DNA of 64,000 nt from Trissonchulus latispiculum (lineage: Eukaryota > Nematoda > Enoplea > Enoplida > Ironidae). The position numbers and the translations under genes were made by a program. Shown here one piece after another: positions 1 to 64,000 of this stretch. Position 1 is the first letter of the stretch, and each line of letters starts with the position of its first letter. A model generated the notes under the pieces. It was given only the letters and a program-made list of their open reading frames with translations, did no database searches and had not been told where the DNA came from. The stretch covers positions 1 through 64,000 of the forward strand of contig JASAND010022238.1 of NCBI GenBank assembly GCA_030248195.1, in the 5' to 3' direction.

Positions 1-274
1 CAGGCCTGTTGCGGTTCCTATTTTTCCTATTTTTTCCTATTTTTTGAGACATTCCTATTTATTCCTATTTTCAGCCGAAATTCCTATTTTTTCCTATTTT
101 TTCTATTTGACCAGTGTAAATTTTCATTGGATCTTGGCTATTTTATATAATTGAACAGCAGAACACAAAACTTTCTTTAAGTTTTGAATGGCAGAATAGT
201 TTTTGGAAAAAATTTTGCGCCTGCGGCGCAATTGTGCTTTCCTGGTTTTTAAAATTTCCTCGTCTTACCGTCAG

Positions 275-730
275 AATAGTTGTGACTATACCATTCGAAA
301 GAGCGGGTCTTTTTTAGTAAAACTAGCGATTTTTTGACGAAATTTAAAAATTTGGCCTGAAATGGCAGTTGGCACCATGTCAGATTTTGGCCACCTGGAC
401 CACACATAGAAGGTTGAACCTCGGTAAAATCTATACCAAATTTATCAGGGGGCTCTATTGAGCTGAGAAATGCATGAATTTTTCCTTTGCAGCTAAAGGT
501 TAGAAAAAATTTCATTTTGAAATTTGGGTTTTTTCCCGCACATTGGTTTTTCTCGCCGAGTCTAGGCCACCCCCAGGTCGCACCACAGGCACTAGAGCCA
601 AGTTGCATACACCGTCGTGAAGTTCGAGACATATCCTCTGGGAAACTGTAATCTTTTTTGGGCTAGGTCTTTCCAGTAGTTCAGGGGGTGACCCACCAAA
701 GTTGACCCTGCCTATGGGGATTCCCAAAAA
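275..730. repeat. Dispersed repeat shared with 57125-57690
   Basis: This stretch and 57125-57690 share ordered blocks in the same orientation. The blocks are an ATTCG-AAGAGCGGGT segment, a GGCTCTATT segment, a segment with the CCCCAGGTCGCACC motif, and a CTAGGTCTTTCCAGTAGTTC motif. Copies are diverged with small indels. Both carry a GGGTTTTTTCCCGC-like block. The open frames inside are interrupted differently in the two copies, so I do not call a gene. Confidence 0.6.
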
Positions 731-966
731 AAATTTGCTGAGAGGCAGCGGGAGCTACAATAATACACTCTCTAGGGTAGTTTTGGACGCTCTTTAAAAT
801 ATGCTATTAAAATCCGATCTAGCTCATATGGGTGACTCACACTGGCGATGGGTTTTTCCCCGCCGCGCTATATATACGTATACGTATGTATATATTTCAT
901 AATTTGAATTTGCAGCGATCGTTGAATCCACGCTAGCTTTACTCATACGTTAACAATGGGTGTTTG

Positions 967-1346
967 CGCTGGCTTATCCAGGATTTGGTGACGGGGTGGC
1001 GGTAAATTTTGTCACCTGGGGATCTAGAGGGCAAAGCCCCCAGAATTTGAAGAAATTCTTTGTTTTTCCAATAAAATCGGTATTCGGATCTTTAATTCTT
1101 TTCATATTGAAGAACTGAGAAAATTTTTTAAATGCTGCGCATTTTTATGCAAAATAGTAATTTTCTCCGAAAAAATCGGATGCATTTCAAGCGTTTTTCT
1201 TCATAAATGCAATAAATATGCCGTTAAAAATTTAAAAATTTGCGCAGCGGGCTCGAAATTTTTTTGGTTTTTTGCCCTTTTCCATTTTCCTTAATTTTTC
1301 CTACCTTCGAATGGCGACGGGGGGCAGCCGCCCCTGGATCCTCCTG
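967..1346. mobile_element. Non-autonomous hAT element, 380 bp, TSD GGTGTTTG
   Basis: The element is flanked by a perfect 8-bp duplication GGTGTTTG at 959-966 and 1347-1354. Its ends are diverged forms of CAGTGGCGGATCCAGG: left CGCTGGCTTATCCAGG, right inverse CAGGAGGATCCAGG. It belongs to the same family as 4580-4978 but in opposite orientation, sharing internal blocks around CGGAGAAAAT and a TTCGAAGGTAGGAAAAATTA-like run. It has no coding capacity and is nested in the 1-2204 element. Confidence 0.8.
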
Positions 1347-2370
1347 GGTGTTTGTGTTTTAGTTGTAGCATTTTTACTAAATGTTAGATTCCACCTCAAA
1401 GATAACGAAGTAGGGATACAAGGGTCTGCGGGGAGTCTTGGGGCTCTGCTCCCATCAAAAATTAGAGATTTTTGTGAAATTGAGAGTCAGTAGCTATTTT
1501 CCTAGTACTTTGACTGATCTTTTTCAGTAACGTTTTCTTTCTGTTGCTAGAAAGAGTGCGCACAAGGCCAAATTTTTTCTCATTTCAGAAATAAAGTCAT
1601 TGCTGCACATTTTTTGTGCGGGCCAGAGAAATCGGCGAGTTTTCATAACTTTAAGGTTTGAAACGGTTTTTATACAATAAACAATGCATTCAGATAGTTT
1701 TAGAAAATTTTCCGAATTTTTCAGAAAAAATTTGAAAATTTCTAATTTTACTGCTAATTTTCAAAGATTTTCCAGCTTATCGGAAAAACTAGCGAGTTTT
1801 TCGAAGGCTGCGGAAAAATCAGAAAAAACTTTTTCCGGCAGTTCTTTCCTATCCCTGGTTAAACCCAGATTCAACTCAACCAGTTTTAATAGCATTCCCC
1901 AGTTTTCCGAGTGATCAAATATTAATCCGATAATAAATGGTTCGAATCCCGAAAAATTGCGACACCACCGTTCGTCAAATTCAAAATCAGTGTCAAAAGT
2001 TTTCAATATATTTAAAAATCATTTAAAGGCACATAGTAATTGCTCTTTTTGTTTGAAAACAGCAAATTAAGCCTTCATTTTAAGCCTGGAAATTCCTATT
2101 TTTTCCTATTTTTTGACCAAAAAGTTCCTATTTATTCCTATTTTTTGCTGGTGAAATTCCTATTTTTATTCCTATTTTTTGGAAGACCCCGCGCAACAGC
2201 CCTGTATTTTATGCATACAACCGCTAGCAGGACCAACAGAAAGCAACAATAAGTATATATGCAGTTTAAAGAATTTGTGGTCGACAGTCCTTGTGCTAAA
2301 ATATATACAATCAATCACATTTCATTTTATATAATGTCTGATTGTATCAATTCTCGGCAAGATCAGCACA

Positions 2371-2407
2371 GAGCACACCTATATATATATATATATAATA
2401 GCACACC

Positions 2408-2440
<33 letters not shown>
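2371..2440. repeat. AT dinucleotide microsatellite
   Basis: Two runs of alternating TA are separated by a short GCACACCTAA unit. This is low complexity with no other signal. Confidence 0.9.
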
Positions 2441-2442
<2 letters not shown>

Positions 2443-2640
2443 GCTCTCAATGTTTCTGATAGCACATCGAAGATAGCGTATTTATGTCTGTGAAAACCTT
2501 GACTTACGTAAGTGCTTGATAAAAATGTTGTTTTGCATTCTGAAGTAATTCTGCCATTCTGAAGCTCTCTCATTATTCAGCAAAGCAACACATAACAGGC
2601 TTCAAAGTTCGCGCGAATAGGGCGGAAGGAGGGAATTCCC

Positions 2641-2795
2641 TATTCGGCGACAAAGCTGGTTTCTTTCATTTTAGTCGCCGAGTAGATTCCCTATTCGACG
2701 CACAAAGCTGGTTTCTTTCATTTTAGTCGCCGAGTAGATTCCCTATTCGGCGCACACAGCTGGTTTCTGTCATTTTAGACGCTGAGAAACGGCAT
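2641..2795. repeat. 51-52-bp tandem repeat, about three copies
   Basis: Units start at TATTCGGCG (2641), TATTCGACG (2692) and TATTCGGCG (2744). Each continues into ACAAAGCTGGTTTCTTTCAT and TTTAGTCGCCGAGTAGATTC with few changes. This is a small minisatellite. Confidence 0.85.
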
Positions 2796-3060
2796 TTTTC
2801 CGCTTCAGCAGAATCTCAGTTGCAACCATGCACCGTGTATTTAACATTCAAGTCTTTCCCTATTCTACCAAGTTGGTTGCCCGTCGAGGGCATTTTCCCC
2901 CCTATGCTTAAATTAGCCCAGATTGTGGTTTATGATTGCGTATTTTACCTTTTAATTGCTACAATAACCATCTTTAGCTGTTTATACGTGATTTATAGCG
3001 TATTTTTCTCATTTTTTTTAAAAATTTTAAGAAGTTGCAAAAAATTTTTTCAAAAATTTT

Positions 3061-4380
3061 GCATTTTTATTTGGTTTGGACCCAATTTTAGGGGGGGGGG
3101 GGGGGTTGAGCTTGGCTTTGGGGGGAGTAGTTGAGGTAAAGTAGGGGGGAGGGGGTCTGGCCTCTCCGTCGGGGGGTCTCTCACAGGGCCCAACCCCTCC
3201 CCAGAATTCAGACCTCAGAAATTTCGAAAAATGGCCAAAAAATTGAAAATTTTCTGTAATTTAGCCCTTTTTTCATAAAAATAAGGCTTGTTTTTAACGT
3301 TTTTGGCGTTTATGCAACGTTCTAAAGCGATTTTATGTCAAAATTTTAGAAAAATTTTTCAAAAAGTGACTGGGGGTGGAGTTCGGGTGGCATAGGCTGG
3401 CTTATTTTTACTGGGGGGGGGGGGCGGGTGGGCCCACTCGGCAACCACCCCCCCCCATTCGAGGTCCCCCCCCATAAATTTTTACCTCCCCCCCCCATAA
3501 GCCAAAAAATTGCCAGATGTCACCATTTTTACCCTAAATTTTCAAAAATTTTTCCGGCTTCGCCGGAATTTTAACGAAATTTTCGCTTTTTTAGCGTAAA
3601 AAACACCTAAAATTAGTCATTTTTTAACGATTTTTGGCAATTTTTACACAAAAAAGCGTAAAAATTTGCAAAATTTTTACCAAACTATCCCCCCCCCCCT
3701 GTTCGTGACCCCCCCCCCCTCGATGGGGGTGGCACCTTTGAGCCCCCCCCCATAGCGCCCCCCCCCCCACAAATTTTGGCCTAAAAATAAGCCAGATAGG
3801 TGTGTTTGGGGGGGTGGAGGGGACCCCTCCCCCCAAATGGAGGGGTCGCCAACCCCCCCTAAAAATTTTTTCCTACCCCTCCCCCCAAATCGATTCTTTC
3901 AGACCCCTCCCCCTAAAAATTTTCAAACCCCTTCTTAAATTTTTGAAAATTTTTAGCTAAAAATCCTTAAAAATAGCTGTAAATTGAGAAAATTTTTCAA
4001 TTTTTTAACGAAACACCAACTTTTTTGAAATTTTTCGCCGACCCCCTTAGAAAATTTTTCTTACCCCTCCCCCAGATCGACTTTTCGCAACCCTCCTCCC
4101 CATTTTTTCGCCAAACCCCCCCTCCCTTCTTTTTTCTGAACCCCCACCCCCACTTTTTCCCCTGCCACACCTATGTCGGGGGGGGGGGTAGCCGAAAGTT
4201 GGGGGAGGAGAAGTCAAAAAATCTGGATGGGGGTAGAGTTGGTAGAAAATTTTGGGGGGATACCCCCCAAAGGAAACTATGGGGCTTTTTATGGGGGGGG
4301 GCTCCTCGAATGGGGGGGAGGTCGCCGAATGGGGGCGGTCCCCCCAAAGAGCCCCCTAAGAAAAATTCCCTAGAATAAGC
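3061..4380. repeat. Region of long G and C runs
   Basis: The segment is packed with homopolymer G or C runs of 6-12 bases alternating with AT-rich spacers. It contains one definable TIR element (3397-3795). The rest has similar composition without clear ends. Open frames here are Gly/Pro by-products of the runs and are not genes. Such runs are also error-prone in assembly, so exact lengths are uncertain. Confidence 0.7.
3397..3795. mobile_element. TIR element with 5-bp TSD ATAGG, 399 bp
   Basis: Inverted ends CTGGCTTATTTTTA and TAAAAATAAGCCAG are flanked by the 5-bp repeat ATAGG at 3392-3396 and 3796-3800. The interior consists of G/C runs and AT-rich spacers and lacks a transposase. It is the same family as 4509-5192. 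It also serves as a paralogous empty site for the hAT insertion at 4580: the ATTCGAGG target here is uninterrupted near 3458. Superfamily unassigned. Confidence 0.8.
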
Positions 4381-4508
4381 CCAGCTAAGTACGCCACGTA
4401 TATACTATGGCATATAAAGGTCTCGTCTAGCCGCCCATTATAATAAAAAAGTTCCAAGTCAAAATCCGAAAATGTGGGTTTTCCCTTCCGTGGCTATATA
4501 TATATATA

Positions 4509-5192
4509 CTGGCTTATTTTTACTGGGGGGGGCGGGTGGGGGCCCCCCCCACTCGGCAACCTCCCCCCCCCATGCGAGGCCGGGGCGGATCCAGGAGGGG
4601 GGGACGGCCGCCCCCCGTCGCGATTCGAAGGTAGGAAAAATTAAGGAGAGAAAGAGGAAAAAGAGCAAAAAACCAAAAAATTTCGCGCCTTCGGCGCGAA
4701 TATTCTAATTTTTAACCGCGTATTTATTGCATTTGTGAAGAAAAAGCTTGAAATGCATCCGATTTTTCGGAGAAAATTACCATTTTTGCCTAAAAATGTC
4801 AAGAATTTTAAAAAATTTGTTCAGTTCTTCAGTATAAAAAGAACTAAAGATCCGAGTACCGATTTTATTGCAAAAACAAAAAAATTCTTCAAGAACTGGG
4901 GGGGCTCCGCACCCCGAGACCCCCGCTCGAAAAATTTTGCCGCCCCCCCCCCGTCACGAAATCCTGGATCCGCCAGTGATTCGAGGTTCTCCCCCATAAA
5001 TTTTTTACCTCCCCCCCCCCCCATAAGCCAAAAAATTGCCAGATTTTACATTTTACCGCAAAATTTTTACCAAAAATAGCCCCCCCCCCCCTTTGGGTGA
5101 GCCCCCCCCCATCGATGGGGGGGGGGGGCAAATTTGACCCCCCCCCCCCATAACGCCCCCCCCCCATAAATTTTGGCCTAAAAATAAGCCAG
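4509..5192. mobile_element. TIR element with 5-bp TSD ATATA, carrying a nested hAT
   Basis: The same CTGGCTTATTTTTA ends as 3397-3795 are flanked by ATATA at 4504-4508 and 5193-5197. ATATA is weak as evidence because the left flank is TA-rich, but the family match and the same duplication length support it. A 399-bp hAT element (4580-4978) sits inside. Without it the two copies are close in length and order of blocks. Confidence 0.75.
4580..4978. mobile_element. Non-autonomous hAT element, 399 bp, TSD ATKCGAGG
   Basis: Target duplications are ATGCGAGG (4572-4579) and ATTCGAGG (4979-4986), matching 7 of 8. The ends are CCGGGGCGGATCCAGG and, inverted, CACTGGCGGATCCAGG. The uninterrupted site exists in the related element at about 3458, which confirms the insertion point. 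It has no coding capacity. Confidence 0.85.
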
Positions 5193-5198
5193 ATATAC

Positions 5199-6104
5199 CC
5201 AGTAGCGGCGCCAGGAGCCCACGTAGAAACCAGCCAGCCAGTGGATTCGGAGATGTGGCCATCGACGAGGCTACGCAGTCCTATGCTTAAACTAGAGTTG
5301 ACGTGTCACACTTTCTAGTTTGGAAACGGAAAACAGGTAAAATCCAACTGATGCCAAGCCCTGTTGACAACTGCATCATTTAACTTCAGGTATGCCTAGG
5401 CCTACCCGCTATCTGGTGACACCTTCGAGGATGAGTAAGGACGGTCAGAGGTCGACCAGGACAGATCAGTATATACCTCCTCAGTGGGGTGACTGACCAC
5501 ACCGGTACACTCCACTAGGTGTACATGTTTAGCCTTCTGTACTGGCTTCAATGGTTTGTCCAGCAGCGCAGCGCGGACATAAATTTTCGAAAATTGTTCC
5601 CCTTCGGCACGAAATTGACTTATATAATTTTACTTAATTTACCCTTATGTCAGCGTTTTAAACCTTTCAATAGCAACTTTTTTACATTTTCAAAAATTTT
5701 AGCGCCTTCGGCGCGAAATTTACTAAATTTTTTGCTTAATTTACGACTATTTTTGCTTTTCAAACCTTGTTTTCAAAAATTTTTCAACTTTAGGGTGGGG
5801 TGGCTTCGACCTCGAGACCCCCAAATTTTTCTGAGGTCCGCCCCCGTCCAAAAAATCTTCATGTGCGCCACTGCTCCTTTTCAGTAACTTGTGAGAATCT
5901 TGGATACCCCCTGCTCCCCCAGCCCCCGCATTCAAAACTCTAAAAATGCCGTGTACAGTGTTATATATAGTTACTCATTATCTATTCTTACAGATTACGT
6001 ATATTTATATACCATGATATTCCCGCTCGGAACTGTCATCTGGGCATGCAGAATTTCCAAATTATATGTTGGGTATGTAAGTTTATGCTGCAGATAATAT
6101 ATTG
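5199..6104. other. Gene-free stretch with degenerate repeat ends
   Basis: I see no supported gene. Sequences such as CAGTAGCGGCGCCAGG (5199), CAGCAGCGCAGCGCGG (about 5561) and TGCGCCACTG (about 5863) resemble hAT ends, but no matching 8-bp duplications were found. A CCTTCGGCGCGAA hairpin-like block occurs near 5703 and recurs near 4687 and 10126. Confidence 0.4.
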
Positions 6105-6112
6105 CTCTTAAG

Positions 6113-6372
6113 TAGAGATGCACCGTGGCCTGGGCCTTGAAGTCAGAAAGTAGCTCAATTTCTAAGAATTGTAACAGGTCACGAAAATCTAGTAGAAACA
6201 CTATATTATGTAGTTTTCGTTCAGCCTAGTGATTATCTCCTTGTGTGTTGATTCATTGTTAGCGTCAACAGTTGCAAAATTATAGTAAAAAACACAGTGA
6301 GTTAAAAGTTTTATAAATTTAGCTGAGTTCAGGCCCCGGTCCTAGGCGGGGCCAGGACCCAGTGCATCCCTA
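6113..6372. mobile_element. Non-autonomous hAT element, 260 bp, TSD CTCTTAAG
   Basis: A perfect 8-bp duplication CTCTTAAG lies at 6105-6112 and 6373-6380. The ends are TAGAGATGCACCGTGG and, inverted, TAGGGATGCACTGGGT. GC-rich subterminal blocks (TGGCCTGGGCC, GGGGCCAGGACCC) lie inside. It has no coding capacity. Confidence 0.9.
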
Positions 6373-6380
6373 CTCTTAAG

Positions 6381-8049
6381 TAATAAATAATAATATCCGG
6401 ATACCCGCCAATTTTTGGTTAGCGAATATCCGACAAATTTTAAAGTTATGAATTTTGTGAAAAATTTACTAATTTTTATTAGTTTACTCTTGTATACAGA
6501 TATCTGGTTATTCAGTGTCCATTACTACTAGTGGCTACTTCATCACCAATCTATGAGTGCATAAATGTACAGAGATCCGGCAACAACACGGTTTCCTTTC
6601 ATTTTATTTTGTGTTATTGTATTTGTGTACGTCTCTATTTTATGTTTTTTGTTTCTTTTAAGAAGATACTGATCGGAGGAACAGCATGGAACGTGATTTC
6701 CTCAATTTCTGAGACTTGACCGACGGATTTCCGGTCCCAGCCGTGATCCGTCCGTGAAGGCCGAAAATCCGATCCATCATATAAGATGATATCAGATCCA
6801 TTATGATCCGCAACTTATATTTCTTCTTTTCTACTCTGCCCGTCGCTCTTACGCGATCGTGGAACCAATCTCACTAATCCAGTCGATGTTTCTCAGCACG
6901 AGCTTGAGGTTGGTTTAATATTCCGCTGTCATGTTAGGTTTAAGAGGGGAATTTGCCATTTTTGCGGCCATTAGTGATATGTATTTCTGGTGTTTACGTC
7001 ATGATATTATAGGGGGGCGCGAGAGCGACCCCCTATAATATGGGTGTAAAAGGCGCTGCGCGGCCCTTTGAGACTCGTTCGAGCACCGTGCCAGCTCAAT
7101 ACTGAACGAAACTCGGCAAGTTTGGTATCGTTGGAATCTACACGACGAGTACAACACGTTGCAAAAAAGTTTTGGTCAAAATTTTCAACTTTGAAAATTT
7201 TCGCTTCCGGACAAGTTAGGTCTGTTTGTTTTTTTTTCTGTGTAAGTCACGCTTGGAAAAATGCAATTTTGTGCAGAGGTGTTTGCAAGATGTGGACATT
7301 TTCAGCCGGAAAGGTTTATATTTTCTGAATGCCGTTATGGTCCCATGTGCCCCGCGCTATATTTTTTCGCTGCCCGGCCCGGCATGCCACCTGTGCGGCC
7401 GGCCAAAAGTGGCCAAACGGCGTTTTTAGTCAAAAAAGGCCAATTTTGTGTCACGGCCACAAGGCTCAGGGAACAAGTTAGAGAGACGCGACTTGCTGCA
7501 TAAGAAAGTTTGGGATGGGTAGCGTGTCATAACGTTGGCCGATTTTTGATTTAGGTCCTGGACCGTTCTGGCGGCCGGTCCAAAGTTAGTCGGTCCAAAC
7601 GGCCATTTCGAAAAATTTCGAAGTCCCAACTCCACAGAAAATAGTCAAAAATGGGCCTAAATATGCTGTTTTGAGCCATTTAGTGAGACGCATATAAGGG
7701 TTATTGGGGTCGCTGAACACGATGAGCATAGGCGCAGCGCTGTGCGGTGCTGCTATCGTGCTGTACTATTATGCAGCAACCATAGCACGCTGTCTGTAGA
7801 CTTACTGTAAACGGCTAAACATGTGAAACTTCGTGAAAATTGTGTCTGGAGTAAGGGGGAACTGTAGCTATATGTTAGTTGGTGCACTCTCTAGCTTCCA
7901 CCGTGCTGTATGTGCTGCCCCAAACACAGCACAGTCGATAGCAAGTTATTCATTCGTCACTGGTATTTTAAATTCTGCATACAGATAGTTTAGGACATGA
8001 CAAACTATTATAGATACATTTCCTATACTTATTACGATGTTACTATGTG
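6381..8049. other. Gene-free stretch
   Basis: I see no supported gene. A strong palindrome at about 7006-7040 (ATTATAGGGGG, CGCGAGAGCG, CCCCCTATAAT) resembles one at 63876-63902. Short open frames at 7068-7500 overlap each other in several frames and have no splice or family support. Confidence 0.35.
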
Positions 8050-8545
8050 GTTGCGCTGCAGTGCAGTGCTGCAGAGGTACAGCACGGCCTATAACTACCT
8101 ACAGATAAGTTGCAATCGTCCAAAATTTTGCATGCAAGTGCGGCAGAGTATTGCAAATGGTGCTGTATGAGTTTCCTTCACCGACAGTAAAGTTTGTATC
8201 TAGTTGCGCTGCAGTACAGTGCTGCTGAAGTACAGCACGGCCTATAACTCGCTACAGGTAAGTTGCAATCGTCCGAAATTTTGTATAAAAGTGCGGAAGA
8301 GCATTGCAAATCGTGCCGTATGAGTTTCCTTCGCTGGTAGTAAAGCTTGCATCTGGTTGCGCTGCAGTAGAGTGCTGCTGAAGTACAGCACGGCCTAGAA
8401 CTAGTTACAGATAAGTTGCAATCTTCCGAAATTTTGCACACAAGTGCGGCAGAACATTGCAAATCGTGCTGTATGAGTTTCCTTCACAGACAGTAAAGTT
8501 TGGATCTGGTTGTGCTGCAGTAGAGTGCTATATGCTATATACAGT
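8050..8545. repeat. 153-bp tandem repeat, a little over three copies
   Basis: GTTGYGCTGCAGT starts recur at 8050, 8203, 8356 and 8509, exactly 153 bp apart. Each unit contains GTACAGCACGGCCTA, AGTTGCAATC, and GTATGAGTTTCCTTC. The period equals 51 codons, and a minus-strand frame stays open over two units, but its start is arbitrary. I treat it as satellite. Confidence 0.85.
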
Positions 8546-8744
8546 AACTAAAACTATTGCAGCCATTCGTATATACTGGATGTTGGATTTCTGTCAAAAG
8601 AGAAAAGGGAAGAAATTGGAACTTTTCAAGCTTCTTTGTTCTGTACTTTCGGTTGACAATTAATGATTGGCGGAATTTTTAAAGTTTCTTTCACACAGCT
8701 TTAAGGTTTTTGGTTTTTACTGAGAACCTTAAAAATGAAATAGG

Positions 8745-9449
8745 ACAAGAATAAAAATGCTCCGGTGGAGCATGAAAAATGCAATATGGGTGACATTAGG
8801 TTGTAAATGGACAGAGGACTAGGTTTTAAAACGTTAATATGGGAGGGGCAGGTTGTAAATGCCAGGAGGACTAGGTTAAAAGCGCACTAATATAGACCAG
8901 CTTCGCTGAACAACCCATATTCGCGGTCACTCATGCTCCACTCCACATGACATGCGTACTAGTAAGATCTACATTCTTCAGCTTTCAAAGCGAGCGGGAC
9001 GATTTTGAAATATTAAAGCTGATTTCAAATAAACATTGCAGTTCTGGTAGAAAGGTGTTCAAGGTATTTCTTCTGCACTGTCAGCGCAGAATCTTATATG
9101 TATTAAGTTGACGCGAAAAGCAGTTGACATCATGTACGTGTATTATATATTAAGTTGTATAATAAGGAGAACCACTACATTACACTTGCAGGCCATGCTG
9201 ACAAATCGTACAATTTTCCGAAGAACTGCCGATAGCAACAGCAAGCAGCAGCCGATAGAAACTTTGCAATTTTCGCGAATATGGGTTGTTCAGCTGGTCC
9301 ATATTAGTGCGCTTTTAACCTAGTCCTCCTGGCATTTACAACCTGCCCCTCCCATATTAACGTTTTAAAACCTAGTCCTCTGTCCATTTACAACCTAATG
9401 TCGCCCATATTGCATTTTTCATGCTCCACCGGAGCATTTTTATTCTTGT
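8745..9449. mobile_element. Long-TIR element (about 170-bp inverted repeats)
   Basis: The left arm (8745-8927) and right arm (about 9270-9449) are inverted copies. They begin ACAAGAATAAAAATGCTCC at the outside and end at CCCATATTCGCG on the inside. The roughly 340-bp interior has no coding capacity. The outer CAAGAA-yAAAAA end resembles that of 61459-62196. No target duplication was found. Confidence 0.75.
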
Positions 9450-9648
9450 GTTGTATGCTTGATTTATTGGTCTTCAAACAAGAAATAAGTGAAGATCAGA
9501 AGGCGGATATTTTTCGCAAAAAAGGCGACATTCCCCTGGCATTTTTTTAGTGGGGGTGGGGGGATGGGGCCCCCACTTTTCGGTTTCCCCCCACTTTCAT
9601 CCCCCCACTTTTCGGCAAGCCCCCCCCTCCACTTTTTTGGGGGTCAGC

Positions 9649-10240
9649 CAGTGGCGCACCCAGCGTTTTCTGACAGGGGGGGGGGGCGGCAACAATGTTG
9701 AAATTTTTAATAGTTATTTCTACACATGTTTTTGTGCTTTGAGAACAAACATGTAGTAATTGGTTACATTGGTTGAGGTAGTTAAATAGAATTAATCATT
9801 CTCAGAAATGCGAAAGCAGGGGGTCTGGGGGCGCAGCCCCCAGAAGTTGAGAATTTTTTGCATTTTAGACCTGAAAACTATTTTTTCTGACCACTTTTTG
9901 TTGTTTCAAAGGATTAAAATTGTCTTCTGGGTAGCGCCCTGGTTTCACCGGATACATAAGGTATGCATGTTATGCAACGCACAACGCATGCTATCAATAG
10001 TACGCACAGAAAGCATAGCAACCGCTGCTTGCTATATACGTATACCGAATAATAATTGAAGACCAGCCACCCCACCCCGCCCCATATGCTATCCTCAAAA
10101 CAACCAAAGAATAGTTAATTCGCGCCGAAGGCGCGAAAATTTTTGTTTTTTCTGCTTTTGCTCCTTTCTGTTTCTTAATTTTTCTGACCTTCGAAACCTG
10201 ACCGGGGGGGGGGGCGCCCCCCCCCTTGGGTGCGCCCCTG
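9649..10240. mobile_element. Non-autonomous hAT element, 592 bp, TSD GGGTCAGC
   Basis: A perfect 8-bp duplication GGGTCAGC lies at 9641-9648 and 10241-10248. The ends are CAGTGGCGCACCCA and, inverted, CAGGGGCGCACCCA, next to G/C runs. It has no coding capacity. Confidence 0.9.
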
Positions 10241-10248
10241 GGGTCAGC

Positions 10249-12562
10249 CAAAAGTGTCGAAAAATTAAGTTTGTGAGGTCAAATTTTAAAAAATTTTCTC
10301 AATGTTTTGCTAATTTATGGACTTATAAGTTAATTTAAACTTAATTAATTTTTATAATTTAAGTGATTTTACCTAAAAATGCTACTTTTTGGCTAAAGAT
10401 TTTGGTATTTTATACCTTGGACTCGCCCCCCCCCCACTTTTCGGAACCCCACACCCCACTTCCCCCTCCACTTTCAAAACCCTAAAAATGCCAGATTCCC
10501 AGGTATGTTAGTCAAGCTCACCAACAGGTGCCTTATTCCCTGGCTGTCCTTTTGCGCAAGCATCTCGTTGTGCTCTGCCTTTTGAAATAACATTCTAGCT
10601 CTTCGCTATCGTGAGATAACCAATTTTCTTATTCCGGCATCGAAAACTTGTCATTTTTTAAGAAATCGAATAATTCATATTGAGCCTTTTCTTGAGCCAA
10701 CTAAGCCGTATATAAAATTAAACTAAGGGCGTCATTTGAAGATTACGCAGATGCCAATTATCTGAGGCATGGTCATTTTCCAATTGCTATCCCATAGACT
10801 GCTATCGCAAAATACACAAACACGACGAAATTTTTTCCAGCAATTCTGGACCATTAAATTTTGGTATGCATGCTAGAGGTTACCAGTAAGCAAATGTGCT
10901 CTACACAAAAATAGCTTTTTAGTTGCACCGATTGTTGCTTTCCAGTCCAGCTGCAGTCGTCGCTTGCCAAAGTTGGGAAAAGAGGGCAAAATCCAGGTTG
11001 CGCATAGGTTTTTGCTAATTTCTCCATAACCAAGAGCGATTTCATAATAATCAAAAAAGGTTCCCGAGCTATTTGATAGAAGCATCAAATGATATAATCA
11101 ATGTATCTCGAAAAATTTACTTCCGGCTGTAAAAAATTTGAAAAATTGCACTCTTTAAAATCCGTTAAAACGTTTTTCGAAACCCAAAAGGAATCACCAC
11201 CGTAAAAAAGGTTTTGCCCATAGTTGAACGTGAAATTAAGTGCATTGTCGGTTTGCCAGTTTTGGAACTTGAACTAGAAAAAGCCCAGCTTACTGGGCTT
11301 ATCCTGCCGGGGGCGAGGATCCCATTTACAACATACAAAGTATATATGTGCTGGTTTTCATAGGTACCAAATTTAGTCCAGAAAAATATCGCTTAGAAGG
11401 CCAAATTTCTAGAAAATTTTCTGGCATTGCTGGTGATTTTTTCTGCCTTTTTATCCCTTTTAACACGAAATGTTTATTGTTGCACTAAAAACAAACTTTC
11501 CTAGCGCATGCTGTGAAAATAACGCAATGTTTCCACCAGTAGTTTCAGTACGTTTTTGAAAAGTTTGACCCCTCCCTGGAGGTTTCTGGCTTTGCCCATG
11601 CATAAGGGAGTCCTCTAAACAATTCTCCAGGAAAACTTTCCTATAGAATAATCCCAATATTCAAGAGAAAGCCAGCTTTTTCCAGTTTATTACATTCTAT
11701 ATTTCTATATTGATAATTTGTGATTATCCGTCAATTATTACACTGCATATTTCTATGTTGATAATTTGTGATGATACGTCAATTAATTACTAAGATTCCC
11801 AGCAATTCTATTATTATATAACTGATATTTCAGTTAATGATCCGATCATTCGTCGTCTCGCTTCTGCAGACCTTATTCTTCGCGATTGTGGTCATTCAAG
11901 GTGCTGACTTTTTCTACCTTGGTCGTTGTAGGAACCCTTTTACCATGTGAAGCGAGAACGATCAGTCAGTGGTTGGGAAAATCAACCGTTCCACCACTGA
12001 TAATTGATCACCTTTTTGCCAGGTTAACTTAGATCGCAGAAACTACAAGACCCCATCCGGAAGATGATCTGTTACCTAATTGATTACCAATCAAATAATT
12101 TGTTAATTTGCACCATTTGTTTTGGCGCGTTACGAACTTTCTGACCCTTTTTCTCTGTCTTGAAGTCGTAATAATTGCTATGGGAAGCCGTGATGAAAGA
12201 AGCAATGCAATTATACGTTTAATATGACTATTGGTTTTCTCTGTTTTGTTGTTGCTCACTTTTGACTGTTATGATGTTTGCTAGTTTTTTTATGATATTT
12301 TGCCAGCGCCCCGTAATTCTGGTTTATAACTTTTATCGTAGCTTTTTGTTAATGGCTGTCATATGGGTTGCTGTCGCTGTTAATATGGTTATGTAAAGTG
12401 TAAACTAACTTTTGGTTTGTATTACCTGTTTGTTATCCAAACCGATGTCGTATATAGCTTGTTTTGCTGTGTCACAAAATTATATGCCTGTTTGGAAAGG
12501 GTTATGCCAGGTTGAATTTTTTGTTTTCACATGCATTGGTAGTAGTAGCTATGTTTGTCGGA
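10249..12562. other. Gene-free stretch
   Basis: I see no supported gene or transposon ends in these 2.3 kb. A small hairpin (AGCCCAGCTTACTGGGCT) occurs near 11283. Two similar segments with TTCTATATTGATAATTTGTG lie near 11700-11775, a short local duplication. Open frames are short and lack splice context. Confidence 0.35.
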
Positions 12563-12895
12563 CTAAGAGTACATAATGATAAGAGTAGGAGACTGCAGAT
12601 ACTCCATGCAATGAGCGCAAAGACCGCTCTTTGTAGGCTATTGCCTGACTCCCCCCGCCAGCCCCCACAAATCGGCTCCCTCTCACGCCTCCCCCACAAT
12701 GGGCACAACTTCCAAACTGAGGTAGCTTGATCGCTTAATATATAACGAAAATTCTAGCCCATTGTAGGTGCGGTGTGAGAGGGGCAATTTGTGGAGGGGG
12801 GATGAGGGAGTAACCTGCACAGAGCATAGTTTTTGGTCTCATTGTATGGGAGTAGAGATAGATAAGAATTACTATCATTATGTACTCTGGATTGG
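12563..12895. mobile_element. MITE of the GAGTACATAATGATAAGA family, copy 1
   Basis: The left end AGAGTACATAATGATAAGAG and the right end, inverted AGAGTACATAATGATAG, match the copies at 32432-32770 and 38184-38555. The interior contains TCGGCTCCC and GAGGGGGGATGAGG-type blocks that correspond loosely. No clean target duplication was found for this copy, so its ends are approximate. Confidence 0.65.
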
Positions 12896-14026
12896 ACTAA
12901 CCCACATTTGAGTTCCTGTTTTTGACTATCCAAATTTTCATCTGAAGTTGTCTTGTTTTGTTGCTTGCCGTGTCTCTCTTGTTTCCAAAAGTTTTTGGTG
13001 TGATGACTATTTTTACTCTGTTACATAAAATGTATGTACTTTGGTTTTGTTGAAAATCATTTTAACAGATTTGTTGATTCTGTTTGCGAGTTTGTAGGAT
13101 TCAATGATGTGTGGTCACTGTTGTACACTTTGTTATTGTTATACGATAGTGTAAAATGGCTTGTTGCATGATTTGTTTGTAGTGTAAACGATAGGAAATA
13201 TCTTCGACGAAGCGGGAAGACTAAGGCTAACGCAAAGCTTAGTAAATGAACTCTAGAAAAACATTTGAATAAGCTCAGAATCATGCAGAACTTCAGTCTG
13301 CATTTGCGTCGCCTGTCAAGTGCAGATTAAGTGTCATTTACTGTGTATACTTTCCTTCGAGTAAAATTGTTGATGTAAATAAGTAGGTCTGTAGTTGGTT
13401 ATGGCTATTCGCTATTTTCATAATTGGTTAGAACGAGAATCGGTTCAAAACGGACAACACCTGTTCCACAACAAGGCAAGCTGGGTGATATGTCCTTTTC
13501 GAGAAGCGAAATGCAGGCGAAGCCAACGAAGGATTCCGAATACTTGATGTTCTGTGTCAGTAAATTCGCGGACAGCGACCGTAGCAAACAAATTGTTCTG
13601 GCTTCGTGCATAAAGCTTGTAAGGAAATAGGTTGCATCAAGAGTACATAACTGGTCTGAAATTCGCATGGTATGCTTAACGTTTTTAAGCAAGCTCGAAA
13701 AGAAGTATTCAGTTGATCCAAAGTGTGTCTGTTGCCAGCTTCAGCGCGCGAGCAGAGCGTGCAAATTTCTTTGAAGTGATGGGTCTAATTTGGGGTTTGA
13801 GCCGTCATCGTGCAGATCATGTCGCAAGCCTAGTGAGTGGCGCTTGTCACAGTCAGTTATTGTTTTCCCATGGTATGATATTGGTCGAGGTCGTATTGAG
13901 ATCTCCGTTCGTTCGTTGCTCGGTCTGCGCATGAGAGCGGCTTATGCCTGGGTTTATCCGTTTTTCCCTTTCTTGCGTGTATTGACTGAGAAGCGAAGGA
14001 ACGGTCTTCCACCTTCGCTTCTCAAT
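12896..14026. other. Gene-free stretch with MITE-like remnants
   Basis: I see no supported gene. Near 13765-13800 the text ATTTCTTTGAAGTGATGGG resembles a block inside the MITE at 32650-32675, so this may hold a decayed relative. Short frames in both strands overlap and are not supported. Confidence 0.3.
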
Positions 14027-14034
14027 GAATCGTC

Positions 14035-15757
14035 CAGAGTAGGATTGTGCCAGCCCGAGCGGCCCGGGTGTAGTCCGAGCGGCCCAAGTGACCCAGTACG
14101 GCTGCGAAGAAACCCAAAAATGCCTCAAATCGCATCAGGTTTGCGCGAGCAGTTTATTAGTATCATGTGTCGGTAAACCCAAAGTGAACTTTCATGGTTA
14201 GATTAGCTGTAACTTCAAGTTCTCATTAGCTATTAGAAGCTTTTCATTTCAATTTTCAGATAATGCTTTGAGCCCTATGTAATTTGTAACCACACACTGG
14301 AGTTATAAAGCTTGTCTTGTAGATTGTAAGATGTTTGGTTAAGTATTGAATCATCAAAAAGGAATAAGAAATCGCGAAGTTTTACATGTTCCTTGTGGCA
14401 AACCAGAGTTTGTCTGCCGCCGCAGGCAAAGTAACTACAATATTTCCTTTTGAATTTTACAAATGTTTGTTCGAAGTCAATTTGCCGCTATTTTGCTGAT
14501 AAAGAACACCTGTATAAAGTTTAGCATTGCAACATGCTTGCTAAAAGCATTTGGATATATAGTAGAATTATGTTTTAAAACTTGTCTACATATATTTTGC
14601 TTCAAATGTGTCGCGTCTGATTATGTACATATATTAAGCACTGAAGAAGACGACAGTGTGTAGACAAAGGAAGCTAGTCACAACGAAAAATCAATAGTTT
14701 TCAGCAATGACAAAGTACAAACTACTCAAACAGCCCGGAATGCCCGAGCAACCCGAGTGGCCCGAGTGGTCCGAACGGCCCGAGCGGCCCGAGTCGGGCC
14801 GGGCTCAACAGAGAACTCGGGCCGGGCCGGTTTCGGGCCGGTCCGAGCCCGAAGCCCGCTTCACGGCCCTGGCACAACCCTAGTCTAGAGATGAAACCGG
14901 GTCAGTTCGGGTCACTATATGGACCGGGTCAGGAGCTCTGACCCGGTCTTGACCCGGTATATTTAATTGGAGGAATTTTTTGCTGTTACAGGATATTTTT
15001 CAAAGTTTTACCAATTTTTGCCAACTGAAAACTTCAACAATTACTCAAAAACTAGCAATAGAAATATTCTTAACTTAGTCGCATAGTTTTTGAAATGCTT
15101 GTCGCTGTAGTAGTGTAGTAGTTTAATAGTAGTAATGTAGTAGTAATAAGAAGGAAAATTTCAGCAAAATAAGGTTTACAGATTCTGAGTTTTACTTTGC
15201 ATTTTTTGCAATTGTTATGGCTTATCTTGAGAAACCAATTCTGATTGATTTTATTTCATATTGTCTGAATCCTAGCCATACGAAAAAATATTTCCAAAGG
15301 ATTTCTGCTGAGTGAAACTTCAATCATACAACTAAATGAAATATTTTACCAAAATATATAATGATAGAACAGGAAAGTGCTGTTAAACCCTAATGATCAG
15401 AATTAGATGATGTTATGACTTCGGCAAAGTATTGTGTTCCAATTTGTGTGATTCAAAAAGCTATGTAGTTTACTTGACATTATAGAGTGCAAAATCGTGC
15501 AAATCGTTTTGATTTTTTTTCCGGCTTTACAATATTCACTTTCCAATGCAACTACTTCAAGTAAAGCAAAACTTATGCCCAACTTGATATTTTAGTCGTC
15601 CAAAATGTCCAATATGGTAAAAACACTCATCGCACCCCAATAAAGTATTTTTAATTTTTTTGCAAGCTTAAACCTGAATTTTCAAAAATACCTGGTCACC
15701 GGGTCAGGGTTCGACCGGATCACCGGGTCAGTAAATAGTGACCCGGTTTCATCTCTG
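14035..15757. mobile_element. hAT element with ACCGGGTCA ends, TSD GAATCGTC, split by a nested hAT
   Basis: The outer duplication GAATCGTC is perfect, at 14027-14034 and 15758-15765. The left end CAGAG is cut off five bases in by another hAT (14040-14882), and the end resumes as TAGAGATGAAACCGGGTCA at 14886. The right end, inverted, is CAGAGATGAAACCGGGTCA. Subterminal GACCCGGT repeats are present at both ends. It is related to 47400-48175. No transposase. Confidence 0.85.
14040..14882. mobile_element. hAT element with GCCCGAG subterminal repeats, TSD GTCYAGAG
   Basis: The ends are TAGGATTGTGCCAG and, inverted, TAGGGTTGTGCCAG. The duplications GTCCAGAG (14032-14039) and GTCTAGAG (14883-14890) match 7 of 8. 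Repeated GCCCGAG and GGCCCGAG units lie near both ends. It interrupts the left end of the 14035-15757 element, so it is the younger insertion. Confidence 0.85.
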
Positions 15758-15772
15758 GAATCGTCCTTAAAG

Positions 15773-18270
15773 TAGTGCTCGGAACGGTTCCACTGGAACC
15801 GGTAGAACCGGAACCGGAACCGGAACCGGAAGGATTTTTAGAACCGGAACCGGAACCGGAACCGGAACCGGTAGCATTTGGAACCGGACCGGTTCCAGTG
15901 TAATTTGTCTCAGATGATTTGAAAAATATAACCAAAAATTCAGTTTTCAGCCTGCAAATTTTCAAAATTTCTCTAGCCTTTAAATGTGAACTTTTAGTCA
16001 GGAAATTCTGAAAATTTCTCTATCCTTTGAATGTGGTTCCCTGGAAGTTTACTCCAATAAGTAAGAGTATAACTTTTTCTTGTACATATGTTGGTAAGTT
16101 ACGCAATTACTTTTGAGCTGATGCTTTTGGAGTCATCAACTTGGAAGCATTAATACTAATTGTCTACTTCTAGTTAAAAACCGTCTTTACATCAAAATAT
16201 AGCTTACGATAGTCTTTTTCTAATAGATACCTGGAAACTAACCATGATGTCTAAAGTTTTCACTAAATATTAGAATTGGTGTATATAGATTTCCGCATAA
16301 TCTCGCAATAGAGACAACGATAACGAGAGTCTGGCCGAAAACTGTCTTGAGATTTGTTTTCAGCAAACTCTGAAACTTCCTGTACTACATATACAACGTT
16401 TCAGGAAAATCGTAGAAAAAACTTTGGTTTGTTCCTCTTAGACTGTTGTTTTACCAATGTTGTTTACCCCTTGGAAGCTTAAATTTTTAAATTTTGCTGC
16501 AGATTGGCCAATAATTTGTTGAAATGCATTTGTGCTAAATTTCAGCAAAATCGTTTACAAACTGGAAGTTACACAGAGGGATTCGTCCACTTTCCTAATA
16601 CCGGCAGCCTGCATTGGAGATGAAATAAAAATGTTCATTAATGAATGAAACCGATTATTAATAATTAATAAAATGAATAAATATCTTCATTTCTAGTCCT
16701 ATAGTCATTTTGTTTAAAATTTTTCAAAGTTTTCAAAGTCCTAGTCCTAGTCCTTTTTGGAAGTTAATTTTTCAAAATTCTCAAATGGTGAAAAGTTGGA
16801 AAGGACTGCGAAAGGAAATTTTATTATCTTAGCACTTTTCACGCATGCATGCAGGTAAATTTTAACTCTGCCAGTTTTAACTCTTTTAACTTTTATTTTT
16901 AACCTGCAGAGTTAAGATTTAAAAACAGGAAGAGTTAAATTTAACAATGCGCATTCATGGAGAGGGTTAGAAAAACTTCCTCTCATCTATTCTACTCTTC
17001 CCATTCGCGAAAAGGACCTGAGTACACAGTAGAGTCGCAAAAGTGGTCATTCTTACTGGAATCAGGGCACCAAAATGAAAACGAACATTTTTAAAAAGCA
17101 TTGAGCTATTTCTAACGGTTTAAAGTTAGTATATATATAAGCCAGAACGGTTGCCAGTTTAATGAAATTAGTTTATTCAAACTGAAGTTCAAGACAATTT
17201 TGGTTTATTTAAACTTGTTCTATTGCACATTTTACCACCTCAAATTTGCTATTTGCCAACACCAAAGTTTATTGCGAAAACTGGAGATTTCACCTAAGAC
17301 TAATTCTGCAGTTTTGAGACTTCATGTAAAGATCGAAGGTTTATGATTGAATAGTGCATCCGAAATTTCACTAGTTGCATATAATGAGGTGAATCGTGAA
17401 TGTACTCGTTGTAAGCATTAAATCATATGTAGATCTTTTTCCAACTCCAAACATCGACAAAATTATATATTGGGTTTCAAAAACACGGCATAGATAAATA
17501 AAGATTAGTTTTGATGTTATTAACATTTATGATTTGTGCTGTGCAGCGCATTTATTTTACGAATGCAGATTATATAATCTTTTAAATGAATTCAAGCTTA
17601 ATATACTAGTCTTAACCTTATGTCTCGATAGGAGAGATATTGAAGAAACACTTGTTCACTTTTTCGAAATTTTTAATTTTTTCGCTTTTTAGAGCTAACA
17701 ATATCCTGCCAATCGCGAAAAATTGGATTCGAGGTATCTGTATTATTTCTTGCCAAACCTGCCGCTGCTTTAATGCAAAAAACATGAATACTTTGAACCC
17801 GCAAGATAGAGGATCGCGAGAAATTAACAAAATTCTTGGTCAGTTGTCAAACAAAATAAATATGAGAACCAGCTAATTAGTGCCTGTGTCATGCCGTGAA
17901 TGCTCAAATCCTATACGGTTGAACAAAATATTACCATGGTACACAGGATGAGTTTAGGATTCAAACATTTTACAAATTCATTACACTTTTTGACACATTT
18001 TAAACACTATTAAACATAGGGGTGAAAATTAATTACTTTTTACACGTAAATTAATAACCTTAAGCATATAACAACGTTGGGTCATAATGTTTTGATCCAA
18101 TTTATATAAAAAAATTAAAAAATTTTGAATTATAAGCGTTTTATAAAAATCTCAATTGGAACCGGAACCGGAAGCTAGAACCGGAACCGGAACCGGAACC
18201 GGAACCGGAACCGGTGCTCTGGAACCGGAACCGGAACCGGTTTCAAAAATCGGAACCGGTCCGAGCACTA
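15773..18270. mobile_element. hAT element with CCGGAA arrays, 2.5 kb, TSD CCTTAAAG
   Basis: A perfect duplication CCTTAAAG lies at 15765-15772 and 18271-18278. The ends are TAGTGCTCGGAACGG and, inverted, TAGTGCTCGGACCGG. Subterminal hexanucleotide arrays (GGAACC)n lie at about 15789-15880 and 18159-18250. The 2.2-kb interior is AT-rich and carries no transposase frame, only short frames. A degenerate GTTAAAA-type palindromic MITE lies at about 16850-16950. Confidence 0.9.
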
Positions 18271-18687
18271 CCTTAAAGGTCATGTCTGAAATTTGGCAGC
18301 CGATGGCGGTATAAGAACTTTGCCAGTTCTCGAAATCTTACCTAATTTTAGGGACAATATTATTTGTCTACAAAAAGTTGGGCTTTCATTGGATTGGATG
18401 ATTCTGTCTTTAGCTGGTTGTGACATTGTAAGGTTGTTTCAATAGGCTATTTCAGACTATGTTTCAATTTCAGTTGTAGACGGTGATCGAATTCAGTTGT
18501 AGACGGTGATCGAACAAATTCAGTTTCAGGTGTATTCCGGGAACCGAAATTTTATAGTTGTTTCAGACTTCGAGCAAATTCAGTTTCTCGTGAAACCGAA
18601 ATTTTATATAAGTTTCACTCGACAAAACAAAATACAAATTTCCGATCCAGTCATTTCAGTAATTTCTGTCGGAGTTTCAGTTACAGT

Positions 18688-20462
18688 TAGTGTTGGGCGT
18701 TGGACGCTTTCAAGGACTTCATATCCCTGTGCATTTGTGCATTTATGCGTCCATCTAACGATTTACGAATCTCTCTATCGTTGGAGGACTACTGCATAGG
18801 AAAGCGAAGAACTTTTGAACAAGCCTGCAGCTACCCAGAAAATCCAGTGCTGTCTAACTGTTTCCAAGAAACAACCGATGTTGAAAATAAATTAAATATT
18901 AATATACTTGCTTGTTAGAAAATTCTCACTAAAGTCTGACCAAAAATTCTTGGAACCGAACTGTGAGCGCTTGTCCTGAGTTAACCTTTGAAGTTAGTCT
19001 ATATAAAGTATATATTTTTAGAAACCTCAGGAGGAGGAGAATCCGGCAAAACCATCATATCCGGTCTATGTCCGGTTACCGGATGCCAAATCGATAAAAA
19101 CGCTTCAGATTCGGAAAGGAAATGCTAATTAAGTCATACTCTAGCACGTTGGTCCTTGGCCCAAGACATATCCGAAAATCCGGTCACATCCGGTCCATGT
19201 CCAGTAACCGGATGTCTAGGTCACAAAAACTGTACAGCAAGATGGGTAGGTCGTACAGTTTCGATGATTGAAGTTTTGGATTCAGCGGGTCGAAATTAGT
19301 CTATATACGCAGTTTTGTCCAATTTGGACCGAAATTGCGTGATTTATGGTCGTATCCGGTTCGAAAAAAAAACGGAAAAATCTGTTTTTCCGGTCTGGTG
19401 CTCGGAATCGGGGATAAAAAATGTTAGTTTTTGGCACAATGAATATTTAGGAGGCTACTTTCATTTTACCGGTGTCAAAGTAATAGAATATCCGGTCGAT
19501 TTGCGGATCTGAGCTTTGAAATTTGAGATTTCATAGGCTATTATCTCAATATTCGGTTGGTCCGGAAGTCAAATTATTTCATTTAAATGATATTTTGTCT
19601 ATCCCTAACAAACTTCAACCTCAAATTACTTCATATCTGCTTTAATTTTTGAATTATGGAGTTTTAAAAATGGTTCAAAAATAACTTATATGGCATGCGA
19701 CAAAGCTAAGCGTACATGTCCGGTTTAACAATTAGACAAAACAAGCAAAATCAGCCCTCTTTTAAATCGCTATCATTCAAAAATTTTTGTGACCTAGACA
19801 TCCGGTTACCGGACATGGACCGGATGTGATCGGATTTTCGGATATGTCTTGGGCCAAGGACCAACGTGCTAGAGTATGAATTAATTCGCATTTCCTCTCC
19901 GAATCTGAAGCGTTTTTATCGATCTGACATCAGGTAACCGGACATAGACCGGATATGATTGTTTTACCGGATTCTCCTCCTCCTGAGGTTTCTAAAAATA
20001 TATACTTTATATAGACTAACTTCAAAGGTTAACTCAGGACAAGCGCTCACAGTTCGGTTCCAAGAATTTTTGGTCAGACTTTAGTGCTGAATGTTTACCG
20101 GTTCGCAATCTTCAGTTTTTCGAATGAACTGAAACTGAGACTGCAACTCCGACTGAAACTAAAACTGAAATTATTTTGCGATCCCGGCTGAAGCTGAAAC
20201 TGAAACTTAAATTAGTTACTGAAACATCACTACTATTTGAAGTAAAGAAAAGCAGCAAAATTTTAGCAGTCATTCGGGGTTTGCCAGAACATTCCCATCT
20301 GAACCTGAAAACTGCAGGTTGGCTGTCCGTTGGCCGGTCATTGGCTGTTGTACAGCAGAGAGAAGGCCAATTGGCCGAGGGACACTGGACACAGTCAACG
20401 ACCAAAGTCCGGTCAATACTAATGGCTAGGCCGACGAAAAATCCGGCCAACGCCTAAAACTA
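18688..20462. mobile_element. hAT element with TAGTGTTGGGCGTTGG ends, TSD GTTACAGT
   Basis: A perfect duplication GTTACAGT lies at 18680-18687 and 20463-20470. The ends are TAGTGTTGGGCGTTGG and, inverted, TAGTTTTAGGCGTTGG. GC-rich TTGGCC motifs near the right end resemble the element that splits the gene at 32857. A foldback (about 18928-20086) is nested inside. No transposase. Confidence 0.88.
18928..20086. mobile_element. Foldback element with about 300-bp arms
   Basis: Left arm 18928-19232 and right arm 19781-20086 are inverted copies. They start CACTAAAGTCTGACC and contain CCTCAGGAGGAGGAGAATCC and ATATCCGGTCTATGTCCGG. The loop is AT-rich. A solo fragment of the same arm (AACTCAGGACAGG ... 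GTCAGACTTTAG) lies at about 30920-31010. Confidence 0.8.
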
Positions 20463-20470
20463 GTTACAGT

Positions 20471-21456
20471 TCTTTCAAAAAAGCTCCCTATCCAGCATCC
20501 ACCAGCTGAAAACTCTCAGAAAACTCTGGAATTGATTTTAGTTCGGAATTCAAAGTAGTTTCAGCTAGTTTCGGGTCGGCGGGCTACAATAATTTCAGTT
20601 TTCGCTGAATTTCAGTTTCAAAACTTTTCCTAATATAGCTTGAGTTTAAGTTGCAGTTTCAGTAACGGAAACATCACTAGTTCGTTGATATGGGACCAGT
20701 TTCATAAAACTATTCTAGATCTTATTTGCTAAACCACCCTGGAAGTTTTTGAGATCGGCTCTTGTTCTCTGGTCGACCTGGTTGGGTAGTAACTAGATGG
20801 CGATATCAGAGATGGGTCCCAGGCCAACGTTTGACTTTCATCGAGGTTTCATACACTGAGAATCTGCGCAAGATGTTCTAAAGATGCAGTGATTGCATAT
20901 CCAAAATTGAGATAATCTGTAGCCTGCTGGTTTCCTTTCGGGTATTTTTGACTCATACTGCTTTAATCTTTTACGTATACTATAACTTACGAAATACCCT
21001 ATTTCCGTGCTCTTTAATATTTTGGGACCAGTCCCGTATTTTTAGGCCAAAAGATAAGATTTCTCGAACGTTAAGACCTGAAGAACCAAATCCAAAAACA
21101 TGTCCCTCGGCCCATTATGTCCTTCATATCATGGCACAAAAAGAACCTTTGGCCGATTCTACATTTATGAGAAATCGATGTTCAAAATTTTTCGTCTGTA
21201 TTTAGCCGCTATTTCAGAAAATGCTTGCTATTTTTTGCTAATTACACTAGTTTCGTATGCTCCTTTGAATGTCCTAATTAAAATTGCGAAAAGCACTGCA
21301 CAAGAGGATACCACCACCTTAAATCAACTCCAAATATGGCTATGTCAAAAAGCAGAACCCTGATTTACGCCACGTAATCTTTATAACTGTCTGCTAAGCA
21401 AATTTCTCTGGAATGCCCACCACCCCTCAAATCGTTCAAATGTGATGCGACCAGGT
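20471..21456. other. Gene-free stretch
   Basis: I see no supported gene. Short plus-strand frames at 20948-21363 overlap in two frames, have no recognisable domain, and lack clear splice sites. Confidence 0.3.
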
Positions 21457-21945
21457 AAGCTAAAATTTTGTATGGATATGTTATCGACCACGCTGAGTTC
21501 AAACATAGCAGCATTTTTCGATTTCGCGAAGATCAATTTTTTTTCGATTTGCAAGGGGTGACCAAGGGAAATTGAAAGACTTTTGTCTTCGATTCAGTTG
21601 AAAAGTTGTAGATATGGTTTTCTTGTCCGCGGAACACGAATATGAAATCCGTTAACCGATTCGGCTTTCCCTTAGTTCAGTTATAAAGCTTATGATATAA
21701 GTATGCTGAGCTAACGGAAAGCTGAATCGAGAAACAGACTCAGATTCGTGTCCTTCGGCCCAGAAAACCCCTATACACCTTTTTCGCAAAATCGAAGACA
21801 AAAGTTTTTCGGCTTCCCTTGGTCCCTGTTTACGGATCGAAAAAATCGAATTTCGCGAAATGGAAAATTTTTGCGATATTTGAACTCAATGTGGTCGAAA
21901 ACGCACGAATACCAAATCTTAGCTCAAATTCTTAAGCGTTGAAGA
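21457..21945. mobile_element. Foldback element, about 0.5 kb
   Basis: The two halves are inverted, imperfect copies centred near 21690. Matching blocks include GACCAAGGGAA against TTCCCTTGGTC and CGAAGACAAAAG against CTTTTGTCTTCG. The family is shared with 52760-53190 and, more distantly, 55480-55965. Confidence 0.75.
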
Positions 21946-22657
21946 ATTTGAGGGTGTGGGGGGGGGTAATCCAGACAAGACCCACTTCTCCTACAACGGT
22001 AGCTGTATATTAAAGACAAAGAGATCATTTTTAATTCACAACATGCAGTTTTATTTGACAAAAGCAATAAAATACTCTAGGCCTTCAAAACATCCACGTT
22101 TAGCCAGAGATTTAGTTTCATACTCTACGCTCTTCTTCTTCAACACCATCTTTCTTCTTCCGCGTCCAGAGTAGGACAAAACTGCACATGCATTGAGGAG
22201 GGCTATCGTTTGGAAGTTGGAGCTGCACTTTTTACACACGTCGTAAAAAAACTGGTTTTAATTGGCCTGCGCAGTCAGTGACGCCTATACCTATTTTTTC
22301 TAATATATCATCCGGAAATCAACATCTTAGACGTTATTCACAGCCCGCGGCCGCCCAGTGAAACTTCCGAAATCAAGCACTAACGACTGTATGTATCTGA
22401 GAGTGTGCATCCATATTGTGTTGGGCAGAAATTGAGGACATTATCTCTAATTTAAATTATGTGAACGTTGAATAATTTTTCCTGCCAAACTATCAATTTC
22501 TAAAATCATCCTTCAATTTCTAAAATCATCTTTCAATTTTTAAATTCTTCTTACTCAATCGGAACATAAATCAAAAAATATAAACAACAGTTTTAGTCTG
22601 TAAGTGCTGCTGTGATATTAAAAATGCTAACGATTTGAAGTAGAGGCTTTAGTGTGG

Positions 22658-22843
22658 TTTGTGCACCCATCTGCACAAAAGCACCAGGTGGCTAAGGGAA
22701 ATGATGTTCTAACTTTAAATTTGGCCAAAAATGTCAAAACGTTTGGCCAACCAAAGAAGAATATTAATCTTTTAATCCTAGTTCGACTAACACAATGTTT
22801 ATATGCAACATTTAGTAATTTTTCTGCAGATGGGCACACAGTT
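22658..22843. repeat. Short inverted-repeat element
   Basis: TGTGCACCCATCTGCA at 22660 is mirrored by TGCAGATGGGCACACA at 22826-22841. This may be a small MITE. The interior is open on both strands for 60-70 codons, with no family support. Confidence 0.45.
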
Positions 22844-23499
22844 TAATTTTCTTACGAAAAGGAGCAGTGAAGCCAGTTCCTACTAGCCTAATGTTTTTAA
22901 TTAATCATGTTGGCAGTTGCAAGCTAGGAATTCCCATCCCCTATATCTTCAAAAGCCAGTCCATCGGACAAAGTCGGGGCAAGCGCATCTTAGTGACCCC
23001 CTTCCAGGTAAGTGGCATCCGTAATTTGATGCCGCAAACGGATAATTCCTGAGCCCACCTGTTTTATCTTTTGTCCGCCAGTTATATATTGAGTTGCGCC
23101 CACTGATCGGATCAGTACGTGACGCTCCCTTTTTATACCTCCACGTCCGCGTCTGCGTTTAATCTTCCGCGTACGTTCTCCTTTTGTCTTGGTCCCCATT
23201 GTTAACACAATCCAGGGTCCTAGCAATATTACCCTAAATCTTCTCAGAAGCATTAGACTAATACATATGGGAAGTTTATCTAGCAGACATGGCCATGGTC
23301 GAAATCCAATGCCAAAGAGCTTAAGATAATTCTAACAAGCCTAGAAGATTAGCCTAGAAGATTTCTTTAATTTTCACAAATGTATGTTTATAAGCTTGAC
23401 ACAGTTTAGTCATAAGCAACATAATAGAGCATACTAATTTACATTTATTCAGTTTAAATGAAATCATAACAATTATTGCAACGTTTCAACGAATCTTGG
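22844..23499. other. Gene-free stretch with one possible exon-like segment
   Basis: A plus-strand frame of about 45 codons ends at CTTCCAG followed by GTAAGTGG at 23008, which could be an exon and donor. A basic minus-strand frame overlaps it (22990-23253). Neither matches a family I recognise and they conflict in strand, so I do not call a gene. Confidence 0.2.
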
Positions 23500-23752
23500 G
23501 ACCTTTTCAAGAAAGGGTAGAGTAGAGTAGAGTAGAGTAGGGTAGGGTAGAGTTAAAATTAACTATGTTCATGAAAGCGTGGAGTTAATTTTTGCTCTGC
23601 GTTTTTAACTCCCTTGAATCCTGCAGGGTTAAAAGTGGCAGGGTTAAAAGGAGTTAAAAATGGCAGAGTTAAAACTGACTCCATGCATTCATGAAAATGG
23701 TTAATTTTAACTCTACTCTACGCTACTCCATCTTCCTTGAAAAAGGAACTAG
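23500..23752. mobile_element. Palindromic MITE of the AAAGGGTAGAG family
   Basis: The element runs from GGACCTTTTCAAGAAAGGG with (TAGAG)n to a mirrored CTACGCTACTCC...TTCCTTGAAAAAGG. The inner part contains GTTAAAA/TTTTAAC blocks in both orientations. Relatives lie near 24715-24860, 43228-43380 and 43488-43610. Confidence 0.65.
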
Positions 23753-24051
23753 CCATGCTGAAGTCGATTTACATAAATATTCTGAGTCCTGATTACAACA
23801 ACATAAATTTATTTTACTAGTAAACAAGCATCATCATTGTCATATGTAAACTTTTGTAAATACATAAACAATAAATTAAATTTATGTTTGAAGAACATTT
23901 GAGGAAGAAAACAATGAATTCATTTTGGAAGAACATTTGAGGAAGAATTTCTTTACTAGTTTTGGAGATTTTTCAATTTTTGCTTGGCAAAAACCTACAT
24001 TAAACAAAATGGTAATATAACCCTGTTCGCTTCCTGAACGTCTCTTCTAGA

Positions 24052-24140
24052 CATGTGCAGGAGGGAAAGTTCAGGGGGGCGGGTGAGCCGGCGGCCGCAA
24101 CCCGAAGGCCGCCGGAAAACCTGTTTTTCCGGTCTGCCAA
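24052..24140. repeat. Fragment of the ATGTGCAGGAGGG G-run repeat
   Basis: GACATGTGCAGGAGGGAAAG, a G run, and a GCCGAAGGCCGCCG-like segment match the starts of 36957-37125 and 54836-55025. Only the first part is present here. Confidence 0.6.
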
Positions 24141-24861
24141 AAACTTCCGAGGTTTACAGCATGAATCCACTGGATAATGAGTTATTGGTCTATCCTTTCC
24201 ACTTTGCTTCCAGTTTTTAAACTTTCCTTTCACTTTATTTTCTGTTGCTAAAAACTCTTTCCGTTTTCGCTTCCGTTAAGTAGACGGAGCTTTCAAATTT
24301 CAAGAATGTTCTCAGCAAATTTAAAACAGAAATAAAACTTTCAAATAAGCACAGCATGCCCAGCCAAGGAGATGCAACACGCAAGTTCTCGATTGGCTAC
24401 GTCAGCTCACCACATTTTTAGTGAGTTAGCTAACTACATTTCTGTCTGCTTATTAGCTAAAAAATTGCCAAAACACGCAGTTCTTATACAAGGAAACCGT
24501 TCAAACTATCGGTACATTACTTATACAACCGTATCAAGGTCCACCAAAATATGCTGATTGTAGTAATGAAATAGATTTGAATTTAGAATAAAGATAGATG
24601 CATGTAGTTATCAAAAATCCTTAATAGAATACTTGATAATCAAATAATAAAACATCGGACACAAGAAAACTAAGTTAACAAATCCCAGACTTGGGAAATT
24701 TCAGTGAGAGCATTCATTAAACCTTCCTTTGTGTTTTAACTCTGCTTAACCCGTGTGTTTGACAGGGGTTAAATTTCAATGCGAAAAGCTTTGAGGGAGT
24801 TAAACCTTAAAGTTTAACTCTTTCATGAAAAGGGTAGTTAATTTTAACCCTACCTAGTTAG

Positions 24862-27478
24862 TTTGCGCCTCAGTTCAGGCACAAAACACCCGTCAACGTC
24901 AAATGTCAAAAAGTCAACGCGCAATGCCACCCAATTCTTACAATGCAGAAACACCGATCTAAATCCAAGCAGCCTCAATCTAAACACAAGGTGTGCGCCT
25001 CAGCCCAGGCACAAAACACCCATGTCATCGCACAAAGCAGCGAATTCTTATTGTGGAGCAACACCGATCTACATCAAAGTAGGCTCAATCTAAACACAAG
25101 GTGTGTGCCTCAGCCCAGGCACAAAACACCCATGTCATCACACAAAGCAGCGAATTCTTATTATGGAGCAACACCGATCTACATCAAAGTAGCCTCAATC
25201 TAAACTCAAGGTGTGCGCCTCAGCCCCGGCACAAAACACCCATGTCATCGCACAACGCAGCGAATTCTTACTATGCAGCAAGACCGCTCTACGTCCAAGC
25301 AGCCTCAATCCAAACTCCAGGTGTCAGCTTGCGCCTCAGCCTAGGCACAAAGCACACATGTCAACCCGCAAAGCCACCCAATTCTTACTATGCAGAAACA
25401 CCTATCTACATCCAAGAAGAATCAATCCAAACTCAAGGTGTGCGCCTCAGCCCAGGCACAAAACACCCATGTCATCGCGCAAAGCCACCTAATTTATACT
25501 ATGCAGCAACACCGATCTACATCCAAGCCGCCGCAATCCAAACACCAGGTGTCAGCTTGGGCCTCAGTTCAGGCACAAAACATCCATATCAACGCGCACA
25601 GCCAGCCACTCTTACTATGCAAGAAAACCCAGCTACATCAAAGCAGCCTCAATCTAAACTCAAGGTGTCTGTTTGCGCCTCAGCCTAGGCACAAAACAGC
25701 CACGTCAACGCGCACACGCAGCCAATTCTTACTATGCAGCAACATCGACCTACATCCAAGCAGCCGCAGTCCAAACTCCAGGTGTCAGCTTGCGCCTCAG
25801 CCTAGGCATAAAACACCCACGTCAACGCGCACAGCCAGCCACTCTTACTATGCGACAACACCCAGCTACGTCAAAGCAGCCTCAATCTAAACTCAAGGTG
25901 TCAGCTTGCGCCTCAGGCACGGCACAAAACACTCATGTCAACGCGCACAGCCAGCCACTCTTACTATGCAACAACACCCAGCTACGTCAAAGCAGCCTCA
26001 ATCTAAACTCAAGGTGTCAGCTTGCGCATCAGGCAAGGCACAAAACGCCCACGTCAACGCGCACAGCCAGCCACTCTTACTATGCAACAACACCCAGCTA
26101 TGTCAAAGCAGCCTCAATCTAAACTCAAGGTGTCAGCTTGCGCCTCAGGCAAGGCACAAAACACCCATGTCAACGCGCACAGCCAGCCACTCGTACTATG
26201 CAACAATACCGATCTACATCCAAGTAGCCGCAGTCCAAACTCCAGGTGTCAGCATGCGCCTCAGCCCAGGCACAAAACACCCACGTCAACGCGCACAGCC
26301 AGCCATCCTTACTATGCAACAACACCTATTTACATCCAAGCAGCCGCAGTCCATACTCCAGGTGTCAGCATGCGCCTCAGCCTAGGCAGAAAACACCCAC
26401 GTCAACGCGCACAGCCAGCCACTCTTACTATGCAACAACAACCATCTACATCCAAGCAGCCGCAGTCCAAACTCCAGGTGTCAGCTTACGCCTCAGCCTA
26501 GGCACAAAGCAGCCACATCAACGCGCACAGCCAGCCACTCTTACTATGCAACAACACCCAGCTACGTCAAAGCAGCCTCAATCTAAACTCAAGGTGTGAG
26601 CTTGCGCCTCAGGCAAGGCACAAAACACCCATGTCAACGCGCACAGCCAGCCACTCTTACTATGCAACAAAACCTATTTACATCCAAGCAGCCGCAGTCC
26701 AAACTCCAGGTGTCAGCATGCGCCTCAGCCTAGGCAGAAAACACCCACGTCAACGCGCACAGCCAGCCACTCTTACTATGCAACAACAACCATTTACATC
26801 CAAGCAGCCGCAGTCCAAACTCCAGGTGTCAGCTTACGCCTCAGCCTAGGCACAAAGCAGCCACATCAATGCGCACAGCCAGCCACTCTTACTATGCAAC
26901 AACACCTATCTACATCCAAGCAGCCGCAGTCCAAACTCCAGGTGTCAGCATGCGCCTCAGCCTAGGCAGAAAACACCCACGTCAACGCGCACAGCCAGCC
27001 ACTCTTACTATGCAACAACACCGATTTACATCCAAGCAGCCTCAATCTAAACTGAAGGTGTCAACTTGCGCCTCAGTCCTGGCACAAAACACCCATGTCA
27101 ACGCGCACATCAAGCCTCTCTTACTATGCAACAACACCCAGCTACGTCAAAGCAGCCTCAATCTAATCTCAAGGTGTCAGCTTGCGCCTCAGGCAAGGCA
27201 CAAAACACCCATGTCAACGCGCACAGCCAGCCACTCTTACTATGCAACAACACCCAGCTACGTCAAAGCAGCCTCAATATAAACTCAAGGTGTCAGCTTG
27301 CGCCTCAGGCAAGGCACAAAACACCCATGTCAACGCGCACAGCCAGCCACTCTTACCATGCAACATCACCTATATACATCCAGGCAGCCTCAATCCAATC
27401 TGAGGGTGTCCGCTTGCGCCTCAGCCTAGGCGCCAAACACCCACGTCAACGCGCACAGCCAGCCAGTCTTACTATGAC
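24862..27478. repeat. Minisatellite, about 23 units of 111-116 bp
   Basis: Units carry GCGCCTCAG, GGCACAAAACACCCA, CAACGCGCACAGCCAGCCAC and TTACTATGCAACAACACC. The period is about 111 bp in the first kilobase (starts 24989, 25100, 25210) and 116 bp later (25897, 26013, 26129). Two unit types occur in runs: one with CTACGTCAAAGCAGCCTCAA and one with CTACATCCAAGCAGCCGCAG. Open plus-strand frames of up to 195 codons cross the array, but the 116-bp period shifts frame at each unit, so this looks like satellite rather than coding sequence. Confidence 0.9.
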
Positions 27479-28640
27479 TTACTCTTACCCAGCCTGACAG
27501 GTGCAAAGTGACATCTTGCATTTTGATTGAGGCTGATTTGATGGAGATCGGTATTGCTGGTTAGTAACGCTTCGCAGGCTATGCGCGTTGCCATAGGTGT
27601 TGATGCGCGTGATAGTTGTTGCTGGTGCGCAACCTGATACCTTGTATTTTGATTGAGGCTGGTGGTATTCAGATCGGGGGGGGGGGGGTTGCTGTTTAAC
27701 ACTTGGCTGACTGTGTGTGCAAGTGTGTGTGCGTGTGTGCGTGTGTGTTGATTGATATAGTTGTTTTGTACGCCAGCCCGGGCACAAAACACCTATATCA
27801 ACTGACTCGCTGCCAGGGAAGTATTATTGAACAGCAAAGCCGATTCTCATTAAATCAGCCTAAATCAAAACCCAAGGCATCAGTTTGTGCTCCAGCCCAG
27901 GCAAAAAGCACCTATCAACGTGTACAGTTAGCCAGCGTTAGTAAACAGCAACACCGACCTCCGACAAATCAGCCGCAGTCAAAATGCAAGATGTCACTTT
28001 GCACCTGTCATTCTGGGTAAGAGTAAGGCATAGTAAGACTGGCTGACTGTGCGCGTTGACGTGGGTGTTTTGCGCCTAGTTTGAGGCGCAAGCGGACACC
28101 TTGAGATTGTATTGAGGCTGCTTGAATGTAAATCGGTGTTGTTGCATAGAGTGGCTGGCTGTGCGCGTTGACATAGGTGTTTGATGCTTGGCTGGTGAGC
28201 AAACTGATACCTTGTATTTTGATTGAGGCTGGTTTGATGAAGATCGGTGTTGCTGTATAACACTTGGCTAACTGCATGTGCATGTGTGTATGCGTGTGTG
28301 CGTGTGTGCGTGTGTGTTGATTGATATAGTTGTTTTGTACGCCAGCCCGGGCACAAAACATCTATATCAGCTGACTCGCAGCCAGGCAAGTATTATTGAA
28401 CAGCAACGCCGATTCTCATTAAATCAACCTGAATCGGAACCCAAGGCATCAGTTTGTGCTCCAGTCCAGGCAAAACGCCCCTATCAACGTGTACAGCTAG
28501 GCAGCTTTAGTAAACACCAACACCGATCTCAGACAAATCAGCCGCAATCAAAATTCATGGTGTCAATTTGCGCACCAGCCCAGGTACAAAACGCAGATAT
28601 CAAACACACAGTCCGCCAAGGGTTACTTAAAATCTAACTA
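27479..28640. repeat. Inverted and duplicated relatives of the minisatellite
   Basis: Minisatellite-like units appear inverted at about 27500-27690 and 28020-28255 and direct at 27770-28010 and 28335-28600. The block is itself a direct duplication with a roughly 560-bp period: GTACGCCAGCCCGGGCACAA recurs at about 27769 and 28337. TG-rich microsatellites (27712-27752, 28275-28318) sit at the junctions. The CA-rich run at 28690-28742 follows. Confidence 0.75.
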
Positions 28641-29116
28641 CAACTAACATCAAGCAAACCTCAAGCATCAATCTCAATAAACGCACGAACATCCATGCAC
28701 ACACTCACACACACACTCACTCACTCACACACACACACACCTATGCAAGATCTCTCTAAACAACACCAACAAAATCTATGTCACCCATTTCTATAACATT
28801 TCTTTCTTTAATCAAACCTATTTGTTAGAAATAATCAAAACAACTGAATGACACATTGTTTCTATAAAACTTGTTCTCGTTCAAAATTTTTGGGCGAATG
28901 AAATTTCTATACTATTAAAATCTAATAAAAGCAAAACGCACTCACAGGATCAAGCAACGTCCATCAGCTCCTGGCGGTGCCTGAAATAAAGCAGTTTGAA
29001 CATTAATAAGCACGAATACGACAGCTTAGGAAGAAAACAGTAGCGAATCGGGTGTAGGTGGTAGTCGCTAAATTAATACTCGAAAATATGCAGTTCTCCA
29101 TGGAGACAGCTGAGGT

Positions 29117-29985
29117 GAAGTCTCATGTGTCTCCTTAGTGAACCAACACTTTGATCCAGTGCTGGAACTGTTTTATCCAGAAAGAGCAACCAAAACTATG
29201 TATGAATCACGAACACTTAGCATTATTTCATTAAATGAAAATTCAAAGAAAAGTGGAATTTTAATTAGAATTCCTAATAAAAATACTAAGTCTAATTAGC
29301 TTACAGCGTGAAATGGTCCGCTCACCTAAGCAGTGCTGAGAATAGAACAGTGGTTATCCCAGGAAAACACTAAATTTAATTTTCAGTCTGCCACGTTTTA
29401 ATTTGCAGCATTAGTGTTACCGACGAATAGACTTTCCTGAGAAATTAATAAGTCGTGGCTCACCTATTTGGAGTAATATCACCCTACTTTCGGTGAGCGA
29501 ACGCAGCCACAACTTATTAATTTCTGCAGGAAAGTAGATCCGTCGGGGACACTGATGCTGCAAATTGAAACGTGGCAAAATGAAAAATTAAATTTAGCGT
29601 TTTCCTGGGATAACCACTACGTTCTTCTCAGCACTGCTTATGTTAGGTGAGAGGACCATTTCACGCTGTAAGCTAATTAGACTTAGTATTTTTACTAGTG
29701 ATTCTAATTAAAAATTCCGCTTTTTGAAATTTCATTAAATTCTAAATTCTAATTCTTAATTCTAGTGACTCATGGAGTACTCTTGAAGGACTATCAGCTA
29801 GCACAAAATGAGGTAATTACGACTTTTGGCGAACCAATAAAAAAGACAATTTTTTAGTGGGACCATGCGTGACACAAAGCTAATTGTTCGTGTTTCATAC
29901 ACAGTTTTGCTTGCTCTTTCTGGATCAAACAGTTCCAGCACTGGATCAAAGAGTTGGTTTGTTAAGGAGACACACATGGTGAAGT
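29117..29985. mobile_element. Foldback element, about 0.87 kb, arms meeting near 29480
   Basis: Left arm blocks such as AACCAACACTTTGATCCAGT, CAGCGTGAAATGGTCC and GGTTATCCCAGGAAAAC recur inverted in the right arm. Almost the whole element pairs with itself. No target duplication was identified and no coding sequence is present. Confidence 0.8.
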
Positions 29986-32426
29986 CGGACAATATTAGAA
30001 AATGAGTTCTCCCTTAGTCCACGTTGGCTGCGTGTGACGTGTAAAGGGAGGGACGGATGGCCGGGTACCCAATTTTATAGTCCCCAGTTTTGCTATTTTG
30101 TATAATATGCCCTAGTATGTCACCAAAACCACGACAGATTTCTGGTTGTTAAACAAAAATGGCTGTTAACCAAAGCAAGTTGAGATATTGCGGTACAAAT
30201 CCTACCAATTGAATATTACGTCAATGTGCATCGCTGAGGGTTACAAAGGCGCTTGCACTTAGGGCTGCAAAAGATTACGGCATGGCCAAGGCCAACACAT
30301 CATTTACTGCTGGGTAAACTGCTGACGAACTAGCTGAACAAATCTTGTAATAGGACCAATGTCCAAAAATGCACGAAATTCCCGGAATTCACACATTCCG
30401 GATTTCACAAATTCCGGATTTCACTGTAGCTTCGAACTATTTCTTGAATTCCGAGAAGTGAGCTCATTTCTGCGAGTTGGCACGGTTAGAAACTCTGCTC
30501 TGCTCAACAAGAGCTTTCGAATGATATCCATATTGAGGGGTATTGAAGAAAATTTCCAAAATCCGGAAAATCCGGTTTTCGCAAATTCCGGGAATTGAGT
30601 GCATTTTCAAGAGTTCGTTCTATTACAAAAGTTGTTCAACTCGGTGAGAGCTTCCGAATGATACCCATCTTCTGGGTGTTGAAGAAGAATTTTAAAATTC
30701 GGAAATTTTGAAATCCCAGAATTCCGGAAATTGGGTACATTTTCGTGAAAACAGTCTAAGAGCAAAAATTTGTAGTGGGAGCAGCTCCATTCGATTATAA
30801 AAACAAAATTTTGATTGCTATAAAAATTCTTCGAAAAACTAAAAATTTTAAATTTTCCGTAAATGAAACCCGGAATTTGGGATTTTTCCGGATTTTCGAA
30901 ATCACGGGTTCCTGAGAATTCTAAATATATACATCATATAGGCTACCTTCAAATGATAACTCAGGACAGGACATTTCAATTCCAAGATTTTTTGGTCAGA
31001 CTTTAGCTAATCTTGCGAACTCTAGCTAACTCTCGCTCTAAGGGCCTTTACGCAAATAGGTAAACAGATTTATATTTAACTCGATCATTTTTACAAATGA
31101 CCGAAGGGTTAATTTTAGCTGTGCTAGTTGAAATTTTTAATCGCTGAAAAATGTTGTCTGCGAAAGTAATGCCTCCTTAAACCCAAAAATTGGGCAATTT
31201 GGGCATTTTCAGAGGGTCTCAGCCAAGATAGCACAGGCAAATCAAGACAAGCCTTTGTGCTACAACTTGCTTCTCACCATATACAGAAGTATGCAAAATT
31301 GAAGCTATGAATCTTTATGTATCGTAAGAAACTAATTCGAACGAACTTCAAAGGAACCGACAACGGCGCCACTTCTTAAGCAATGTCTAAGGGCAAAGTT
31401 TGCATGCCAACCAATGGGTTGGTTCAGGACAGGGCACAACTTTTAATACCTACATCTTTGTGGAGTGATTTTGACTTTGAGCAATAACCGCCTTCTCCGA
31501 ATTTTGAAAACTCCTAGACAACCAGCGGTCCTACACGAAATAGTTTCTTAAGAGATATTACCACGTTAACTAAAAACATTTATATAAAGTTATACCCCGT
31601 TTGCTCTCACACAACTTTCATACAGACAAATTTGCTGAATACTGCTGAAACATGAATGATAAAAAGTTTTGCACTTGTCTTGTTATGTGGACCCATGGGC
31701 AGTGTGAAAAAGAGAAAAATCGGTGATGGTAAAAATTCGCGACCCAACGAAATAGCGGCAGTTGTAGCATTAATTTAATTTTGGAGCTTTTAGCATCCTG
31801 ATACCATAGGTTAGGTTTCAGCTGAACTTTTAAACTGGTTTAGTCATGCCGCAGTAGTTTCGTTATTTGGCAGTTGTTGCATTCATTAACACGGGTTCCG
31901 ATTCTGGGAGAGGATCTGCCCCGACTTCACTGAAGGGTGTACCCCTGAAAAATTCCAAAATTTTTAGTGGGCTTCCCCAAATTAGAAAAAACTAATTTTT
32001 AGAGTTTTAGATAAAATTAATAAAAATGTAGATACGTTGAAAAAATTGCTAAATTTTGCTAAACAATATGCAATTTTTGTAAACGAATTGCTGAGGTGTC
32101 AACCCTTTTTCCTTCTCGCTGAAGAGGACTACTAGTTCTTTGTTGGTCAGGGGGGTATGCACCCCCATTCCCCCACGTTATCCCATGGTTGTCGGTATGT
32201 AGTTACGCCGGTAAAAGCTGAAATCCATCTTGAAATTTCTGATGTCACAACTGATCAGCATTTCTTTTTAGAACTTTACTTTATTTGCTTTATTTATCTT
32301 TTTTCATTTAGAACTTTGCTGTAAATTTCCAATTTCCCGAACCAACCAGTCGTTTCGGCAAATTCTAAGGTCACTGTATCATTTCTGGACCCCTCTCATC
32401 CAAACTTCCTTGGACAATTGACAAAA
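29986..32426. other. Gene-free stretch, includes TTCCGG-rich repeats
   Basis: Positions 30359-30930 contain repeated AATTCCGGAATT and AAATCCGG motifs and a relative of the foldback arm from 18928. The downstream exons of the zinc-finger gene should lie to the left of 32805, but I found no convincing minus-strand exon here. Confidence 0.4.
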
Positions 32427-32431
32427 TAACA

Positions 32432-32770
32432 CCAAGAGTACATAATGATAAGACTATGACACTCAGCCTAGTGTCTGTTATCAGAGTAAAAACTAGGCTC
32501 AGTTCGCCAATGGCTGACCCCCACCCACAAATTGGACCCATCACTTCAAACAATTTTGGCCGCTTCACTTGCATGCTGATGCTCGAAAACACAACTATAC
32601 TCAGTTGGTTCAATGTGCGTCTGTTGCGAGCTTTAGAACACAAACACGAATTTCTTTGAGGTGATGGGACCAATTTGTGGGGGGTCAGCCGTTATTGAAA
32701 AGAGCATAGTTTTTGCTCTGATAACAGAGACTAGGCTTAGTGCCATACTCTTATCATTATGTACTCTTGC
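32432..32770. mobile_element. MITE of the GAGTACATAATGATAAGA family, copy 2, TSD TAACA
   Basis: The ends are CCAAGAGTACATAATGAT and, inverted, GCAAGAGTACATAATGAT, with TAACA at 32427-32431 and 32771-32775. Subterminal blocks GTCTGTTATCAGAGT and GGACCCATCACTTCAAA are mirrored. The element lies just downstream of exon 9 of the zinc-finger gene, probably inside its next intron. Confidence 0.78.
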
Positions 32771-32804
32771 TAACATGAATGAATAAAGAAGATTATTGAC
32801 TTAC

Positions 32805-32855
32805 ATCTTCGTGCGATGGATTCGCATACCCTTGAGGGTAGCGAATCCCCGATCG
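32805..32855 (-). CDS. Exon 9: second half of zinc finger 2
   Basis: After the transposon the frame resumes as D-R-G-F-A-T-L-K-G-M-R-I-H-R-T-K, which completes the CTFC half-finger left on exon 8. Without the insertion the finger is C-x2-C-x12-H. The donor GTAAGTC at 32804 leaves two bases of the next codon (AT), so the last histidine should start the next exon, which I could not find. Confidence 0.65.
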
Positions 32856-35800
32856 CTAGTGTTGTGCGTTGGCCGGTGCGGCCAATGGCTGGCCAATGGC
32901 CGGCCATTGGCCGGCCAAGCCATTGACCGTTGGCCGAGAAAATCTCGGCCAGTTGGCTTGGCCGGCCATTGGCCGTTGGCCGGCCAACGGCCAATGGCCA
33001 ACGGCCAATTGGCTGGCCGTTGGCCGTTGGCCGATGGCCGGCCACGGCCGTTGGCCAGCCAACGGCCAACGGCCAACTGGCTGGCCGTTGGCCGTTGGCT
33101 GGCCACTAACAGTGCTAAAATATTCAAGTTCAAATTTACTGATCTTGTGCGTTAACAGTGTTGAAAAATTTAATTTTGCTGCATAATATCGTAAACAGTT
33201 TGCTGTATAAACGTTATATTAGATACAGTACTACAGATTTTCACTAGACGTTGACAATTTTTACGTTATTAGCAAGTGCTTTACAAATAAATTTGCTAAT
33301 TGCATGCAACTAAGGTGTTAACAACGTAGTTTTTAAATTTGTCTAGCAGTCAACGTCTCATCAATTTATTGCGGTCCTCCAGCAAAATTTAAACAGAATT
33401 ATCTCGGGTGGAAGCTAAATGTTTGGAAAAACTATTTTACAAATATTGTAAATTGAACTATTGCAAATAAAGTTTAATTAAGTCGACGCCTAATTAAGCA
33501 CGGTAGACGAACAAAAATTGTAAATTCCAGCTCGCCAGCGTTGGCAAATAGCTAAAGAACGGCTAACAGCTTTCGGCCAAGCAACAGACAACGGCCAACC
33601 AGCGGCCAACGGCCAACCAGTTGGCCGTTGGCCATTGGCCGTTGGCCGGCCAACGGCCATTGGCCGGCCATCGGCCAACGGCCAACGGCCAGCCAATTGG
33701 CCGTTGGCCATTGGCCGTTGGCCGGCCACGGCCAATGGCCGGCCAACGGCCAACGGCCAATTGGCCGGCCAACTTCAAACTCCGGCCAAGCCAAGCCAAG
33801 CCAACCAAGGAAATTTTCGGCCAATCCCAACACTACCGATCGCAGAAGGTGCACTGATGGAAGGCACCGGCTGGCTGGATTGGCTGCGGCACGGGGGCTG
33901 GCTGGGGAACGGGAAGGGCTGGCTGAGGCTGCTGAGGCGGCTGCGGCGGCTGCGGTGGCTGGGGAGGGGCCGGCTGGGCTGGCTGGGCAGCCGGCTCCCT
34001 GTGCATCCGCCCGGCGTGGATTCGGAGGCCCCGATGGGAATCGAAGGCCCTCCCACAGCCGGGCACTGGGCAGGCTGAAATAGAGAAAAACATAAATATA
34101 GACAGATTTATGATTTATTTATTTACATTGACTGTAAACATAAAAACAAGAGTGCATAATCGCAAGAAGAAGAGTAAGAAACTAGAGGGCTTCTCTTCTT
34201 GGCATTGCACCAAACGGGGACCAAAATGGGTTCCCGTTTGGGGGGGTGAGCAGAGGGGTAGTTTCGCGAAAAGAGGTCCCCGTTCTGTGGTTTTATGGGG
34301 GGGGGGGTATGCAAAAGGGGTCCCAGTTTGGGGGGTGGGGGGGAAACCAACAGCCAATAAGATTCAGTCAATCATATGTTATAGTCTGACTTGGCTACCC
34401 CCTCCGAACGGGTTAAAAGACCCTCAGTCTGATTCTACCCCCCCACCAAACGAGGACCTCTTTTTGCTACCCCATCAAACGGGGAGGGAGTATGCCTGTC
34501 TACCCCCACCAAACGGGGGAACATTCGCGTATTGTGGGCGGAGCACCGTTACGCAATGTCAAGAAGAGAAGCCCTCTAGTGACCTACTCTTCTTCTTATA
34601 TATAGTGCAATTACGCACTCTTGCTAAAAAGCAAACACTAAGTAGACCAAAGACGCTCTCCATGACCGCTGCAGCGCCGCCATAGCTGACCTGACCGGGC
34701 GATCCAAACCGGTCCGCCAGTCGGGTCGAAAGTGGCCGGTCGACCTCTCAATACAGGCCGCTCGATACCAGTTTTGGTCTGTGTTTGGTGTCCTGTACAG
34801 AGGTTTTGCACTCAACGATGCATAGAGTTTGCTCCCAGTTATGCATAGCAAATAATAGCACGTATTGGCTTCGTTCAACCTACAAACCGGCCGACCTCAA
34901 CTTGCGTTAATTCGCAGCGCCAATTAGCATAATGACCTTGCTATCACATACCAAATTGATCGTGTTCACAAAACCTATCTGATTTGAAAGTAACCAGCCG
35001 GATTTCTATGATTAACATAAATACGTGCCGATGGGAAAACAACTATTTCAGGACACGTGCCGACCGTTTTCGAAGCTCACCCCGCCACTAAGAGGAGTGT
35101 TTTTGATGATTCGGGCAAATTTACTGGCGATTCGGAGATATCTGACCGCTGCTCCATCCTTTCCCTGAAACACTTCGCCTCCAGCCCTTTACATTTGTGC
35201 AACGATTTGGCTCCGCCGGGAATCGAACATCGGACCTCCCGGACTGCCTCCCAACGACGGAGCCACGAGAAAAGAGCGCACAACTTGGATAAAGTGGGAT
35301 TTGATGGGACAGAAAACCAGAAACTCTGGTGGGATTTGATAGATGGGATCCGAGAATCCGTCCCGTTTGCCAACTCTAGCACGAAATTCTTTATCAGAGC
35401 TCTTTTATAATTATTAATTTTTCAAATGAAACAACGTAATTCAACTTACCGTAGAAGCCGCCATACTGGGGGACGTCAAAGTCCCGAAGGGCCATACCTT
35501 GGACCGCCTAAACAAAAACAACCAACACATTAGTATTATTTAACTAATTGCTAGCTATGTAAGTAATTAATAGCTGAAGACGAGATTCCAAGTATACTTA
35601 AAACCATTCGCGATGAATTAGAAATTTTGCTACTGTAACTGGGATTGATGAGACCCGTCTTAATCGAAGCTATACAAAGTCAACAACATTAACAGGAAAC
35701 GATACTATTTATTTAATTATTCTGTACACTTACCCGGAGTTCCTCGACCTGGGCTGGCTCCAAGGCCGTTCCTGAAACAAAATATATAATAAAAATAATT

Positions 35801-38800
35801 ATGATAAAACGAAAACATTTGTCACTATCTGGTTGCTCCAGATTTAATTTAATCTGGCAATAAGGCAGATCCATCATCTACACTAATACACTATTTAACA
35901 ATGCATTGGTGAAGCGAATTTTTCTTCTGTAACATTGTCTAATGCAATCATGGTCATGTCACCTATGGCCTCTCTAATGTAAAGTTTAGTGTGAATGACT
36001 GAATTCAGGATTGAAAGATGTGAAGAAAAGTGTCCAGGGCGGGGATCGAACCGCCCAGCCTTGGTTTAGAAGTAGAACGCTCTACCGCTTGCGCCACATC
36101 CCAGAACACACTAGAGAGACTAGATTAGTACTTTGATTTCAACCTTTCTGAGTTGCTGATATTAAACAATAGTTATCACTGGCAGCCAAAGCTTAAAGTT
36201 TACCTCCGCGGCGGTCGATGACGCCCTGCCTGGCGGCTTCCGCTTCGGCGGCCTGCATCGGACGTCGGGCCGGGCGCCGATTTTGGGGCGGCTGTGGCTG
36301 CTGTGGCTGTGGCAGAGGCTGCGGCTGCGGTTGAGGCGGAGGCGGAGGAGGAGGAGGTGGTGGCTGAGGCTGCTGCGGCTGAGGCTGAGGCGGCGGCAGC
36401 TGCTGAGGTTGCGGCTGTGGTGGCTGTTGCTGAGGCTGTTGAGGCGGAGACGGAGGCTGAGGTGGAGGCGGTGGCGGTGGCTGCAGCTGTTGCTGAGGCT
36501 GCGGTTGTGGCTGTTGAGGAGGAGGCGGAGGCTGAGGCTGCTGCGGCTGCTGTTGCTGCGGTGGCTGTGGCTGTGGCTGTGGCGAAGCCGGAGGCGGAGA
36601 CGGAGGCGGAGGCGGTGGCAGCTGCTGAGGTTGAGGCTGTTGCTGTTGCTGTAGCTGTTGCAGTTGCCTGGTGGCTGCAGGCAGCAACTGCGGCTCCGGG
36701 GCCGGCCGGTCGCAAGGCCTCTGAAATAGCGAAAAGATCAAAATCAAAATAGGGAAGAACAGAACATGAACAATACAGATTTGCAAAACTGTGTAGATTA
36801 TCAGTTTTTTGGAATCGCGATGTATCAAGTGAACGTGAACACAAGTCCGCTTTCACAGTGCTCTCTCCGCCTGAAAGGAGTTTAGAAATGAGTAGTACAG
36901 TTGCATAGTATAAACGTTGACGAAATTGACGGATTTAAAAATAGCATTGCAATCAGAAATGTGCAGGAGGGGAAGTTCTGGGGGGGGTGAAGGGCGGCCG
37001 AAGGCCGCCGAAAAACCGGATTTTCCGGTTTTTTACCGGAAAAATCCGGATTCTGGGGGGGGGGGGTGAGGGACCCCCCTGGGGGGGTGAGCTCAGGTCT
37101 GGGGGGGGTAAACCCCCCCAAGCACATGTATGATTGCAATGCTCGAATTCATGGCATATTAGCAAGAGTTCATGACTTTATTTTTGAGAATCCGAGTAAG
37201 CTACTGGAGGGCTTCCCTTCTTGGCATTGCGTAAGAAGGGCGCTCCGACCACAAGTACTAGAAGTCTGTACGTGCCGAATTTTTGCGGCCCCACCCGGCC
37301 CGGCTCGGCCCGTGAAAAAGTTTTCTCGGCCCGCCCGGCCCGGCTAATCCAAATTTTCGGACCAGCCTGGCCCGCTAATATTTTTTCAATTTTTTTTTCA
37401 ATTTTTTTTTCGAAAATGCCATAAACATGTTCCGAAAACAGTATTTTTCAAAATAGTATCATTGCTTTCAGTTTTTTCAAAGAAAATGTGTTTTTCTAAA
37501 TTTTTTCTAAAAAGTTTTTGAGTTTTTAATGCCCTTACAATGGCGTCATGCAAGTATTCAATACCCGTACAATCGGTACAAACAAACCGCCGTTGAGTTT
37601 AGCGCGGGCTGCTGGATCTGCCGGGTAGAATGCCTGCCCACTCAAAGTCAAACCGAACCTGTAATACAAAGCTTAGAAATTTTAATTAAAATTCACAAGT
37701 ACGTTTCTTACCCTGGCCGGCACATCTTCGCCCTCCGGACTGGATCGTCGCTTCCGGGAGGGGCCCGGGCTGGCTGAGACCACGGACCGCCTCCCTTCCG
37801 ACGACGTAGAGGGCAGAGAGCGCTGGCTGGGCCGGGAGGAGGTGGACGGCCCCCGTCCGGAGGATCCCGGGCTGGCTGAGACCCAGGAGGACTCCATCCG
37901 GGAGGAGGCGGAGGAGGAGGGCCAGGTGGAGGCGGCGGAGGGGAGCGACCACTCACTCGTCTCCGCGCTCCCCTCCTGACTGGACCGGCGGGCTGGAGTG
38001 GGACTGGGAGGAGGAGGCCGTTCTCCGGAGGGGCCCGGCGGGGTGGCTGAGGTCCCGGCGGACTGCCTCCGTTCCGGCGAGGGGGAGGGGCTGGACCAGT
38101 GGCTGCATCGAGGTCGGGCGTCGGAGGACTGGCTGGCTGAAATAAGAACAAAAACGAAAATAGTAACTGAAAAACATCTGAAACCAAGATTACATAATGA
38201 TAAGAGTATGCTACTTGGCAAGCTCTCTGTTATCAGAGCAAAAACTATGCTCTGCTCGCTAACGGCCCTCTTCCGTCAAATTAGACCCTCTTCAAAATTC
38301 TCAGAAATGTCTGTGTTCTAAATCTCGCAGCAGACACAATATTCGCTAACACACTGCTTGTGTTTTCGAGCTTAAGCACTTAAACCTTGAGCGAGTGAGC
38401 GTACCCCCGTTTCGACTAGGCACTTTGCTGGGGGGGCACTAGGGTCAAATTTGTGGGAGGGGGTGGGCCGTTAGCGAGCGGAGCATACGTTGATAACTTA
38501 CCGTGATAACAGAGAGCTTGTCTAGTGGCACAGTCTTATTATTATGTACTCCTGCTAAAACAGAGCGACGTATCTATAGCATCAATAGTTCCTCAGAAGC
38601 TACCCTGAGAGTTTACTGTATCTGTGAGCTGTATCTGTGTATATGTATCTGTATCTGACAGTCAAACAAAAATTTCATATCAAGGCTTGTTGTTAAGTTA
38701 ATTCTACGTTTTAATCAATAATTAGTTAGTGGTTCTTTCTTACCGTCCTCGACTTCCATCGGCTCCACCGGAGAGAGGGCGGCTGGCTGTGGCTGCGGGG

Positions 38801-41800
38801 AAGGCGGCTGTTGTTGTTGTGGCTGGCGGCGTGGGCGGCGGCGGGGTGGGATGGGCGGCTTCCCGGTGACCCTGCAATTAGAATTACATAGTCAAATTTG
38901 ATGTTAAGAATTGTGTAACACATTATGCACCAGAATATTGTAGCAGTAATATGGTAGTCTCAATTAAAACAACAACTAGCAATTACTGCACAAGCGAAAG
39001 TCAAACGGGCTTAGTTTAATCAAATGTACGTAATTAATAAGAATGTGACGTTTGCTAGTCTGTGTTGTTATTTTTGGTGACATGATATGACATGATATGC
39101 AGTATGCACACTAGCTGCCGACCGTTTCCTATAAATTCGGACCTGGTGGCCCTTCTTCCCCAGAAATCAGTACCTTGTCGAAACGGGGCTGCGCTCACTC
39201 GGCTGTAGATTTTCGCGTTGGAGTCCAAAATAAGGAAACCACTGACATAACATTGTGCGCTTCATTCAACACGTAATCGATCGCTCCCGTTTCGACCAGG
39301 TACTGATTTCTGGGAGTCACTGAAGAAGGTCAGCCGTTATGGCGCAGATCCACAGTGTAATAACAACGAGCGTGGGCTCTTACAGACTCCAGTAGAAACT
39401 AAAGGGATTTTTGTAGTTTTCTGCAAAAGTGTTCCTGTGCGGTCAGTCACTAGCGGAGCTTCCTGTACTTTCCACAAAAGCAATTTTTGTATTCTTAGCC
39501 GGCCTCTCGAATAGTAAAATCACAGGAATTTTCTGTAGAAAATACTGAAGAAACCTGCAGTTTTGTTCGACATGTTTGACAATCCTAAATCAGATACCAA
39601 AACTGTAGTTTTTACAAGATAAAACCTGTAATTCTACTGGAGCAACCTGTTAATAGAAAAGGAGGCCGATCCCAAAATATTTTCGGCAGCGAGCGGCTGT
39701 TACAAAATAATCACCCACGTGGTGTTACAAAACTGAAAATTTGAGAAGGTTCAGAAAATTTCATTCTTCAAAAATTATGACCGTTGTCGCCCTTATATAC
39801 CCCGTTTGCTTTATCAGTGTATCGAGTACTTTCCCGTAGAGTAAACCTGCAAAACCAATGGAAACTACAGGTCTCATTTGTATTGAATACTACTCTAACT
39901 TGTAATCCATTCTACCAAAGTATATCCTGTTAACACTACCAAGAATGACCTGATTCTGCTTACCGAGAGGGGGAGAAGGTTGGCGGCGTGACCACGAAGG
40001 TCGCATTGCCGCCAACCTCAAAGGTCTCGTTAAGGGCCGGGCGGGCTGGAGGGCTGACTGACCCGGAGACCTCCGTCGGGTTGGAGAAGGAGGGGCTGGA
40101 AAAGGAGGGGCCACCGGAGAAGGAGGAGGAGGTTTGGCCGGATGGCTGGCTGGAGGGACCGGGCTGGGGACTGGGCGGCGTGGCTGGCTGGTGGGCGCTG
40201 GAGGGGCCTGGCTGAGAAGGGGGCGTGGTTGGCTGGCGGCTGGCGGAGGTGGCTGGCGGGTGAGGGAGATTCAGGGAGGTGGCTGGCGGGGGACTCCCTG
40301 AATACTCCGTCGGGTCGGAAAAGGACGGGCTGGAACAGGAAGCGGAGGAGGAGGATGATGAGGAGGAAGAGGAGGAGGAGGAAGAAGAAGCAGTGGCTGG
40401 CTTTTTCTGCTTCTTCTTCCGTTTTTTGGATGAGGAGGAGGCTGGCTGGCTGGGGGGAGAGGCTGGCTGATTGGCTGGGAGGCTGGGGCTGGGGCTGGAC
40501 CGTCGGGGGGACTTTCGGCCCCCTAAAACAATAAATAAAACAACTATTAATTTGTAACAATAAGCATAAAAAGTATATAACATTCGTGATACATCAAACA
40601 CAAACGACAAATCGCATGATTGGCCTGTAAAACCAGTAGAACCTTAAAAAACGCTTGCATTGAAATGCAGTTGTACTGTAATATTAGCTTCGGATTATAC
40701 ATATAATTTAGATTTCAGCTTTATATTTTCAGGACTGAACCCTGAACAAAGTTCTATAATTTCCCCAAAATTCGATAGCCTTCTGACGTAGATTCATAAA
40801 ATATTAAGGCGATAAAATATCAAACCGATCTTTTGTCTATCCCTAATCGAAAGCTGTAAATTTAGCAACTGCAAAAAATAATGAAATTTAGTTAAGTTAA
40901 ATTTAGTACATAGGTTTCGGCTCGTAGTTACAGAAGCAAATTGAGACCACAGGAGCTACGCTGCCGGTTCATTAAAGGGCTATTTCCGACGTGTTTGCGG
41001 AAATGAATCCAGAAGCGGAAAACGCGGACAACTCGAACAAAGGGAAAAGTGTGATCAAAAAGGGACCATATCACTATCTATCCTTGGTCGAAGCCGGCTC
41101 TCAACAAAATCTGTTCCTATTGTGCACCTATCAGGACAACCGAATTTAAGTCGTAGCGAGAATTCGTTTAAGTAAGGAATTCCAGAGCTTTAAGTGGTGT
41201 TTGAGCCCTAATTTTTAAGTCAAAACTGAACATAGTTCTTTTGCATAATTAATAAGTTCAAACAGAAATTCTGGTAGTATCAAAGCCATTGACTTTCTCC
41301 GAATGCAAAAAATTCCAGCATATTCAATTAGATCATTAATGGGGAGTTGTCATTGGCGCTGAACCAGAAGCCAGCCAACTGAACCAGGTCAAAGCGTGTC
41401 AACGTCTGCCAGATGGAGTGAAAAGTAGTTAGCGTTGGTTAAGATTAGTCAAGTCAAGATTAAAATTATAATTAAGACCAAAATTAAGATTTCGCATCAA
41501 TTCTTCATAGAAATTCACAATTCAGTAAACAAATAAGGTTTTGTTAGAAAGTAACTTAAGGTGCTAGTTCCGGTTAGTCTATTTTTGGACTTTAAAAGCG
41601 CAATTGTCGTTGAAATTCATTGAAATAGGTATGCTACAATTTTATCATTTGGCCTAGAAAACACTTTAGGAAAGTCGAGGCGTGAAAATTTGAGTTTTGA
41701 GGAAATTAGCATTAAGTCTGCCATAACTTGCAAAACTTATAGTCATTCGAATCCGTTCATTAAGACCAACAACTGTACTCCTCAGGATATTCTTCGATTC

Positions 41801-44800
41801 CTTACGGTTTATGAGATAACAAACGAAAATTTATTTTTGAGGTCCAAAACTGACATTTTTCGAAAAATTAAATATGGCAATATTTCGACAGCTTCAACAG
41901 CGCCCATCGGTCAAGTATTGCCCATATTTGAGCCGAAATGGACATGCTATGCCTAACGGAGAGCTTTCTGGGGCATATCTGCCTACGCACAGCAACGAAA
42001 ATGTGAAATTTTTAAAATCGTAACCAGATTGTTTTGAACACGGATTGCTCTCAACTCGTGCAAGCACACGCATATTTGAGACAATTGCCGAGGGCTATTT
42101 TTCATGGTTTCGCGTTTTGTCTTTGTGGTCGAGAAAAATAGGCGTCCAAACTTGAAAATTTTGACGAAAATCGGACAAAATTTATATTTTTCTCAATATC
42201 TTGAGTTTACTTAATCATTAAACGATTTCAGAAAAAATAGCCCTCGGGAAGACATTTCTTTTGAAGCCTGAACAGGTCGCTTTTCTTTAAGTTTCCTAAA
42301 ATTCGAAAAATCCATATTAAAACATTGTTTTCATGCTACCGCATGATAGGGTTGAAGAGTTGAAATGAGACAGGTATACTCGACCTAGTTGTAACAAGCA
42401 TTTTCTATGCTTTAAAGTGATATAGAAATTATCGCTGAACTCCAAGAATTGAGCAAATTACAGTCTTTCAAACTTTGCTGCAAATACCAGAACCAGCACC
42501 TTAAAAATTGACAACTTTAATACTAGCACACTTTTAAAAGCAAGTATTTAATCTTTGAACACTTTACCATTTGATTCCATTTGAATAATCAACAATAAAA
42601 AATTAAATTAAACATGAACACAAGTTGATAGCTTTAAAATTGATACCAGAATAAGATTACTGAAAATTTGAAATTTTCCGCACAAAACGGTATGCAAATT
42701 AGTTAGTGAATGTTTCGATCCTGGCTTCCAGTACTGACGTTTCGTTTACTCGTTTCGTTTCGTTTCGTACAGTCTTAAAACTTTAGTCTCAATTCAAGCT
42801 TTCTGATTATATTTCAGTTTTACGTTTTCAGGAACAGGTCCATGAATCAAAGTTTCAAAGTTGCTCTCAAATTTGTAGTCTGCAGGACGTTGATGCGCAT
42901 TAATGTTTTTGATCGAAAGCTGGACGATTTAAAAATTGCCAAATTTATGATATTTACAAGCTGTATTCCACTCGGATATCGCCAATAATACTGGCTCGGA
43001 GACTGGCCGACTAAGCCAGGCCAATCCGTGTCAGGCAGGACTTGTTTTCTGGGTAGTAAAATGTAGTGTTACTTCGGTTACATTAGCCTGTTAATTGTCA
43101 GAAGAGATGAAGAAAGTCGAACCGAACTTTGCGACAAACTGAGGTCGACTGGGCTCGCTTCGCCAAGCTTGACATTTAAATTTCGTCCTACTGCACCGAA
43201 TTTCGATTATTTCCACATTGCCTTAGCGTCTTTTCAAGAGAGTGCAGAGTAGAGTTAAAATTAACTCGATCTTATTCATGAAAGAGTTAAAAGAGGAAAA
43301 CTCAAACTTGAGTGGGCATTAAAACTAGTTAAAACAGCTGATTTTAACGCTACTCTAGCCGACCCTTTCTTGAAAAGTCAAATTACCAACATTAGCGACA
43401 CACTGCGAGGCGCCAGCCACAGCGACTGCAATTATTTGGATTTAGTGATGCTGGTATTAGGTGAAGGCATTGCTCTACTAAACTAGGGGCCTTTTCAAGA
43501 AAGGGTAGAGTAGAGTTAAAATTAACTCGATCCTTTTCATGAAACAGTTAAAAGAGTTAATTCTAACTCTACTCAACGCAACTCTACTCTACTCTACGCT
43601 ACCCTTTCTACCCATTCAGGCCTGTTCTGCATCCAAAATTTTTTCTTAACATGCTATAAAATATCGAAAGTAACTAGATTAGAATATCGAAATAGAATAT
43701 CTACGGGAATCACGAGGCAACCTTTTTGGTTTTTTACGCAGAATAAGACAAATGTATATATTAATCTTACCAACTACAAAATTCTTGAAAATTCAACACT
43801 GAAATTTAGAATTTTGTACAAAATTTTTTTAATTGTAAAAATTCTTTGGAGCCTCTCAATTGCTTTCTGACGATCTTATCTAAGTGGAAGACCTTTATAC
43901 ATATTTATATTCAATGATAATTTTAATTTAACCTTCAATATCATAGTATTTCTCGAATGCGACAAATTGTACAACATTTTGCTATCTGATAACATAAAAT
44001 TAGTACGAAAACCTGGAAACATGGGAATTTACGCGTAAAAGTTCTTGTAAAACCAAAGTTATGAGTACAGATGAAATGAAATAAGTTACAAGTCCGTCTT
44101 ACTAAAAATATACACCACACACATTGGCTTAGATTCGAAGCCAGCTCAACATTTAGAAAAAATAGGCTCGGAACGGAAGGTATGAAGAAAGCTAAGGTAT
44201 TTAGAAAATTAGAGTGTAAAATTGGAAACAGAATACAGTCTTCACTGAGATTGTTGGCAATTTGAAGTTCGGTCGAATCACAATTCTTCATTGGGGTCGA
44301 CTCGGCTCGACAGTCAAGATGGAGCCGCGAGCCAAAATCCTCATCTCAAATTGGCCTCATCTTTCTTTAGTCTGCCCTGCCCTTTTTAACTAGTCCGTGG
44401 TCCGCGTAATTCGCCCGTTGCTGATTGGCTTAGTTTTCATCGCTCTATCACTTCGATGAGGAGTCGGAGAAAAAGCATAGTTACGTTTGATTGGCGTTCT
44501 TTCTGTTGGAACTGTAAAGATTAGCCACAATAGAAAACCGTTTTTTGTCAATTTTCGATTCCCAACTTTCGGCAGTTTCAACCATTTCAGACAACCCTAG
44601 CATCACTCAATTCGTCTTGTCAATCTTTCCGCTTTCAATTCGATTAATTAGGCTACCAGAATAAGAGATGGAAATAATTATAGAGTGACCATAAGAAGCG
44701 CTTTGTGCAATTGCCGTGAAAAAGTTTTATAATGCCACTGTTGGTGTACGTGTAACAGGGTTCGAGCATTCGAATTTGAGTCAATAGGTACTCTATTCAA

Positions 44801-47800
44801 GTTTTCTTGATGGTTTGGCCAGAGGAAATTTTCGTACAATGATCAAAAAATAAATTGGTTTCCTTCTCAACCACTGATATACAGTACCAATAATGTAAAG
44901 GCTGTTGAGAAACGAGAAAAGCTTACCATTGGACTCCATGAAAGCAAAATTAATCAATTAATTAATTAAATAATAAAACTTAAAAATAAAAAAATAACTT
45001 GAACTTGATAGCTTTTAGAAATTATATATGGCTAATGAAATTTCTTAAAATTCTTCTTTTTTCACCTGCTAGTATGCAAATTAGTTTCTTCTTCATTCTG
45101 AAGTTTTGACGACAGGCAGCGGCTTTTGACTTCAGGAATTTCATGCAACCACCAGTTTTTAAATGACTGAGTGCGAGATTTAAATTCCCGCGATTTCAAC
45201 AAAAAATGATGATTTATATACTACAATGTAAATGGACGATTATTTTTAGTAAAAAATATCGATACACATTAATTCTTCGTAAATTATGCCAACTGAAATT
45301 TGATATTAGAACTTATATTCCAAAGTAATTTTTCAACAACTTACCATTTGATTCCATTTGAAAATCAACAATTAAAATTAAATTTAAAAAAGAGCGCAGC
45401 TTGATAGCAGTAAAATTGATAGCAGTGTAAAAAAGTTCTGAAAATTTAAATTTTCCACACACAATGATATGCAAATTAGTTTGTGAATGATTAGAGCCTG
45501 GCTTGTGTCTTCCGTCTTCCAGTATAATATATATATACTGTTTATTCCCGTATGCAGGGCTCATGAAACAGTTCCAAAATTGCTGTCAAATTTGTAGTCC
45601 CAGAAGTAGTCAGTCCAAAATTGCTGTCAAGTTTATAGTCTCCAGTAGTTGCTATGTATGGCTATGCCTTGATCGAAAGCTACAAGATTTTAAAACTGGT
45701 ATACACAATTCCGGCGGTATCCATTCAGGCCTTTTCTGCCTCAATAATTTATTCTTAACTTATGCTGTAAAATATCGAAAGAAACTGCGATGAACGCCCG
45801 AGGGAATCACGGGGCAACTTTCTTGGGTTTAACGCAGAATAAGAAAAACGGTATAATCTTACATACGGCAAAATTCTTGAAAACTCAGCAATACAATTTA
45901 GATTTTTTACAAAATATTTTGAATTATAAAAATTCTTCAGAACCTCTCAATTAGGTACCTCTTATGGTACCCCGATCTTAACTGAGTCGAGGATCATTAT
46001 ACGTAATTATAATCAAGAATATTTTTAGTTTAACCTCTTAAGATCATAGTATATATATCTCGAACACTGGAAATAGATAAATATACAACCTTCTTGCTAT
46101 CTGACAAAATAAAAATAGTACGAAACCCTGGAAACACGGGAAGGTTTACAATTTACTGGTAAAATTCTTTATGAAAACTAAAAATTTACACCACACACGT
46201 TGACTTTGGCTTCAATTCAAAGACCGCCTAATATTTTAGAAAAAATTGACGTTGAAGTTATGAAGAAATCTAACGAATATTGAAAATTAGGCTGTAAGCT
46301 TGAAAACAGAAAACGGACTTCAATAAATTTATTGGCAATTTTTTTGAACACGCTCAGAAGTATGACAATGAAATTGGGTAGAATCATTGCGTCTAAATTG
46401 GCCTTCTTTCTGTTGTAACGGTAAAGGTTTCCAGTTATAACAGAAAACCGTTTTTGTCAATTCTCGTCTTCAACTTTTAGCAGTTTTAACGATTTGGCAC
46501 AACTTTAGTATCTCTGAATTCGTCTGGTCAATCTTTCCGCTTCCAATTCGATTAGTTAGCCTCACCAAAACAAACCAGAGAAAAATGGAATTGTTTAGAT
46601 TGGAGATGAAAACAGAATGACCAAAGGAAACGCCTTGTGTATTTGACGAGAAAAAGCTAATTGGCAATAAACTTTCGCCGAGAATTTGACTGGAATAGGA
46701 TTCGAGTAGTGTTTGAGGCCGCCTAAGCCGGCCGGTTAACGGCCGACCGGCCGGCCGGCCGCCGGCTGGGATACAAATCACCAATCAGAAATTTACAAAA
46801 TAGATCAACTAAGCATAAAATGGACTCCTCCAAATCTAGTTTTGCTAATTTTTTATGCTATGCTATGCTGTGCTGTTTTTCTATTGAATTTGTCAGCCTC
46901 CAGTATGCACCCATACAAAGTTTCAAAGTAAAAATTTAAAAAAAGTTAGGGTTGGCGGGGAAAAGCGCAAAAAATCCGTCAGTCTTTCCGCTTTCAGTTT
47001 GATTAACTAGACTAACCAGAATAGGCTAGAGAGTTACATGAAATTGTTTAGGTTGGAGATGAAAACAAAATGACCAAAGGATGCGCTTTGTATATTTGAT
47101 GAGAAAAAGTATTTATTGAAGCTATTTGGTAATAAACTTTCACCGAGAAATTGATCGGAATTCGGAATAGGATTCGAGCCTTTGAATTTAGAGTCAAAGT
47201 CAACTCTATTTTGTAATATTTGAGCTGAGCAGCAGCAAAGAATCGGGAATCAGATCTACGAAGAAATGGAGATTGTCTATTCCATCCAATCGATGAAGTT
47301 AAAAACTGAAGACGACATTCACTGATTGTTGAGAATTTGGCTAACCGGAAAATGTCTCACTGCATTGTGGGCAACAATTTTTAAATGAAAAGTACCTACC
47401 AGTGATGGAACCGGGTCACTTAGGCTTGACCCGGTGACCCGTTGACCCGGTGACCCGGTTTTCCTGAAAATTCAAAAAATTGCCAAAAATTTTTGATTTT
47501 CCCCCAAAACGTTAAATTTTTGTCTTCCAATGTTCCATGACCACCCCAAAGAAGAAATAACTATGGCAGTATGTTTGCTCTAGGTTTTTAAAATGTATCT
47601 AATAGTAGCTGTAGGATTTTATGCAGAAATTAGTTGACAATGCCAATAATTTAACCGTCTGCTAAATTTAGCAATCTAAAATGAGTACTTGTCCAAAACC
47701 GCGGAGAAGGAGTCCATTAAAATTTGGTTTATTCCTATTGCGTTAACTTAAGTTCAATTAAATGGTTCGCTTAAACCTTCGACCTTCAACCTTAACCTTG

Positions 47801-50800
47801 TTTGTAAAAACGATTGGCAAACCATACAATATGATTTATGCAATGATCATGAAACCGGTAAAGCTAAACAATAAGCTGCCAGATACAGGCAGATTCCCTC
47901 AAGCTGCGAAAATGCTCAAGACTAAAATATAAGAAATAAAAGTAAATTAATAGTGCGCACTGCACATCGAAAAAATTAAGCAAATTGATATTGCACATAG
48001 AACACAAACTTAACTTAAAGTTTTAGCTTGGTAAGCCAAACATTTTTAAAATTTGAGGTAAATTCAGAAAACCGGGTCAAGACCGGGTCGAAGCTCTTGA
48101 CCCGGTGACCCGGTGACCCGGTCCAAAAAGTGACCCGAACTGACCCGGTGACCCGGTGACCCGGTTCCATCTCTGGTACCTACTGCCTAAAATAAAAAAT
48201 ACAACTTTTTAGCTGCGTACTCCGTTTCACTTCTTTAGGTTCTGCTCTCTGTCTGAGCACATTTTTTATTTAGACACTTTCACTTTAGTTCTAGTTCTAA
48301 ACCATTTCCCGATTTGCCTCGTATTTCTTTCGTTCATTTCTAAAAACTATGCATAGAAATTTTGATGGATCAAGTCCAATGCGAATGCCCCCAAACAATA
48401 CCTAAGGCCGAATCCCTTATGAACTTATAAACATAAAAGATAATCTGCCCTGCTTTCGGATCAAATTCAAGTTCTGGTGGCAATTAACCACAAAAACATT
48501 TACTTCATTTATGTGCTTTGGTTCCACTTCACATTGGTTTGTACAGAGGAAATTTCCGTACAACGATCAAGATATCTTCTTCTCAACTAATTATATACAG
48601 TAGCAATAATGTAGACTTTTGCAAAAGAGAAAAGCTTACCATCAGACTCCATGAAAGCAAAATCAAATTAATAAATTACTTTAATAAAAAATTAAAATTA
48701 AAATTAAAAAATTCAACTTGATAGCATTTATAAATCATAGCGAGTGAAATTTGTTAAAATTTTTCTTCACGTGTTGATATGCAAATTAGTTTCTCATTCA
48801 TTCCGAAACTAGGCTGCATTACGTAACATTGCACCGAGAAGCAGCTGCTTTTGACTTCTGGAATTTCATGCAACGACCAGCTCTTTAAATGCATGAATTC
48901 AAGCTTCAAATTCCCCGGATTTCAACAAAAATGATGATTCATGCATTTTAGATGAACAAATAGTGTAGAGGAAAAGTTTCCTGCTAATCTGATTTAAATT
49001 TGTCAGTTTTGCGTTTTGCCAACAAACTAAGCTAAATGACCTACTGGTGAATGCTACATACATGTAATTGGGGTTTTAAATTAGATAGAATGGGCAAGGT
49101 ATAAAAGCCTAACACGACCAATAAATTTTGAAATCTGCAAAATAGTGCACAGTCTTTGGGTTTGTGCATTTCATCGAAGGAAGGGTATCGGACTATCGGC
49201 CATCAATCATAATAAATTGTTTGCAAAGCAACGACTCACCGTTAAACTCCATAATAAAGCAAACTAATAAATCAATAAAAGCAAAATCAAAATTAATAAT
49301 ATATAGTCAAAATTTAAAATTAACTTGATAGCGTTTAAAATTAATAGCATAATGAAGTTTGTTAGATTTCTGCTTTTTCACGTCCTATTATGCAAATCAG
49401 TTTGTCACTGATTCGCAACCAACTCGTACCTATTCTCTGAAATAGATAGCAGTCTTTAGTTGTCTTGAGACATCGACTTTTTGCTGACCTTATTCACTGT
49501 TCGATAAAATAAATCGGATTTCAGCTTCATGATAAACATTCTGATTCTGATTTTGATTTAGAATTTTGATTTTGAAAGACTCTCCTTCTGCCAATGCATT
49601 TAACAATCGTAGAATATCTATAGAATACATTTTCGTTGGTCGGAAAAGATATCAATTTGCCTAAATCACATATTATTACCTACCTATGTATCAAGATGGT
49701 GGAGTCGAATTTGGAATTTACATCTTTCTAAATTTCAATTTCAAATTTTATAGACTTTGAATTTGAAATTTTGAGAATGAACTGATCCGTGCTTCTATGT
49801 AAATGCAACAAAAAATATCTAGAAGGATCAATAAATATCGACCTCATCAGAAGCGATAGATCTCTATCTGCGGGCTCGAATTGACATAAAACGGAATCTA
49901 CATTTCCCATCGATTCCTGACGCAGGCAAACGAACTGGCATATTCTGCGGACGTTGAGCAATTTTTTTGTGAATTTCCAGCAAAACATTTCGTCAGCAAT
50001 CCTTGAACTTTTTTTAGACAGACAGCTTTTCGATAACATTCTGGTTAAAATCCATACTTATATTTTCATGTACTTACACCCTACTTATGAAGTTTCTATT
50101 TATTGCTTGGGTCGGATACTGGAGGGTTTTCTACACGGCAAGCACAAAATAACGACACCAGTGCTGGGCCAAAACTGGGCAAAGTTTCGGCTGAACTAGA
50201 TAGACTCAAATCGAATTTGTAACTGAAATTGAGTATGAGCGTGCCTTCTACAACAATTCGGTTGGTTTGTTGGTTGGCGTTGCTTTTGTGGAGGAAAAGT
50301 CCAACACCAGCATAAAATTCAACTTTGCGTTGCGCTTGCGATAGTGTACGGACCCCTAAACTTTTCAGCAATAGTATTGGGCGTTTTCCGAAGCGGCCAA
50401 TGGCAGGCCATTGGCTGCCGAGCATTTCTGGGCCAATTGTCTTGGCCGCCCGTTGGTCCTAACTCCTAGACCGACAGTTTGGCCGTTGGTCATTCTCTGG
50501 CTGTTGACCGAACTGGAAAGTATATGACTGGAGCTCCAAAGATCTGGTCTTTTGAGTGTGTAAAAAAGGAGCCATCTATTGTATTCAACGTGGACGTTAA
50601 GTTTTTTCAATCACTAGTAACATAGACATCATATTCGATAGGACAAGCGCAGATCTGGAAGTGTGTATTCAGGATCAGCCGAGGTTTGCGGAACCAACTT
50701 TTAATCGGACCGCTAAGACCGCCGGGTCTTGAAGTGAGCTATCGGGTTGGCCGGGGGATAGTTCAACAAGCCCGTGGTCTGGCTTGGGAATTTTCTGCGC

Positions 50801-51296
50801 AGCTCCGCTGTGACTGACTAAGCAAAAGCGTACAGTTTTAATTCTAGACACTTTAGTTCTAAACCTTCTTTCCATTCGCCTAGTTTTTCTGTTCGTTACT
50901 TTCTGAAAACTGCTTGGGTTTATGAAAAGGAAATGAAAAAGAGAAAGAACACGAAGAAGAAAAGAAGAAAGAAATTTCGATGGATCAAGTCCAGTTCGAA
51001 GACCCCAAATAATAGTCAAGTCAAGATCCAAACCCCAATGAACTGATAGCAATAAAATGCTGAGCCAGTGTTAATGAGATAAAATCAAGGTTCTGATGAC
51101 AATTCAACCACAAAAACATTCATTCCCTCCCGTTGTGTGTCTGCCCGGAAGTTGGAATTGATTAGTTCATTCATGCAGAAGGCGGAACTCTTTTAGTGGA
51201 GAAATTTAAAACGAGTCAATTTTCTTTTCCACAATAGATTACAATACCAATAATGTAATGTTCCTTGCAAACAAAAAGCTTACCATTATCTTCCAT
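32805..51296 (-). CDS. Multi-exon gene: Ser/Pro/Gln-rich protein with two C2H2 zinc fingers (3' part missing)
   Basis: Nine coding exons join in phase on the minus strand: one of six 13-base first exons, then 40522-39964, 38871-38744, 38136-37712, 36720-36204, 35771-35734, 35507-35450, 34074-33837 and 32855-32805. Every junction is GT-AG and every exon stays open in the joined frame, giving about 676 residues before an unfinished codon. The order is a short variable start, a Ser/Pro region with a basic KKRKKKQKK patch (exon 2), Arg/Pro and Pro/Ser exons (3-4), a Pro/Gln exon (5), two small ordinary exons (6-7), a C-x4-C-x12-H-x4-H finger, a Pro/Gln/Ala linker, and a second finger split by a transposon. 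The composition suggests a nuclear, nucleic-acid-binding protein. The GL-x2-H fingers resemble those of R2-like retrotransposon proteins, but no reverse transcriptase is visible and the gene has introns. The family is not identified. Confidence 0.65.
32857..33835. mobile_element. hAT element inserted in zinc-finger exon, 979 bp, TSD CCGATCGC
   Basis: A perfect 8-bp duplication CCGATCGC lies at 32849-32856 and 33836-33843. The ends are TAGTGTTGTGCGTTGG and, inverted, TAGTGTTGGGATTGG. Both ends carry dense GGCCAACGG/TTGGCCGTT arrays, and the centre is AT-rich. It has no transposase. On the gene's strand the boundary sequences read GATCG|GTAGTG and CACTAG|CGATC, a GT...AG pair made from one duplicated base plus the element's terminal bases. 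If retained, translation stops at the element's first three bases, TAG. Confidence 0.93.
33837..34074 (-). CDS. Exon 8: zinc finger 1, Pro/Gln/Ala linker, first half of finger 2
   Basis: The acceptor TTTCAG precedes 34074. The one-base carry-over from exon 7 gives A-C-P-V-P-G-C-G-R-A-F and then G-L-R-I-H-A-G-R-M-H, a C-x4-C-x12-H-x4-H finger. About 45 residues of Pro/Gln/Ala linker follow, then H-Q-C-T-F-C-D, where the hAT duplication begins. The 3' boundary at 33837 is the proposed transposon-made donor; otherwise the frame stops at 33833-33835. Confidence 0.75.
34146..34624. mobile_element. MITE with CAAGAGTGCATAAT ends, TSD TAAAA
   Basis: The ends are ACAAGAGTGCATAAT and, inverted, GCAAGAGTGCGTAAT, with TAAAA at 34141-34145 and 34625-34629. 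Arms share GAAGAAGAGTA and AGAGGGCTTCTCTTCTTG and mirror each other. It lies in intron 7 of the gene. A one-sided fragment (GGAGGGCTTCCCTTCTTGGC) lies near 37206 in intron 4. Confidence 0.75.
35195..35275 (-). repeat. tRNA-like (SINE-type) segment in intron 7
   Basis: On the minus strand GGCTCCG and CGGAGCC bracket about 56 bases, and a B-box-like GTTCGATTCCC lies just inside the 3' half. The spacing is too short for a full tRNA (no anticodon arm), so this is probably a decayed tRNA-derived repeat. Ends beyond the tRNA-like part are not clear. Confidence 0.4.
35450..35507 (-). CDS. Exon 7: short exon before the zinc fingers
   Basis: The 58-base exon has acceptor TTGTTTAG and donor GTAAGTTG. 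It reads A-V-Q-G-M-A-L-R-D-F-D-V-P-Q-Y-G-G-F-Y and leaves one base (G). Unlike its neighbours it is not low complexity, which supports it as real sequence under constraint. Confidence 0.65.
35734..35771 (-). CDS. Exon 6: 38-base exon
   Basis: The acceptor is TTGTTTCAG and the donor GTAAGTG. With the base carried from exon 5 it reads G-T-A-L-E-P-A-Q-V-E-E-L-R and ends in phase 0, matching exon 7. It is too short to call alone; phase fit on both sides carries the call. Confidence 0.6.
36034..36108 (-). repeat. tRNA-like sequence in intron 5, probably SINE or tRNA pseudogene
   Basis: On the minus strand TGGCGCAAGCGGTAGAGC resembles an A box and D arm, and GGTTCGATCCC is a good B box. The middle, CTTCTAA, looks like a tRNA-Arg(TCT) anticodon loop, but the anticodon stem and acceptor stem do not pair and the T loop is one base long. 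This argues against a working tRNA. Confidence 0.5.
36204..36720 (-). CDS. Exon 5: Pro/Gln-rich exon
   Basis: The 517-base exon has acceptor TATTTCAG and donor GTAAAC. It starts R-P-C-D-R-P-A-P-E-P, then runs about 130 residues of alternating Q-P, P-P and Q-Q made of CAG/CCA/CCG/CCT codons, and ends with R-R-P-M-Q-A-A-E-A-E-A-A-R-Q. Mixed codons rather than a pure triplet run suggest an old low-complexity domain. Other frames, including the antisense, are also open because of the composition; phase with exons 4 and 6 selects this one. Confidence 0.7.
36957..37125. repeat. ATGTGCAGGAGGG G-run repeat in intron 4
   Basis: Begins ATGTGCAGGAGGGGAAG and contains GGCGGCCGAAGGCCGCCG, CCGGATTTTCCGG and several G runs. 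It is nearly the same as 54836-55025 and partly the same as 24052-24140. The GGCCGAAGGCC block is self-complementary. Intron 4 also carries a GGCCCGGC-rich block (37290-37375). Confidence 0.7.
37712..38136 (-). CDS. Exon 4: Ser/Pro/Arg-rich exon
   Basis: The 425-base exon has acceptor CTTATTTCAG and donor GTAAGAAAC. It joins exon 3 through a split alanine codon and ends V-P-A-R in phase 0. Repeats of the type V-S-A-S-P-G-x-S occur twice, and a basic R-K-R-R patch lies near the end, suggesting nuclear location. The other two minus-strand frames are open for long stretches but do not match the phase of exons 3 and 5. Confidence 0.7.
38184..38555. mobile_element. MITE of the GAGTACATAATGATAAGA family, copy 3, in intron 3
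   Basis: The ends are CCAAGATTACATAATGAT and, inverted, GCAGGAGTACATAATAAT. The flanks TGAAA (38179-38183) and TAAAA (38556-38560) match 4 of 5. Subterminal CAAGCTCTCTGTTATCA is mirrored. The left end lies about 48 bases from the exon 4 acceptor, so it lies close to the acceptor of exon 4. Confidence 0.72.
38744..38871 (-). CDS. Exon 3: Arg/Pro/Gln exon
   Basis: The 128-base exon has acceptor TAATTGCAG and donor GTAAGAAAG. It reads V-T-G-K-P-P-I-P-P-R-R-R then Q-P-Q-Q-Q-Q-P-P and ends P-M-E-V-E-D with one base carried over. This frame has no stop and fits exons 2 and 4. The arginine cluster may act with other basic patches as a localisation signal. Confidence 0.68.
39100..39370. repeat. Inverted-repeat segment in intron 2
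   Basis: CCAGAAATCAGTACCTTGTC (39161) is mirrored by GACCAGGTACTGATTTCTGG (39297). GTTGTTAT and ATAACAAC lie near the outer edges. This looks like a MITE. The inner CCCGTTTCGAC block also occurs inside copy 3 of the GAGTACATAATG MITE. Confidence 0.55.
39964..40522 (-). CDS. Exon 2: Ser/Pro-rich exon with basic patch; joins all six first exons
   Basis: The 559-base exon has acceptor TTGTTTTAG and donor GTAAGCAG. It needs one base from the previous exon, and every candidate first exon ends in one extra G, giving G-G-R-K-S-P-R-R. Then come a Ser/Pro stretch, the basic patch K-K-R-K-K-K-Q-K-K, a run of about 17 serines, and two copies of P-S-F-S-(D/N)-P-T-E-(Y/V)-S-G-S about 75 residues apart. 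It ends T-F-S-P-S in phase 2. Likely a disordered nuclear region. Confidence 0.72.
40620..42560. other. Intron 1 of the zinc-finger gene, no gene seen
   Basis: This AT-rich stretch lies between exon 2 and the nearest first exon. I find no other coding exon. A plus-strand frame of 88 codons (41690-41956) has no domain and no splice support. Confidence 0.4.
42568..42580 (-). CDS. Alternative first exon A (MESN, type I)
   Basis: ATG-GAA-TCA-AAT-G is followed by donor GTAAAG. An in-frame TAA lies ten codons upstream of the ATG, so the start is well bounded. The exon joins exon 2 in phase. It shares the surrounding CAAATGGAATCAAATG and TTGATTNNTTCAA context with copy C. Confidence 0.6.
42581..42720 (-). 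promoter_or_regulatory. Putative promoter block of first exon A
   Basis: On the coding strand the order is CTAATTTGCATA (octamer at 42692-42699), a TGTGCGGAAAATTT-like run, GCTATCAACTTG, then the ATG about 112 bases past the octamer. The octamer is the kind bound by POU factors. Function is inferred from conservation among six copies. Confidence 0.45.
43228..43610. mobile_element. Two palindromic MITEs of the AAAGGGTAGAG family
   Basis: 43228-43380 runs from CTTTTCAAGAGAGTGCAGAG to CCCTTTCTTGAAAAG, and 43488-43610 from CCTTTTCAAGAAAGGGTAGA to TACCCTTTCTACC. Both carry AGTTAAAATTAACTC and TTTCATGAAA-like centres. They match 23500-23752. Confidence 0.65.
43620..44650. repeat. Segmental duplication unit 1 (matches 45728-46560)
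   Basis: Shared ordered blocks include TAAAATATCGAAAG, GGGAATCACG-GGCAAC, ACGCAGAATAAGA, CTACACC-ACAC and TCAATCTTTCCGCTT. A third, shorter match lies at 46975-47200. With the flanking first exons these segments form the units A-seg-B and C-seg-D, so the first-exon array grew by tandem duplication. Confidence 0.7.
44927..44939 (-). CDS. Alternative first exon B (MESN, type II)
   Basis: ATG-GAG-TCC-AAT-G is followed by donor GTAAGC. An in-frame TAA lies upstream within about eight codons. Encodes the same residues as A and C with different third bases. Confidence 0.6.
44940..45150 (-). promoter_or_regulatory. Putative promoter block of first exon B
   Basis: Octamer ATTTGCAT at 45074-45081 is about 135 bases before the ATG. 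Downstream on the coding strand are GTGAAAAAAG, a TATATAATTT run, GCTATCAAGTT, and an AATTAATT stretch. Upstream a TGCATGAAATTCCTGAAGTC block is shared with copies D and F. Confidence 0.45.
45345..45357 (-). CDS. Alternative first exon C (MESN, type I)
   Basis: ATG-GAA-TCA-AAT-G is followed by donor GTAAGT. Its context and 112-base octamer distance equal those of copy A. It lies only 405 bases from copy B. Confidence 0.58.
45358..45520 (-). promoter_or_regulatory. Putative promoter block of first exon C
   Basis: Octamer at 45469-45476, then a TGTGTGGAAAATTTAAATTT run, GCTATCAAGCTGC, and the ATG. The upstream AGCCAGGCTCTAATC block resembles AAGCCAGGATCGAAAC of copy A. Confidence 0.45.
45728..46560. 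repeat. Segmental duplication unit 2 (matches 43620-44650)
   Basis: Diverged direct copy of unit 1 with many substitutions and small indels. No coding exon is seen. It lies between first exons C and D, as unit 1 lies between A and B. A GC-rich GGCCGGCCGG block at 46735-46770 follows. Confidence 0.7.
47400..48175. mobile_element. hAT element with GACCCGGT arrays, 776 bp, TSD GTACCTAC
   Basis: A perfect duplication GTACCTAC lies at 47392-47399 and 48176-48183. The ends are CAGTGATGGAACCGGGTCA and, inverted, CAGAGATGGAACCGGGTCA, followed by repeated GACCCGGT units. It is the same family as 14035-15757. It lies between the duplicated segments of the first-exon array. Confidence 0.92.
48640..48652 (-). 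CDS. Alternative first exon D (MESD, type II)
   Basis: ATG-GAG-TCT-GAT-G is followed by donor GTAAGC. An in-frame TAA lies six codons upstream. Segment 48240-49000 is a diverged copy of 50830-51560, which carries copy F. Confidence 0.58.
48653..48860 (-). promoter_or_regulatory. Putative promoter block of first exon D
   Basis: Octamer at 48779-48786, about 127 bases before the ATG. TTTATAAATGCTATCAAGTTG on the coding strand places a TATA-like run next to the conserved GCTATCAAG. GAATGAGAAACTAATTTGC is shared with B and F. Confidence 0.45.
49240..49252 (-). CDS. Alternative first exon E (MEFN, type II)
   Basis: ATG-GAG-TTT-AAC-G is followed by donor GTGAGT. It is the most different copy in both codons and donor, but keeps length, phase and the upstream block. 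Confidence 0.52.
49253..49410 (-). promoter_or_regulatory. Putative promoter block of first exon E
   Basis: Octamer ATTTGCAT at 49390-49397, about 138 bases before the ATG, then GTGAAAAAGCAG, AACGCTATCAAGTTAA and an AT-rich leader. Confidence 0.42.
51284..51296 (-). CDS. Alternative first exon F (MEDN, type II), most distal
   Basis: ATG-GAA-GAT-AAT-G is followed by donor GTAAGC. The intron side shares TACCAATAATGTAA with copy B. Splicing from here to exon 2 would span about 10.8 kb. Confidence 0.55.
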
Positions 51297-51500
51297 CAGA
51301 GAGAAATTAAATAATTTAATTAAATAATATTAAAAATTAAAAATAACGTCCAAAGTGATAGCATTTAAAAAATTGACAACGAATGAAATTTGTTAAAATT
51401 TTTCTTTTTCACTTGATAATATGCAAATTAGTTTCTCATTCATACTGAATCTAGCTGATCTTACGTAACCTCTTTCCGAGAAACAGCAACTTTTGTCGTC
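51297..51500 (-). promoter_or_regulatory. Putative promoter block of first exon F
   Basis: Octamer at 51421-51428, about 125 bases before the ATG. GTGAAAAAGAAAAATTTTAAC and AAATGCTATCAC follow. The upstream GAATGAGAAACTAATTTGC context equals that of D. Confidence 0.45.
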
Positions 51501-51849
51501 ATCAAGGATTCTATGCAACCACCGTTTGTAATATTAAATTGATAACCTAAATTCGTAGATTTCGCCAAAAATGACGATTGATTAGTTTATGATTGCAATT
51601 GGTAACCAAGTAATGAAACTATAAATTGACGATGCTGCAGTGTAAATGGATAAAAACATATTGTTAAAAATATCAACACACATCAGCCTTCGAAAAATAA
51701 TGCTTCTCCAAATTAGAATAAAAAATTATTAAATTTAAATAACTTTGAGTTAAAAATTTTTGTTTTATGCGTAAAAATTAATAGTGTGATTTCTGAAAGC
51801 ATACAGTTATATGACAAATTTAATCCTTCTCCAATCTTACTGATTAGTG

Positions 51850-54166
51850 TTTTCCACCGGCCCAATTTTTCGTGAGACGCCTGAGGCCGCCAGCCCAGGA
51901 ACGGCCCGCCGGTCGGTCGGCGCGTGCAACTGCCTTCACCGGTCAGCCGAGTCCACTTTTCGCCGACTATCCATGATATATACAAGTGAAAATGTAACAT
52001 GTTTGATAGTTTTCAAGGCAACTAAGGCAGATTTTAGCAAGTTTGAGGCGATAAACCCCAGAGACTGAGAAACTGTAACTGTCCGGTCGGCCGCTGTCGT
52101 GAAATATTCTTCCCCCCAAATATTTTTCCCCCTAAAGGTGAAATATTTTTCCCCCCTGAATATTTTTCCCCCCTTCGGAGCAATAAGGTGAAATATTTTT
52201 CCCCCCTAAATATTTTCCCCCCTGAATATTTTTCCCCCCTAATAAGGTGAAATATTTTTCCCCCCTAAATATTTTTCCCCCTGAAATATTTTTCCCCCCT
52301 CTAACTTTACACTGTTCTGTTTAGTACAGTAAGTTATATGAAACCCGTTCAGATTATGTTGCAGTGCCACTGTAGCTTTATATATATATATGTTTGCCAA
52401 CACGAATGCAGTTTTACTGCTAACGTAGAAACATTATACAATTATTTGAACCTATTATTTTTGTATCTTCTGCATGTTTACTTCTAAAGTAAAAGCATTA
52501 TACACTAGTTTTAAATTACTATTTTATTTTAATTAATGCATTAATGCAATTCAGGCATTCTGTACTGTTACTTGACGGTATAAAGACTTTGGAAATAATT
52601 TAAAAGCTAAGTCAATGGTTGTCGAATTTCAGAAAAAGCTTTACTAAAGCAAACGGTATTATTTATTCTTTTCAAACATCCACTTTTTACAGATATTCAG
52701 AATAATACATGCCATTTTTGAAGAAAATATGAATCTTTCCAAATATGCAATTTCGGTATAAGGTATGTTTTCGACCTCGTTGAGTTCATATATTGCAAAT
52801 TTTTTCGATTTCATGAAATTAGATTTTTTGATTCGCAAGGGCAGACCAAGGGGAACCGAAAAATTTGTTCTGTTCGATTTTGATGAAAAGTCGCATAGAG
52901 GGGTTTTCTGGGGCGCTGAGCTAAAGCTAAAGCTAAAATATAAGCTAAAGTTGTAAGCTTAACATGTAAGTTTACCTGAACTAATGGAAAGCTGAATCGA
53001 AAAACTGATTTCAGCTCAGCGCCCCAGAAAACCCCTCTATGCGACTTTTCATCAAAATCGAACAGAACAAATTTTTCGGTTCCCCTTGGTCTCCCCTTGC
53101 GAATCAAAAAATCTAATTTCATGAAATCGAAAAAATTTGCAATATATGAACTCAACGAGGTCGAAAACATACCTATACCGAATGTTAGCTCATTTGGTCA
53201 AGTTTTAAGAATGTTAAAATGATCCCAGAATGTTAAAAAGCACCAAAATAGCATATTTGGAAAGATTCATATTCATCTACTTTCATAAAGAATTGAATAT
53301 AGGGTCATATTTACACAAAAGGAAACCACCAACCACCTTAAGGTGAACAGAAAACAGCAAACTCAAAATTCGCATATTTTCTTCAAAAATGGCATGTATT
53401 ATTCTGAATATCTGTAAAAAGTGGATGTTTGAAAAGAATAAATAATACCGTTTGCTTTAGTAAAGCTTTTTCTGAAATTCGACAACCATTGACTTAGCTT
53501 TTAAATTATTTCCAAAGTCTTTATACCGTCAAGTAACAGTACAGAATGCATGAATTGCATTAATGCATTAATTAAAATAAAATAGTAATTTAAAACTAGT
53601 GTATAATGCTTTTACTTTAGAAGTAACCATGCAGAAGATACAAAAATAATAGGTTAAAATAATTGTATAATGTTTCTACGTTAGCAGTAAAGCTGCATCT
53701 GTGTTGGCAAACATATATAAAGCTACAGTGGCACTGCAACATAATCTGAACGGGTTTCATATAACTTACTGTACTAAACAGAACAGTGTAAAGTTAGAGG
53801 GGGGAAAAATATTTCAGGGGGGAAAAATATTTAGGGGGGAAAAATATTTCACCTTATTAGGGGGGAAAATATTCAGGGGGGAAAAATATTTAGAGGGGAA
53901 AATATTTCAGCTTATTGCTCCGAAGGGGGGAAATATATTCAGGGGGGGAAAAATATTTCACCTTTTAGGGGGAAAATATTCAGGGGGAAAAATATTTAGG
54001 GGGAAATATTTCACCTTATCGCTCCGAAGGGGGGAAAATATTCAGGGGGAAAAATATTTCACCTTATAGGGGGGAAAATATTTGGGGGGGGGAAGAATAT
54101 TTCACGACACCGCCCCTTATTTAACCGGCCGGCCAGCCGGTCTGGACAGGGCCGGTGCACAACACC
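51850..54166. mobile_element. Possible hAT shell around a foldback
   Basis: TAGTGTTTTCCACCGGCCC at about 51846 and, inverted from 54167, TGGTGTTGTGCACCGGCCC resemble hAT ends, with GGCCGG-rich subterminal sequence. The flanking 8-mers do not match, so either the ends are off or the site has decayed. Confidence 0.35.
52098..54108. mobile_element. 2-kb foldback element with G-run subterminal arrays
   Basis: Arms of about 0.85-1.1 kb are inverted copies: GTCGTGAAATATTCTTCCCC begins the left, and its inverse ends the right near 54108. Inside each end are tandem units of about 20 bp, AAATATTTTTCCCCCCT or its inverse. The arms match through AACGGGTTTCATATAAC, GTATAATGCTTTTACTTTAG and beyond. The centre (52760-53190) is itself a member of the foldback family at 21457. 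No coding capacity. Confidence 0.85.
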
Positions 54167-54835
54167 ATTGACCTTATGTATTCCAATCTGATAGCAATAA
54201 AGGAATTTATAAATGTAACTTAAATTTTTCTGCTGTTTCCAATGTAACTAATTATTATGATTTATGAACATGGCTCCAATCAAATCCGCAGAGTTAAAAG
54301 GCTGACAGCTAGCCAAACGGAGTGGCAATGCCGACTTATAAGAAAATAATTCGTTTACTAGCCTGTTTCTAATTTTTATGATTTTTGCGAAAGATCGGAA
54401 TTATAGCTGGAAGGAAATTCTTTTGTAAAAGCTTGTAACATGTACAACTAATACATACAATAGGCAAAAACCGTAGCAAGAAAGTTTCAGCGTCATCGGT
54501 TCATGAAAGCTCCGCAAGATCTTCATCTATTTTGTGCAGATTCTGTGGGTTTTGTTCGAGGAACGAGGACTTAGTGTCGTTTTTGGTATTATATATCCTA
54601 ACTTGAGAGTGAATCACTTTTACCTGATTGCTCTTGGTGGTTAAATTCTCAAATCGTTAACTCGTCTCCCAGGAAAATCAGCAAATTAGATGAATAGCAG
54701 AACTCTGCCTTGAATAATACGGGAGAACTGCTCTATATATGTAAAATGTATTTCGGATGTTATAAAAGAACGTAATAAATAAAATAAAACGGTTTACACG
54801 CGTCAAAACAGCTTCATTTTTTCAGTCGGTACCAG

Positions 54836-55025
54836 ACATGTGCAGGAGGGAAAGTTTTGGAGGGGGTGAAGGGCGGCCGAAGGCCGCCGAAAAACCGGAT
54901 TTTCCGGTTTTTTACCGGAAACATCAGGATTCTGGGAGGGGTGAAAGGACCCCCGGGGGGGGGGGGGAGGGGGGGTGAGCTCAGGTCTGGGGGGGGGGAA
55001 ACCCCCCCCCCAACCCCCCCCCCAA
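54836..55025. repeat. ATGTGCAGGAGGG G-run repeat
   Basis: Near-copy of 36957-37125, from GACATGTGCAGGAGGG through GGCGGCCGAAGGCCGCCG to long G and C runs. Direct orientation. Confidence 0.7.
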
Positions 55026-55479
55026 GCACGGTTGTTGTAAAAGTTGGATCATCCAGAGACATTTCCTTCAGGATCGCATAAATGCAGGATTGATAACATT
55101 TTATTCAACTTTGGTTCCCATCCATGAATCCTGTCCAGCGGAAAAACTGCTCTGTTTTCGGCAGAAGTGGGATGGTTATCACAAATCACACCCGGTAATT
55201 GTTTAGCAAATTGCAAAAAGCGGAAGTTTTGCAAAAATTGCAATATGTATATCATGAATTCACCATCTTTTATTGAAAAAGTTTTAAACCCAAAAACCTT
55301 AAAATGTCCCCGTCCTCGATTTTGCTTCAAAGATGTCGGGAGTCGCAGAACACGAATCTGATATCCACTTCTTGGTCCAGCTTTTAGGTAGTTCAGAATA
55401 CAAGTGCGCTATTGTAGCTTAAGATGCATGGGCCATACCTACTAAGGCATACCTCTGAGCGTTACTTTCGCAAAGCTTA

Positions 55480-55965
55480 ACTGATTTAGTGCGAATTTGG
55501 TATGGATGCATTTGAGTGAATTTCTGATCGACCGGAGCAAAAACTTTAAATTTTTTGAAAATTTTGCATTTTTAAGTTTATCAAGGTGGATTCAATTTAA
55601 AAATTTTTTGTCTCCAATTTTGCTAAAAATTGTGAATAGGGGTTACCACGGTCGCTTAACACGAATCTTACAATTTTTATTCTATCCTGCTTTTCGTTAG
55701 ATAGATAAGCTTAAAAGTTAAGCTTACAAATTTAGCTTAAATCCAGCTAACAAAATACTGGATCGAAAAACAGTTTTAAGGTTCGTTATAAGCAAACCTG
55801 AAACCTTACATACAATTTTTTAGCAAAATTGGAGAGAAAAATTTTTGCTCCCCCTGGTAAACCCAAAAAATTAACATTTTTAAAATTTTAAAATTTTGCT
55901 GCTGGGCGATCAGAGATGCACTCAAATTGGTCCATACCAAATATGAGCTAAATCGATTAAGATTT
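55480..55965. mobile_element. Foldback element, about 0.49 kb
   Basis: ATTTGGTATGGATGCATTTGAGTG is mirrored by CACTCAAATTGGTCCATACCAAAT, and AAAAATTTTTTGTCTCCAATTTTGC by its inverse. Centre near 55720. A distant relative of 21457-21945 and 52760-53190. Confidence 0.7.
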
Positions 55966-57050
55966 GATAAAGCTACTTATAGGTATTAGTATCGCTGATG
56001 TATGTAGTCTTTAAATAAAGACGGTATAAAGCTACGGAGAAGCTGACAAATGGACTTCAGATTCGCGTTCTGCCAACTAGAAAATTGCAACGGCAACTTT
56101 CTGACAAAATCGAACCCTTTACCCCTTGCTTCTCCCCTAACAAATCGAAAATCTTAGATTTCGCGAATTTCGTTTTATTCTGTATTTCGTCTTGCTATAT
56201 TTGAATTCAGCACGGTCACAGGCATTCGCTTCTTTAACAGATTTTAGCTAGACTAGTCAACGTTTGAAAACTTTAGCACTCGGGAATATTGGAGAAATTC
56301 TCCGTTCTGTTTTCAATTTGAGTCGGTTAATCTTGATAATCTCTGTTTCGATTATGCCATAATAATTCTTGTAAGCGCTGTTTTACAATAAGTCTTTTCT
56401 TGTGATCATTCTTGGCACATTTCACATAAGGTTGGCTCCTGGGCGGGGCATACCCCAAGAAGTTTTTGAAGGACATCTGTATGTTGAGCCGAACACAAAT
56501 TTTCTAGGAAACCTTTGTACCGTTTGTAGCGCACCAGATAACTTTAAACGGCTGAGTGACGCACTTTGGGGTATGACGCAGATTGGGCGAATCTACTATA
56601 TGTTTACACGCTAAGAAAACCCCCCTTAATGCCATGTCCAATCTACTATATGTTTACACGCTAAGAAGACCCCCCCTTGATGCCATGTTTCGAGCATATT
56701 GCAAGCTTAATACATTAGGGAGCGTTGCGTGTCTTACTCTACCTTGTAAACTCTTATATGTAATTATAAATAGGGATGCAAAGGGGCCGCCACTACCAGT
56801 TCCAAAGACTGGATACTATACTAACGATTTGTACCAACCCTTGAATTTGTAGCAATTAAACATTAAACAGCGTTTCTAAATTTCAATATAAGCCAAAATC
56901 TAACAAATTTCTTTGAATTTTGGCCCCGGTCACCACCCTAATTATACCTGCTATTGCTTCATACAGGGTTTGCCCTAAGCTTTCGAACGAGGTATAGTTT
57001 GTCTCTCTAGGCCCTGTTGGAGAATAAAGTTTTCCATGTCGGGAAAAACG
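55966..57050. other. Gene-free stretch
   Basis: I see no supported gene. A 49-bp direct repeat (ATCTACTATATGTTTACACGCTAAGAA) occurs at about 56590 and 56641. Short frames lack splice sites and domains. Confidence 0.35.
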
Positions 57051-57124
57051 ACCAATGCGGGAAAAAACCCATCGGCGGGAAAAAACCCACCCGGATTTTT
57101 TGCTGGAAGTGTGCCTGAACAATT

Positions 57125-57690
57125 TTGACGGTGCCATTCGTAAGAGCGGGTTGTTTTTAGTAGGTCTACATCGAAAAATACCAACATTTTTGAAAAATTT
57201 CAGAAAACATTTTGTACGTTTAACACGTAATTTTCGGCAGTTTAAGCATCCTATAGTGTAGAAAACGAGTTTTTCTTGTACTTAGAGCCAAACTAGGTCC
57301 AATTTACGGCAAAAATAAGCATTTTTGGTCAAAATTGAAATTTTGGCTTGAAATGACGCCATGTGCGATCTCGACACCCTACAACGGAACGAACCCAGCT
57401 AAAACCTCTACCTGTTTAATCTATAGGCTCTATTAAACAAATGTATGTAATAGTTTGACCTTTCCTGCTAATGGTTACAGAAATATTCAATTTTGAAAAG
57501 TGGGTTTTTTCTCCGCCGATGAGTTTTCCCGCCAACTCTAGGTCAGCCCCAGGTCGCACCGGAGGGGTCAGAGCAGTGTGGCATATATCGCCATGAACCC
57601 CTACACATTCATACAATCCGCTTTGGTCTAGGTCTTTCCAGTAGTTCAGGGTGGCCAGGCAAACTTGGACGGACACTGGAGGTGGGTACT
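57125..57690. repeat. Dispersed repeat, second copy of 275-730
   Basis: Same order of blocks as 275-730. It is flanked by GCGGGAAAAAACCCA-type motifs at 57056-57090 and 57697-57722 in inverted orientation, which may be its terminal repeats. Confidence 0.6.
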
Positions 57691-57929
57691 TTTCCCACAT
57701 TGGCGAGTGGGTTTTTCCCCCGCTTGACTATATATATAACCTATCTATATAACTATTTTCTTTATTATCTTTAACAACATGTCATAACAATAACTTCAAT
57801 TAAACAAAAATGACAGTTTTCCCTAGCATATATCCTTACAGTTTATCTCCAAAATTTATAGTTAAGTCTATTTAAATATCGGCTAACATACTATTTTGCT
57901 GGTAAATGAAAATCCAATACAGGAAAGAA

Positions 57930-58400
57930 ATCACCGACAAGTCAAATGAAATGAAAATTTCGGCCACCCAGAGGACTGGGCTGCGCCCTCCAGGTTCCAG
58001 AAAACTAAATTTTCACAATTTTAGATCCACAGTCTATATCAATCAATTCTAAAAAACTACAACACGACACGATTACAGTAAAGTCAAAACAAACGTGGAA
58101 CAAAGTTCAGAGTTGTACATAATTATAACAACCAGTCAAAAATAAGATATGTTCAAATTTGAAAACGCTTAGGTAGGACTCGTAAAAGCTTTTGTTGGTT
58201 ACTGCAAATCCAATACATGAAACAAATCACCAAGCAAAATGAATTGAAAATTTCGGCCACCCAGGGGACTGGGCTGCGCCCTCCAGGTCCCAGATAACTC
58301 AATTTTCACAATTTTAGACATCACAATATTACTGGCACACTGTCTATATCAATCAATTCTAAAAAACTACGTCAACATAACTACGGTCATAACAAACATA
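57930..58400. repeat. Tandem duplication, about 303-bp period, two copies
   Basis: ATTTCGGCCACCCAG-GGACTGGGCTGCGCCCTCCAGG occurs at about 57957 and 58251, followed by TTTTCACAATTTTAGA and CTATATCAATCAATTCTAAAA in both. A third weak echo (CAGAGGGGGCTGCGCCCT) lies near 59102. The rest of 57.7-59.4 kb is AT-rich with no gene seen. Confidence 0.7.
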
Positions 58401-59414
58401 GAACAAAGCTCAGATCTGTACATAAATATAAAAACCAAAATGTCAAAAATAAAATAGTAATTATGTTCAAATTTGAATATATTTAGGACTCGTAGAGAAC
58501 CAATAACCTGGAATTTGAGACGTCAACTTAAAACTAATCCTATCTCCTACTTTGTGCAACTTTTCTGTTAACCAGAAAACAAAAATTCTTCTAATTTGAA
58601 TAAAGGCTTAGGGCTTCTAACGAACCGGCAGGTTTCTGCAGTACAAGAACGCAGTTTACAACATATTTCCGCTACCACACCCGTCACGCTGGTGAGCTGT
58701 TAAAACTAAGCTAAATCAGCACGCTAAATAAGTGTAGATGAAATAACAAGGATCGAAAAAGTTTCTGCGCTGTTATAATAATGACCAAAGAAATAGCAAA
58801 TTAGCGTGCATAAGTTTGAACATATTTAACTAATTTAAACAGGATCTGAAATAATTCCTTGCCAAATTGGCCAGGCACTAAGCAATTTTGAAAAAGTCAG
58901 TAGGAATATCAAATTAAAATCACAAAATTTACCCGTTATTATAAAAACTCGAAAACCCTGTATCAACAGCCTACCCACCCAAGGCATTTATGAAATGCGG
59001 CGCTTTAATGTGCAAACAGCAAATTTTATTTAATATGAAGTTCACGGGGACAGTTTAGGGGCACTGTGCTAGAAAAAATAGAATTTCTTGAACTTCGGGA
59101 TCCAGAGGGGGCTGCGCCCTAAGCTCCATCTTACTATACATACATATGTATATACTGCAATTTTAAGCTATAAAAACTGTTCAAACTGCAATAGAACCAC
59201 ACTGGAACCCCTTGCCAATAGTAGAAAGCAGCAATTTAAAGCAATTTCGAATGCCTTGACTTAAATTTGCAGAAAATCCATAAAACTTTACTTGATTAAA
59301 ACTTAAGTATTCAAAAACTAAGTGCAAAGCAATATGTTAGAGCTATTTTATTTTATGATTGTTGGCTAACCTACATGTTTTTAAGCAGCTTAAGGCAAGA
59401 CATTCAGTTCAGCA

Positions 59415-61352
59415 GGGTCGGTAAGAAAAGCCACTGCAGGTATACACCACCTCGAAAGGCGATTCCCCACAGCGACTGCTCGGACAGCGTTTCGTTCACC
59501 CAAGTATCCACAGATACTGAGTGAACTAGTCCGCAGCCGGACATACCGACCCCAACGTGACTTTAGTGGCCAGTTTTATGACTGCATAGTGCATTCTATA
59601 TATGTTTCCAAACATTCTTTCGCAGCAATATTTCAATATTAGTCAGAAGAAGCGTGCATTATGACATGATCATCAACAGCGACAGCGTGTCAGTTTTATG
59701 GCTGCGTAGGAATATTTCCATGTTTGCAACTCTTTGAAGCAGGTTATGTTGCAGTAATCGCCTGACGAATCGCGCAGGCTACACGTGCATTTAGACATGG
59801 TTATCAACAATGCGCCTCATAACAATGTCTCGAATCTTCAATAATAGTATTTGAATGCAACCAAAACTAAGTTTGTGTCGAAATTTTGTTTTATGATGGT
59901 TGGCTAAGCTACACGTTTTTAACAGCTGTAAATATCGAAGATTTTGAGTTAGTTTCAAGTCCTAGGGCCCAAGACCAACACTGATTTCATTGAAAGGAAT
60001 CTTTAGGGGAGAAACAAACAGTCAGCAGGGTCGGTAAGAAAAGCCACTGCAGGCATACACAACCTCGAAAGGCGATTACCCACAGCGACTGCTCGGACAG
60101 CGTTTCGTTCACCCAAGTATCCACAGATACTGAGTGAACTAGTCCGCAGCCGGACATACCGACCCCAACGTGACTTTAGTGGCCAGTTTTATGACTGCAT
60201 AGTGCATTCTATATATGTTTCCAAACATTCTTTCGCAGCAATATTTCAATATTAGTCAGAAGAAGCGTGCATTATGACATGATCATCAACAGCGACAGCG
60301 TGTCAGTTTTATGGCTGCGTAGGAATATTTCCATGTTTGCAACTCTTTGAAGCAGGTTACGTTGCAGTAATCGCCTGACGAATCGCGCAGGCTACACGTG
60401 CATTTAGACATGGTTATCAACAATGTGCCTCATAACAATGTCTCGAATCTTCAATAATAGTATTTGAATGCAACCAAAACTAAGTTTGTGTCGAAATTTT
60501 GTTTTATGATGGTTGGCTAAGCTACACGTTTTTAACAGCTGTAAATATCGAAGATTTTGAGTTAGTTTCAAGTCCTAGGGCCCAAGACCAACACTGATTT
60601 CATTGAAAGGAATCTTTAGGGGAGAAACAAACAGTCAGCAGGGTCGGTAAGAAAAGCCACTGCAGGCATACACAACCTCGAAAGGCGATTACCCACAGCG
60701 ACTGCTCGGACAGCGTTTCGTTCACCCAAGTATCCACAGATACTGAGTGAAGTAGTCCGCAGCCGGACATACCGACCCCAACTGTAGCGGCCTCCCGTGA
60801 CCGTAGTAGCCAATTTTATGACTGCATAGTAATATCTATATATTTATTTGTTTCCAAACATTTTTTCGCAGCAATATTTCAATATTAGTCAGAAGAAGTG
60901 TGCATTATGACATGATCATCAACAGTGACAGCTTGGCAATCAGTTGTATGGCTGCGTGCGTAGGAATATTTTCATGTTTGCAACTGCTTTGAAGCAGGCT
61001 AGGTTTCAGTATTCGCCTGATCTTCAATAGTGGCTTTGAATCAAACCAAAACTGAATTTGTGCTGAAATAGAGCTATTTTGTTTTATGACGGTTAAGCTA
61101 CATGTTTTTAACAGATTTAGGCGAGACATTCAATCCTGCAGGGTCGGTAAGAAAAGCCACTGCAGGTATACACCACGTCGAAAAGCGCTTCCCCACAGCG
61201 ACTGCTCGGACAGAAAGAGAGAAAGAAAAGTAGTTAGATGAATAGAATATTCTGATAATATATTTATTATGTAAAATATGAAAACGTTTCGTTCACCCAA
61301 GTATCCACAGATACTGAGTGAACTAGTCCGCAGCCGGACATACCGACCCCAA
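59415..61352. repeat. 613-bp tandem repeat with conserved 141-bp GC-rich core, four cores
   Basis: Cores start at 59415, 60028, 60641 and 61141. The first three are exactly 613 bp apart with near-identical spacers. Each core starts GGGTCGGTAAGAAAAGCC and ends GGACATACCGACCCC. Within it GTTCACCCAAGTATC/GATACTGAGTGAAC and GTCCGCAGCCGGAC form hairpins, and GGGTCGGTA pairs with TACCGACCC, so the core could fold into one closed structure. The fourth core has an AT-rich insert of about 71 bp between the halves. Frames through the core stop in every copy. Confidence 0.75.
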
Positions 61353-61458
61353 CAGTTACTGTTCCTCAGAATTTGAGAGGAGGGGTATATTCTGAGCAGC
61401 GCTATATTTATTATGTTTATAAATATGTGGAATAAATATATATATATATATACAAGAA

Positions 61459-62196
61459 CAAAAAAGTGCTCCTTCGTCGCATGTAAAATACATATGAGTC
61501 TTCGTAGGCAGGTTGTACATAAACAAAAACTAGCCTGTGAAATACATATGAGTTCCGTAGGGAGGTTGTAAATTAAGGAAAACAAGTTGCAACCGCTTAA
61601 CATATGAGCCTGTCCTACAACGAGGCTCATATTGGCGTATGTCATAATACGAATAATTTGCAGATTTACTTTTATATAAATACATACTGCATAAAGCTTT
61701 TCATTACAAATTATCCTTCATATATATAATGTTGATCAGTCATTATAGTGTGCATATGCTCAATACGGTACGCCATGAGGCGCTCTGACTCACAGCCAAG
61801 TGGGAACGCATTCTGCGTATGTATAATGTGAAAGTGTTTCGAGAATGCATTAGAGGTGTGCCATAGTGTTTCAGGAAACAGGTTGCATGCACAGTTCAGC
61901 TTGAGCAGTCGTAGTTCACTTCAGTCCTGGGCCATGACGTCTATTCATTTTTCCGTAATGTGGATGAAGCTGAGGTTCTTTAATGAGGCTTTAATGTGGA
62001 ATGCACTGTGACGCCAATATGAGCCTCGTTGTAGGACAGGCTCATATGTTAAGCGGTTGCAACTTGTTTTCCTTAATTTACAACCTCCCTACGGAACTCA
62101 TATGTATTTCACAGGCTAGTTTTTGTTTATGTACAACCTGCCTACGAAGACTCATATGTATTTTACATGCGACGAAGGAGCACTTTTTGTTCTTGT
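61459..62196. mobile_element. Long-TIR element (about 180-bp inverted repeats)
   Basis: Arms 61459-61637 and 62013-62196 are near-perfect inverted copies, with outer CAAGAACAAAAA-GTGCTCC and inner AGGCTCATATTGGCG. The 375-bp interior is non-coding. The outer end resembles the 8745-9449 element. TA-rich flanks hide any target duplication. Matching frames in both arms come from the inverted repeat. Confidence 0.82.
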
Positions 62197-62272
62197 TTTC
62201 TATTATTTTATATATGTATGCTCATGAAGGTATATATATATATGTATAGATATCTTTCAACGGTAGCAAGCA

Positions 62273-62845
62273 AACCAACCACAGCACTCCACAACCACTT
62301 TGAGCATGCAGTTCTATGACAAATGTTGCTCAGCTCGCTCAGGGCTTTCATTTGGTACCAAATTTGACCAGTTTTGAAAAATTTCATTTTTGACCGAAAA
62401 TCGCCAAGTCCCCCCCACCCCAGCACAGCACTCTACAGCCACTTTGAGCATGCAGTTCTATGACAAAAGTTGCTCAGCTCGCTCAGGGCTTTCATTTGGT
62501 ACCAAATTTGACCACTTTTGAAAAATTTCATTTTTGACCGAAAATCGCCTAAGCCCCCACCCCACCCCAGCACAGCACTCTACAGCCACTTTGAGCATGC
62601 AGTTCTATGACAAAAGTTGCTCAGCTCGCTCAGGGCTTTCATTTGGTACCAAATTTGACCACTTTTGAAAAATTTCATTTTTGACCGAAAATCGCCTAAG
62701 TCCCCACCCCACCCCAGCACAGCACTCTACAGCCACTTTGAGCATGCAGTTCTATGACAAATGTTGCTCAGCTCGCTTAGCGCTTCCATTTGATACCAAA
62801 TTTGACCACTTTTGAAAAATTTCATTTTTGACCCCATGACCTCCC
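62273..62845. repeat. 147-bp tandem repeat, nearly four copies
   Basis: CAGCACAGCACTCTACAGCC starts at 62421, 62568 and 62715, exactly 147 bp apart, with an earlier diverged unit from about 62275. Each unit contains TTTGAGCATGCAGTTCTATG, GGTACCAAATTTGACCA, and TTTCATTTTTGACC. Spacing equals 49 codons, but the frames do not suggest a known protein. Confidence 0.88.
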
Positions 62846-62864
62846 ACCGACCTGACCCTCCAGA

Positions 62865-63250
62865 TGGCAAAGTGGAACCAGCACAGCAAGATGGGTGGGT
62901 CAGACGGCAAAACGGATGCCAGGAATGAGCTGGGCGCACCAGAAAACCCCTATAGACAATGTTTTGTCGGGCTATGTACAGTCCTATATGGTGTTCCCGG
63001 AAGTCGGTACCGACCGGACCCTCCAGACGGCAAAGTGGAACCAGCACAGCTAGATGGGTGGGTCAGACGGCAAAACGGACACCGGGAATGAGCTGGGCGC
63101 ACCAGAAAACCCCTATAGACAAAGTTTGGAGAGGCAAAGTAAAGCCTACTATGGACCTCCGGGAAGCGGTTACCGACATGACCCCTCAGACGGTCAAGTG
63201 GAACCAGCCCAGCAACTTGGGTTACTCGGGCAGCAAAACTGATAGCGGGA
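62865..63250. repeat. 153-163-bp tandem repeat, about 2.5 copies
   Basis: CAGAYGGCAAAGTGGAACC starts at 62871 and 63024, and CAGACGGTCAAGTGGAACC at 63187. GAATGAGCTGGGCGCACCAG and AAAACCCCTATAGACAA lie in the first two units. Several frames are open on both strands over about 100 codons, as expected for a repeat with few stops. No gene called. Confidence 0.75.
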
Positions 63251-64000
63251 ATCGATTCTCCGTCCCAAAAAACCTTTGTATGCAAAATTTGAGCCACCCA
63301 TGTAGCAAAATAAGCGAAAAAATTAAGTTCAAAGTTCGACCCAAAATTCACCAACTTTGGCCGGCCAGTACCGAAAAATTACGCACGAAGACGGAAAATC
63401 ATATAGCATTTGAACGACCCCGATATGTGTACTGTTTAACCATATAGTCAGTATTGCCCCATATATAGCCCAATCTGACTTATTAAGGCGCCTTTGAAGC
63501 ATACTTTTTGGCCATTTTAGCGTTTTGGCCGAATTTGGCCCCCAGCCAAAAATTTTTTCCGGCCCTGGGAGGCATAAAAACTAGCTTATTTTCTTATTTT
63601 TGATTTGTACTACAAGAATATATATGGGTTTCATAGGCAAAAATTTTTCTATCTGTAGTTATTCAAGCTACAAAACCCCCTTATGAGACATCAAAAGCGA
63701 GAAACCGGAAAAAAACATCACTCTCGTAAGCGATTTTTGGCATAACTTTTTAACGGAAAGTGGTACGGGGATGAAACTTCGCACACATACTAAACTCGAC
63801 ACGTACAATTTTTTCGCACATAATCTGCGCAGCCTTGTTTTACACGGTCATTCGACCATTTTCACTCATAAATATAGGGGTCGCTACCGCGACCCCTATG
63901 ATTAGCCAACATTTAGCAGCTTTGGCTTTAACATTTTATCTACTCAATGAGAGCTTTCAAATGATACCCGCATTGGACGGCTTCCGGTACTTCCACCTTT

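Follow-up and report, generated by a model that had tools for sequence, protein, structure and literature searches.

A non-autonomous hAT element interrupts the second of two C2H2 fingers encoded by a zinc-finger gene on the minus strand of the window (the whole stretch of 64,000 nucleotides that was analysed), and the insertion probably truncates one redundant copy of that gene. The presence of the element in finger 2 is an observation and agrees with an earlier sequence-only reading. That reading had further proposed that the element acts as a new in-frame intron, for which the sequence gives no support.

The interrupted gene

The features of the gene and of the insertion are as follows, in coordinates of the window.

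28950..28980 (-), terminal exon, completing finger 2 (...KMHRQELMDVA stop); from splice score and paralogues
32805..34074 (-), zinc-finger exon interrupted by the element; the empty state is 34074-33836 plus 32848-32805
32849..32856 (-), target-site duplication (TSD), gene-downstream copy, GCGATCGG; from sequence comparison
32856..33836 (-), potential GT...AG intron of 981 nt with weak sites; from sequence and splice scores
32857..33835 (-), non-autonomous hAT element of 979 bp, with TIR TAGTGTTG and subterminal arrays of GGCCAACGGCC-type repeats
33833..33835 (-), in-frame TAG stop formed by the element's first three bases, read if the element is retained
33836..33843 (-), TSD, gene-upstream copy, GCGATCGG; from sequence comparison
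34001..34072 (-), finger 1, CPVPGCGRAFDSHRGLRIHAGRMH; from a Pfam finger match
35450..35507 (-), upstream coding exon, present in eight of nine long stretches of paralogue sequence, with a deletion in L062
35734..35771 (-), upstream coding exon, likewise present in eight of the nine stretches, with an insertion in L062
36204..36720 (-), upstream coding exon, P/Q-rich; gene model
37712..38136 (-), upstream coding exon, S/P-rich; gene model
38744..38871 (-), upstream coding exon; gene model
39964..40522 (-), upstream coding exon, S/P-rich; the 5'-most mapped exon, beyond which the gene may extend

Eight exon pieces with consistent phases give 670 open codons of a Pro/Gln/Ser-rich protein that ends in the two C2H2 fingers. 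The terminal exon (28980-28950) finishes finger 2 as ...IHRTKMHRQELMDVA-stop, and all five paralogues whose fetched sequence extends so far (L058, L061, L062, L066, and L083) retain its acceptor and frame. A terminal exon at 31944 was dropped in favor of the one at 28980, which has the stronger acceptor (8.6 vs 4.8) and completes finger 2. Since the mapped exons are all open and the native splice sites intact, the interrupted copy is not visibly decayed. Searches of a protein database gave no match to the finger region, whether 97 aa of it were used (797 candidates, E limit 0.001) or 163 aa (3575 candidates, E limit 0.01). A search of the PDB gave 29 matches with an E value of 1 or less, the best at 1.6e-5; almost all are ordinary C2H2 proteins, and one very weak match (E 0.36) is to a reverse-transcriptase-like protein.

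On the gene strand the sequence runs ...TTCT, GCGATCGG, TAGTGTTGGGATTGGCC ... GGCCAACGCACAACACTA, GCGATCGG, GGATTCGC..., the element termini being TAGTGTTG...CAACACTA and the TIR a perfect 8 bp at either element end. The placement of the element between CTFCDR and GFATLKG is borne out both by this sequence and by the empty site of the paralogues, and the 8-bp duplication is perfect, as had been stated. If the element is retained, translation ends at the TAG that opens it (CTFCDR-stop), which is the immediate stop foreseen for the unspliced state.

The element and its family

The hAT identity given in the sequence-only reading holds on the strength of the 8-bp TSD, the TIR, and the target preference of the family. 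Short TIRs of the YARNG type are a trait of the hAT superfamily, and the TIR of the element is of this type. The 17-bp element end has 671 exact occurrences in the 734-Mb genome, against 0 for the backward control. A whole-element search (best 40 of 1865 candidates scored) yielded 39 copies besides that of the window, and 38 of these were fetched; the one left out, on C19140, lies at a contig end. Perfect 8-bp TSDs flank 33 of the 38 fetched copies, and two more match at 7 of 8 bases; the remaining three (L018, L044, and L046) are without a TSD, L044 and L046 aligning in part only. Position 2 of the perfect TSDs is T in 22/33 and position 7 is A in 24/33, in keeping with the nTnnnnAn pattern reported for Hermes (PMC10368747). 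The family is thus a high-copy non-autonomous hAT family. It shares the 8-bp TSD, short TIR, subterminal repeats, nTnnnnAn preference, and high copy number with hAT non-autonomous elements and MITEs (Hermes, Ac/Ds kin), whereas the TSD in the window, GCGATCGG, does not itself fit nTnnnnAn.

With 150 of 176 candidates scored, the genome has at least 113 matches to the hAT dimerisation domain; four of them lie in open frames of 591-601 aa, and none of the matches from these scored candidates is on the contig of the window. A degenerate end resembling this hAT family lies at 50372-50415 (82% over 44 bp), and an Rfam scan of the window returned nothing at gathering scores. A viral contig (L047) found by an exact 19-base search has only those 19 bases in common with the element family and was set aside as a chance match.

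Paralogues, empty site, and selection

Searches with the upstream flank as DNA and the empty-state finger region as protein place the zinc-finger gene in a family of 40 rows at 32 distinct places in the genome, window included. Sequence was fetched for 25 of the 31 other places, the six left out being the weakest and matching mainly the finger-1 part of the query. Finger 2 is unbroken, with the spacing C-x2-C-x12-H, in 25/25 fetched paralogues as well as in the empty state of the window. Nine close paralogues each have a single GCGATCGG at the site (L062 has a second copy elsewhere in its stretch) and so display the pre-insertion state; in all nine, the alignments of the two flanks have just the 8 TSD bases in common. 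No allelic empty copy was seen in the flank search (best 40 of 2837 candidates scored), where the best other match is 88% identical and therefore a paralogue.

Over the finger exon, dN/dS between the window and eight close paralogues is 0.16-0.32 (L062 was dropped for its frameshift), and pN within finger 2 is 0.000 among nine copies compared. Judged from these substitution patterns, the zinc-finger family is maintained and under purifying selection. In the close paralogue L062 (G000:C20325:75400-84752), finger 1 has a frameshift and two upstream exons carry indels, which makes it a second damaged member of the family. This locus and the interrupted copy suggest that single family members may be lost.

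Age of the insertion

The insertion probably postdates the split from the closest paralogue, which is about 90% identical over one 2-kb stretch, because the TSD is perfect and the element is absent from every fetched paralogue. The description of the insertion as young thus likely stands on the scale of the paralogue split only, and it is not clear-cut, for the element copy in the window is the most diverged from the consensus. Among 37 rows, the compared copies being the best matches to the window copy, the latter is furthest from their consensus, at 61 of 975 positions (6.3%, against 1.2-5.3% in the other rows). It falls within a group of 11 rows with 100/100 support, on an end branch of 0.04.

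The window copy also has the most private changes of all rows (28), 22 of which are clustered in two blocks at 33106-33123 (element 713-730) and 33265-33318 (element 518-571), as if replaced; the clusters are likely replaced segments. Dating from all 28 substitutions was rejected because of these clusters. The six isolated private changes lie within the range of 0-11 over the 37 rows, window included. If the divergence did reflect true age, a gene free of decay would speak for a copy that is still functional.

Splice potential of the insertion

The dinucleotides on which the intron proposal was built are present: GT at 33836/33835 and AG at 32857/32856 delimit 981 removable nucleotides, and the join 33837/32855 reads CTFC-DR-DR-GFATLKG in frame. 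The arithmetic of six extra nucleotides and an added Asp-Arg was correct, as was the change of finger spacing from x12 to x14. The frame is kept automatically, because 8-2=6 whenever GT...AG occurs at both TIR/TSD junctions, so its preservation adds no evidence. The sole coincidence at the locus is a G at both ends of the duplication.

Splice sites were scored with generic animal frequencies, not those of this organism. On this scale the junction donor scores 1.85, compared to 6.8-10.6 for the seven native donors, and the junction acceptor -1.7 (-1.73), compared to 7.3-10.5 for the native acceptors (seven internal plus the terminal one), so that both junction sites fall far below every native one. 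Of the 3370 GTs on the gene strand, 23% do as well or better, and so do 63% of its 3469 AGs. The donor, CGATCG/GTAGTG, has G, T, G at +4/+5/+6, and the acceptor, AACGCACAACACTAG, is without a polypyrimidine tract, its side reading GGCCAACGCACAACAC-TAG.

In finger 2, the added Asp-Arg would lie after the second Cys and ahead of the core Phe. With it, the two-finger match falls from 29.4 to 21.6 bits for Pfam zf-C2H2 (cut-off 25.2) and from 32.3 to 26.2 bits for zf-C2H2_4 (cut-off 27). For finger 2 alone, which is below both cut-offs even before the addition, the zf-C2H2 match (18.0) is lost and the zf-C2H2_4 score drops from 22.8 to 16.8.

Several sites outscore the junction, namely the internal acceptors 33178 (5.6) and 33489 (5.0) and the donor 33867 (3.9). 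When GT/AG pairs around the element were scanned, 33 combinations proved open and in frame; nine of them keep CTFC and GFATLKGMRIH, all through donors 33836 or 33833, and none of the 33 restores the x12 spacing. Skipping of the finger exon shifts the frame to YGGFYGTARS-stop, and the protein then ends before finger 1.

Junctions of the same kind recur in the element family. In element orientation, 4/33 perfect TSDs are of the form G..G and 3/33 are C..C, which is G..G on the other strand, so that GT...AG-giving ends, a trait looked for in introners and present in the window, occur in 7/66 strand-cases. An open reading frame of more than 200 aa spans the element site in 4 of the 35 copies tested out of 38 fetched, and the four comprise (i) a reverse transcriptase, (ii) a gypsy-type RNase H, (iii) an AAA_12 helicase ORF, in which the site lies 20 codons before the end, and (iv) a repeated ORF (L022). 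Long spanning ORFs are hardly enriched, since random flank positions give a median of 73 aa, a 90th percentile of 156 aa, and a 95th percentile of 236 aa. Within this small sample (four long ORFs in 35 copies), the sequences give no sign that the family is adapted to be introns.

L022 (G000:C17687:1-2080) was considered as a second in-frame case, having G..G on the ORF strand, and was rejected because its ORF belongs to a repeated family. This hAT-interrupted ORF has at least 151 genome matches (150 of 720 candidates scored), two of which are the locus itself; some of the matches sit in frames that stay open for about 2,350 aa, and the first 130 residues of the ORF have no Pfam match.

Known systems

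A report on introners (PMC9860276) describes some with TSD-borne splice sites, one of them adding codons, and, as regards animals and land plants, places introners in two animal groups only. A review (PMC3443670) names transposon insertion among the proposed routes of intron gain and cites the maize Dissociation case. Given the introner and Dissociation reports, the intron mechanism proposed for the window is of an already known kind. As in introners, transposon ends and the TSD supply GT and AG, and codons may be added. In contrast to introners, the TSDs of this element family give no GT...AG pair in 3/4 copies with the longer ORFs (L022 is the exception), and splice-site strength of a usable order is lacking at the junctions on the generic frequencies. 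Maize Ds, which Giroux et al. in 1994 reportedly found to be spliced as an intron, is likewise an exonic hAT insertion that splicing might remove; there the splicing is said to have been shown by RNA, whereas here it would be a prediction from DNA.

Competing explanations

In the preferred reading, a hAT transposase acting in trans would have inserted the non-autonomous element into finger 2 after the gene copies had split, the target being a member of a large two-finger family that selection maintains. Transcripts would mostly retain the element or be mis-spliced, for example by skipping the exon. The interrupted copy would then yield either no protein or one whose finger 2 does not work, and its function would be covered by other members of the family. 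The GT...AG ends would be a by-product of TA-ended hAT termini falling on a GnnnnnnG target. Counting against truncation are the open exons and intact native sites of the interrupted copy and, if divergence reflects true age, the position of its element as the most diverged of 37 rows. The lack of visible decay in the gene copy would suit removal of 33836-32856 by the spliceosome as a new 981-nt intron, with half of each splice site drawn from the TSD and Asp-Arg added. The GT...AG at both junctions, the kept frame, the 670 codons open through the join, and the introner precedent point the same way, but the donor is poor at +4 to +6, the acceptor without a pyrimidine tract is no better than most AGs, the x12 spacing is unvarying in the fetched paralogues, the two-finger zf-C2H2 score would sink below its cut-off, and such ends arise by chance elsewhere in the family. 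Splicing of this kind is very improbable. The broader proposition, that a TA-ended hAT with an 8-bp TSD on GnnnnnnG is always an in-frame intron precursor adding two codons and that the locus is a newborn hAT-derived intron, is just as hard to credit.

A partial rescue through minor altered isoforms, made by exon skipping or by internal sites that turn part of the element into exon, is unlikely. The better-scoring sites at 33178, 33489, and 33867 and the 33 open combinations favor it, yet exon skipping shifts the frame and the nine combinations that keep both halves of finger 2 all depend on weak donors, with x12 never regained. The zinc-finger gene may also be carried by a large block, either mobile or duplicated segmentally, so that a repeat would lie within a repeat; this is possible but doubtful and is compatible with truncation of one gene copy. 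Homology collinear with paralogue contigs over about 20962-42566, introns included and pieced together from several paralogues, speaks for such a block, as do the 32 matching places in the genome; against it, no ends, TSD, or transposition gene were noticed, though not by systematic search, and the finger exon appears to be under purifying selection.

As a disrupted gene copy the locus is ordinary. Were the intron proposal true, it would be a newborn intron for which at least 25 uninterrupted paralogues serve as controls, and the element family, with 671 or more ends, would contain dozens more intron candidates; if a hAT end and a GnnnnnnG target sufficed for splicing, a single step could turn a hAT element into an intron. 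With the same exon once interrupted and many times empty, the genome offers a clean natural experiment.

The surrounding block

From the alignments, a large duplicated block or repeat appears to carry the zinc-finger gene. The collinear homology at 20962-42566 extends to several contigs over about 21 kb, introns included. Further matches at 42549-47140, which overlap each other in L084, may represent dispersed repeats. A tandem array at 24913-27476 (period 116 bp, 22 copies) is common to the paralogous loci L061, L062, L066, and L083. The intron just after the finger exon contains an imperfect inverted repeat at 32433-32769; in several paralogous introns, one and the same place is matched by this stretch in either orientation.
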